In this document: positions 1 through 64,000 of the stretch, piece after piece
Numbering within the stretch: position 1 is the stretch's first letter
How the letters are laid out: the number at the start of each line of letters is the position of its first letter
From: Sipunculus nudus
Taxonomy: Eukaryota; Annelida; Sipuncula; Golfingiida; Sipunculidae
Length of the DNA stretch: 64,000 nucleotides
Assembly (NCBI GenBank): GCA_026874595.1
Contig: CM049317.1
Span: forward strand, 38,588,401 to 38,652,400
Direction of reading: 5' to 3'
The notes under the pieces: model-generated
What the model was told of the DNA's origin: nothing
The model's database searches: none
What the model saw: only the letters and a program-made list of their open reading frames with translations
Translations under genes and position numbers: made by a program

Positions 1-1442
1 ATAATCTGAGGGGACCCCCCCCCCCCTTGGCCAAGACAGTCAACAGTCGCACTATGATCTATATACACAACCCCACCCCCCGTTGGATGTTAAATTGTTC
101 CAAATTACAAAGCCACAGTTTCTACTGGTTTTTGCCTATGCATAGAGTTAGGCCTACTTTGCACAAGGAATGACAGTCACTGATGATTGGAAATGTGTCT
201 ATTTGGTCAAATTATTATTAAGATTAATTAAAACTCAGTGTGGTTTGAGCAGACAGAATATATTTCTTTGTTTTTTTTGTATATTATGTAAACGCACTGA
301 ATGAGATTTAGCAGGGCCTCAGAGAGCAATATTTCGAGGCGGTACAAAAGGTTTCCGCCCCCCTCCTTTTTTCTTCATTATAATAACCATTCAGTTTTAC
401 GAATGTGATAAACACTTTATTTTGATTTAAATCCAAGGCTATACTTATTGAAGCAGTTTACTAAAGAATGGACTGTAACAGAGGAATGCACAGTTTTCTC
501 CATTTAATGCTACTTATATAATATCATATATATACTTTATCCACATGCTAAACTGAATTAAAAATCATAAGGAGGTCTTTACAGGCATCCCCATAACCTC
601 AGGCTCCAGGAAAGCAACCTACTGTACAAGAGGTTACCCACACTGCAGCATGTGCTTCTCATGCTCTGTGTACTATCAACAACAATTCTATCATAATAGA
701 GACAAAACCTATTGAAAATATTTACAGGGACATAATAAGGGGTTTAATAGTTTTATATATATTATTACGTGCAGCCAATTGGAGTGCATACGCATCAGCT
801 TGTTAAATACTTTGACAGGTGTTAGATCAGCAGTGGAAGCTGTATCGATGACTACTGTGATTCTGCATCTATACCTGGTCTTTCACAATATTAGGAAGCT
901 ATATGGGTTCCTGTTAAGTTGATAATCGACAAGGTATATATAGCATGCATACAAAGGAAGCCTGGGATTTATTAACAAAATGAAAGTGACCCCCCACCCA
1001 CACACACACAAAGAAAAGCACCCTGATTAATTAAAAAAAATGTAAGGGGCCTCTCCACTGAATCGTTTTATATTCTGCGTGAATCAGTAAATAAATTTGG
1101 TTCCTTGAATAATTTTATTTACTAACACTAAACAAAAGCAACTAACCTACATTTTATATCTCTACAGACTTAAAACAGAGTAAACAAGTAAAATGAAAAC
1201 AAATAGCATTACTTCCCGAAGAAAAGTTAACACTTTTTTATAGCACTCTGGACCATATGGAATGATTGCAAATAAATATTAATTTTGGTTAATTTCTTCC
1301 ATGTATGGATCTGTTGTACTTATTATTAAATTTTTCATTATTTTAAAAATAATGATCAAGCACTAAGGCATTATACCTGGTGTGTATCCCACTGCACAGG
1401 TTCACATGAGGCCTGTAGGCCTTTTTTTTAATTTTTACACAT
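1..1442. other. AT-rich sequence, no gene recognised
   Basis: Contains a poly-C run near 17-26, a CCCCCACCC-ACACACACAC stretch near 990 and a family-5 3' end at 1367-1428 (GCATTATACCTGGTG, AGGCCTGTAGGCC). No TATDN1 exon was found here. Confidence 0.5.
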
Positions 1443-1935
1443 TTTTAGCTCAGCTGACTATAAGTCAACTGAGCTATAGTCTTGGTCCATTGTTTTTTGT
1501 CCGTCTGTCATGCCATCTGTCCGTCTGTCAATCCAACCGATAGACTGGCACATTTTTAAACCCTTGGACTTACAAATCCTGGCATACTATTAGATGTCCC
1601 CAAGATCTCCCACTAAACCGAAAACTTGGTCACTGGGACTTTGTTCCTTTGAGAAATAAAAGAAAAACCTCAATTTTCCATTGCAAACCTATTACCACAC
1701 TTTAGGACTACCTAATATCAAAACCACTTATCTGACTTTCTTCATATTTAGCATAAGTATTCCCCTATTCAGTTTCTATGTACATGCCAGAAATTAAGTC
1801 AAAATTATATAATTTGTAGAAGTTATGGGCCCAAATATAATCCACTTTGTAAAAAAACAGGAAAGATATTTACTCACTTAACATGATGAGTGTTGAAGCT
1901 AGAGACTTTTTTTCCAGGTGTATATATTTATTGTA
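1443..1935 (+). mobile_element. Family-1 element, 5' part
   Basis: Starts with AGCTCAGCTGACTATAAGTC and a GTCCGTCTGTC run, then the family-1 interior (TTAGATGTCCCCAAGATCTC). The 3' part is missing; a family-2 element begins at 1936. Confidence 0.75.
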
Positions 1936-3141
1936 TCCCCAGACAAAGTTGGGATACTATGTTAAAGGCATGGTCGTGCCACCCCTGCCGTTTGCCACAG
2001 AGATTTCTTTCAGGCTAGATAACATGAAAATTATTTCACGGATCTTTAGGAAATTTGACATGTGCATAGATATGAGTGAAAGGACAAAGCCTTTTATAAA
2101 TGGGGTCATGACCTTTACTAGGAGAGTGACCTTTACCATGAATAAGGCAAGTTTGAAGGGAAAATCGCCCAAATTCTTTATTATCTCAAGAAATCTTGCA
2201 TGGATTGATCCAAAAAAATTAAGGTGACTGAAACTCTTAGATAGTGTTGTCATTTACCAGAAACTGGTGGTGCCACCTATTATCCTTTTCTTGCTTTTGT
2301 GCCGTTTAATAATCGTCATTGCCTCTTGACAGTACTGTGAGCATTATAAATCAAAAACTAATGGACAGATTTCTTTTATATTGTGCATATACACAAATAT
2401 GGGTTATGGGATGATGCATGTTAAAATTAGGGTCATGACCTTTCTTATGAGAGTGGCCTTGACCTTGAATATTTCCATATATGGTGAAAATCACACAATC
2501 ATAATTATCTCAATAAGTGATGCATGGATTGGTCCAGAAATCAAGTTGATCAAAGATCTTGGATATTGTTGTCTTCTGCGGAAGACAGGTGGCATCACCT
2601 GTACTTTTTTGTTTTCATGCTGTTTAATACTCAATTATTGTCACATGACAGTACCGTGAGCATTATAAGTAAAAAACAAATGGACAGATTTGGCTCATAT
2701 TGTGCATGTCCATGATCTTTGATACCTCCATCTTGTATTCAAGACTGGTGGCGCAATCTTCAACCGTTTTTGTGTGGTGTCCATCCGTACGTTTGCTTAA
2801 GATGGAAATTGCTCAAATCTCAGGAGTTGTTCAATGTGTTGGTCTCCAGTTTGGCATGTACATCCATCTTGGAGAGTTTCCTCGTCAACCAGACAGGTAG
2901 CACCACCTACCTCACCATTTTTATAGTATAAATTAATCCCCCTTTCTCAAGAGTGATTTATCGTATTGGCCCCCATATTTGGTAAAAATATTGTTTCTCA
3001 AGTTGATTGATGGAAGAAACCATAGTCACTTGCCAAGTGTCAGTATATGCTGCTGAAGAGGGGTGGCCTATTCTAAAAGGGGGGGGGGGGGGGTTATTGT
3101 CTGGGGATACTATGGCACTTGCAGTGCCAAGAAATATCTAG
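1936..3141 (+). mobile_element. Family-2 Helitron-like element, complete
   Basis: Clearest ends in the window. The 5' end TATCCCCAGAC is repeated as an 11-bp perfect inverse, GTCTGGGGATA (3099-3109). It is followed by a hairpin GGCACT-TGC-AGTGCC (3114-3128), AAGAAATAT and CTAG (3138-3141) next to T. The interior has diverged tandem units with AAACTGGTGGTGCCACCTAT, and a poly-G run at 3080-3093. No coding frame of interest. Confidence 0.75.
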
Positions 3142-3436
3142 TTTTTGTGCATATCTGAGACCGTCAATGATGTCAGTTTCACAGCTGTACTTTCATCAAA
3201 CGTCTTGAAACTTTGCTTTTTGATCATTACTGGTTTCATTGGTTGCTGAATAATGGTGGTGCCACCTGTATTTTTAGTACTTTTTTTGCAAATTAGTACC
3301 TCTATTTTCGAGACTGTCAATTGACAGCAATCACATCACCTTTTAATGTTCTTTGTTCTAGTGTCCTGCAACCTGGTGTGCTTATATATAATCCGTGCTT
3401 TTACCAGTTGCTGAATACTGGTGGTGCCATCTGTAT
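3142..3436 (+). repeat. Two diverged GGTGG-GCCACC tandem units
   Basis: Two old units, each ending in GGTGGTGCC with ATCTGTATTTTT or ACCTGTATTTTT, resemble the 330-bp units of the element at 33057. No gene is visible. Confidence 0.55.
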
Positions 3437-3691
3437 TTTTAGCTCAGCTGACTATAAGTCATCTGGGCTATAGTTGTGGTCAATTTTCTTCGTCCGTCTG
3501 TCCATCCAACCTTCAGACTGGCACGTTTTGAAAATGTTAGACCTATGAATAAAAATTCAGCATACAGTTAGATGTCCCCAAAATCTCCTACCATACTTAA
3601 AATTGGGTCAGTATGACTTCTTTCCTTTGAGATATTAAGGAAAAACCTCAAATTTCCATTAAAACCTGTTATCACACTTCAGGACTGCCTA

Positions 3692-4775
3692 CCCGTATTT
3701 ATTCTAATTTGGCGACCACTTAAAAATAATTAATTTTCTCAGAGGTCGAGATAATGGAGGATATTTGCAAATAATCTTCATGCAGAATTTGCGGTGGTCG
3801 AGATATTAGAGGCATGCGGTTTGATAACCTTCCGTAGAGACGCAGAGCCGCTCTGACACTCGAGCGGTCATATGAATTGAGTGATAATTTGGTCGTATAT
3901 AAGTTAGTTTTGTTAGCTTAACAGTATTATCTTCAAACGGGCTTCCAACCGTCACATGAATTATACGCAGTCCGCAAATGATTAATCAAACTGAGCTCAA
4001 TCACTTTACAAAATGATCACTACTTCGCGTATAGGTACGATCACTTGACATAGACGGCAACTCATGTAACCACCAGTTGTTTCAAGTTAACCCGCCAGGC
4101 GGCGATATCGGCGGGCCGAAAAGGGACAAGCAGCTGCATCAAGTTCGAAGAAGACTTTATAAAAAATAACTGCCTATTATCAGATAACTTTTATTTGCAT
4201 AATACGGAATAAATATAGGAAAGTAAAGGCGCGTTAAAATATACACGACCGGAAATGGTCCTAGCTCGAGTGCCCTCGATCGGGCCCCGTTTGGTACGCG
4301 CGGTCACCCATCCAAAAACTAACCGGGGTCGTTTAAACTTAACTAAGATGACGGTTCCACCTATATTACAGTTGCTCCACCACGCGTGCTTTGCAGTATT
4401 TTATAAATATTATAGCTGAAGATGCCACGTGAATTGCACACGAGGCACGTGCGTACCAGGAATGGTACACGAGTTTGCTTCGTCACGGACACCCATTTGG
4501 TTCTTGAACGCTTTATCATGTTTATATATTATGAAAAACGCATCTTTGTATCTTCATAAATTTTATTGGAAGCAAGTTTGATGTGGATGCCCAGTGTAAT
4601 AAGAATCTAGTCAGATACTGCGGTGCCCGTGAGAGACGGAGGCATTTCACCTTAACATCGTCGACAGAAAACATCGTCGGCAGTCGAGAAATTAGAGTCA
4701 TTTTAGAAATTATGCTTTCAAAATATTTTTTGGGGTCGAGAAATAAGAGGGATCGCCAAACTGGAATAAATACGG
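3692..4775. mobile_element. 1084-bp TIR element with TA target duplication
   Basis: Ends CCCGTATTTATTC...TTTGGCGACC and, inverted, CCGTATTTATTC...TTTGGCGATCC form terminal inverted repeats of about 26 bp. TA flanks it at 3690-3691 and 4776-4777. Removing it restores GACTGCCTAATATCAAAACC, a segment seen uninterrupted at about 18725 and 43745. Subterminal GGTCGAGA/ATTAGAGG motifs repeat at both ends. It codes for no transposase. Size and TA duplication suit a Tc1/mariner-related MITE. It is inserted in the family-1 copy 3441-6314. Confidence 0.9.
4289..4354 (-). pseudogene. 5S rRNA-derived block inside the TIR element
   Basis: The - strand contains CCCGGTTAG, then TTGGATGGGTGACCGC, preceded by AGTTAAG. 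These match the internal-promoter half of animal 5S rRNA (AGTTAAGC, CGGTTAGTACTTGGATGGG, GTGACCGC) in order and nearly in spacing. The 5' third and the 3' end of 5S are not recognisable, so this is a fragment, perhaps an old SINE or retropseudogene part. Confidence 0.7.
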
Positions 4776-6314
4776 TAATATCAAAACCATACATCTGTTT
4801 TTCTTAATATTTACCAGAAGTAATTTCCTATATATTTCCTATATACCTGCAAGAAATTAAGTCTGTTAAGTGAAATTTCTTTAAGTTATGGGCCTGAACA
4901 TAATGGACTTTGTAAAAAATTAGGAAAATAATTTTCCCAATTAACAAGAAAAATTTTGAAACTCAAGCTTGAAAATTAAAGCTTGAAAATTTGGCTAGTT
5001 ATTGATTTTCTTTCTTGAGGCTCTATTGCAGTCATTTGCTTTGTCCAGATGCTGGCAGCCCACTCCTGGTCACTGGAAGTCAGCTATGCCAGGGATTCTG
5101 ATTTGTTACAGTCACTTGGGGAGATCCCCTGCTGTGACAGGCATACAGTTATTCTCATATCACCACCCCAATTCCCAAAAATGAGGATCTAATACAAACA
5201 TTTGTTAGTTATTTTCCTGCCTCAGCAGAATTGGAGATAAGGTTTTGTTTGCTCTGTATACATGTATATGCAGAAATGTTGTTAATCCCACAATCCCCTT
5301 CCCCCTCCCCAGGCTGTCATTGATTCCTTTGCACTTGTTCACTGGATCATTAGTTTATTGCAAATGTGTACAATTTATTTAATTTAAAAAATAATTGGAT
5401 TAAAAAAATTAAGATCTAATTGAAACATATTCTTGCCTCAGGAGAATGGAACATAAAAAGGTCAGCTCTCGTCATCACTCAATTATCATTAAATATATAT
5501 ATTAATTATGACATTTTTCCTTTAAGCATTGTTGAAATAACTTTCATATGCTGTATTTGTATGGATTTAAGCTATCAAAGTCTGAAATTTGAAAGCAACT
5601 TATATATTCAGATGTGTATTATAATATTGCAGATGTTAAACATAAAAAAAATTGATATAATAAATAAAAAAATAATTGAAACTTCATATATTATCAGCTT
5701 TGTTTGTCTACCAGTCTGTCTTTCCTTTTTTAAATATTATGTAACTATAAATTAACTTTTTTATCCTGTTAGCATTGTTGAATTTAGTGAAAATCCTATG
5801 TATATACACAATAATAATACAGATATGTTGTAACTCCCATCATTCCACACCCCGACCGCCCACCCCCCCCCCCCCCCCCCACCACCACCACCACCAAGTC
5901 CTTCGAACTGTTGACTGAGGACATTAGTTATATTTCAGCTATATATATTTAATAAAATAAAAAATACATATATTTAATAATATATATTATAAAAAATAGA
6001 TTAAATTTAACAAATGTGTAAACTACTGAAATGTCAACAGTTAATCGAAAAGACTACAAATTATCATGGTAATATAACAGGTCATTTGTTTACAAACTGC
6101 TCACATGCTTCGGTTTCAACATAAGGAAACACATGGTCAAGTCACAAAATATTATTTGCAACAATTTCTTGTTCATCAGTACAAACCAGTCATATATACC
6201 AACCATGGCCTATATTACCTCTTCCTCCTACACTTTATCACCATTTGATATTAATTTAGATTTTTACCCACAAGGTCAACTTCAGCTGAGCACAGTGACC
6301 CTTGGGTCCCTTGT

Positions 6315-6910
6315 TTTTCTATTCTATCACATTATTACATCAATTTTTGAAATGATCAAATGACCATAATCTTATCATGTCCACACATATATTAGCAACT
6401 CATCAGTCAGCTGGACTTCATGACCCCTGGGTCACTTGTGGACACATTTAAAGCTAAACCATTTGACCAAAACCTTTCACCTTTCACATATGACTCTCCT
6501 ACCAATAGGACAAGAACCCTGTCAATTCAAAGGTCCCAAGATCTAAGGTCAAGGTCACTGCACTCACTTCTTTGCATAGCTTGTGAACACATTGTAAGCT
6601 CAAGTTTTCATCCCAATTCTGTCATCTTTACATATGGCTTCTATGTCAATAGGAGAAGAAAACACAAGGTTAAAGAGGCTACAAGGTTAAAGGTCAAGGG
6701 CACACAACCCACTTCTTGAAAAAGCCAGATTTTCTTGCCAAACCTTCCTTCTTTCACTTATGACTCGCCTAACAATAGGGGAAGAACACGTTGATTTCTA
6801 CATCATAGTTTCAAAGGTAAGGGCACTCTGACTGACTTTCTGGTTTACATGCTGTTTTTGTGTAGCTGCTTATTGCTAAAATAGTGGCATTAATCTTTGT
6901 AGGTTTGAAT
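6315..6910 (+). repeat. AGGTCA-rich tandem segment
   Basis: About three diverged units of roughly 150 bp with TTTCACATATGACTC, CAATAGGANAAGAA and AAGGTCAAGG motifs. The same type of segment recurs at 13080-13840 and 24480-24900. No gene is supported. Confidence 0.55.
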
Positions 6911-9900
6911 TTTTAGCTCAGCTCACCATAAGTTATCTAAGCTATAGTGTTGGTTCTCTGTCTGTCTGGCCATCTGTTAACAGGGTACATTTTGAAACCA
7001 CTTGACTTATGGATCCAAAATTTGACATATAGTTAGAAGTCCCAAAGTTAATTTTCCTGTCAAACTCAAAACTGGGTCACTGTGAATGCATTCCTTTGAG
7101 GAAGTAAGGAAAAAACTTTTCCATCGAAAACCTATTGTTACATTCTAGGACTGCCTGTTGGCTGTTTTTGTGCAAATTCAGCAAAAATATTCCTTGATAT
7201 ATTTTCTTTGTACATGTCAGAAATTAGGTCAATATTGCATAATCTGTACAAGTTGGGGCCTGAAAATAATGTTTATTGTCAAAATATCAAGAAAGATATT
7301 TACGCTTTTTTTGGCCCCCCCCCCCCTTCGGCAGAAAGGAGGTCATTAATTTGAGTTGTTTGATCTGTCCGTCTGTCCGTCAGGTTATCTTCTCCATGTG
7401 ATAATTTTCTTGATATTAACCTTTTTATTCAAATTTTGGTCAGCGATTGCTCTCATGCATACCTTGGTTGGGTTTTGGAATATCTCTCTGAAAAATTATT
7501 ATCACCAGCTCCAAAACAAAATTTTCCTCTTTCCCAATTCACAAAAAAAATGATGACATGTGGAGACATCTTCCGGGGACAATGAAAACTAACACAGAGG
7601 CACTATGACATGTGGAGACATCTCCAGGGGAAAATAAAAACTGAAGCATATTGAGAAAGCAAAAGGGGAAAACGAGGTGTAAGCAGAGGACATAAATTCC
7701 ACGAAAAAATGGTAAATGGGGAAGCTAGAGAGCCTTTTTCAGTGTAATATGTAACTGTATTTAATTGAGATTTATTTTGATACCAGGAATTAGGTCAAAA
7801 CTTTGGGGTTTTTTTTAAGTTATCAGCATAAATTTAAAATCATTACCTTAAATTTGCCCAACTTTGACAATGGTACATTTTTTCCTGTACACACTGTTGA
7901 CTTATTTTCACATCATGCCAACATAATGATTATGTTATAATCTTTTATCATCTGAAATTTGAAAGCATTTGATAAAAAAAACATGTCACTGTCAGGCAAT
8001 CCTGAGATTATGTAGCTGCCCCCTCAACCTCCTGAGTGCCTGTGCTGGCCTGAGGTCTGACTGATTTGTCATGGGGTGGTCTGAGCCAGAGACAACTTCC
8101 ATGTGACCCCAGTACAGGTTAACTGTTACATAATTCAGCTGGTGGGATGGCCACTTAAGCGAAATCTCAAGGTAATACATCATGACACAGTGTGTGTTAG
8201 TAAGATGGAACCTGTTTCACATTTCAGTTACAATCACACATGAAATTATATAATCTCTAGGCCAAAAAAAATTAAAGGTATGGTTCTCAGGCACCGCCAG
8301 CATCAATTTTAACCCCCTGCATCATAAATTTTTATTTTGGTTTTCCACAGAAACTTACCAATTTTGAGCTGCAGCCACTTGCATATTTCTTCCAAGTAGA
8401 TAGAATCATACAATTTCCTTTGTTATGTAGTGCTTTAGCTTGTTTAGCAAAATAAATCTGTTATTATCATGCTTTTCCATTATCATTTGACATTTTTTAT
8501 CAAAACATACTAAAAAAATAAAAATAAAAAAACGCCCACCCACATTGATTTCTGAATAAAAGTCCCTGAGAACCATTCTCTTTTTATTTTGGCCTTAATC
8601 CTCTCATGTTTATTAGACTTTTGGACTAAGGAACTGACTGACTGGCTTGGTCCACTGCGAAGGGAGAGAGTGCAGGGTTATGACTTTTTGAGCTCCCCCC
8701 CCCCCCTTGCACACATACACACATAACAAAAACAATCATTTGTCTTCATATGTTAAGGTTTATGTTTTGCTTCTATCCAAAAATCTCATCAGATATGTTC
8801 TCTACAAATGAGTTTAAAACAGACACTGTTACAGTTATTTTTCAATCAAGAATGGTTTCTGTATTGAATTAAAGACATAATTTTTTTAATATGGAATACC
8901 ACAAAAATGCAGTACAAAATTGTAAAGCCTAATTACAGTCCCTGTGGTAATTCATAATTAATGGTAAACACCCAAAAATAGTTCAGGATTTCATAAATTG
9001 GATAATGTTAATAAAACATGCTAAGGATCATGTCCTAGTTTTCCTTATTGCATGATTAAATGGATTCATGCCTCAATTTCATTTGAGCAATGTTTACTTT
9101 ATTTAACATACTTATCAAATTTGGTTTATTCTAATTTGAAAATGGAAAATTTTAAATTTATTTTACACCCTCTTATTTAAGTTAATAAATTAAATATGTA
9201 TTATTATCTCCACTTTCTTCTTTTTTTTTTGCCATGCTCCGCGGATGCTGGGGACATTAATTTGGGTTTGTCTGGCTCTCTGTCTCTCTGTCAGTCCGTC
9301 AGGTTTTTTTGTTTCTGTGCAATAACTTTCCTAAATATTATCCAATTTCATTCAAATTTGGGTCAGTGATTGCTCTCATGAATACCTTGGTTGGGATTGG
9401 TTTTGGAGTGTCTGGCTTCTGTCTGTCTGTCTGTCACTCTGTCTGTCTCTCCATCTGGTGTTTATTTCCAGGCGATAATTTACCTAAATATCATCTGATT
9501 TCATTCAAATGTTGGTTAGTGATTGCTCTCATGGTCAACTTGTTTGGGATCGGTTTTGGAGTGTCTGGCATTCTGTCTGTCTGTCTGTCTGTCACTCTTG
9601 TCTGTCCGTGCATTATCAAGCATGTAAAACAACAAGAGCCCAAAGCAGGGGACATTTATTCCACAAATTTGGTTGTTAATATTTACATGCATATTACAGT
9701 CACTTAGTTTAGATACCAGTACTACTACAAATGTGTTATCATGAGAGGCTCCTGCATGTTTGATATAGCCAGTAAAAGTACACAGGCAAGTCCAAATATG
9801 AGTATTGTGTTCATTTCTCAAATAATGATATAAAAAATGAACTGTTGCTGTATTTCAATATGTTAGATTTTAATAAAAAATAATCTCATAATCAGTTTCA

Positions 9901-9936
9901 GCTGTGCACCCTGACCCACAGGTCCATTGTTAATGA
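6911..9936 (+). mobile_element. Family-1 element, old and interrupted
   Basis: A diverged 5' end at 6913 (AGCTCAGCTCACCATAAG) and 3' end near 9898-9934 (CAGCTGTGCACCCTGACC, ACAGGTCCATTG). Family-1 interior resumes at about 7735-7980 after an insertion that starts in a poly-C tract near 7314. At 9240-9620 there are (GTCT)n runs and about 120-bp units (GATTGCTCTCATG). 7985-9230 holds AT-rich DNA in which I recognise no gene. Confidence 0.5.
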
Positions 9937-9981
9937 AATTTATTAGGCTTGGAGTAAGTTAACTGTTTCTCTCTCACGCAG

Positions 9982-10024
9982 ATTATGACAGACTTCACTT
10001 CTGTCCAAAAGATATCCAACTCAA
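9982..10024 (+). CDS. TATDN1: TATDN1 exon (DYDRLHFCPKDIQLK)
   Basis: A 43-nt exon with acceptor CTCTCACGCAG before it and donor GTAAGT after it. The first two bases (AT) complete a GAT codon split from the previous exon; the exon ends with AA, completed to AAG by the G that opens the next one. DYDRLHFCPKDIQLK matches the segment of TATDN1 that directly follows the GECGL motif. The upstream exon that should donate GECGL was not located. The short length is supported by the phase match on the 3' side and the strong donor. Confidence 0.85.
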
Positions 10025-10235
10025 GTAAGTATACGCAATCAGTATCACTACATATACCAATATACAAATATGTACATACAATGAGAACATTGTTCAAATT
10101 CACATAGCAAACCTGTTAGCTTATGCGATGGCGCAGTGTCGTCCTTCATATGTACGTTACCCCTTACTACCTCAAAAAAGGCTGGAGCTAGCAAATTTTG
10201 TGAAAAATTAGTCATCTAAAAAACTTTGTTGGATT

Positions 10236-12217
10236 TTTCTTATAGTCTCATAGTTGTTTTCCATTGTCCATCTGTCTGTCAGTCTGTCCGTCCATTAGAC
10301 TGGCACATTTTGAAACTATTAGACCTACAAATCCAAAATTGGGCATACTGTTAGATGTCCCCAAAATCTCCTATCATACCGAAAATTGGGTCAATATGAC
10401 TTAGTTCCTTCAAGATATTTAGGAAAAACCTCAAATTTCCATTGAAAACCTATTATCACACTTGAGGTATACCTAATATCAAAACCACCTATCTGTTTTT
10501 CTTAATATTTACCAGAAGGAATGTCCTATATATTTCCTATATACCTGCCAGAAATTAAGTCTGTTAAGTATAATTTCTTTAAATTATGGGCCGGAACATA
10601 ATGGACTTTGTAAAAATTCCAGAAAATATTTACTCATTTAACATTAAAAATATTGAAACTAGAGACTATTTTCCCAAGTATATAACTTTGTTTAATTAAG
10701 ATTCAACTGTTTACCCAATAGTAGATCTGAATTTTGTAAATTTTTAAGTTATTAGCATAAAAATAAAATCAGTACCTTGAAAATTAGGCAATTTATTGAT
10801 TTCTTTCCAGAGGCTCTATTATAGTCAGTTGCTTTGTCCAGATGCAGGGTCCCACTACAGGTCACTGGAAGTGAGCTATGCCAGGGTTTCTGATTTGATA
10901 CAGTCACTAGGGAAGATCCCCTGCTGTGACAGGTGTACAGTTATTCTCATATCACCACCCCAATCCCCCCCCCCCCCCCTCAGAATTGTGAAATCCGAAT
11001 CAAGTATTATTTTTAGATATATATTGTTTTGCAAATTTAAAGGATATATTTTTGAGGTAAAAATAAATATACATTTGTATGCATGATGTGGTGTTATCTG
11101 ACAAGATTGAGATTTATGATGATGCAATTTAGAATTATGAATCAACTTTTATATTCAGAAATATATGTAATATTGGAAATGTATAGAAATTTAAACTTAG
11201 AATAAAAAAAATTGATGTGATAAAAAAATGAGGATCTAATACAAACATTTGTTCATTATTGATTCCTGTGCACTGGGACATTAGTTTTTATTGCAAATCT
11301 GTAAAGTTTATTTAATTTAAAAAATTATAGGATTAGAAAAAATTAAGATCTTATTGAAACATATTCTTGCCTTAGGAGAATGGTACATAATGTGATCAGC
11401 TCTGTCATTCATCTTTCCGTTATCATTAAATATATATTAATTATGAAATTTTTCCTATAAGCACTGTTTAAATAACTTTCATTAGCTGTATGTGTTTGGA
11501 AATAAGCTATTTAAGTCTGAAATTTGAAAGTAAATTATATATTCATTTGTGTATTATTGCAAATGTTAAACTTAAAAAAAATTTGATATTATAAAAGAAA
11601 TTAAGAAATAATTGAAAAGTCATATATTATCAGCTTTGATTGCCTAACAGTCCTTTTTTAAATATTATGTAATTGTGAATGAACTAGTTTATCCTGTATG
11701 CATTGTTGAATTAAGTGAAAATCCTATATGTATATACACTATATTAATACAGATATGTTGTAACTCCCATTATTCTAGCCCCCCCCCCCCCCCCCCCCCC
11801 CACCACCACCACAAGTCCTTGCATCTGCGGACTGGGGACATCAGTTATATTTCAACTGTATACATTTTGTAAAATAAAAAAATACATATATTTAATAATA
11901 TATATTATATAAAAATAGATCCAATTGAACAAATGAGTAAACTACTGAACTGTCAACAATTTATGAAAAAGCCAGCCAATGTTCATGGAAATAATATACA
12001 TCTTATGTTCACAAACTGCTCACATGCTTCAATTGTGACATTAGAAAATGCATGGTTTTGTCACAAAATATTATTTGCAAAATTTCTTACTCATCAATAC
12101 AAACCAATCATGTCAACCAGCCATGGCCATTATTGCCTTTTCCACTTAGACTTTATATCTGTCCGATATTATTTTAGATTTTTAACTTCAAGGTCAACTA
12201 CAGCTGAGCACAGTGAC
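10236..12217 (+). mobile_element. Family-1 element, truncated at both ends
   Basis: A degraded 5' end and a GTCTGTCAGTCTGTCCGTCC run near 10270, then an interior parallel to the copy at 3441-6314, including the module 10796-10960 and poly-C runs at 10966 and 11780. It ends at CAGCTGAGCACAGTGACCC with the terminal hairpin lost. Confidence 0.65.
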
Positions 12218-14517
12218 CCATATTTTAAGCACCATGTCTTGATTGTTTACATCAAGTCAGAGGTTAACAGTGTGCCAGGCTGTTACATAACACCTTCAGT
12301 CCTTGCCTAGCTACTGCTTCTGTGAGTGTCTGGGTCAGGCTGGCTCAGGCAGTAAGTACCAGAGAGCAGAGTTGGTTCCTTGAGTGAGTACTTTAAGTAC
12401 TTGAGTATGAGTACTGAGTACTTTAAAAGTACTTGAGTACAAGTATGAGGACTTTAGCACTTTTTTCAAAAGTACCGCCGCCGCAGAAAAACCTTGTGAG
12501 CGGGATAACTCAAAAAATATTTCACTGATCTTTTTCAAACTTTACATTTGTATAGATATAGGTAAGGGGACGAAGCCTATTTAAAATGGGGTCATGACCT
12601 ATGCTAGGAGAGTGACCTTGACCTTGAATAGGTCCATTTTTGCTGAAAATAACACAAATTCTTAAATATCTCAAGTAAGCTTGCATGGACTGGCCCAAAA
12701 ATCAAGGTGACCAAAGGTCTTGGATAGCCTTATGATATACCGGAAACTGGTGGCGCCACCTATTATCCTTTTCTTGTTTTTAAGCCTTTTAATACCCCCA
12801 TAATTGCCACTTGACAGTACTGTAAGCATTATAAGTCAAAAACTAATGGACAGATTTCTTTCATATTATGCACATGTAGAGAGATGGGTTATAGGATAAG
12901 GTCTATTTACATTTGGGTCATGATCTTTACCATGAGAGTGGCCTTGACCTTTAATGTGTCCATATTTGGTGAAAATCACACACATTTTATGATATCTCCA
13001 GTGTTGATAGCCATATGGATTTCAAACGTGACTTATATATGGCCCACCACTAAAGTAAGAACCCTATAGCTTCTAGGGACATGAGGTCAAAGGTCAAGGT
13101 CACAGGACACTTCTTTAAAAAGATTGTGGATGCATTTTCAGCCAAACATTTCATCTCAGGCCTTTCATCTTGCACATATAGTTCATCTGCCAAAAGAGGA
13201 AGACCCCTATCAATTTTGAGGTCACAAGGTTAAAGGTGAAGGTCACAGGAGCCATCTGTCCAAAAATTAGTTTCTGGATGATAATTCCTGCTTTTATTGA
13301 TGTATGGATTTCAAACTTGACTTGTATATGACCCATTGGAAAAGCAAGACCTGAATTGATTTTGTGGTCATGAGGTCAAAGGTCACAGGACACATCTTTA
13401 AAAAGATTTTGGATGCATTTTCAGATTAACATTTCATCTCAGATCTTTCATCTTGCACATATAGTTCACCTGCCAAGGTGGAAGACCCCTATCAATTTTG
13501 AGGTCACAAGGTCAAAGGTGAAGGTCACAGGAGCCATCTGTCCAAAAATTAGTTTCTGGATGATAATTCCTGCTTTTATTGATGTATGGATTTCAAACTT
13601 GACTTGTATATGTCCCATTGGAAAAACAAGACCCGAATTGATTTTGGGGTCATGAGGTCAAAGGTCACAGGACACATCTTTAAAAAGATGTGGATGCATT
13701 TTCAGCCAAACATTTCATCTCAGATCTTTCATCTTGCACGTATAGTTCACCTGCCTAGAGAGGAAGACGTCTGTCAGTTGTGAGGTCACAAGGTCAAAGG
13801 TGAAGGTCACAGGAGCCATCTGTCCAAAAATTAGTTCCCGAGATGATAATTCAAGCTTGGATTAATATATGGATTTCAAACCTGACATATATGGCCCATC
13901 AATAAATCTAGACTATTGATTTATATATAAATGTGTATAATGTGATGTGCCAAAAGGTCAAGGTCACAGGACCAACATCTTCAAAAAGATTGTGGATTGA
14001 TAGATGGAGAAAAAAATAATTTTTTACCAAGTGTCAGTATATGTTGCTAAAAATGGGGGCCTATTCTTAAAGGGGGGGAGCGTACTATGTCTGGGGATAC
14101 GTCTAGTTTTAATTTAAAATTTTTTTTTTTAAATCTTGGATTTTTTTTCTCTTCTGCAGAATACAGGTGGCGCCACCTTGTGACGTTTTCTTGCTTTAGC
14201 ACCTTGTAAAACCCACCACTGCCATTGCTGCTTCACAGCACTGTGAGCATGATAAATTGAAAACTAATTGACAGATTTTTTTCATATCATGTATATAGAT
14301 ATGGGTAACGGAATGAGATATATTTCAATTTGGATCATGACCTCTCCTATGAGAGTGACCTTTACCTTAAATATGCTCATACTTATAAGAAACCATGGTG
14401 GCTTGCAAAGTGTCAGTCTCTGCATCTGAATTCAAGATGGGATCCTATTCTTCGAGGCTGGGGGGAGGGGGGGTTAATTGTCTGGGGATACTATGCGGTG
14501 CCAAGAAATATCTAGTT
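12218..14517 (+). mobile_element. Family-2 fragments with AGGTCA-rich tandem core
   Basis: The interior resembles 1936-3141 (GGGGTCATGACCTATGC, GAGAGTGACC). Two 3' ends are visible: GTCTGGGGATACGTCTAG at 14086-14105 and GTCTGGGGATACTATGCGG, then ATATCTAG, at 14480-14516. 13077-13840 holds about three units of 280-300 bp with AGGTCA clusters. 12380-12474 is an AGTACTTT/GAGTACT low-complexity stretch. Confidence 0.6.
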
Positions 14518-15070
14518 CAGCATGTAATCAAGGAGGGAAACCATTTCAGCCGGTGGCTCGAATCATATCAAAGGCTATTTAGAAGAAAGAGTGATCAGTG
14601 GTCCATGAGGTAACCCTTCAAAGCTGTCGGGCGAGCAATATCAAAGGCTAATTAGCACACCAGGCGGTCAGTAGTCCGTGAGAGTGTTGTCGCACATGAA
14701 TATCCGGGATTGTCATGCATGATGGATGGATTTTACTATACAATTACCCTATATTTACATTTATCAGATATTCAAATAAACAGAGAATTTTATTGAGAAG
14801 ACAAAGGAAAAGGTTTTGGTTTTTAGTATTTTATATAATTAAATGAGATATACAATTATACGATAAACAATTAAGCAGGACCAACTGTACTTGAAAAGAG
14901 TATAGGTGCAGCATTGAAGCATTATACCTGATGTATATTCCATTGCACAGGTTCACATTATGCTTGTAGGCCTTGTTTAATTTAAGGTCTATTTGCAAAT
15001 TTGTAATTTAAAAAAAGGATAATGTTCAGAAATTTTTGTGTGGAATTCAGGGGTTTCAGGTAAACTTATC
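14518..15070. other. Intron stretch with little recognisable content
   Basis: Holds two approximate copies of a roughly 90-bp segment (ATATCAAAGGCTA, CAGTGGTCC/CAGTAGTCC) at 14560-14690 and a family-5 3' end at 14921-14979. Nothing else was recognised. Confidence 0.5.
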
Positions 15071-16694
15071 CAGGTACTTTGAGCGTCAGTTTGAGGTAGA
15101 TAATGACCGAGTACAACTCTTGTCCTTTTTCAGGTACTTTGAGCAACAGTTCGAGGTAGCTAATGCCCCAGTACAACTCTTGTTCTTTTTCAGGTACTTT
15201 GAGCATCAGTTTTAGGTAGCTAATGCCTCAGTACAACTCTTGTTCTTTTCAGGTACTTTGAGCATCAGTTTTAGGTAGCTAATGACCCAACACAACTCTC
15301 ATTCTTTATTAGGTACTTTGAGCATCAGTTTTAGGTAGCTATTGCCTCAGTACAACTCTCATTCTTTATTAGGTACTTTGAGCATCAGTTTAAGGTAGCT
15401 AATGCCTCAGTACAAATCTTGTTCCTTTTCAGGTACTTTGAGCATCAGTTTCAGGTAGCTAATGCCTCAGTACAACTCTTGTTTTTTTTCAGGTACTTTG
15501 AGCATCGGTTTTAGGTAGCTAATGACCCAGTACAACTCTCATTCTTTAATAGGTACTTTGAGCATCAATTTTATGTATCTAATGCCTCAGTACAACTCTT
15601 GTTCTTTTTAGGTACTTTGAGCATCAGTTTTCAGTAGCTAATGCCTCAGTACAACTCTTGTTCTTTTTCAGGTACTTTGAGCATCAGTTTGAGGTAGCTA
15701 ATGCCTTAGTACAACTCTTGTTCTTTTTCAGGTACTTTGAGCATCAGTTTTCAGTAGCTAATGCCTCAGTACAACTCTCATTCTTTATTAGGTACTTTGA
15801 GCATCAGTGTTAGGTAGCTAATGCCTCAATACAACTCTTGTTCCTTTTCAGGTACTTTGAGCATCAGTTTCAGGTAGCTAATGCCTCAGTACAACTCTTG
15901 TTCTTTTTCAGGTACTTTGTGCATCAGTTTTAGGTAGCTAATGACCCAGTACAACTCTCATTCTTTAATAGGTACTTTGAGCTTCAGTTTTCAGTAGTAA
16001 ATGCCTCAGTACAACTCTTGTTCTTTTTCAGGTACTTTGAGCATCAGTTTTCAGTAGCTAATGCCTCAGTACAACTCTTGTTCTTTTTCAGGTACTTTGA
16101 GCTTCAGTTTTCAGTAGTTAATGCCTCAGTACAACTCTTGTTCTTTTTCAGGTACTTTGAGCTTCAGTTTTCAGTAGTTAATGCCTAAGTACAACTCTTG
16201 TTCTTTTTCAGGTACTTTGAGCTTCAGTTTTCAGTAGCTAATGCCTTAGTACAACTCTTGTTCTTTTTCAGGTACTTTGAGCTTCAGTTTTCAGTAGTTA
16301 ATGCCTCAGTACAACTCTTGTTCTTTTTCAGGTACTTTGAGCTTCAGTTTTCAGTAGCTAATGCCTCAGTACAACTCTTGTTCTTTTTCAGGTACTTTGA
16401 GCTTCAGTTTTCAGTAGTTTTTGCCTCAGTACAACTCTTGTTCTTTTTCAGGAATTTTGAGCATCAGTTTTCAGTAGCTAATGCCTCAGTACAACTCTTG
16501 TTCTTTTTCAGGTACTTTGAGCATCAGTTTGAGGTAGATAATGACCCGGCAGTACAACTCTTGTTCTTTTTCAGGTACTTTGAGCTTCAGTTTTCAGTAG
16601 TTAATGCCTCAGTACAACTCTAGTTCTTTTTCAGGTATTAAGAGCGTCAGTTTTAGGTAGATAATGACCCAGTACAACTCTTGTTCTTTTTCAG
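15071..16694 (+). repeat. 60-bp minisatellite of tandem 3' splice sites
   Basis: About 27 units of about 60 bp, each carrying TTCTTTTTCAG (variants TTCTTTATTAG, TTCCTTTTCAG), then GTACTTTGAGC and a TCAGTTT block. The last acceptor is that of TATDN1 exon 16695-16821, and the first 30 nt of that exon match a unit such as the one near 15670 at all but two positions. Unit length is a multiple of three: 16198-16623 is open for 141 codons with a repeating YFELQF motif in the exon's frame. A block of variants (TTATTAG, then CCTTTTCAG, then TTTAATAG) seen from 15359 recurs from 15779, seven units later, a higher-order duplication. The last full unit contains in-frame TAA and TAG. Confidence 0.95.
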
Positions 16695-16821
16695 GTACTT
16701 TGAGCGTCAGTTTGAGATAGCTAAATCCACTGGACTACCCATGTTCTTGCACTGTCGGAATGCAGCAGAAGATTTTGCAGACTTGGTCCGAAAACATTTT
16801 GATGACTTTAGCAGTGGAGTG
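16695..16821 (+). CDS. TATDN1: TATDN1 exon with LHC metal-ligand motif
   Basis: A 127-nt exon. Its first G completes Lys, followed by 42 codons (YFERQFEIAKSTGLPMFLHC, then RNAAEDFADLV...) ending at a codon boundary before donor GTAAGT. The His of LHC is a TatD-family metal ligand. The acceptor TTCTTTTTCAG is the last of about 27 tandem copies of itself, because the 60-bp minisatellite ends exactly here. The start is fixed by phase with the upstream exon and by loss of repeat identity within the exon. Confidence 0.93.
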
Positions 16822-17345
16822 GTAAGTGGTGGTAATTGTATTTTTCCCTTGTCTCCATGGCCTGCAGATGTCACTATATACCCAAAGATTATGAAGTTAA
16901 TTGTATGATGATAAATGTTATATTGTTTTTAAGCTTTTAGGTTTCAGGTTATATTTATGGTTGTTGATGGGTATTTGTGTATACTAACCTGAATTATGTG
17001 GTCCACCTTTTGTTCTTGTTTATTGGGTCTTGTCCTTATGTAGTAGTTCACAAAAAAACACATGGTATAATATGAATTCTGTGTGAGGTTTAAAAGCTTT
17101 ATTTATTATAAAAATTATACATTGCCTATTATATTATTTATCTTTAACCCCTGATATCTACCCTCAGTCTGTAAACTGGATTGTTAATTGGATCACAGGA
17201 GCTTGATTAATTGCAGGATGTGATTTTATACTTAATACATGACAGACTTTAACCTGCACTGTAATTCTACAAACATGGAGGTGACAACTTTAAGACTTAC
17301 AATAGTAGATCATTTGATTCACTGTGGTCTTACTGTTTGTTTTAG

Positions 17346-17422
17346 GTTCACTCCTTCGATGGCAGTAGAGAGGATGTCTCCACTTTTGTAGATCTAGGAT
17401 TATACATTGGCATCAATGGCTG
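17346..17422 (+). CDS. TATDN1: TATDN1 exon with VHSFDG motif
   Basis: A 77-nt exon after acceptor TTGTTTTAG. It starts in phase 0 and reads VHSFDGSREDVSTFVDLG then LYIGING, ending with TG of a split Cys codon before donor GTGAGG. VHSFDG holds a conserved metal-binding His of the TatD fold, and LYIG is the following core strand. Only 524 nt separate it from the previous exon, the one compact intron of this gene in the window. Confidence 0.93.
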
Positions 17423-18464
17423 GTGAGGAAATGCACATCTCTCACTTGTTCAAGGATAACTCTTCTGTATGGTCCTGAAGCTTAATGCAGTGCAACATGT
17501 GCAATTTAAGTTTATCCTCAGCCACTTTCATGGTTCCAATAACATCCTATTCATAAAATTATTTCTTGATAAACGTACATCAAAATAATCATCGTACTGG
17601 AGAAATGATTACAACATGTGCCATTTCAATGGGAATAATTTTAAATATCTTCAAAACGGGAGGAGCTAGCATCACTAAATTTTTTGCAAAAAATTAAGTC
17701 ATCTAAAAACACGCCGATTGACTTTATTTTTTTGCTATCTGAAGCGAACTTGTGAGCATATGGGATGGCTCCTGCCACTGTCTGTACATGGCCCAAAGCC
17801 AGTCTCACAAAACGTAGGAGCTAGCACTGTCAAATTTTATGGATGAATCAGTCACCTGTCAAATGTAATCAGATTGAGCTTATTTTGGCGTCATCTGCAT
17901 TGATATGTATTTTACATTAAAAAAAGGTTAAAAAGCTTTTTATAAATCTTCTTCTCCAAATCTGTCCAGCCAAATCGTTCAGTATTTCACAGAATAATCC
18001 CAGTATAATCTCTCTCAAGTTTGTTTGAATAGTTCCAGTTTGGTAATATTTGGCCAAGTTACAGGAATCTGAACTTAGTCATTTGGTCAAAAAGCATTCT
18101 AAAATTACTATTTCAGAAAATGCTGGCACTATCATCACCAAATTCTGCGAGCTGTGAAATAACATGTTCTTAGTGCCCTTTAAGTCAGATGGACACATCA
18201 GCTGGATGTTGAACTTTCTAGCCAGGGAGTTCCTGGTAAAACCTTCCTGGCAACCTTTACATAAGTCGCTTTGGACTATGGGCAAAAAGCATGATTTTTA
18301 GCACCCCGGAAGTCATTCTACCCATTCTTCATGGTTCCTTCACAAATATTTTTCACCAGATCATAACCTCATTAATAATACATGAGTTACCTGTATGTCA
18401 AATTTAGCTAAGCTTCATGGCCCATTTGCCATTTGTTTAAAAGATACAGTGAGCAGTAATTTTT
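17423..18464 (+). mobile_element. Degraded family-4-like intron sequence
   Basis: GGGAGGAGCTAGCATCACTA, GCGAACTTGTGAGCATATGG and TTTGGCCAAGTTACAGGA resemble the family-4 element at 26455. The order looks rearranged and no ends are intact. Confidence 0.45.
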
Positions 18465-21068
18465 AGCTCAGCTGACTATAAGTCATCTGAGCTATAGTCG
18501 TGGTCCATTGTCCGTCGTCCGTCCGTCCGTCTGTCCGTCCGTCCGTCCGTCCGTAGATGTGGCACGTTTTGAAACCGTAAGACCTAGGAATCCAAAATTC
18601 GGCATAATGTTAGATGTCCCCAAGATCTCCTACCAAGCCGAAAACTGGGTCTTTGCAACTTCGTTCCTTTGAGAAATTAAGGAAAAACCTCAATTTTTTA
18701 TTAAAAACCTATTTTCACACTTTAGGACTGCCTAATATCAAAACCACTCATCTGTTTTTCCTCATATTTACCATAAATATTCCTCTATATAGTTCCTATG
18801 TACATGCCAGAAATTATGTCTGTATTATTTAATTTAAAAAAGTTCTGGGCCCAAACATAATGCATTTTGAAAAAAATAAGGAAAGATATTTGATCACTTA
18901 ACACAAAAAATGTTAAAGCTGTGGACCTTTTTTCCAGTAATATAACTTTATTTAATCAAAATTAAATTGTATACCCAAAATTAGATGAAAATCTTTTAAA
19001 TTTTTTAAAATATTAATAAAAATAAAAAATTGGTACCTTAAATTTTGCCCAACTTTGAGCATGGCACGTTTTTTTCCTGTAAGTACTGTGGATTTAATTT
19101 TCACAGCATGTTTTTGTCAGCATTTCAACTGTTAACACCAAAAATTTGAACCCAGTTGATCAAAAACTGTAGATTTTAATCAAGTTTTCAAGCACCTTGT
19201 AACATATTGTTTACATCAAGCTAGTGTTATGCAGTTTGCAAAAGCTCAGCTCCCCAGCTTCAGCTCTAAGTTCCTTAAATTCAGCATACAGTTAGATGTC
19301 TCCAAAATCCCCTGCCATGCCAAGAATTTGGTCACTAGGACTTAATACCTTCAAGATATTAATGAAAAACTTCATTTTTCCATTAAAAACCCATTGTTAC
19401 ACTTCAAGACTGCCTAATATCAAAACCACTGATCTGACTTTAATCATAAACAATATACATATTTTTCATTCTCTATGCACATCCCAGAATGATGTCAGTA
19501 TTGCGTAATTGTTTTAAGTTATGGGCCCAAACATAATGCACTTGGTAAAAAATCAAGAAATATATTTACTCCCTTAACAAGGGCATTGCTAGAGATTTTT
19601 TGTCAGGGATGTAACATTATTTAATCAAGATTCAATTGAATACCCAAAATTAGTTCTGAATTTTTCAAATTTTATAAGTTATTAGTATAAATATAAAATT
19701 AGTACCTTAAATTTTGCCCAACTGTGACCATGGCATGTTTGTTTCCCGTGAGCACTGTTGATATAATTTTCATATCATGCACACATAAGGATTTCAGCTT
19801 TTTAGTTTAGAAAGCTGAAAGAAAGGCCAAAAATTGTAGCTTTTATTAATGTTTTTTATGAGACCCTGTCAGACTTTGGCTCTCTCCAGCCCCTCTTGAG
19901 TCACCTGTATGTTGACCTTGTTGACCTTTCATCAAATTATGCACGCTTGAGGCGAGAATCCAGGCAGCTTATGGCCAGCCACAGTTGATCCAGGTGTCCA
20001 ACCCAACTCATCTAGTAGTTTTAACCAACAACATAACAATAAACAACAAATTAATAAAATTTTATTGGTTTTTAATAACAAATTAAAGAAAAATAGAAAA
20101 GGAATTTGTTAGTTTATAATAACAGGAAATTAACTTGCAGTTACTGATGATATAAGAATCTTGTATCGATGGGTAGAATGTCACATATTCCAAATAACAC
20201 CATGCAGTCACCTATGGCATTTTTCAGTTCAATTTTAATGATAAAGAAGTAAATCATATTATTCATTACTAATCATTAGGGATCATATGAAGGAAATTAA
20301 TGATAGACAAAGATGCAGTTGATAATATTAATCTAGATTCCTACTGTGTCTAGTGTGTACATTGATGTGAAATTAGTCCAAAATGAATTTTTTACAGTTA
20401 TTTTTTAATATAAATAAAAGCCATAAAACCAGGTACTTATGATCATTATTTAAATGTGTGAATTTTGTATATTCTGGATTCTCAACATCATTGTTTGGTG
20501 AAAATTGAATAAATACCAGACATGGTGCAAATACTTTGTAATTGTATTTAAATACGAATATGATTATGTACTCCATTATAAAATTTCTTGCATAAAGAAT
20601 GGGAATACAGGTAAAAATGAAAGTATATGAATACTCGTGCAAATACTTTCAAAATGTATTCATGAATGCATTCATGAATATATTCTTTAATATTATTTTA
20701 ATAATCATATCAGTTATATTTCATTTTAAAAAATCATATGATTCATTTATTATTTTTAATAAAAATTATATTGGGACAATATTTTTTTTAATAAATAGTT
20801 AAACTCTTATATTATATGTTCTGCTTATAAGTTATATGGCCAAGTCAAAATCTGTGTGACAATAGTACTCCAATTGTTAATAAAATAAAGGAAATCAATC
20901 CTCTTCCCTGTCTCCAAAGGTACTATCAAAATCATACATAAGCTAAACAACAACAACTCATAATACAGCTTATATATATTACCACACAAAACCAGCATGT
21001 GCCTCATTTCTAAATAATATTTTTTTATCATAAATAACAGCTGAGCGTCGTGACCCATAGGTCCCTTG
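18465..21068 (+). mobile_element. Family-1 element, full length (2604 bp)
   Basis: The 5' end AGCTCAGCTGACTATAAGTC opens a 14-bp hairpin with an ATA loop and is followed by a (GTCC)n run. The 3' end is CAGCTGAGCGTCGTGACCC, then ATAGGTCCCTTG next to TT. Two diverged interior units of about 690 bp start near 18600 and 19290. Near-identical copies: 43476-46106 (+) and 60663-63274 (-). It lies in a TATDN1 intron. AT-rich, no real gene. Confidence 0.85.
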
Positions 21069-21098
21069 TTTGTGAAGTGTATTCTGAATATAATTGTA

Positions 21099-22258
21099 TC
21101 CGCCATAACAGTTTTGCGGATACTATGTTTTCAGTGGAACGCCGCCGCCGCTTAGGTTTCCAGATAACTCTTCCGTAACCACTGGGCAGAATTTTTTTTA
21201 AATTAGGAATTATGATTGGGTCACATGTGACCTGCTGCGCCCTCATTTTTGGTTGACCTCTAACCTTTCCTCTCTGCCCAGCCTCCATTTGTGCATCTGT
21301 TTCCACACATAAACCCACAGGAACCCTTGACCGATCAAGCTAAAAATTTGCACAAATGTAGCCCTTTGATAGCTTTATAACATACACTAAAAATGGTGGT
21401 GCCACCTGCAACCATTTTTGCACAGTGTCCATCTGTTCATCTGCCTTGGGATAAAATCACTCATATCTCTGCATGGTTTGGACTTATTCACCTGGAATTT
21501 TGCATGTGGATACATCCTGGACAGCTTTCTTGATTTTATGACAGGTGGCGCCACCTACATTCACCTTTACGCTGCAGACATCCAAGCACATATCTCGTGG
21601 ACCGTTTGACCGATTGGGCCAAAATTTTGCATGTGTATAGATCTCACATAGCTCTTTGTCAAACACAAAACTGGTGGGGCCTTCTGCAACCATTTTTGCA
21701 CAGTGTCCGTCTGTTTGTATGCAGTGGGATAAAATCACTTGTATCTTGGCAGTGGTTTGACATATCTGCCTAAAATTTTGCATGTTAATACATCTTGGAT
21801 AGCTTTCTCGATTTTATGGCAGGTGGCACCACCTACATTTATGTTTAAGCTGCAGACATTCAGGCTTATATCTCAGGACTGGTTTGACACACCCTCCTAA
21901 AATTTTGCATATATATAGATCTCACATAGCTCTTAATCATACACAAAATTGGTGGCGCCACCTGCCACCATTTTGCACAGCGTCCTTCTGTTTTTTCTGC
22001 TGTGGGATAAAATCACTCGTATACAAGTAGTGGTTTGACTTATCTGCCTATAATTTTGCATATGTTTACAACTTGGACAGCTTTCTAGATTTTGTGGTAG
22101 TTGGCGCAACCTACCTACACATTTCAGCTGCAGACATCCATGCTAATATGCAACACACCTCACTCTATTTCCCCTAGCCACTCAATCATTGCCTCACTTC
22201 ACCCGTCCCACTCTGATTTTGGTGGATACACGTCGCTTGTCCACTACCCATATTCTAG
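21099..22258 (+). mobile_element. Family-2 element (TATCCGCC subtype)
   Basis: 5' end GTATCCGCCATAACAGTTTT, then GCGGATAC; 3' end with GGTGGATAC, then TATTCTAG (22255-22258) next to T. The interior has GGTGGCGCCACC units near 21543 and 21952. It ends 59 bp before TATDN1 exon 22318-22388, so it sits close to the branch-point region. Confidence 0.75.
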
Positions 22259-22317
22259 TTTATAAATTGCAACACTGAAGCCTTCTAAGTTTTCACAAAT
22301 TGAAATTTTTTTTGTAG

Positions 22318-22388
22318 CTCTCTGAAAACAGCTGAAAATCTGGAAGTCCTGAAGTGCATACCCAGTGATAGACTTCTTATTGAGACAG
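22318..22388 (+). CDS. TATDN1: TATDN1 exon ending in LLIET
   Basis: A 71-nt exon after acceptor TTTTTGTAG. C completes the split Cys, then SLKTAENLEVLK and CIPSDRLLIET, ending with G of the catalytic Asp codon completed by the next exon. The donor is GTAATT. The last 32 nt of the exon, the donor and 15 nt of intron are repeated in tandem just downstream, so the true donor is the first of about 15 near-identical donors. Reading past it in frame meets TAA at 22424-22426. Confidence 0.93.
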
Positions 22389-23090
22389 GTAATTCAGACT
22401 TGCATATCTCAGTGATAGACATCTAACTGAGATAGGTAATACAGACTTACATATCTCAGTGATAGACATCTCACTGAGACAGGTAATACAGACTTACATA
22501 TCTCAGTGATAGACATCTAACTGAGACAGGTAATACAGACTTACATATCTCAGTGATAGACATCTAACTGAGACAGGTAATACAGACTAACATATCTCAG
22601 TGATAGACTTCTAACTGAGACAAGTAATACAGACTTACATATCTCAGTGATAGACTTCTTACTGAGACAGGTAATACAGAGATAGACATCTTACTGAGAC
22701 AGGTAATACAGACTAACATATCTCAGAGATAGACATCTTACTGAGACAGGTAATACAGACTAACATATCTCAGTGATAGACATCTTACTTAGACAGGTAA
22801 TACAGACTTACATATCTAAGTGATAGACTTCTAACTGAGACAGGTAATACAGACTTACATATCTCAGTGATAGACTTCTAACTGAGACAGGTAATACAGA
22901 CTTACATATCTCAGTGATAGACATCTCACTGAGACAGGTAATACAGACTTACATATCTCAGTGATAGACATCTCACTGAGACAGGTAATACAGACTTACA
23001 TATCTCAGTGATAGACATCTTACTGAGATAGGTAATACAGACTTACATATCTCAGTGATAGACTTCTAACTGAGACAGGTAATATAGACT
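22389..23090 (+). repeat. 47-bp minisatellite of tandem 5' splice sites
   Basis: About 15 units of 47 bp follow TATDN1 exon 22318-22388. Each unit has an exon-like part (CATATCTCAGTGATAGACAT, a TCTNACTGAGACAG end), a donor GTAATA and about 10 nt more. The template is visible: the last 32 nt of the real exon plus the start of the intron. One shortened unit sits near 22680. CAG|GTAATA is kept in nearly all units. Confidence 0.95.
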
Positions 23091-23528
23091 ATCTCAGGTA
23101 TATGAGTGTTTGTAGGGGTGCTGTGATCGATTTGTAACCTATGTTACAGCCAATACCTGGGTCTATGCCAGAGAAGCCCCTAGCAAACCCTCTGATTTTC
23201 AAATGCTTCAATTAAGATGTATTTTCACTGAGATCCCCTTACCATGTGATTAGTTTGGCCAATCAATTTTTCTGCGTACCTTTTGTGTCAGTTGATTTTT
23301 ACTGGCAAACCAGCAGCCATGCCACCCTCCTGGTTCTGTCATTCTTATGACCATATAAACATTGAATGTTAAACAGATTTACACATAAAACCACATGTAA
23401 ATATATTGTGGTACTTTTGATAAATTTGTAGTTTTACCTTAAAATTACAAACTGCTGCCCACAGACCAGTTATTATATTCTGAAAATTAATATTAGTCTA
23501 TACTCTCTAGTGTATGAAAACTTAAGAT

Positions 23529-23976
23529 TTTTAGCTCAGCTTTAGCTTTCAGTCATCCTCAGCTATAGCGATGGGTCATTGCCCATCGTCCTTCCGTCTG
23601 GCAATCCGGACGTTCGCAGGGCACAATTTATAACCGTAAGGGATAGGATCATAAACCCTGTGCAGTCTTAGAGGTATATGAAATATCTCCTTGGAAACCT
23701 GAAATTAGGTCTCTGTTACCATTATCCTCTGAGCTATGGGGCTGAGAAGTACCCCCCAGAATAATTAAATTTTGATACAAAACCTCAAGTTTCTGAAGAA
23801 CTCATGCATTCACCACAGGGCACAAATTGATACCATTGCACATAGAATCTTCCTACTTGACATATGCTTCAGTTGAATTGGGATACCACCTACAAAATTT
23901 GGCATTCAGATGATAAAATTCCTTTTGTGAATGTCTTCCTACTCTGCTGAGCATAATAACATCTGGGTCACTTGTT
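23529..23976 (+). mobile_element. Short family-1 element
   Basis: Diverged 5' end TTAGCTCAGCTTTAGC and GCCCATCGTCC; 3' end GCTGAGCATAATAACATCTG, GGTCACTTG next to TT. About 450 bp, with interior like the 33057 subtype (TTAGGTCTCTGTTACC). 23091-23528 before it holds nothing I recognise. Confidence 0.6.
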
Positions 23977-24479
23977 TTATTTTGTGTTCATCAAATTTTC
24001 CATGTAGACTTACACAGCAATACATTTTACTGATCAGATGGATGGCTCCCAATGGTATCTTGTTCAGATTTTTTGCAATTTAGAAAACCTGAGCATAAAT
24101 GAATGCCTGCTGGATAGTTATAAAGTTTAATGATTGATTTCTTTATATTTTTAAAGAGTTTGATATCTGATAACTAAAGATAATCCCTTGAACTCTTTAT
24201 AAATTTAAGCCAGAAAACTCCCATCCCACCTCACTCCTGTTGTTTGCTTTGTTTTTATATCCATGTGTTTATAACATGTGGGGGTACAGTAAAAGCAATC
24301 CTAACACATTTAACAAGGACATCTGGTGTCAAGTCAGATGAAGCAGAGTTTTGCAAAGGTTGTTTTGCAGCTAGTGACTTTCAACTTCTGCATATATCCA
24401 ACAAACCATCTTAGGTTTCATGTTTTATTATTCCCTTGCAGCTTCGGAGGGGATAGAGTAAAGCCTCCATTTGTGGGTC

Positions 24480-24900
24480 CTTCCACCCATCTAAGCTAAG
24501 CCCTTTGACCAAAACATTTTATCCTTAACATATGGCTCACCCACCCAACTGTTAACAACAGATGAAGAACCCTATTGATTTTGAGGTCATGGGGTCATAG
24601 GTCAAGGACGGAGGACCTACTTCTTTGTAAAGCTTGTGGACCATTATAAGCCAAACCCGTTGACCAAAACCTATCATCTTTTACTTATGGCTCACCCAAC
24701 CACAGATGAAGACCCTATTAATTTTTTAGGTAAAAGGTCAAGGCCACAGGATCCAATTCTTGAAAAGGCTTATGGACCCATTATAAGCAAGACTGTTTGG
24801 CCAAAATCTTTCACATATGACTCACCCACTGACAGATGAAGACCCTTTTCGATTTTGAGGTCACTCAGACAAAGGTCAAGGTCACAGAACTGCCCTCCTG
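24480..24900 (+). repeat. AGGTCA-rich tandem segment
   Basis: Three to four units of about 130-150 bp with CATATGGCTCACCCAAC, ACAGATGAAGACCC and AGGTCAAGG. 23977-24479 before it and 24901-25360 after it show no recognisable feature. Confidence 0.55.
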
Positions 24901-25360
24901 ATTTTCACACTGTGTAACACACCCTATGCTCCCGTGCGAGAGGATGTTCCACTTTGCAGTGCCCTTGGTCTGTTTGTCAAAATTCATACAAGCTCAGACA
25001 TCCATCACAAAGTGAAATAAAAACTTTTCTTAAAATGAATTGCCCACAGTTCATGAATATGTATGCAGATTACACCAGAAATCACAGAACTTCTACAGAA
25101 AAGGCAGGTGAATAGTAAAAAGTAAATCTATTTCAAAATGAGGACTGCAATAGTCTTCTTATGCAAAACTGTTGTTTCAACTTCTGTAATATTGCACAAA
25201 AATAATTATTAGGAGGCCTTTGTTCAGATTTACTTAAATGGCTGTCGGCAGAATTATTGTACCCATAACAAATGAAATGACTACATCTTTTATTAGCCTT
25301 TCTCACCTAAGCCTGGTCTGTTTTGCCTCACATTTTGCATCTTCAATGACTTTTTCGTAC

Positions 25361-26100
25361 ACAATTAAGACTGGTGTTGCCCCCTTACAGTAATTTTTGC
25401 ACAGTGTATGTACCAGCTTATTTCTCAGGAGGGATTTTATATATATCAGCCTGAAATTGTGCATATTTATACATATCAGATAGCTTTGTTGTAGACAAGA
25501 CTGGTGGCACCACCTACAATAATTTTTGCACAGTGTATGTCCCTGCTAAATTTTCAGGAGGGATTTGATATATTAGCCTGAAATTGGGCATATCATCTCA
25601 GATAGCATTGTTGTATGCTTGACAGGTGGCACCATCTACAGTGATTTTTGCAGTGAAGCTCCTGCATTTTCCTAAGGAGAGATTTGACATCTCATTATCA
25701 GCCTGAAATTATACATAGTGATATGTCTCTAATGGTTTGTTGCATACAAGACTTTTGGCACCACCTTCAATTGTTTCAAGCCTCTGTGCACATAGCCGAA
25801 TATTGGATTGAGGTATCTGCCTGAAATTTTGCATTTCATCCATGCATCTTTGATGGCTTTCTCTCACAAAAGACTGGTGATGCTACCTACAATAATTTTT
25901 TTGTTGTTTGCAACTATTGCCAGTATTTCAGCATTGACATTTGTGTAATTGGTGCATGTACCTGGGTTCAAAATGATCAGTTCTTGCATTGTACATATAC
26001 ATTTCACACATGTACATGAAAAGTAACGGTCCAGCATGGAAGCATTATACCTGATGTATATCCCATTGCACAGGTTTGCATTAGGCCTGTAGGCCTTGTT
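25361..26100 (+). mobile_element. Family-5 element with AGGCC hairpin 3' end
   Basis: Units with GACTGGTGGCACCACCTACA and TTTTTGCACAGTGTATGT, ending with GCATTATACCTGATG, TTGCACAGG and the hairpin AGGCC-TGTA-GGCC followed by TTGTT. Other 3' ends: 1367-1428, 14921-14979, 29140-29171 and, inverted, 46204-46270. The 5' end is not defined. Confidence 0.55.
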
Positions 26101-26153
26101 ATGAATTTTTATTTTTCAGATTTTTTCAGCTGTTTCTACACTGTGTTTTTCAG

Positions 26154-26286
26154 ATGCTCCTTGGTGTGAAATAAGGCCAACTCATGCAGGATCTAAGTTC
26201 ATTAAGACCACATTTCCCACAAAAAAGAAAGAGAAATGGGAGACTGGCATGTGTGTGAAAGGCAGGAATGAACCAGCATTGATCAG
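26154..26286 (+). CDS. TATDN1: TATDN1 exon with (D)APW active-site motif
   Basis: A 133-nt exon after acceptor TGTTTTTCAG. AT completes GAT, giving [16 protein letters not shown], then [12 protein letters not shown] and GRNEPALI, and AG of a split Arg. DAPW carries the conserved metal-binding Asp of TatD proteins; the THAGSK and FPTKKK stretches are typical of TATDN1 rather than bacterial TatD. The donor is GTAGCT, weaker than the others. Confidence 0.93.
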
Positions 26287-26454
26287 GTAGCTTGTGGTAT
26301 TGGTGAACATAAATGTTGCTTAAGCCTATTATTGTAATGTTCACAGCAGCACTACCTTTGCTTAAACATGAGTTTACCAAATCATGTAAACATCTTAAAA
26401 TTCTTCATATGTTTTAAATCTTTGCAGATCTGCAGGAACTTCAGGAAATATTTT

Positions 26455-27835
26455 TAGCGAACCTGTGAGCTTATGCGATGGTGCGGCGTCGTGCGTGGTA
26501 CGTCGTGCGTCATCTGTACATTAACCATAGCTATCTCGAAAATGGCAGGAGCTAGCATCACCAATTTTTTTTGCAAATAATCAGTTATTCCAAAAACTAT
26601 ATCGGATTTTGTTTATTTTTTTTCTAACTGCATTTTCTTAGATTTTATAGGGAAAAAGCTAAAAAAGCTTTAAAAATCTTCTTCTCCGAAACTGCCCAGC
26701 CATATTGTCTAATATTGTACAGAAATGATCCCTGGAACAATCTTTCTCAAGTTTGTTTGAATGGTTCCAGTTCGGAGATTTTTGGCCAAGTTACAGGAGG
26801 TTGAACTTTGTTAACTGTGCAAAAAAGCATATTAAAATTTATATCTCAAAAACTGCTGTAGCTATCATCACCAAATTTTATGCCAATGTTGGTCACATAG
26901 GTCATATCTGAAATTGAGGTATTGGTGGCGCCACCTGCATTGGCCTTTTTTGTACAGGGTCATCGGTGCCTGTATCACACTGAGAGCTACAAAAAACTTC
27001 CTCTCTGAAACCCATTGGCCAAAAGTGTTTAATATTGCACAGAAATGATCATAGGGTAGTGCTTTCTGAAGTTTGTTTAAATGGTCTCTTTTCATTGACT
27101 TTTGGCTAAGTTATGGGAAGCTAAATTTAGTCATATGCCATAACAGCCCATTTTAGCTCAGTGGATACAAAGATCTTCTCAAAAACCACTGGGCCAAATT
27201 CTTAAATCTCACAAATTAATTATCCTCAGATATTGATAATTCAACTTTGTTCAAATGGTTTTGGTTCAGTGCTTTTTGGCTGATTTATGGGAAGCTGAAC
27301 TTAGCCAATTTGCTGTATCTTCCTATACGAGTTATAAACCTGCGAAACGTTTTTCAACTGATGCCACTGAAGCCAGTTTGTTAAATATTTTACAAGAATA
27401 ATCCCTACAATAATTCTTATAATAATTGTCATAAATGGTTCCACATGAATGATTTTTGGCTGAATTATGGAGATTGAATTGAGTCATTTTACCATACATG
27501 TTAGCAGCTGTGTGATGCTGTTACATCAAGCCTAGCACCAGTTTATCTATTACATCATGCCACTAGGCATTTAGATTTCAGGTTATCTTTGGTTAATATT
27601 GACAAGAAAGTTTTTTTAAAAGCTTTTAAAAAATTTAGATTTATGATTAAAGTTATTTATCATACCAGACAATGTTACAATCATGGGTATTCAGCTCTCT
27701 GTGGCTATATAAAGACAAATGTACGTGGATTATAAATTTTTGGTATCCCTACTCAACTTAATTCAAGAATTTGCCATCAATTAGATATATCTGTATTTTA
27801 ATTTTGCATTCAGTATGCATCCATAATAATTTTAC
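26455..27835 (+). mobile_element. Family-4 element, near full length
   Basis: 5' end TAGCGAACCTGTGAGCTTAT; 3' region TTTTGCATTCAGTATGCATC. It contains three to four repeats of a TTTTTGGC-AAGTTA-GGAAGCTGAA theme and one GGTGGCGCCACC. It provides the uninterrupted site that proves the insertion of the 33057-36106 element. Lies in the last TATDN1 intron. Confidence 0.7.
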
Positions 27836-28340
27836 ATATATTCCTGATTTTTTTTATAAAAAGTCAGCTGAAAAGCATTTTGTATTGGGAAAATAAATTT
27901 CAAAGTTATTTCAAGTAGGGACCACTTTAATGTACAGATGGCAGCACTTGGTTTACCATTGGCAGATTGCCAGTGCCTTGATGTTGGCCATTAGCCAAGA
28001 TGTCAGCTCTATAAATAGTTTTGGCACAGTGCCAGGATTGGAAGAAGTGCAGCAAGGTATAGGTCAAGAGTTCAATCAGTGCAGTAGCTGCATTCTATTT
28101 ATAGCTTTGGCAGACTGCTTACAGCATCATATTTGGCACCAAAGTTCAGCCTGAATCTATTTATAGCTTTGGCAGACTGCCAGCTATGTCAGATTATGCA
28201 GCAGGTCAAGAGTTCACTCAGTGCAGCCAGGTGCAGGTCAAGAGTTCACTCAGTGCAGTAGCTTGAGGCAGCACTTTGTCACAGGTCACTCAGGGCAACT
28301 GCCTTACTCACCTGAGCCTTGTCAGCCCAGTGCATCAAAC
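27836..28340. repeat. Repeat with CTATAAATAG motifs
   Basis: Begins GTCAGCTGAAAAGCATTTTG. It contains CTATAAATAG or its inverse near 28010, 28089 and 28157, next to TTTGGCA-AGACTGCC. Related copies: 31975-32260 (+) and about 46850-47360 (-). The motif looks TATA-like but no gene follows. Confidence 0.5.
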
Positions 28341-29000
28341 TGTGGGGAAGTTTGATGTATTGGACTGATATTTGACCTGCCTATGCATCTTTGATAGTAT
28401 TCTCATTTACAAGACAGGTGGTGCCAGCTACATTTACTTTTGCAGTGTGTGCGCCTGCTTATTTCTACAGAGGAATTTGATACGTCAGCCTAAAATTTGG
28501 CATGTTTATACATATCGGGTAGCCCTCTTTTTTGGTTGACCTCTGACCTTTCTTCTCTACCCAGCGTCCATTTGTGCGTCTGTTTCCACGCATAAACCCA
28601 CATATCTCGGCAACGGTTTGACCGATAAGGCTAAAGATTTTGCACAAATGTAGCCCTTGGAAAGCTTTATAACATACACTAAAGATGGTGGCAGCACCTG
28701 CAACCATTTTTGCACAGCGTGCCTCTGTTCATCTGCCTTGGGATAAAATCACTCATATCTCAGCAGTGGTTTGACTTATTCACCTGAAATTTTGCAGGTT
28801 CATACATCCTGGACAATTTTCTCGATTTTATGACAGGTGGCACCACCTGCATTTACGTTTACGCTGCAGACATCCATGCTAATATTCAACACACCTCACT
28901 CTATTCCCCTTGCCACTTAAACCATGCCTCACTTCACCCGTGCCACTCTGATTTCTGCGGATACACATAGTCGCTTGTCGACTACCCATATTCTAGTTTT
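28341..29000 (+). mobile_element. Family-2 element, 5' truncated
   Basis: The interior matches 21240-22258 (GTTGACCTCTGACCTTTC, CAACGGTTTGACCGAT) and the 3' end is GCGGATACACATAGTCGC, then TATTCTAG next to T. 29001-29139 shows nothing; a family-5 3' end (29140-29171) directly precedes the 37-bp minisatellite. Confidence 0.65.
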
Positions 29001-29180
29001 AAAATGTCCAAGTCTGAAACTTGCAGGTCCTAAACGTCCATTTTGCTGAAATCATAATGACTAAGGTAGATATGCAGGACTTAAGAGGATCAATATTAAA
29101 TTTTAAAAATTAAAACCTTCATTCATACCCCTAAACTTTGCACAGGTTCGCATTAGGCCTGTAGGCCTTGTTCTTTTTAC

Positions 29181-29937
29181 AGATGACGATATGTCATGAA
29201 TCTCCTGACAGGTGGACCATTCATGAACTGTCATGAATCTCCTGACAGGTGGACCATTCATGTACTGTCGTGAATCTCCTGACAGGTGGACCATTCATGT
29301 ACTGTAATGAATCTCCTGACAGGTGGACCATTCGTGTACTGTAATGAATCTCCTGACAATTGGACCATTTGTGTACTGTAATGAATCTCCTGACAGGTGG
29401 ACCATTCATGTACTGACATGAATCTCCTGACAGGTGGACCATTCATGTACTGAAGTGAATCTCCTGATGGTTGGACCATTCATGTACTGTCATGAATCTC
29501 CTGACAGGTGGACCATTCATGTACTGTCGTTAATCTCCTGACAGGTGGACCATTCATGTACTGTCATGAATCTCCTGACAGGTGGATCATTCATGTACTG
29601 TCGTGAATCTCCTGACAGGTGGACCATTCATGTACTGTCATGAATCTCCTGACAGGTGGATCATTCATGTACTGTCGTGAATCTCCTGATGGGTGGACCA
29701 TTCATGTACTGTCATGAATCTCCTGACAGGTGGACCATTCATGTACTGAAGTGAATCTCCTGATGGGTGGACCATTCATGTACTGTCATGAATCTCCTGA
29801 CAATTGGACCATTCATGTACTGTTATGAATCTCCTGACAGGTGGACCATTCATGTACTGTAATGAATCTCCTGACAGGTGGACCATTCATGTCCTGTTGT
29901 GAATCTTTTGACAGGTGGAACATTTGTGTACTTTCAG
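29181..29937 (+). repeat. 37-bp minisatellite ending at the last TATDN1 acceptor
   Basis: About 20 units of 37 bp: TGAATCTCCTGACAGGTGG, then ACCATTCATGTACTGTCA. The final unit has changed to CATTTGTGTACTTTCAG, whose AG is the acceptor of exon 29938-30037. Open frames on the - strand here only reflect the repeat. Confidence 0.95.
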
Positions 29938-30037
29938 GCAGGTCCTGGAAGTGATGGCTGGAGCTAGAGGAGAAGACCCAATTGAGCTGGCTGAGTGCAT
30001 GTACAACAACACTCTAAAGCTATTCTTTAAACAATAA
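29938..30037 (+). CDS. TATDN1: TATDN1 last exon and stop
   Basis: A 100-nt coding part of the last exon. G completes Arg, then [32 protein letters not shown] and TAA at 30035-30037. It matches the terminal helix of TATDN1 and stops within a residue or two of the usual end. The acceptor GTACTTTCAG is a diverged copy of the 37-bp minisatellite unit that fills the end of the intron. Confidence 0.92.
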
Positions 30038-30038
30038 A
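30033..30038 (+). terminator. Poly(A) signal overlapping the TATDN1 stop codon
   Basis: AATAAA at 30033-30038 contains the whole TAA stop (30035-30037). A T/G-rich stretch follows at about 30046-30082, as expected of a downstream element. Together they predict a 3' UTR of only about 15-35 nt. Function is inferred from motif and position. Confidence 0.55.
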
Positions 30039-30272
30039 TCATTAACTTTGTTGAAATGTCTTTGTTTTTCTGTCTGCTGACTGCAAATGTGATCTCAGTA
30101 CTTGAATTGCAGATTTATCATGTTTCTTTTTCTCTTTGGTTTTGAGCACAGCTGACTGAAAGTCTCTTCTGAGGAGTCGTTTAATGTGTTGGTCTGAAAT
30201 TTGGCATGTAAATTCATCTTGGAGAGTTTTCTGGTCAACCGGACGGGTGGCGCTACATACCTTACCGTTTTT

Positions 30273-31965
30273 AGCTCAGCTGACTATAAGTCATCTGAGC
30301 TATAGTCTTGGTCCATTGTCTGTCGTCCGTCCGTCCGTCTGTAAGACTGGCACGTTTCGACACCATTGGACCTACGAATCTGAAATTAAGTTATGGGCCC
30401 AAACATAATGCACTTTTTAAAAAATCAAGAAATATATTTACTCCCTTAACAAGAGGATTGCTGAAGCTAGAGATTTTTTGTCAGGGATGTAACATTATTT
30501 AATCAAGATTCAATTGAATAACAAAAATTAGTTCTGAATTTTCAAATTTTATAAGTTATTATTATAAATGTAAAATTAGTAACTTAAATTTTGCCCAACT
30601 TTGACCATGGCACGTTTGTTTCCTGTCAGCACTGTTGATATAATTTTCATATCATGCACACATAAGGATTTCAGCTTTTAAGTTTAGAAAGCTGAAAGAA
30701 ATTGGCCAAAAATTGTAGCTTTCATTAATGTTTTTATGAGACCCTGTCAGACTTTGGCTCTCTCCAGCCCCTCTCGAGTCACCTGTATGTTGACCTTGTT
30801 GAACTTTCAGCAAATTATGCATGCTTGAGGCGAGGCATACACAGGAATCCAGGCAGCTTATGGCCAGCCACAGTTGATCCAGGTGTCCAACCAAACTCAT
30901 CTAGAAGTTTTAACCAACTACATAACAATAAACAATAAATTAATAAATTTTTATTGGTTTTTAATAAAAAATTAAAGAAAATTAGAAAAGGAATTTGTTA
31001 GTTTATAATAACAGGAAATTAACTTGCAGTTACTGATGATATAAGAATCTTGTAGCGATGGATAGAATGTCATGTATTCCAAATCACACCGTGCATTCAC
31101 CTATGGTATTTTTCAGTTCAGTTTTAATGATAAAGAAGTAAATCATATCATTCATTACTAATCATAAGGGATCATATGATGGAAATTAATGATAGACAAA
31201 GAAACAGTTGATAATATTAATCTAGATTCCTACTGTGTCAAGTGTGTACATTGATGTGAAATTAGTCCAAAATGAATATATTACAGTTATTTTTTAATAT
31301 AAATAAAAGCCATAAAACAAGGTACTTATGATCATTATTTAAATGTGTGAATTTTGTATATTCTGGGTTCTCAACATCATTGTTTGGTGAAAACTTAATA
31401 AATACCAGACATGGTGCGAATACTTTGTAATTGTATTTAAATACAAATATGATTATGTACTCCATTATAAAATTTCTTGCATAAAGAATGGGAATTCAGG
31501 TAAAAATGAAAGTATATGAATACCAGTGAAAATACTTTCAAAATGTATTCATGAATGCATTCATGAATATATTCTTTAATATTATTTTAATAATCATTTC
31601 AGTTATATTTCATTTTAAGAAATCATATGATTCTCTTATTATTTTGAATAAAAATTATATTTGGGACAATATTTGTAATTTTTTTTAATTAATAGTTAAA
31701 CCCTTAAATTATATATTCTGCTTATAAGTTATATGGCCATGTCAAAATCTGTGTGACAATAGTACTCCATTTGTTAATAAAATAAATGAAATCAATCCTC
31801 TTCCCTGTCGCCAAAGGTACTATCAAAATCATACATAAGCTAAACAACAACAACTCATAATACAGCTTATATTTATTACCGCACAAAACCAGCATGTGCC
31901 TCATTTCTAAAAAATATTTTTTTATCATATATAACAGCTGAGCGTCGTGACCCATAGGTCCCTTG
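30273..31965 (+). mobile_element. Family-1 element with internal deletion
   Basis: Same ends as 18465-21068 but 1693 bp long. About 910 bp is missing between TCTGAAATT and AAGTTATGGG near 30385, which removes about one interior unit. It lies about 230 bp downstream of the TATDN1 stop. Confidence 0.85.
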
Positions 31966-32855
31966 TTTTAAATAAAAAGTTGGCTGAAAAGCATTTTGTT
32001 TCGGGAAAATTTATTTCAAAGTTATTTAGCAGGGACCACTTTTGTGTACAGAAGGCAGCACTTGGTTTACCATTGGCAGATTGCCAAGATTGACCAGTGC
32101 CTTGATGTTGGCCAAGACGATGTCAGCTCTATAAATAGCTTTGGCACAGTGCCAGGATTGGAAGAGGCCTATGTGCTGCAGTCTGACTACTATAACAGCT
32201 TGGTGTTGTGTTTTCATGGCAAGTTCATTGTATTATTTTAAACAAGTCAATGCAAGTCTGTTTAATTCAAAGTTATCTCAACTAGGGACCTTGAAATTTG
32301 AAATCTCTGAGATTTGGCATGTTTATCCATCTTGGAAAGTTGCTCGTAAACCAGACAGGTGGTGCCACCTACCTTTGTTTTTGTAAAATAAATAAATGCC
32401 CTTTTCTCAGGAATGATTTGCAGTATTGGCCTAAAATTGTGCATATCCATAGATCTTGGATACCTCCATCATGCATTCAAGACTGGTTGCTCCATATGCA
32501 AATGAATTTGTATGGGGTCCATTCGTATGGGTGCTTTAGGTGAAAATTGCTCATATCTTCGGAGTGGTTTAAATGAATTGGTCTGAAATTTGGCATGTAC
32601 ATCCATCTTGGAGAGTTTTTTAGCTCAGCTGACTATAAGTCATCTGAGCTGTAATCATGGTCCGTTGTCAGTCCGTCTGTCAAGCCGGCCGTCCGTCCGG
32701 ATGTCCGTCCGTAAGACTGGCACGTTTTGACACCATTGGACCTTAGAATCTGAAATTCAGCATACAGTTAGATGTCCTCAAAATCTCCTACCATGGCAAA
32801 AATTGGGTCAGTAGGACTCTATTCCCTCGAGATATTAAGGTAAAACCTCAATTTT
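31966..32855 (+). repeat. Repeat mosaic and family-1 5' fragment
   Basis: 31975-32260 repeats the CTATAAATAG-type sequence; 32280-32616 has GGTGGTGCCACCTACC units; 32621-32855 is a family-1 5' end (AGCTCAGCTGACTATAAGTC) cut off by a family-4 5' end. No gene. Confidence 0.55.
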
Positions 32856-33056
32856 TAGCGAACCTGTGAGTTTATGCGATGGTGTGGCGTCATCTGGCGT
32901 CCGTCGTCTGTACGTTAACCTATACTATCTTGAAAACGGCAAGAGTAAGCATGAGTATGCAAGAAATTAGTCATCGTGCGTGGTACGTCGTGCATCATCT
33001 GTACATTAACCATAGCTATCTCGAAAATGGCAGGAGCTAGCATCACCAATTTTTTT

Positions 33057-36000
33057 AGCTCAGCTGACTGAAAGTCATCTGAGCTATAGCGATCACTCTT
33101 TGTCCGTCGTCCGTCCGTTAACCAGGCACAAATCGTAACCGCTGGACCTAGAACCTTGTAACTTGGGATTCTGAGAGGTCCATAAAAAATCTCCTTGGAA
33201 ACCAGAAATTAGGTCTCTGTTACCCATATCCTTCGAGCTATGTGGCCCCAAAGTACCCCCCAGAAAAGTCAAAAATTTCATACAAAAACTTCAATATCTC
33301 ATTAACTACTTGACTGATGGTCATGATTTTTGGCATACATATTGATCATGAGATGTTACATCACTTCCTGCAGACTGGTGGCGCCACCTGTATTTTTTTA
33401 TTTTTTACGAATTTTTTTCTCTATTTTTGAGACCTTTAAAAATGTGAACATCTGTTAACAAGGCACAAATCATAAAGACTGGACTTAGAATCTTAATTCT
33501 TGACACATTGAGAGGTCCATGAAAAATCTCCATGGAAACCAGAAATTAGGTCTCTGTTACCCATATCCTATGAGCTATGGGGCCCCAAAGTACCCCCCAG
33601 AATAGTAAAAAATTTCATACAAAAACTTCAATATCTCAATAACTACATCACTGATGGTCTTCATTTTTGGCATATATATTGATCATGAGATGTTCGATCA
33701 GTTCCTGCAGACTGGTGGCGCCACCTGTACTGTTTGATTTTTTACGATTTTTTCCTCTATTTTTGAGACCTTTGAGGATGCTGTCATCTGTTAGCGTGGC
33801 ACAAATCGTAACGACTGGACCTAGAATCTTCATTTTCGACACACTGAGAGACCTATGAAAAGTCTCCATGGAAACCAGAAATTAGGTCTCTGTTACCCAT
33901 ATCCTTCGAGCTATGGGGCCCAAAATTACCCCCCAGAATAGTCAAAAATTTCATACAAAAACTTCAATATCTTATTAACTACATCACTGATGGTCATGAT
34001 TTTCGACATACATATTGATCATGAGATGTTTCATCAGTTTGTGCAGACTGGTGGCGCCACCTGTATTTTTCAATGTTCACGAATTGTTTTCTCCATTTTT
34101 GAGACCTTTAAGGATGTAGTTATCTGTCAACAGGGTACAAATCGTAACGACTGGACCTAGAATCTTCGTTCTTGACACACAGGGAGACCCATGATAAGTC
34201 TCCATGGAAACCTGAAATTTGGTCTCTGTTACCCATATCCTTTGAGCTATGGCACTCCAAAGTACAGATCAGAATAATGGAAAATTTGATACAAAAGCTA
34301 AAGTATCTGAACAACTAATGCAGAGATAACCATAATTGTTTGCATGGATATTGATCATGGAGTGTTTCATAAGTTTCTGCAGACTGGTGGCACCACCTGT
34401 ATTTGTTCGTTTTTTTTTACGAAATTTTTCTGTATTTTTGAGACCTTTAAAGATATGAACATCTGTTAACAGGGCACAAATCATAAAAACTGGACCAAGA
34501 ATCTTTATTCTTGACACACAGGGAGACCCATGAAAAGTCTCCATGGAAACTTGAAATTAGGTCTCTGTTACCCATATTCTTTAAGCTGTATGGGTCCAAA
34601 ATACCCTCCCCCCCCCCAGAATAATGGAAAATTTGATACAAAAACTGCAGTATTTCAATAACTACAACACTGATGGTCATGATTTTCGGCATACATATTG
34701 ATCATGAGCTGTTCCATCAGTTTCTGCAGACTGGGTGTGCCACCTGTATTTTTGTATCCGCCAAAACGAAGTTTTGCGGATACTATGTTTTTGACCGAGT
34801 TCCTCCGCCGCGGCGGCGTTCGTTTCCAGAGAGCTCCTCGGAGACTAATGGACCGATTTTTCCCAAACTTACACCTATTATCGGGTCACATGTGAACTGG
34901 TGCCTAACCAATTTGCATTGACCTCTGACCTTTCCTCTCTATCCAGTGTCCATTTGTGGGTCTGTTTCCACTCATAAACCCTCATATCTCGGGAACCGTT
35001 TGACCGATCAGGAAATAAAATTGATACAAATGTAGCCCTTGGATTGCTTTATAACATACACAAAAAATGGTGGCGCCACCTGTAACCATGTTTGCACAGT
35101 GTCCATCTGTTCATCTGCCTTGGGTTAAAATCACTCATATCTCTGCAGTGAATTGACTAATTCACCTGAAATTCGTCATGTGTATACATCCAGGATAGCT
35201 TTCTTGATTTTATGACAGGTGGCGCCACCTACGTTCACGTTCACGCTGATGACATCCAAGCTTATATCTCGGGAACCGTTTGACCGATCAGGAAATAAAA
35301 TTTATACAAATGTAGCCCTTTGATAGCTCTGTAACATACACAAAAATTGGTGGCGCCACCTGTAACAATGTTTGCACAGCGTCTGTCTGTTAGTCTGCCG
35401 TGGCCTAAAATTACTCATTTCTCTGTATTGGTTCGACATAACTGCCTAAAATTTTGCTGGTTTATACATCGTGGACAGCTTTCTTGATTTTATGACAGGT
35501 GGCGCCACCTACATTCTAGTTAACGCTGCACACATCCAAGCTCATATCTCAGGAACCATTTGACTGATTGGGCCAAAATTGTGCATGTGTTTAGATCTCA
35601 CATAGGTCTTTATCATACACAAAACTGGAGGGGTTACCTGCAAAGATTTTTGCACAGTGTTTGTCTGTTTGTCTGCCATGGGCAAAAATCGCTCATATAC
35701 ATGTAGTGGTTTGACTTTTCTGCCTAAAATTTTGCAGGTGTATACAACTTGGACAGCTTTCTGGATTTGTGGTAGGTGGCACAACCTACATACACATTTA
35801 GGCTGCAGACATCCATGCTAATATGCAACATACCTCACTCTATTTCCCCTTGCCACTCAATCCATGCCTCACTATCCGATTTTGGCAGATACATGTAGTC
35901 ACTTGTCGGTTACCCGTATTCTAGTTTTAAAAGTTTACACATTTTTCTCTATTTTTGAGATATATAAATACAGACTAAATCTTGGCCTGTTGGTTAATCT

Positions 36001-36106
36001 GTTTGATGCTTCAGTTGAATGGGTATATACTACCATTCTGGTGATAAAATTTCCTTTTGCGAATCTCTTCCCAGTCAGCTGAGCGTCATGACCCATGGGT
36101 CACTTG
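33057..36106 (+). mobile_element. Family-1 element, tandem-core subtype (3050 bp)
   Basis: 5' AGCTCAGCTGACTGAAAGTC; 3' GTCAGCTGAGCGTCATGACC with the palindrome TGACCCATGGGTCA and CTTG next to TT. Five tandem units of about 333 bp occupy roughly 33110-34750, each ending in GCAGACTGGTGGCGCCACCT or a variant. A family-2 element sits at 34757-35924. The inverted relative 48751-51467 has four units. Confidence 0.85.
34757..35924 (+). mobile_element. Family-2 element nested in a family-1 element
   Basis: Starts GTA|TCCGCCAAAACGAAG with a stem-loop CAAAAC-GAA-GTTTTG; ends GGCAGATAC, then GTATTCTAG next to TTTT. 1168 bp, with GGTGGCGCCACC near 35069, 35218, 35350 and 35500. The same insertion at the same site, also 1168 bp, is at 48933-50100. 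Confidence 0.8.
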
Positions 36107-36500
36107 TTGCAAATAATCAGTTATTCAAAAAACTCTATCGGATTTTGCTTATTTTTTGGCTAATTGCATTTTCTTAGATTTTATAGGGGAAAAGCAAAAA
36201 AAGCTTTAAAAATCTTCCTCTCCGAAATTGTTCAGCCAAATTGTCCAATATTTCACAGAAATGATTCCTGCAACAATCTCTCTCAATTTTGTTCGAATGG
36301 TTTAAATTTGGTGATTTTTGGCCGAGTTACAGGAAGTTGAACTTAGTCATCTGTCCAAAAAAGCATACTAAAATTACAATCTCAGAAATTGCTGGAGTTA
36401 TCATCACCAAATTTTATGCCAATGTTGGTCACGAGTCATATCTGAAATTGAGGTATTGGTGGCGCTACCTGCAAAGGCCATTTTTGTACGGGGGTTTTAT

Positions 36501-39500
36501 ATATATAATGTACGGTATCCTTCCAGCTCAGGTTTGGTATATTTGCTTGTCAAAGTCTCATTTTATTGATAGGTTCTTCGACCTTTGAAGTTTGTAATTT
36601 ACCATACACATTTTTAAAACCAATCATCTCAATATTTATATTACAAGTCCCTATAGGTATCTCCATTTCCTTACAGATGTATATATTTTCTGATACTTGT
36701 TTATCGCTTTTAATCAAATCATTCCAATTGTAAGGAATCGCCTCCTGCAGGCCCCTTAATAGGACATAACATATATTGTACTTTTTACAACAGGGGTCTA
36801 TTATTTGTGAGATTGGCTTTTTAAAAGCATCCTCTTGAAGTATATGGTAGACTTATTTTATTCCTAAATACTGATGCTTTATAACTTATCTTTTCTGAAG
36901 AAACGAACACAGAAAGAAGATCAACATAGGTAGCACCACCTCAAACTTAAATCACAAAGAACTCCTACGCAAAATGTCTGTGTCAAATCTGGTGCTGAAG
37001 GATGCAGCCATTCTATATATAATTATCAAATTGTCTAAGTTTGGAAAGTTCCGTAATGATGCTATCTTGATCCCATATTGACAAAAAATTCACTGAATTT
37101 AAACTCATTTTAATACCATTCCTAAGAGGAATTACTCGCACCGCACAGAATCCAACTCAAAAAGAGTACCTGACCCCCACTGGCTTCTGATACACATATG
37201 GCATAGGTATAAATGTAGTCTGCTCTAATATGTCAAATAAGTAGTCCTGTCCATCCCATAGTGTCTATCAAGATGAGATTCATTCTGAGTAGAAACCACA
37301 TCTGTGGGAAGGCCGGGAATGACTGAATAGGATATTGAAATCAAGATATTACTTTTATATGATTCATCTTGGAAAAAGCAGAAAAGACCATTTCAGCTGC
37401 ATAAATATCAGACAACTTGTTTTTAAAGCTTATTTTGCATATTTACCACCAATAAGTCTGCAATGTTTCATGATGATAGCAGCAGCCGCTGTTGAGATGT
37501 TTGGTAATAGACAATGGATGGTGGATACTGCTTCACATGATGGTTGTCTGTATTTACAGAATCACTAAAGGTTATTGTATGGATACAACAACATTTTAGG
37601 AAGACACAATTAAACTTTTAGTTATTGTGCAGAACTGAATCTGGACAGGGAAAGTAAATATGATTCACACTTAAAATTTGTAAATTTCACAATTCATATT
37701 TATAAGCTGCCAGTGTAAAAAGGGCATTTACAGTACCTGCACATGCAAGTTGGACTTAAGTAAACCTCTAATAATTTACTTGCTGTATCAGATACTGTGT
37801 AAGTGGTTTTGTTAGCAGGGTTTTAAATTTTGCACTTAATTAAGAATACACATTATTTCGATGCTATTGTTTGCCACTACGAAGACTGCAGTGTTCTTGC
37901 CTGACACATGCACAGTCTCATGGGTCTGGTAATCCCTCTGTGCGGGTTTGCTTGGTTTGAGGCTCCTTCATGCTCAACCAAGATAGAGTGTAAAACAAGT
38001 AGCCTTTGAAGACGTTTTGTTGTCAGCTTTGTTTGTTGTTCACACATAGCTGGCTGCTTCCAGTTCAAAATCACAGTTGATGTTGTTGAGTAATTCTGCA
38101 ACTTACTGAGATATCAAACAGCATGGCTGGGTGTAATCCCATTGCACCATCAAACATGATTAATCCTGGTTAATTGTGTATTCAACAGTTTACACTTTGT
38201 GGTCACAATACTCAGTCGCCCTTAGCAAGTTCGCACTACCAACCTGTCTTTTATGAAAGCATTTAAATATAAAAATAATTTGATACAAAATGAATTACCT
38301 ATATACACTGTTTGCACGGAAATTCAAACTGGGCAGATGCTGTAAAATGAAACTATAATATCAGCAAAAGCTGACAAAAGCCCTCAGCCAAAAGAGCAGT
38401 GTTTATGGGTGGTAACAGTAACAAATATTCATGTAATATTTGTTCTCACATGGATGTATATCTGTACATGTGTTTCTTGTCAAGTTGTGAATTGGAACTA
38501 CAGAGATATGAAGTAAATTTGCACTTACAAGATTATCAAGGCCAATGACTATTCCACATTCCAAAACAATCCCTCCAGTGGTTCCTGAGAAATTAGCTCC
38601 TAAAATTTTTCTATTATAAACTCTGTGACCTTGAGAAGTAGGTCAAGGTCATCCATCTTCGAACTTGTCCGAGATTTTGTTGATATGTATCAGCACCAAA
38701 GAAATGAAATTCCTGTGTTGAATACTTTTAGAGTTCCGCTCTCAAGGCCAAAATTCTTATAAAAATTCTTTTGAAATCAGAAATTGGAGGTGGCACCCCC
38801 AAACATTGTGCAGCAGTTACAGACTTAGTGCAAATAATCATAGCATGTTTTATAAAAATTCACATAGTGGTTCCTGAGAAATAAGCTTCTAAGTTTTTTT
38901 CTATAATTCGCTCTAAAACGTAGAAAAATAAGTCAAGGTGACCCATCTTCAAACTTGACCAAGGTTTTGTTAATATACATCAGCAAAGAAATAAAAAAAT
39001 TCCTACGGTAATTCCTTTTTGAGATACCCTGCTCACAAGGTAAATGTTAACACATGCTGTTTTTTCCATTATTAACTCTAAAATGTCGAAAAATAAGTCA
39101 AGGTCACCCATCTTCAAACTTGACCGAGATTTTGTTAATATACATCAGCACTGAAGAAATAAAATTCCTACGGTAATTCCTTTTCGAGATATCCTGCTCA
39201 CAAGGTAAATGTTAACATACACCTGACTGATGGATGGACGGCTTGGGTGACGACAAAAAGCACAAAAATTCAGACATGGCAAATTACCTGGTAACCACTT
39301 CCACAGTATACTACCTGAACAGTAAGAATGCCAGGAGTGTTGACTCCTTGATTTATGGCTAATCAACAATCAGCTTCACATGATAAGGCACTGAACTCTC
39401 TGTTTGAAGGTATCATTTATCATGTGTTACTGTAAATGTGTGAATACTGTTTGACTGACACAACAGTGTTATCAACACCACCCTTGATGAACCAAGGAAA

Positions 39501-39761
39501 AATAGGAGTGGCTGATGCTTGTTCATCACACAATGACAGTCAGGCTTCATATCCCACGGCCTGTGTTTTACTGAATAAGGATGAAGATAACCTAAGACTC
39601 ACAGACAGTTGTAAGAAATAAATTATATTTTCAAGCCTTCTGGATGTAGTATTTTATTTTTATACACCTGAGGTGAAGAAACCTGCTGTTAGGACTGAGG
39701 CAAACTCTCTGTGTTCTGTGGAGTATTTCATCTTGTTTGCCTCGGCAGTTCTAACCAGGTT
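36501..39761. other. Intergenic stretch between TATDN1 and LIG4
   Basis: Lower repeat content than the rest. An open frame at 37335-37568 (+) and one at 37877-38101 (-) have no recognised homology or splice context. 38580-39230 has three to four units of about 150 bp with AGTCAAGGTCACCCATCTTC and ACGGTAATTCC. The LIG4 3' UTR lies near its right end. No gene is called. Confidence 0.5.
39653..39658 (-). terminator. Candidate LIG4 poly(A) signal
   Basis: On the - strand AATAAA lies 104 nt after the LIG4 stop, giving a predicted 3' UTR of about 120-140 nt. No rival signal was seen between the stop and this site. Inferred from motif and position only. Confidence 0.45.
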
Positions 39762-39909
39762 TTAACAGCTAAGTTTCGGGTAGAAGAGTCTTTCCTTCTT
39801 TAAGAATGAGTCCTGTATGCTCTCTATTACCCAGGAGTCTGTCACAATGTGGAACTTCTTTGTCCTTTGTCGATTAACATCCTGTAACAGTGATAATCGG
39901 CTCAGGTCC
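39762..39909 (-). CDS. LIG4: LIG4 last exon (end of BRCT2)
   Basis: A 148-nt coding part on the - strand after acceptor GGTTTCAG. G completes Arg, then DLSRLSLLQDVNRQRTKKF, HIVTDSWVIESIQDSF, LKKERLFYPKLSC and TAA. The Trp in TDSWVIESI is the conserved BRCT tryptophan. The protein ends about 18 residues after it, as expected for the end of ligase IV. Confidence 0.9.
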
Positions 39910-40167
39910 CTGAAACCAAAGGAACAATATTCCACTGATACAAAATGTAATTACTTGTACATCTCTACACAAAACATTTGCAATGAGTAAATGCAGGTTT
40001 GACATTTCATTCACTGGTATGAATCCCTGCATAATGAGTAACCTTGACTTATTCATCAAAGTCAAATAACCCAAAATAAAACAAGTTGTGACCCTAACAA
40101 TTTTGAAATATTGCATATGTTTACCTCATTTTTGACATTTTCAACCAAGTTCTCACAGTATTTCAAC

Positions 40168-41672
40168 AAAGGAACCCATGGGTCACGGAGCTCAGCTGAT
40201 CTTTGTAAAATTTTAGCAAGTGCAAAATGTACTTATTTTTTTTACATAATAGCATTTTAAAAGCTAAGAGGAAATGGCCTTGCTACTTGGTGATAATCAA
40301 ATACCAAATATATGAATGCACAACAAATAATCTAATATATATATTGTACTCTGTTACATATAGCTCAAACTTAAATAAATTTAGTTATGCAATAAGGGAA
40401 AACAGGTTATGGGCCTAAGAGTTCTATCAAAGAATATACTTGATAAACAAAAAATGTGAAAATGTAATTAATAATTCTAAAAACAATTTAAAGATATGGA
40501 AAAATGAGCTAAAATTTAATTCCAGGAAAGTTTGCCCAAATTCCTGACTGAGTGTACCAATGGTATTCATGGCATGGGATATTATTGGAATGCTCCAAAC
40601 ACTTTCATACAAATACATCACTTTGTGGGCACAATTAAATATGTACTTTAATCATAATGACCCTTGTGATACAATAAATATCCATAATGTAGCAAAAGTA
40701 AAGAATAATAATGAATTAAATAGGAATAATTATAACATATTCATCTAGTTTATGCATCCTGTCTGAGTGTGTGTGTGGGAGGTGGTGGGGAGGGGTGCAG
40801 TGAGGAAGCCAAGCTATGCTGGACCACCTTGAAGCCTAGCTATGCTAAGCTGCCTGGATTGCTGCAGGAGTGATTACATAACATCACCCACTACACGCCA
40901 CTGTTTAACAAGGTTGGCCTGATGTAAATAATACTTGACATAGTGTCTATAAACTTGAATAAAATCTACATTTTTTAATCAATTGGTTTCAAATTTCAGA
41001 TTTTAACAGATGAAATGCTTATGTAAACATGCTGTGAAAATGAAACCAACAGCAGTTACAGGTAAAAAGAAGAAAAAAAGAAGCAATGGTCAAATTTGGG
41101 GAAAATTTAAGGTACTCATTTTATATTTATGCTAATAACTTAAAAAAATTGTTAAATTCTGATCTAATTTTCAGTATACAATTGAATCTTGGTTAAATGA
41201 AAGTTATATCACTAAAAAAAGTCTCTACCTTCAGCAATTCTCATATATAATGAGTAAATATATTTCCTGATTTTTTACAAAGTGCATTATGTTCGCGCCC
41301 ATTACTTCAAGAAATTATGCAATATGAACCTAATTTCTATTATAAACACAGCAAATGTATAGAGGAATATGTATACTAAATCTGATAAAAAACAAATCAG
41401 TGGTTTTGTTATTAAGCAGTCTTTAAGTGTAAAATGGATTTTTAATGGAAAATTCAGGTTTTTTCTTAATATCTCAAAGGAACAAAGCCCAAGTGACCCA
41501 ATTTTCAGAATGGTAGGATATTTTGGGGACATCTAACTGTATGCCAAATTTTGGATTTGTAGGTCTAAGGTCTTATGGTTTCAAATCTTGCCCTGTTAAT
41601 GGACGGACGCCAAGACGGACGGACAAAGGACCATGTCTATAGCTCATATGACTTATAGTCAGCCGAGTTAAA
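40168..41672 (-). mobile_element. Family-1 element in the last LIG4 intron
   Basis: 3' end (+ strand view) CCCATGGGTCACGGAGCTCA near 40172; 5' end GACTTATAGTCAGCCGAG near 41655-41670 with GGACGGACGCC before it. 41673-42200 is unassigned; poly-T then poly-G follow at 42204-42256. Confidence 0.65.
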
Positions 41673-42519
41673 AACTGGTGACCTTGGCCTGGATGTTCAA
41701 TGTCAAATTTGCAAAACTGTAGCTATTTGTTTCTTGCATTTCTTGTGAAAAAGACAACTTTGAAGCACTGCATACTCTTTCGTCAATATGTTTCAACTAA
41801 GTTCTCTAATAAGTTGGAAAACTGATTACCTCGACCTTGATCTTAAAGGTCAAATCAGCCAAAACAGATTTTAACTTTGTGAACACTTTAACCATTGAAC
41901 CAATCCATATCTTCAAGGTCATGTAAGCGTAAATAAAATTTCTAAGATTTCATGTTAATATGATAAATGTTGAAGCATAGCATATTTTTTATATGCAAAT
42001 TGTTTCTGTCAAGATCTCAGATGAGTTTAAAAACTTGTGACCAATTTGTTAACCCAGTAACTTCTTATTAAGTACTGCATATTTTCTCCTCAAGCTCTAT
42101 ACAACAAGGTCTCCAGTAAATTTGAAAACTGCTTACCTTGACCATTATTATGTTTTCAGATCTTCAGAAATCTAGGACCCCATAACTATAGAAGTACCAT
42201 GTTTTTTTTTTATTTATTCATTAATTTTTTTTTTTTTTTTGGGGGGGGGGGGGGACTTTAATCTGCTTTTACAACTGCAAAACATAGTACTTCTAGCTGA
42301 TATTTAAAGTGGAGAAATACTTAGCATGTTATACACACATTCAATGAAAAAATGTTTATTTTATAATTTATACAATAAATTGAACCAAAATATCATAATT
42401 TTATTGTTTATTGGATTTCCTTAAGTTAGTTTAAGTGTCTTTAAATGCTCTTTCACAGTGTAGCACAAGAAGATGACAAGGGAGCAAAAGCAACATGTTT
42501 TTTTTTTGTGATGTCTTAC

Positions 42520-42672
42520 CTGTGGTCCATCACCACATGAGTGACTCTGTGGTCCAGTTTTTCTGTAAGTGTTGCTCCATGGAGTCTTGACTCAAGTGCC
42601 ACTAGCTCCAGGCTTCCTCCTTTTATGTGGGTATTTGTATCCCCTAGTATCAAGTTACTATCCAGATACAGC
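42520..42672 (-). CDS. LIG4: LIG4 exon (BRCT2 core)
   Basis: A 153-nt exon on the - strand with acceptor TTTATCTGCAG and donor GTAAGA. G completes Arg, then LYLDSNLILGDTNTHIKGG, SLELVALESRLHGA, TLTEKLDHRVTHVVMDH and AG of a split Arg. YLDS, ALESRLHGA and THVV align with the start of the second BRCT domain of ligase IV. The phases agree on both sides. Confidence 0.92.
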
Positions 42673-42916
42673 CTGCAGATAAAGTCAGTTTATACTGGTA
42701 GTTGCCTCAAAGAATGTAGATGTTTTTTTTATTTTTTTTTTTAGAGATACATTTAACACATTGATTACTTCAGAATTGTATTGCAGAAACACTATACAAG
42801 CACAACTGTTAAAATACATATAATAACACCGATTATTTCATAATATTGCTACTCAGAAACCATGAACGTGTTTAATTTTTAACATTTTCTATATCTCAAC
42901 AGCACTGTATTGACAT

Positions 42917-45900
42917 GAACTAGCAGCCCATGGGCCATGACGCTCAGCTAATTTTGACTGGATGCTCACGTTTTTTTACTAATGTTATATATTGTCTGTG
43001 AGAATAGCCTATGGCTAAAGTTAGTGTTGAAAAAATGGACAGAAAATAAAAATTTCAGGATTCATAGTAGGCCTGCCCAGGACCTCCCTGGATTTCACAA
43101 TAGAGGGTTCCGAGGAAAATAGATACAATTTGTACCCTGTCTGTCTGGGTGCTCAAAAACATGTATCTGGTCCATTGCAGGGCAGAGGGGAAGCCTGCTA
43201 GTAGTGGCAAAGCTGAGCCAAGGCAAGCTTCCTGGGGTGGGTTACATAACACAAGTAAAGGCTGTACTACTAGGTGCGCTAGATGTAAACAACACTTGAC
43301 ATGGTGTAGAAAAACTTGAATAAAAACTACTCTTTTCAATCAATTCCTTTGAAATTTCAGATTTTAAAAGATTAAATTCTTATGTATATATGCTGTGAAA
43401 ATTAAATCAACAGTGCTTACAGGGAAAAAACGTGCCATTGCCAAAGTTGGACAAAATTTAAGGTATTGATTTTTTAGCTCAGCTGACTATAAGTCATCTG
43501 AGCTATAGTCGTGGTCCATTGTCCGTCGTCCGTCCGTCTGTCCGTCTGTCCGTCCGTCCGTCCGTCCGTAGATGTGGCACGTTTTGAAACCGTAAGACCT
43601 AGGAATCCAAAATTCAGAATAATGTTAGATGTCCCCAAGATCTCCTACCAAGCCGAAAACTGGGTCTTTGCAACTTCGTTCCTTTGAGAAATTAAGGAAA
43701 AACCTCAATTTTTTATTAAAAACCTATTTTCACACTTCAGGACTGCCTTATATCAAAACCACTCATCTGTTTTTCCTCATATTTACCATAAATATTCCTC
43801 TATATAGTTCCTATGTACATGCCAGAAATTATGTCTGTATTATTCAATTTAAAAAAATTATGGGCCAAAACATAATGCTTTTTGTAAAAAATCAGGAAAG
43901 ATATTTGATCACTTAACACAAAAATTGTTAAAGCTATGGACTTTTTTTCCAGTAATATAACTTTAATTAATCAAAATTAAATTGTATACCCAAAATTAGA
44001 TGAAAATCTTTTAAATTTTTTAAAATATTAATAAAAATAAAAAATTGGTACCTTAAATTTTGCCCAACTTTGACCATGGCACGTTTTTTTCCTGTAAGTA
44101 CTGTGGGTTTAATTTTCACAGCATGTTTTTGTTAGCATTTCAACTGTTAACACCAAAACTTTGAAACCAGTTGATCAAAAACTGTAGATTTTAATCAAGT
44201 TTTCAAGCACCATGTAACATATTGTTTACATCAAGCTAGTGTTATGCAGTTTGCAAGAGCTCAGCTCCCCAGCTTCAGCTCTAAGTTCCTTAAATTCGGC
44301 ATACAGTTAGATGTCTCCAAAATCCCCTACCTTGCCAAGAATTTGGTCACTAGGACTTAATACCTTTGAGGTATTAATGAAAAACTTCATTTTTCCATTA
44401 AAAACCCATTGTTACACTTCAAGACTGCCTAATATCAAAACCACTGATCTGACTTTAATCATAAATAATATACATATTTTTCATTCTCTATGCACATGCC
44501 AGAATGATGTCAGTATTGCGTAATTGTTTTAAGTTATGGGCCCAAACATAATGCACTTTGTAAAAAATCAAGAAATATATTTACTCCCTTAACAAAGGCA
44601 TTGCTGAAGCTAGAGATTTTTTTGTCAGGGTTGTAACATTATTTAATCAAGATTCAATTGAATACCCAAAATTAGTTCTGAATTTTTCAAATTTTATAAG
44701 TTATTAGTATAAATATAAAATTAGTACCTTAAAGTTTGCCCAACTGTGACCATGGCACGTTTGTTTCCTGTGAGCACTGTTGATATAATTTTCATATCAT
44801 GCACACATAAGGATTTCAGCTTTTTAGTTTAGAAAGCTGAAAGAAATTGGCCAAAAATTGTAGCTTTTATTAATGTTTTTTATGAGACCCTGTCAGACTT
44901 TGGCTCTCTCCAGCCCCTCTTGAGTCACCTGTATTTTGACCTTGTTGACCTTTCATCAAATTATGCACGCTTGAGGAGAGGCATACAGGAATCCAGGCAG
45001 CTTATGGCCAGCCACAGTTGATCCAGGTGTCCAACCCAACTCATCTAGTAGTTTAAACCAACAACATAACAATAAACAATAAATTAATAAATTTTTATTG
45101 GTTTTTAATAACAAATTAAAGAAAAATAGAAAAGGAATTTGTTAGTTTATAATAACAGGAGATTAACTTGCAGTTACTGATGATATAAGAATCTTGTATC
45201 GATGGGTAGAATGTCACATATTCCAAATAACACCATGCAGTCACCTATGGCATTTTCCAGTTCAATTTTAATGATAAAGAAGTAAATCATATTATTCATT
45301 ACTAATCATTAGGGGTCATATGAAGGAAATTTATGATAGACAAAGATGCAGTTGATAATATTAATCTAGATTCCTACTGTGTCTAATGTGTACATTGATG
45401 TGAAATTAGTCCAAAATGAATTTTTTACAGTTATTTTTTAATATAAATAAAAGCCATAAAACCAGGTACTTATGATCATTATTTAAATGTGTGAATTTTG
45501 TATATTCTGGATTCTCATCATCATTGTTTGGTGAAAACTGAATAAATCCAGACATGTTGCGAATACTTTGTAATTGTATTTAAATAAGAATATGATTATG
45601 TGCTCCATTTTAAAATTTCTTGCATAAAGAATGGGAATTCAGGTAAAAATGAAAGTATATGAATACTCGTGCAAATAATTTCAAAATGTATTCATGAATG
45701 CATTCATGAATATATTCTTTAATATAATTTTAATAATCATATCAGTTATATTTCATTTAAAAAAAATCATATGATTCTCTTATTTTTAATAAAAATTATA
45801 TTTGGGACAATATTTGTAATTTTTTTTATAAATAGTTAAACTCTTATATTATATGTTCTGCCTATAAGTTATATGGCCAAGTCAAAATCTGTGTGACAAT

Positions 45901-46202
45901 AGTACTCCATTTGTTAATAAAATAAATGAAATCAATCCTCTTCCCTGTCTCCAAAGGTACTATCAAAATCATACATAAGCTAAACAACAACAACTCATAA
46001 TACAGCTTATACTTATAACCACACAAAACCAGCATGTGCCTCATTTCTAAATAATATTTTTTTTATCATATATAACAGCTGAGCGTCGTGACCCATAGGT
46101 CCCTTGTTATTTATGCTTATAACTTCAAAAATTTGCAAAATTCAGAACTAATTTTGGGTAAACAATTGAATCTTTATTAAATAAAGTTATATTCCTGAAA
46201 AC
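42917..46202 (-). mobile_element. Family-1 element split by a younger family-1 copy
   Basis: Its 3' end (GGGCCATGACGCTCAGC on +) is at about 42924. Host sequence stops at 43475 and resumes at 46107. Rejoined it reads AAGGTATTGATTTT, then ATTTATGCTTATAACTT, as in uninterrupted copies near 41110 and 62035. A sister 3' end of the same subtype starts at 63790 and leaves the window. Confidence 0.75.
43476..46106 (+). mobile_element. Family-1 element, full length (2631 bp)
   Basis: Near-identical to 18465-21068, with the same ends and (GTCC)n run. It is inserted in T-rich DNA of an older element in the opposite orientation. Confidence 0.88.
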
Positions 46203-47399
46203 AAGGCCTACAGACCTAATGTGAACCTGTGCATTTGGAAATACACCAGGTATAATGCTTCAATGCTGGACCATTACTTCTCATGTATATGAACAATGCA
46301 AGTACTAAACATTTTGAATAAGAAACAATTACACAAACATCACAGCTGAAATTCTGGCATGGGTGCACACAACACAAAAATGACTGTAGCTGGCACCACC
46401 AGTCTTGTATACAACAAAGCTATCACAGATATATACATAAGCCCAATTTCAGACTGATATATCAAACCCCTCCTGAAAATAAGTAGGGACACACACTGTG
46501 CAAAAATTTTTGTAAGTGGCACCATCAGTCTTGTATACAACAAAGCTATTCGATATGTATATATATGCTCAATTTCTGGCTGATATATCAAATTCCTCTT
46601 TAGAAATAAGCAGGCACATACACTGTGCAAAAATCACTGTAGGTGGCGACACCTGTCTTGTGAACAAAAAGCCATCAAAGACACATAGACAGGTCAAAAT
46701 ATCAGGCCAATACATCAAAATTACCTTGAGTCTGATGCATGGGGCTGACCAGGCTTAGGTGAGAAAGGCAGTTGCCCCGAGTGAACTGTGACAAATTTCC
46801 TGGCTCAGGCTACTGCACTGAGTGAACTCATGACCTGCACCTGGCTAGACTGAGTGAGCTCTTGACCTGTTGCATAATCTGACACAGTTGACAGTCTGCC
46901 AAAACTATAAATAGATCAAGGCTGAACTCTGGTGCCAAATCTGATGCAGTGGGCAGTCTGCTAACAGTATAAATAGAATGCAGCTACTGCATTGAGTAAA
47001 CTCCTGACCCATACCTGGCTTACTGAGTGAACTCTTGACCTGTTGCCTAATCTGATACAGTTGGCAGTCTGTCAAAGCTATAAATAGATCGTGACTGACC
47101 TCTAGCCTGTTGGCAAGTCTGAAATAGTAGCCACACCATTGCATAAGCTCATGCAGGGGCTTTGCCCTGAGGGGCATGACACCCATGAGGTGATCACATT
47201 GTGCCCATGAAGTGTTCACATGTTGCCCATGAGGTGATCACATGTCACCCATGAGGTGATCACATGGCTTGTGCTTGGCTGCACTGATTGAACTCTTGAC
47301 CTAAATCTGGCTGCACTGAATGAACTCTTGATCTGTTGCAAATCTGAAACAGTTGGCAGTTTCTCAACCTATTTAAAGATACAGACACAATCTTGGAGT
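46203..47399 (-). repeat. Inverted family-5 and CTATAAATAG repeats
   Basis: 46204-46270 is an inverted family-5 3' end (AAGGCCTACAGACCTAATG). 46370-46700 mirrors the units at 25370-25760. 46850-47360 mirrors 27950-28330, with CTATAAATAG near 46907 and 47082. 47190-47275 has short TGAGGTGATCACATG repeats. No gene. Confidence 0.55.
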
Positions 47400-48750
47400 G
47401 TTGGTGAATCTGTTTACACATACTGAAAGACTTTGGCTAAAATGCTTTTTTTTCAAGCTGACATATTCATAAACTTTTTATCAAAATATCTAGAATAATA
47501 AAAATATGCAGTTCTTTCATTGTTAAAGGTCCAATAATTCTGCCAAAAATCATTCAAGTAAACTTGAACAAAGGCCACCTAAGAATAATTTTTGTGCAAT
47601 GTTACAGAAGTTATAATTGAAACAATAATTTTGTAGAAGAACAGTTTTGCAGTCCTCGGTTTGAAATAGACATAATAATGGCCATAAGACCAAAAAAAAG
47701 CTTTTCTGATATGATTGAAAGAACCATGTCCTAGGATAATTCTTTTGAAAAATTGAACAATTCAACTTGACATTTTCATCATAAACATTTTAAGCTGAAA
47801 CTGGCTAAAATTATGAGGTTTTTGCCAAAAAAACCTGTCAATGTAGGTGGCCCACAAAATCTGCAACTTAAAATATGAGTCATGAGACCAATATTTGCAC
47901 AATACTTGGTAATGCTAGCTTCTGTCATTTCTGAGATTACTATTTCAGTATGCTTACTTGGCCAAATGACTGTTCAAAATTCATGTAACTCCACTAAAAT
48001 TCATCAAATGCAAACCATTTGAACAAACTTGAGAGGGCTTGCCCCTGAGATCATTTTTGCAAAATATTGAACAATTTGGCTGGACTGTTTACAAGAAGAA
48101 GACTTTTAAAGGTTTTTCAGCTTTTTCCCTATAAAATCTAAGTAAACGCATATAACAAAAAAATAAGCTGAATTCCACAACATTTGATATGTGAAAGATT
48201 ATTGCATAAAATCTGGAGATGGTAGCTCCTGCAAAAAAAGGTCAATGCAGGTGGTGCCACCAATACCTGAATTTCATATATGACTCATGTAACCAACACT
48301 GGCATAAAATTTGGTGAGCATTCACCGAACTTGAACCATTCAAACAAACTTGAGAGAGATGGTATAAAAGATTATTTCTGTGAAATACTGCACAATTTGG
48401 CTTTACCATTTCAGAGGAGAAGATTTTTAAAGGTTTTTTACCTTTTTCTCTACAAAATCTAAGACTAGATGTGTCGGAACGACACGAATGCCCCTGCCTG
48501 GGGCAAATTAGAAACATTTGTTAAATTTTGTAAAATTTTTTTAAGTTCAGGAGGTGTCGTATGGTCAAAAGTAGGTTAACAAGGGCAAAATGCAAACTTG
48601 ATCTGTAACGGGTCATTATCAAGCAACACACCAAAAATCAGACCAGTATCTAAAGGCATTGTGAAAAAAAGTCCATACATGTGCATTTTTCATAAAAATT
48701 TCTGTCTTTCATGAAATTTTCTATGTTCAGGATCTCTGTCATATGGTCAA

Positions 48751-51467
48751 CAAGTGACCCATGGGTCATGACGCTCAGCTGACTGGGAAGAGATTCGCAA
48801 AAGGAAATTTTATCATCAGAATGGTAGTATATACCCATTCAACTGAAGCATCAAACAGATTAACCAACAGGCCAAGATTTAGTCTGTATTTATATATCTC
48901 AAAAATAGAGAAAAATGTGTAAACTTTTAAAACTAGAATACGGATAACCGACAAGTGACTACATGTATCTGCCAAAATCGGATAGTGAGGCATGGATTGA
49001 GTGGCAAGGGGAAATAGAGTGAGGTATGTTGCATATTAGCATGGATGTCTGCAGCCTAAATGTGTATGTAGGTTGTGCCACCTACCACAAATCCAGAAAG
49101 CTGTCCAAGTTGTATACACCTGCAAAATTTTAGGCAGAAAAGTCAAACCACTACATGTATATGAGCGATTTTTGCCCATGGCAGACAAACAGACAAACAC
49201 TGTGCAAAAATCTTTGCAGGTAACCCCTCCAGTTTTGTGTATGATAAAGACCTATGTGAGATCTAAACACATGCACAATTTTGGCCCAATCGGTCAAATG
49301 GTTCCTGAGATATGAGCTTGGATGTGTGCAGCGTTAACTAGAATGTAGGTGGCGCCACCTGTCATAAAATCAAGAAAGCTGTCCACGATGTATAAACCTG
49401 CAAAATTTTAGGCAGTTATGTCTAACCACTACAGAGAAATGAGTAATTTTAGGCCACGGCAGACTAACAGACAGACGCTGTGCAAACATTGTTACAGGTG
49501 GCGCCACCATTTTTTGTGTATGTTACAGAGCTATCAAAGGGCTACATTTGTATAAATTTTATTTCCTGATCGGTCAAACAGTTCCCTAGATATAAGCTTG
49601 GATGTCATCAGCGTGAACGTGAACGTAGGTGGCGCCACCTGTCATAAAATCAAGAAAGCTATCCTGGATGTATACACATGACGAATTTCAGGTGAATTAG
49701 TCAATTCACTGCAGAGATATGAGTGATTTTAACCCAAGGCAGATTAACAGATGGACACTGTGCAAACATGGTAACAGGTGGCGCCACCATTTTTTGTGTA
49801 TGTTATAAAGCAATCCAAGGGCTACATTTATATCAATTTTATTTCCTGATCGGTCAAACGGTTCCCGAGATATGAGGGTTTATGAGTGGAAACAGACCAA
49901 CAAATGGACACTGGATAGAGAGGAAAGGTCAGAGGTCAATGCAAATTGGTTAGGCACCAGTTCACATGTGACCCAATAATAGGTGTAAGTTTGGGAAAAA
50001 TCGGTCCATTAGTCTCCGAGGAGCTCTCTGGAAACGAACGCTGCCGCGGCGGAGGAACTCGGTCAAAAACATAGTATTCGCAAAACTTCGTATTGGCGGA
50101 TACAAAAATACAGGTGGCTCCACCAGTCTGCAGAAACTAATAAAAACACTTAATGGTCAATATCCATGCAAAAAATCATGGTGATCTCTGCATTAGTTGT
50201 TCAGATACTTCAGTTTTTGTATCAAATTGTCCATTATTCTGAGGGATACTTCGGAGTCCTATAGCTTGAAGGATATGGGTAACAGAGACCTAATTTCAAG
50301 TTTCCACTGGCACCTTTCATGGGCCTCCTTGCATGACAAGAATGAAGATTCTAGGTCCAGTTGTTACCCTGTTGACAGATAACCACATCTTTAAAATCTC
50401 AAAAAAAAGAAAAAAATTCGTAAAAATTTGAAAAAAAAATAGAGGTGGCACACCCAGTCTGCAGAAACTGATGGAACAGCTCATGATCAATATGTATGCC
50501 GAAAATCATGACCATCAGTGTTGCATTAGTTGTTCAGATACTTTAGCTTTTGTATCAAATTTTCCATTATTCTGAGCTGTACTTTGGAGTGCCATAGCTC
50601 AAAGGATATGGGTAACAGAGACCAAATTTCAGGTTTCCATGGAGACTTATCATGGGTCTCCCTGTGTGTCAAGAACAAAGATTCTAGGTCCAGTCGTTAC
50701 GATTTGTACCCTGTTGACAGATAACTACATCCTTAAAGGTCTCAAAAATAGAGGAAAAAATCGTAAAAAATCAAACAGTACAGGTGGCGCCACCAGTCTG
50801 CAGGAAGTGATCGAACATCTCATGATCAATATGTATGCCAAAAATGAAGACCATCAGTGATGTAGTTATTGAGATATTGAAGTTTTTGTATGAAATTTTT
50901 TACTATTCTGGGGGGTACTTTGGGGCCCCATAGCTCAAAGGATATGGGTAACAGAGACCTAATTTCTGGTTTCCAAGGAGATTTTTCATGGACCTCTCAG
51001 TGTGTCAAGAATTAAGATTCTAAGTCCAGTCTTTATGATTTGTGCCTTGTTAACAGATGTTCACATTTTTAAAGGTCTCAAAAATAGAGAAAAAAATTCG
51101 TAAAAAATCGAAAAATACAGGTGGCGCCACCAGTCTGCAGGAAGTGATGTAACATCTCATGATCAATATGTATGCCAAAAATCATGACCATCAGTCAAGT
51201 AGTTAATGAGATATTGAAGTTTTTGTATGAAATTTTTGACTTTTCTGGGGGGTACTTTGGGGCCACATAGCTCGAAGGATATGGGTAACAGAGACCTAAT
51301 TTCTGGTTTCCAAGGAGATTTTTTATGGACCTCTCAGAATCCCAAGTTACAAGGTTCTAGGTCCAGCGGTTACGATTTGTGCCTGGTTAACGGATGGACA
51401 GACGGACAGACGGACGACGGACAAAGAGTGATCGCTATAGCTCAGATGACTTTCAGTCAGCTGAGCT
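48751..51467 (-). mobile_element. Family-1 tandem-core element (2717 bp)
   Basis: Inverted relative of 33057-36106 with very similar sequence. It has four 333-bp units instead of five, which accounts for the 333-bp length difference. Carries the nested family-2 copy at 48933-50100. Confidence 0.85.
48933..50100 (-). mobile_element. Family-2 element nested in a family-1 element
   Basis: Same length (1168 bp) and host site as 34757-35924, opposite strand. Ends: CTAG at 48933-48936 and TCCGCC (inverted) ending at 50100. A TATTCG/GGATACT change disrupts the 5' stem here. Confidence 0.8.
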
Positions 51468-52335
51468 AAAAATAGGTCAACTGGGATGAAACGCGAACTC
51501 GATCTGTAACTAGTCATTATCTGCCCACACATCCAAAATCAGGCCAATATCTGCAGGCATTGCGAAAAAAAGTCTGTACATGTGTATTTGTTATGAAAAT
51601 TTCTATTTTTCATGAAATTTTCTAAGTTTAGGAGCCGTAAAACGGTCAAAAGTAGGTCAACCGGGAAAAACGCGAACTAGATCTGTAACTGGTCATTATC
51701 TGCCCACACACCAAAAATCAGACCAATATCTGCAGGCATTGCGAAATAAAGTCCGTACATGTGTACTTGTCATGAACATTTATATTTTTCATGAAATTTT
51801 CTATGTTCAAGAGCCGTTAAACGGTCAAAAGTACGTCAACTGGGACGAAACGCGAAATCGATCTGTAACTGGTCAATATCTGCCCACACACCAAAAATCA
51901 GGCCAATATCTGCAGGCATTACGAAAAAAAGTCCGTACATGTGTATTTGTCATGAAAATTTCTATTTTTCATGAAATTTTCAAAGTTAAGGAGCTGTAAA
52001 ACAGTCAAAAGTAGGTCAATCGGGATGAAACGCGAACTCGATCTGTAACTGGTCATTATCTGCTTACACACCAAAAATCAGGCCAATATCTGCAGGCATT
52101 GCAAAAAAAAGTCTGTACAACTGTTTGATTTCGGAATGACGGACATGGGTAAAACTATATGTCCTGGCCACTCTGTGACGGGGGCATAAAAATGCAGAGT
52201 TTTTCAGGTGGCTAATTTTTATACATTAAATTTCATGATGCTAGCTCCAGTCATTTTTGAAATAGTATGGGTTAATTAACGTACAGACGGCAGATGCCGC
52301 CACACCATCGCATTAGCTCACAGGTTCGCTAAAAA

Positions 52336-53686
52336 TTACTACAGATGCATATTGAATGCAAAATTATAATACAGATACATCTCACTGATGGCAAAATCTT
52401 GAATTAAGATGAGTATGGATACCTATTATTTATAATCCATGTACAGCCTTCTTTATATGCCCACAGAGAGCTGTATACCTGTGATTGTAAACATTGCCTG
52501 GCATGAGGAATATCTAAAATCATAAATCTACATTTTTTAAAAGCTTTTAAAAAACATTCTTGTCAATATTAACCATAGATAACCAGAAATCAAAATGTCT
52601 AGAGGCATGATGTAACGGATGCTGATATACTGGTGCCAGGCTAGATGTACCTGCTTCACACAGCAAACATATATGGTAAAATGGCTCAATTCAATCTTTA
52701 TTATTTAGCCAAAATTCATTCTTTGGAACCATAAAAGACAATTATTATAAGAATTATTCAGGGGATTATTCTTGTAAAATATTAAACAAATTTGCCTCAG
52801 TGGCCTCAGTCAAAAAACATTTTACAGGTTTATAACTCATATGGGAAAATACAGCAAAATGGCTAAGTTAAGCTTCTCATAACTCAGCCAAAAATCACTC
52901 AACCAAAACCATTTGAACAAACGTGAATTATCAACATCTAAGGATAATTAATGTGTGAGATTTAAGAATTTGGCCCAGTGGTTTTTGAGAAGAAGATCTT
53001 TGTAGCCACTTAGCTAAAATTGGATGTTATGGCATATGACTAAACTCAGCCAAAAGTCACTGAACTGAGACCATTTGAACAAATTTCAGAAAGCACTACC
53101 CTAGGAATATTTCTGTGCGATATTAAACAATTTGGCCTTATGGTTTCAGAGAAGAAGATTTTTGTAGCCGTCAGTATGATACGGGCACTGATAACCCCCG
53201 TCCAAAAAGGCTGATGCAGGTGGCGCCATCAATACCTCAATTTCAGATATGACACATGTGACCAACATTGGCATAAAATTTGGTGATGATAGCTCCAGCC
53301 ATTTCTGAGATTGTAATTTTACTATGCTTTTTTGGACAGATGACTAAGTTCAACTTCCTGTAACACGGCCAAAAATCACCGAACTTAAGCAATTCGAATA
53401 ACTTGAGAAAGATTGTTCCAAGGAATCATTTCTGTGAAATATTGGACAACTTGGCTGAACAATTTCGGAGAAGAAGATTTTTAAAGCTTTTTTAGCTTTT
53501 TCCCAATAAAATCTAAGAAAATGTAGCCAAAAAATAAGCAAAATCTGATAGTTTTTTAGATGACTAATTTTTTTGCATAAAATTTCGTGATGCTTACTCT
53601 TGCCTTTTTCAAGATAGTATGGGTTAACGTACAGACGACGGGCGACGGACGCCGCCACACCATCGCACAAGCTCACAGGTTCGCTA
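52336..53686 (-). mobile_element. Family-4 element, near full length
   Basis: 5' end inverted TAGCGAACCTGTGAGC at 53671-53686; 3' region inverted TTTTGCATTCAATATGCATC near 52340-52362. It abuts the 5' end of the previous family-4 copy head to tail. One GGTGGCGCC-ATC unit near 53219. Confidence 0.7.
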
Positions 53687-54137
53687 AAAAAAGTCTCCAG
53701 CTTCAGCAATTCTTATGTTAAGTGGGTAAATATATTTCCAGTTTTTTAAAAATTGCATTATATTTGGGTCAATAAGACAATACAACATACTGACCTAAGT
53801 TTTGGTATGTTCATAGAAAATGTATGGAAGAATAAGAATACTAAATATGATCAAAAACAGATAAGTGGTTTTGATATTAGGCAGCCTTGAAGTGTAATAA
53901 TGGCTTTTTTTGGGAAACGGTGGTTTTTCCTTAATATCTCAAAGGAACAAAGTCCTAGTGACCCAATATTCGGTATGGTAGGAGATTTTGGGGACATCTA
54001 ACAGTATGCAAAATCTTGGATTCATAGGTCCAACAATTTCAAAACGTGCTGTGTTAAGGGCTGGATGGCCGGACGGACAGACGACCGACAAAGGACCACG
54101 ACTATAGCTCAGATGACTTATAGTCAGCTGAGTAAAA
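53687..54137 (-). mobile_element. Family-1 fragment (5' end)
   Basis: Inverted AGCTCAGCTG-like end GACTTATAGTCAGCTGAG near 54115-54133 with GGCCGGACGGACAGACGACC before it; only about 450 bp remain. Confidence 0.6.
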
Positions 54138-56730
54138 AATCATTAAGTAAACTTGAACAAAGGCCTCCCAAGAATAATTTTTGTGCAATATTACAGAAGT
54201 TAAAACAACAGTTTTGCAAAAGAAGACTATTGCCGCCCTCAGATTGAAATAGGCTTACCAAAAGCCACAAGACCCAACTTCAGCTTTCTATGACCCTATC
54301 AAAAATCAATGAACCCAATCTTTTCTTATACTGTGACAATTGAAAGAATCCTACCCTAGGATAATTCTTGTGAAAAATTAAATGATTCAGCTTTACAGTT
54401 TCATCATAAAACATATTTAAGCTGAAAGAGGCTAAAAGTATGAGGTTTTGCCTGTTAAAAACAGGTCGATGTAGCTGGTGCCACAATATCTGCAATTTCA
54501 AACGAGTCATGTGACCAACATTTTCACAAAAATTGGTGTTGCTAGGTCCAGTCTTCTAACCTGAGATTTTCATGTTAGTATGCTACCTTGGTCAAATGAC
54601 TGAGTTAAAATTCCTGTAACTCGGCCAAAATTGATCAAACCCAAACCATTTGAATAAACTTGAGAGAGCTCGTCTCTGGCACCAATTCTGTGAAATATTG
54701 AACAATTTGGCTGAAAAATTTCAGAGAAGAAGATTTTCAAAGGTTTTTTGGCTTTTCCCCAATAAAATGTAAGTTAATGCAGGTGGCACCACAAAAAGCT
54801 CAATAAACAACATTTGATATCAGACAGATTTTTGGATAAATTTGAGGATGATAGCTCCAGCTGTTTCTGATATTGTAAGTTGTAAGCCATTCCTGAGAAA
54901 TTATGGGTTAATGTACTGATGACCAATGACCCTTGTACAAAAAACTTTGATGCAAATGACACAACCATTACCTCAATTTCATATATGAGTCATGTGACCA
55001 ACATTTGCATAAAATTTAGTGATGATAGCTTCAGCCATTTCTGATATTGTGAGTTAAGTATCCTTTTTTGGCCAAATGACCAAGTTCAGCTTCTTATAAC
55101 ATGGCTAAAATTCACCGAACTGGAAGCATTCATTCTAAATTGAGAGAGACTGTTTTCTGTGAAATATTAAACAATTTGGCTGGACATTTTTTGGAGAAGA
55201 AGGTTTTTTTAGCTTTATCCTATAAAACTAAGTGAATGCAGAAAGCAAAAAAGAAAGCAAAACTAGATGTGTCGGAACAACACAAATGCCCCTGCCTGGA
55301 ACAAATTAGAAATATTTGTTAAAGTTTGTAAAATTTTCTATGTTCAGGAGCTGTTATACAGTCAATAGTAGGATAACCAGGACAAAATGAGAACTTGATC
55401 TGTAAGTGGTCATTATGCACCCATACACCAAATATTAGGCCATTATCCTCAAGCATTGCATAAAGAAGACCGTACATGTGCAATTATCATGAAAATTTCT
55501 ATTTTTCATGAATTTTCTATGTTCAGGAGCCATCATATGGTCAAAAGTAAGTCAACCGGAATGAAACGAAAACTTGATCTGTAACTGGTCATAATCTGCC
55601 CACACATAAAAAATCAGGTTAGTATCTGCAGGCATTGTGAAAAAAAGTCTGTACATGTGCAATTATCATAAAAATTTCTATTTTTCATGAATTTTCTATG
55701 TTCAGGAGTCATCATACGGTCAAAAGTATGTCAACCGGGATGAAATGCATACTCGATCTGTAACTGATCATAATCTGCCCACACATAAAAAATCAGGTTA
55801 ATATCTGCAAGCATTGCGAAAAAAAAAACGTGCATTTATCATGAAAATTTCAATTTTTCATGAAATTTTCTGTGTGAAGGACACATCATACAGTCAAAAG
55901 TAGGTCAACCAGGACAAAACACAAACTCAATCTTAGGTGGTCATTATGCACCTATACACACCAAAATTAGGCCAATATCTGCAAGCTTTGCGAAAAAAAT
56001 GCCATACTCGTGCATTTATCATGAAAATTTCAATTTTTCATGAAATTTTCTATGTGCAGGAGCCGTCATACTGTCAAAAGTAGGTCATCTGGGACAAACA
56101 CGAACTCAACCTGTAAGTGGTCATTTTGTTGCCACACACCAAAAACTAGGTCAATATTTGAGGGCACTGCGAAAAAAATTCCTTACATGTGCATACTGTC
56201 TGGAAAATTTCTATTTTTTCATAAATTTTTCTATGTTCAGGAGCAGTCATACGGTCAAAAGTAGGTCAACTGGGACGAAACGCAAACTTGATCTTTAACT
56301 GGTCATAATCTGCCTACACACAAAAAATCAGGCTAATATCAGCAGGCATTGTGAAAAAAAGTCTGCACATGTGCATTTATCATGAAAATTCCAATTTTCA
56401 TGAATTTATCAATGTTTCAGGAGCTGTCATATGGTCAAAAGTAGGTCAACTGGGACAAAACACAAACTCGATCTGTAAGTGGTCATTATGCACCCACACA
56501 CCAAAAATTAGGCCAATATCTGCAAGCATTGCGAAGAAAGGTTGTACAACTTTTCAGAAGGACAGAATGAAGGACATGGGTAAAACTATATGCCCCAGCC
56601 ACTTTGTGGCGGGGCCATAATAAAATTTGGTGATGCTAGCTCCTGCCGTTTTTGAGATAGTATGGGTCAATGTACAGACAACGGTACGACAGATGAAGCC
56701 ACATCATTGCATAAGCCCACAGGTTCGCTA
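54138..56730 (-). mobile_element. Family-4 element split by a family-3 element
   Basis: Family-4 interior at 54138-55262 and its 5' end (inverted AGCGAACCTGTGGGCTTATG) at 56619-56730, separated by 55263-56618. The 3' boundary is unclear. Confidence 0.55.
55263..56618 (-). mobile_element. Family-3 element, uninterrupted
   Basis: CTAG at 55263-55266, then GTGTCG-GAA-CAACAC (one hairpin mismatch) and AAATGCCCC; the far end is GGCGGGGCCAT. About seven tandem units of about 175 bp lie between (55310-56550). Confidence 0.8.
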
Positions 56731-56805
56731 AAACTGACTGAGTGTTCAGGGAGACTGTACCGGTAATTGTACAACACAAGTATTAACTTGATATATTTAT
56801 AACCA

Positions 56806-58370
56806 TGCAATTATCAATGCCATGCATGGACACCTGTACCAGTCATGTCAATTATCAATGCCATGCATGGACACTGGTACCAGTCAAGTCAGTTATCAAT
56901 GCCATGCATGGATGTGGGTACCAGTCAAGTCAGTTATCAATGCCATGCATGGACACCAGTACCAGTCATGTCAATGATCAATGCCATGCATGGACACTGG
57001 TACCAGTCAAGTAAGTTATCAATGCCATGCATGGATACCAGTACCAGTCAAGTCAGTTATCAATGCCATGCATGGACACCGGTACCAGTCATGTCAATGA
57101 TCAATGCCATGCATGGACACCGGTACCAGTCAAGTAAATGATCAATGCCATGCATGGACACCGGTACCAGTCAAGTCAATTATCAATGCCATGTATGGAC
57201 ACCAGTACCAGTCATGTCGATTATCAATGTCATGTATGGACACCAGTACCAGTCATGTCGATTATCAATGCCATGCATGGACACTGGTACCAGTCAAGTC
57301 AATGATCAATGCCATGTATGGACACCAGTACCAGTCATGTGAATTATCAATGCCATGCATGGACACTGGTACCAGTCATGTCAGTTATCAATGCCATGCA
57401 TGGACACTGGTACCAGTCAAGTAAATGATCAATGCCATGCATGGACACCGGTACCAGTCAAGTCAATTATCAATGCCATGTATGGACACCAGTACCAGTC
57501 ATGTCAATTATCAATGCCATGCATGAACACCGGTACCAGTCAAGTAAATGATCAATGCCATGCATGGACACCGGTACCAGTCAAGTCAGTTATCAATGCC
57601 ATGCATGGACACGGGTACCAGTCAAGTCAGTTATCAATGCCATGCATGGACACAGGTACCAGTCAAGTCAATTATCAATGCCATGCATGGACACCGGTAC
57701 CAGTCAAGTAAATGATCAATGCCATGCATGGACACCAGTACCAGTCAAGTCAATTATCAATGCCATGCATGGAAACCGGTACCAGTAAAGTCAATTATCA
57801 ATGCCATGCATGATCACCGGTACCAGTCATGTAAATTATCAATCCCATGCATGGACACCAGTGCCAGTCAAGTCAATTATCAATGCCATGCATGGACACC
57901 GGTACCAGTCATGTCAATGATCAATGCCAGGCATGGACCCCGGTACCAGTCAAGGAAATGATCAATGCCATGCATGGACACTGGTATCAGTCATGTCAAT
58001 GATCAATGCTATGCATGGACACCGGTACCAGTCAAGTCAATTTTCAATGCCATGCATGGACACCGGTACCAGTCAAGTCAATTATCAATGCCATGCATGG
58101 ACACCGGTACCAGTCATGTCAAATTATCAATGCCATGCATGGACACCAGTACCAGTTATGACAATTATCAATGCCATGCATGGACACCGGTACCAGTCAT
58201 GTCAATTATTATTGCCATGCATGGACACCGGTACCAGTCATGTCAATGATCAATGCCATGCATGGACACCAGAACCAGTTATGACAATTATCAATGCCTT
58301 GTATGAACACCGGTACCATTCATGTCAATTATCAATGCCATGCATGGACACTGGTACCGGTCAAGTCAAT
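56806..58370. repeat. 41-bp minisatellite in the LIG4 intron
   Basis: About 38 units of 41 bp: ATCAATGCCATGCATGGACA, then CCGGTACCAGTCAAGTCAAT, with ATG/AAG and GAT/TAT variants. The units contain palindromes CCATGCATGG and GGTACC. The period is not a multiple of three and the unit lacks stops, so long open frames (up to 157 codons) appear in all + frames as a by-product. The array lies about 180 bp past the donor of LIG4 exon 58551-58636. Confidence 0.95.
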
Positions 58371-58550
58371 ATAATACATGTTTTATGTAACAGCTGATCC
58401 CTTTATGTGAACCAGGTACATGTTAATCCAGCAAGGTCACTGACATCAGTCCTTGAGGTCACCCAGTACATGTACTGAAGAATACATACAATAATTGATA
58501 TATAGATTTTCAATGTGTATTTTAATGAAATGGGGATATTTACAACTTAC

Positions 58551-58636
58551 CTGCATATTCGGAAAATGCCATACGGTGAGTCATCAGGCATGTGTTCCAT
58601 TTCAGTTTCTGCAATAAAGTCTGTATCCACTGCTTC
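58551..58636 (-). CDS. LIG4: LIG4 exon before BRCT2
   Basis: An 86-nt exon on the - strand between acceptor TGTCTTCCAG and donor GTAAGTTG. It starts in phase 0: EAVDTDFIAETEMEHMPDD, then SPYGIFRIC and AG. SPYGIFR joins to LYLDS of the next exon, matching the MFRR-YLDS region of ligase IV. The first part lies in the low-conservation linker between the BRCT domains, so the upstream boundary is less certain than the downstream one. Confidence 0.82.
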
Positions 58637-59711
58637 CTGGAAGACATCACACAAATGATCACTGCAACCATTTGAACAAACTTGAGAAAGATCATCTTTT
58701 GTATAATTTCTTTGATATATTAAAAAATTTGGCTGCATGATTTCAGAAAAGATTTCAAAGGTTTTCCAGCTTTCCCAAAAATGTAAGTCAATGCAGGTGG
58801 CTCAATCCCACAACATTTGACGTGCGACTGATTTTTGTTTGACATATGATGATGCTAGTTCCTCCTGTGACTGAGAAGAGTGATGACCCCACAAAGAAAA
58901 GATCACTGCAGGCGGTGTCTCCAGAAACCTCAATTTCAATAAAAAGTCATGTGACCAACATCTACATATAATTTGGTGATGATAACTCTGGCTGTTTCTG
59001 AGATTGTAATTTTAGTATGCTTATTTGGCCAAACCACAAAGTTCAGCTTCCTGTAACTCTGAACTGGAAATATTCAAATAAACTTGAGAGAGATTGTTCC
59101 TGGAATGATTTCTGTGAAATAAAAAACTATTTTGCTTGACAATTTCAGCGAAGAATGTTTTTGAAGATTTTCCACGTAAAATGCAGCTCAATGCAGATGG
59201 CGCCAAAATAAGCTCATCATGTAAGATTTGGCATGATAACTTGTATATTCTTGTTAATGCATATCACACTAAATGAGTCCAATAAGCTTCTCTCTCATTT
59301 ACAGCTTATCTCAATAGCATGAATATTTTAATTGTTATTACAATTTTACTGATTTTATATATTTACTCTTTCCTACATTCAAAGCCTGTCAAACAAATAG
59401 ATAAAGAAGTGTTTAACAGTACAATCCTTTTGGCAGCTCTGCTGATACTACTGTCAAGCTCTGCAGCAGGGAGGGACTATATTTGATAAAACGCATGCCA
59501 GGTGGCGGCTTACTATAACTAGAATGGCAAAAACAGATATATGTCTCCCCCTATGGGCCATCCCAAAAAATAGGGGTAAAAATATGCCCTATCTCAAAAC
59601 AATGAATCTTTATTACAGCAGATTTGATCATGAAGATCAAGGTCGAGGTCACCCCTTTTCAAACTCCTCTGAGATTTTGGCAGAAAGAACTGGTGTGTTA
59701 AATTTGCAGAA
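58637..59711 (-). repeat. Family-4 interior fragments upstream of a LIG4 exon
   Basis: 58650-59240 carries inverted family-4 motifs (AAACTTGAGAGAGATTGTTC, GTGACCAACAT). 59241-59711 shows no recognisable feature; no LIG4 exon was found there. Confidence 0.5.
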
Positions 59712-62700
59712 ACAAGGGACCCATAAGTCACTTTACTCAGCTGAAGCTGACCTTGTAGAAATTTAAAATAATATCAAATTGAGATAAAGTTTGAGAGGAA
59801 GAGGTAATATGGGCCATGGTGGATATGATTGGTTTGTACTGATGAGTAAGAAATTGTTGCAAATAATATTCTATGATCTGAACATGTGTTTCCTTATGTT
59901 GAAACTGAAGAAAGTAAGCAGTTCATGAACAAATGATTTGTACTATTACCATGATCATTGGTTGGCTTTTTGATAAACTGTTGACAGTTCAGCAGTTTAC
60001 ACATTTGTTTAATTGAATCTATTTTTTATAATATATCATTGAATAATATAACGAGCAATGAGTTGATGGTGTGTTTGGGGAGGGAGGGATGTTGGGAGAC
60101 GGAATGGTGGGAGTTACAACATCTCTGTATATAAATACAGGATAATCACTAAATTCAACAGTGCTTACAGGATAAAAACAGTTCATTACAAATGACTGAA
60201 TATTTAAAACTTGATAGACATACTGGTAGACAAAAAAAACTGATCACTTTATCTCCCATTCTGCTGAGGCAAAAAATAATGAAGAAATGTTTGCATTAGA
60301 TCCTCATTTTTATTACATTGTTTTTTTCTAGTTTGTAATTTTTATAAATTCCAAGTATAACATATATGTATGAATATAAAATTTTATTTATCATTATAAT
60401 TGCATTATCATATATCTCAATTTTGTTAGATAACAACACATTATGGATATAAATGTATTTATTTTTTGCCATAAAAAATATATCTTTTAATTTGCATAAC
60501 AATATATATCTGGAAATAATACTTGATTCAGAATTCACAATTTTAAATTGTGCTTTTATTTATACATAATTTGGCTTATATATTATCAATTTATGCATAC
60601 TGATGGGTTTAGATATATTTTAATTTGCTAAAACTGTCTAACATAAAATTGATTTCTTTAATCAAGGGACCTATGGGTCACGACGCTCAGCTGTTATATA
60701 TGATAAAAAAATATTATTTAGAAATGAGGCACATGCTGGTTTTGTGTGGTAATAAATATAAGCTGTATTATGAGTTGTTGTTGTTTAGCTTATGTATGAT
60801 TTTGATAGTACCTTTGGACACAGGGAAGAGGATTGATTTCATTTATTTTATTAACAAATGGAGTACTACTGTCACACAGATTTTGACTTGGCCATATAAC
60901 TTATAAGCAGAACATATAATATAAGAGTTTAACTATTTATTAAAAAAATTACAAATATTGTCCCAAATATAATTTTTATTAAAAATAATAAGAGAATCAT
61001 ATGATTTTTTAAAATGAAATATAACTGATATGATTATTAAAATAATATTAAAGAATATATTCATGAATGCATTCATGAATACATTTTGAAAGTATTTGCA
61101 CGAGTATTCATATACTTTCATTTTTACCTGCATTCCCATTCTTTATGCAAGAAATTTTATAATGGAGTACATAATCATATTCGTATTTAAATACAATTAC
61201 AAAGTATTCGCACCATGTCTGGTATTTATTCAGTTTTCACCAAACAATGATGTTGAGAATCCAGAATATACAAAATTCACACATTTAAATAATGATCATA
61301 AGTACCTGGTTTTATGGCTTTTATTTATATTAAAAAATAACTGTAAAAAATTCATTTTGGACTAATTTCACATCAATGTACACACTAGACACAGTAGGAA
61401 TCTAGATTAATATTATCAACTGCATCTTTGTCTATCATTAATTTCCTTCATATAATCCTTAATGATTAGTAATGAATAATATGATTTACTTCTTTGTCAT
61501 TAAAAATGAACTGAAAAATGCCATAGGTGACTGCATGGTGTTATTTGGAATATGTGACATTCTACCCATCGATACAAGATTCTTATATCATCAGTAACTG
61601 CAAGTTAATTTCCTGTTATTATAAACTAACAAATTCCTTTTCTATTTTTCTTTAATTTGTTATTAAAAACCAATAAAAATTTATTAATTTATTGTTTATT
61701 GTTATGTTGTTGGTTAAAACTTCTAGATGAGTTGGGTTGAACACCTGGATCAACTGTGGCTGGCCATAAGCTGCCTGGATTCTCCCCTCAAGCGTGCATA
61801 ATTTGATGAAAGGTCAACAAGGTCAACATACAGGTGACTCAAGAGGGGCTGGAGAGAGCCAAAGTCTGACAGGGTCTCATAAAAAACATTAATAAAAGCT
61901 ACAATATTTGGCAAATTTCTTTCAGCTTTCTAAACTAAAAAGTTGAAATCCTTATGTGTGCATGATATGAAAATTATATCAACAGTGCTCACGGGAAACA
62001 AACGTGCCATGGTCACAGTTGGGCAAAATTTAAGGTACTAATTTTATATTTATACTTATAACTTATAAAATTTGAAAAATTCAGAACTAATTTTGGGTAT
62101 TCAATTGAATCTTGATTAAATAATGTTACATCCCTGACAAAAAAGATCTCTAGCTTCAGCAATGCCCTTGTTAAGGGAGTAAATATATTTCTTGATTTTT
62201 TACAAAGTGCATTATGTTTGGGCCCATAACTTAAAAAAAATACACAATACTGACATCATTTCTGGCATGTGCATAGTGAATGTATAGAAAAATATGTATA
62301 TTATATATGATCAAAGTCAGATCAGTGGTTTTGATATTAGGCAGTCTTAAAGTGTAACATTGGGTTTTTAATGGAAAAATGAAGTTTTTCATTGATATCT
62401 CGAAGGAATTAAGTCCTAGTGACCAAATTCTTGGCATGGTAGGGGATTTTGGAGAAATCTAACTGTATGCCAAATTTAAGGAACTTAGAGCTGAAGCTCG
62501 GGAGCTGAGCTCTAGCAAACTGCATAACACTAGCAATATGTGACATGGTGCTTGAAAACTTGAATAAAATCTACAGTTTTTGATCAACTGGTTTCAAATT
62601 TTTGGTGTTAACAGTTGAAATGCTAACAAAAACATACTGTGAAAATTAAATCCACAGCAGTTACAGCAAAAAAACGTGCCATGGTCAAAGTTGGGCAAAA

Positions 62701-63786
62701 TTTAAGGTACCAATTTTTTATTTTTGCTAATATTTTTAAAAATTTTAAAGATTTTGATCTAATTTTGGGTATACAATTTAATTTTGATTAATAAAAGTAA
62801 TATTACTGGAAAAAAAGTGCTTAGCTTTAACAAGTTTTGTGTTAAGTGATAAAATTTCTTTCCTGATTATTTACAAAATGCATTATGTTTGGGCCCATAA
62901 CTTTTTTAAATTAAATAATACAGACCTAATTTCTGGCATGTACATAGGAATTATATAGAGGATTATTTATAGGAAATATGAGGAAAAACAGATGAGTGGT
63001 TTTGATATTAGGCAGTCCTAAAGTGTGAAAATAGGTTTTTAATAAAAAATTGAGGTTTTTCCTCAATTTCTCAAAGGAATGAAGGCGCAAAGACCCAGTT
63101 TTCGGCTTGGTAGGAGATCTTGGGGACATCTAAGATTATGCTGAATTTTGGATTCCTAGGTCTTACGGTTTCAAAACGTGCCACATCTACGGACGGACGG
63201 ACGGACGGACAGACGGACGGACGACGGACAATGGACCACGACTATAGCTCAGATGACTTATAGTCAGCTGAGCTAAAAATGCTATACTACCACAACATTG
63301 CATTCTCTGGATTACTCCTTGAATTACTATTTCAAGAAAAAAATTGTATTGGAAATTGGAGTAAACAGCATTACAATTGAGGAAATACAGTGTAAACAAA
63401 AAAATTACTGCAGAACACTTCATGGGGAAGGGAGGGGAGAGGGGTTTGCTTGATATGAGAATAACTGTACACCTGTCAGAGCAGGTGGTTTCTCCCCCAG
63501 TGACCTGTGACAAATCAGCCACCCTGACCCAGCTGATCTCCAGTGACCAGAAGAGGCCTGCCTGCAGCTGGACATTATGCAAGTGAATTACAATAGAGCC
63601 TCTGAAAAACTTCAATAACTAGCCTAATTTTTTAGCTTTTATTTTCAAATTTCAGAATTCAACAGATTCATTTCTTATGTGTGAAATTTAAATAAAATAT
63701 ACTTACAGGAAAAAAAGTGCCATGGTCAGAGTTGTGCAAAATTTAAGGTACTGATTTTATATTAATGCTTATATTTATAACTTTAA
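59712..63786 (-). mobile_element. Family-1 element carrying a nested copy
   Basis: 3' end on + GGGACCCATAAGTCACTTTA, CTCAGCTGAAG at 59714; interior like 3441-6314 in reverse, including the module at 63440-63605. Split by 60663-63274. The right boundary is approximate. Confidence 0.55.
60663..63274 (-). mobile_element. Family-1 element, full length (2612 bp)
   Basis: Inverted, near-identical to 18465-21068 and 43476-46106. Ends CAAGGGACC...GACGCTCAGCTG (3') and GACTTATAGTCAGCTGAGCT (5'), with a (GGAC)n run at 63190-63232. Open frames in it match those of the sister copies because the DNA does. Confidence 0.88.
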
Positions 63787-64000
63787 ACAAGTGGCCGATG
63801 GGCCATGACGCTCAGTGAAATTTGACTGGGTGCTCATTTTTTTAATAATGTTATATATTGTCTGTGAGAATAGCCTATGGCTAATGTTACTATGTTCAAA
63901 ATAGCCAGAAAATGAAATTTTCAGGATTCATAGGAGACCTACCGAGGACCCTCCTGGATTTCACAATAGAGGGTTCCAAGAAAATGGATACAATTTGTAC
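63787..64000 (-). mobile_element. Family-1 element, 3' end only, leaves window
   Basis: GATGGGCCATGACGCTCAG and the interior match 42924-43140, including CACAATAGAGGGTTCC. It continues beyond the window. Confidence 0.7.

Follow-up and report, generated by a model that had tools for sequence, protein, structure and literature searches.

Tandem arrays at exon edges of a TATDN1 gene, with a splice acceptor multiplied 27-fold alongside the start of its own exon

Mirage minisatellites, which are tandem repeats of exon–intron edges, have been described in lancelet at Adh3, the globin genes BflGb6 and BflGb9, PGBD5 and troponin C (PMC3087553, PMC3902484). In these accounts they lie at 5' or 3' edges, RT-PCR suggested that splicing was undisturbed, and it was suggested that new introns might arise from the repeats (PMC3087553, PMC3902484). 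Other studies describe the gain of introns when an exon piece bearing AGGT is tandemly duplicated, and also intronization (PMC3443670, PMC2891723, PMC4974935), and human segmental duplications are reported to contain variable internal tandem repeats at exon–intron boundaries (PMC2812944). No mirage minisatellites in molluscs are reported in the literature searched.

The stretch of 64,000 nucleotides analysed here (the window; C12:38588401–38652400) contains most of the recognized exons of a TATDN1 gene, in which three arrays (A, B and C) match the lancelet mirages by structural definition. In each of the three the repeat unit spans an exon–intron boundary and the units carry the AG or GT signals (all 27 acceptors of B, the 26 donors of A and the 16 of C); a fourth array, D, only abuts its exon. 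As in the lancelet arrays described, the edge units are unlike the inner ones and the coding frame is apparently normal. The differences from the lancelet (cephalochordate) cases are the phylum, the presence of three or four arrays within a single gene, the possible exon origin of the intronic-looking half of array B and the number of splice sites per edge, which is 16 to 28 here (27 + 1 in B, 26 in A, 16 in C) against the 3–6 repeat units given for BflGb6. The human boundary repeats are likewise of minisatellite size, sit at exon–intron boundaries and, as described, alter splicing (PMC2812944); they average about 4 × 30 bp and occur in recently duplicated genes, whereas here each edge has 15–27 decoys and the exon DNA is found once.

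Coordinates below refer to the window, within which all features of the gene lie on the plus strand. The exon at 16695–16821 (YFERQFEIAKSTGLPMFLHC..), the fifth of the nine found, was identified by its similarity to human TATDN1 (E values near 1e-20 for chains 8efg and 2xio) and has a GTAAGT donor 127 nt on. It is preceded by a 6.67 kb intron (10025–16694), on the other side of which lies its upstream partner (exon 9982–10024, DYDRLHFCPKDIQLK), ending in CAA/GTAAGT. Exons 17346–17422 and 26154–26286 (donor GTAGCT) have edges without an array. The last 26 nt of exon 22318–22388, together with its donor, form the first unit of array C; the last coding exon (29938–30037), which ends in a stop, is preceded by array D, and an exon at −9703 to −9557 (297–443 of the upstream locus L021) runs into array A. 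When the nine exons are joined at their exon-proximal sites, the donors and acceptors are canonical and the frame stays open for 285 codons up to a stop; an initial coding exon bearing the start codon was looked for and not found. Aligned with 15 TATDN1 proteins hand-picked from 120 listed, the predicted protein shows no gap at any of the four array sites. Its three best matches are from molluscs, at 65–67% identity, with the TATDN1 proteins of Haliotis and Octopus nearest, and neither an earlier deposit of this sequence nor a closely related species is among the 120 proteins listed.

Other TatD sequences were encountered in the assembly. At C2:21684800–21688600 (positions 938–2437 of locus L090), a 499-residue ORF (505-residue open frame) with a TatD nuclease domain adjoins an ORF read as a Ty3-like integrase, and related copies lie on many chromosomes; among the at least 154 TatD matches listed, 22 fall in open frames of 505 or 509 residues, one of them with a stop. 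A TatD-carrying retroelement is likely. Intronless TatD genes of bacterial appearance are found on contigs C61, C62, C64, C65, C66, C69, C72, C74, C75 and C89. C61 is 2.17 Mb long, and the best relative of its TatD protein among the 32 loci found in a collection of genome contigs is only about 40% identical; these small contigs are perhaps symbionts or contaminants.

Array B (15074–16694) is made up of 27 tandem units, in each of which a copy of exon nt 1–30 (GTACTTTGAGC..) is followed by 30 nt that end in a pyrimidine tract and AG. TRF reports a period of 60 bp and 27.5 copies over 15071–16724; when cut at the AG, 24 units measure 60 bp, two 59 bp and one 63 bp. The array occupies the last 1.6 kb of the intron and stops, with no gap, at the exact start of the exon, so that the original prediction of an acceptor multiplied about 27 times with the start of its own exon is borne out. 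The AG is kept in all 27 units, with 11–13 pyrimidines in the 14 nt preceding the last three, and the AG/GT junction in 26 (AG/GA in the other); 21 units have a CTAAT or TTAAT motif that resembles the branch-point consensus. An in-frame stop occurs in nine of the 27. The last full unit, which ends in the putative functional acceptor, does contain in-frame stops as had been claimed (two of them), at 16635–16694 and not at 16623–16682 where it had been placed; it is without the CTAAT/TTAAT motif, and the penultimate unit has one in-frame stop. A protein-coding repeat was rejected on the grounds of the nine units with stops and the frame shifts in the two 59-bp units, and an ordinary intronic minisatellite or a chance resemblance on the grounds that exon sequence is present in every unit, that the array ends where the exon begins and that edge overlaps in the gene exceed those given by random placement (see below).

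Among the 24 units of 60 bp, 29 of the 60 positions are invariant. Units 1 and 27 read GCGTCAG, as does the exon, and the inner units GCATCAG or GCTTCAG, while GTAGATAATGA is common to units 1, 25 and 27; the edge units escape homogenization, as is characteristic of mirages. A DNA search of the 1.43-Gb assembly (153 contigs), which scores the best candidates only, gave a single match for the exon and 16 for the unit, all of the latter inside array B. The left flank (15057–15073) ends in ACTTATCCAG directly before unit 1 and, with 7 of 14 pyrimidines, is a candidate for a decayed ancestral acceptor: its CAG stands amid sequence unlike the array unit, which fits an old acceptor that has lost its role. 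Comparison of 14990–15073 with the second half of the unit gave no similarity beyond chance (p 0.70–0.84).

The other arrays of the gene repeat donors as well as acceptors. Array A, 9.6 kb upstream of the window (−9595 to −8400; L021 405–1600), has 46-bp units with 26 donors, 25 of them decoys; in 24 decoy copies an extra GTAGGTGAGT (TAG/GTGAGT) stands in place of the GTAGGCGAGT of the functional exon. In array C (22363–23090) the 47-bp unit comprises the exon tail, a GTAAT donor and about 21 nt of intron, and the first of its 16 donors is the presumed functional site, the other 15 being decoys; the donors of both arrays were counted by pattern. For array D (29192–29936) TRF gives 20.1 copies of a 37-bp unit; most of the units contain CTGACAG/GTGGA, and the array extends into the acceptor of the final exon, which it was counted as abutting and not as spanning. 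A fifth array, with units of 50–51 bp, lies within an intron. Three of these five arrays overlap an exon edge, and random placement of arrays with units of 37–60 bp and at least five copies (D being scored as non-overlapping) gave at least three in 2.8e-5 of trials, or at least two of four in 0.0011 of trials when B was left out; the edges used deviate by as much as 10 nt at exon 26154, and the test was posed after the arrays had been noticed and hence is not independent.

Edge-spanning arrays are also present in other genes. In a sample of 60 short kinase-domain matches (hand-picked from 138, with flanks of 350–500 bp and match ends that are not always true exon edges), three exons had one: L032 (donor; 65-bp units, 8.2 copies, truncated where the extracted stretch ends), L078 (acceptor; 45-bp units, 4.4 copies) and L085 (donor; 89-bp units, 2.4 copies). 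This corresponds to a rate of about one in 20, with a wide margin. Three further loci (L043, L060 and L073) have TRF arrays of at least two copies and a period of at least 20 that span no edge, and the background amounts to 29 arrays with periods of 20–120 and at least three copies in 264 kb. The evidence that arrays are generally over-represented at exon edges in the genome is suggestive only. The kinase exons, arrays A and C and the lancelet precedent run counter to the view of array B as a single odd event.

Several other repeats were noted in and around the window. On the minus strand at +73019 to +73429 (about 9020–9430 of L022), a 66-bp array abuts the donor of a weakly BRCT-like exon that reads GDETFCVLAEK..QQQFIPW (Pfam score 16.7 bits, below the cut-off of 27.3), and a second 66-bp array at +71119 to +71578 has nearly the same consensus unit. 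A 41-bp array of 38 copies (CAATTATCAATGCCATGCATGGACACCGGTACCAGTCAAGT) at 56808–58370 is tied to no recognized exon. Tandem repeats with units of 278–337 bp, several of which contain a GGTGGCGCCACC core, lie at 21369–22140, 33117–34757, 34984–35824, 49033–49873 and 50104–51395, and a 339-bp unit akin to them at −8153 to −4787. Further upstream, a 46-bp satellite of about 460 copies extends over 21 kb (C12:38473180–38494345; −115221 to −94056).

Compared ungapped and in register with exon 16695–16821, the unit consensus of array B matches at 27 of 30 positions over nt 1–30 and at 18 of 30 over nt 31–60, where the register is fixed by the unit length. From this likeness the first half of the unit is clearly derived from the exon. 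The original prediction, which had counted about 18 matches in the second half by eye and had staked an exon origin on better-than-chance identity there, was right in the count, and among the 30-mers of the window outside array B only 2.4e-4 reach 18/30 against the unit half and 2e-5 against the exon half. The same score is reached by none of 232 intron-end-like 30-mers (maximum 15) and by none of 589 other 30-mers from the TATDN1 exons (approximate exon coordinates). A consensus of edge units 1, 25 and 27 matches exon nt 31–60 at 17 of 30 positions (equalled by 6e-4 and 1.4e-4 of 30-mers in the two comparisons). Over nt 31–57, eight of the 11 differences between unit and exon are changes to T (p 0.018), an excess that would follow from the tuning of coding sequence into a polypyrimidine tract, and the change at nt 31 makes up the full CTAAT motif that lies 30 nt upstream of the AG. 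Shuffled local alignments of the second half gave p 0.004–0.008 against exon nt 31–60 and p 0.013–0.025 against nt 31–127.

A founder made up of the last 30 nt of the intron and the first 30 nt of the exon would give the same mirage, the same decoys and the same use of the exon-proximal site, with the pyrimidine tract being the old intron end and the likeness to nt 31–60 being due to chance. This is the layout of the units in A, C, L032, L078 and L085, each of which spans its own exon edge and has true intron inside; the two halves of the array B unit diverge unevenly from the exon, the identity falling near nt 30 (three differences in 30 against 12 in 30; Fisher p 0.015), and unit 1 on its own matches nt 31–60 at just 15 of 30 positions. 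Such a founder, however, predicts a copy of the second half to the left of unit 1 unless it was lost, and none is seen there, an argument that is weak because the L078 array, on our reading, also has its left edge inside the exon part. It must also leave to chance an in-register score that few window 30-mers and no intron-end-like 30-mer attain. We consider this origin unlikely on balance, though it is the most serious of the alternatives.

The tract might instead have come from a dispersed SINE-like element ending in ..GTAGGCCTTGTT, copies of which lie near several TATDN1 acceptors (96 bp before unit 1, before exon 26154 and before array D). A pyrimidine run at the end of the element (29167–29178) has 12 of 12 nt (CTTGTTCTTTTT) in common with the unit (shuffle p 0.001–0.004) and outscores the exon in local alignment to the second half (24 against 20). 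The common run is, however, low-complexity pyrimidine, and the copy that actually lies beside array B aligns at chance level (p 0.36–0.41), which makes this source very improbable. The element itself, ending in TTAGGCCTGTAGGCCTTGTT, has ten matches in 264 kb, including those at 14958, 26081 and 29153, and three of the ten lie shortly before TATDN1 acceptors or acceptor arrays.

The resemblance of the second half to exon nt 31–60 thus beats chance but is not proven. The uneven halves, the weaker shuffle values, the score of unit 1 and the rival pyrimidine run weigh against the in-register likeness, and we put derivation from exon nt 31–60 at about two in three. The more general proposal that coding sequence was turned into intron by tandem duplication holds clearly for nt 1–30 and probably for nt 31–60, with the qualification that no intron was created: array B lengthened the pre-existing intron 10025–16694. 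About 5 kb of that intron precedes the array, in contrast to an intron made by duplication. As in the described cases of duplication-driven intron gain and intronization, duplicated coding sequence would supply the splice signals and one copy would become intron; unlike in the former as described, the acceptor has been displaced and multiplied within an existing intron and no new intron position has arisen.

The consequences of choosing a wrong site were followed with a script in which the exon-proximal site was replaced by each decoy in turn and the frame traced to the end. None of the 27 acceptors in array B, the 25 donors in array A or the 15 donors in array C kept the frame to the stop, all 67 decoys leading to a premature one, in agreement with the prediction that use of an upstream acceptor would not give full-length protein. 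With 13 pyrimidines in 14, the exon-proximal acceptor at array B outranks by this count the other eight in the gene. It is nevertheless not singled out by local signals, since most decoys have the same count and 21 of the 27 units have a branch-point-like motif that is absent from the last. From the open frame and the ungapped protein alignment that they yield, we infer that the exon-proximal sites are those used in the cell. Proximity of the site to the exon and its GTAAGT donor, together with decay of wrong products, would explain correct splicing.

The decoys could also serve a purpose, with acceptors or mini-exons regulating TATDN1 through poison splicing followed by decay, or through recursive splicing at the AG/GT junctions. 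The complete conservation of the AG, the near-complete conservation of the junction, the CTAAT/TTAAT motif that 21 of the 27 units have and the last unit lacks, and the premature stop that follows every decoy would all fit such a role. With 29 of 60 unit positions invariant, though, the kept AG is not special, and similar arrays at donors and in unrelated genes are what a general mutational process predicts. A recursive (ratchet) splice site consists of an acceptor AG followed directly by the donor consensus GTRAGT, and the consensus junction of the array B unit, CAG/GTACTT, is without the GTRAGT core. A dedicated function is accordingly improbable in our view.

The reading that we prefer, with a probability of roughly 0.6, is that array B is an acceptor-side mirage minisatellite that was founded on the start of the exon, moved the acceptor, has no function and is tolerated. 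It may have begun as a short tandem duplication at the exon edge that was then amplified and homogenized by unequal exchange or slippage. The founding segment would probably have been the first 57–60 nt of the exon, perhaps extending from the last CAG of the intron (about −3 to +57), so that the pyrimidine-rich PMFL codons of the exon landed upstream of a second CAG/GTAC and offered a possible polypyrimidine tract, which later changes, mostly to T, would have strengthened. The original acceptor (ACTTATCCAG before unit 1) would have lost its role as use shifted to the exon-proximal copy, and each unit copy left behind would have turned into intron. The array would have no dedicated function. 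Its tolerance may be due to exon definition and the nearness of the GTAAGT donor 127 nt on, which would favour the exon-proximal acceptor, and to the premature stops that decoy use produces, the wrong products being destroyed. This order of events, the founding segment and the decay of wrong products are what the pattern of units and stops suggests. On this account, exon edges would seed tandem duplication, and the arrays would be its by-products.

A wider statement can be offered only tentatively, as something that we regard as possible: that in this genome exon edges are preferred starting points for tandem duplication, which reaches tens of copies at a few per cent of exons and multiplies donors and acceptors, that it has turned coding sequence into a working acceptor in TATDN1, and that splice sites are thereby re-founded from their own exons while the protein stays unchanged. 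What is new in this gene is the other phylum, the high copy number, the three or four arrays in a single gene and an acceptor that probably stems from coding sequence. A little-known class of minisatellite is thereby extended from the lancelet to another animal phylum. The gene constitutes a natural test of how the spliceosome chooses one site among dozens of near-identical ones in a single pre-mRNA, for donors and acceptors alike. If splice edges are indeed preferred seeds, a mutational process would be tied to the edges of exons, and with it a route by which coding sequence may become intron.
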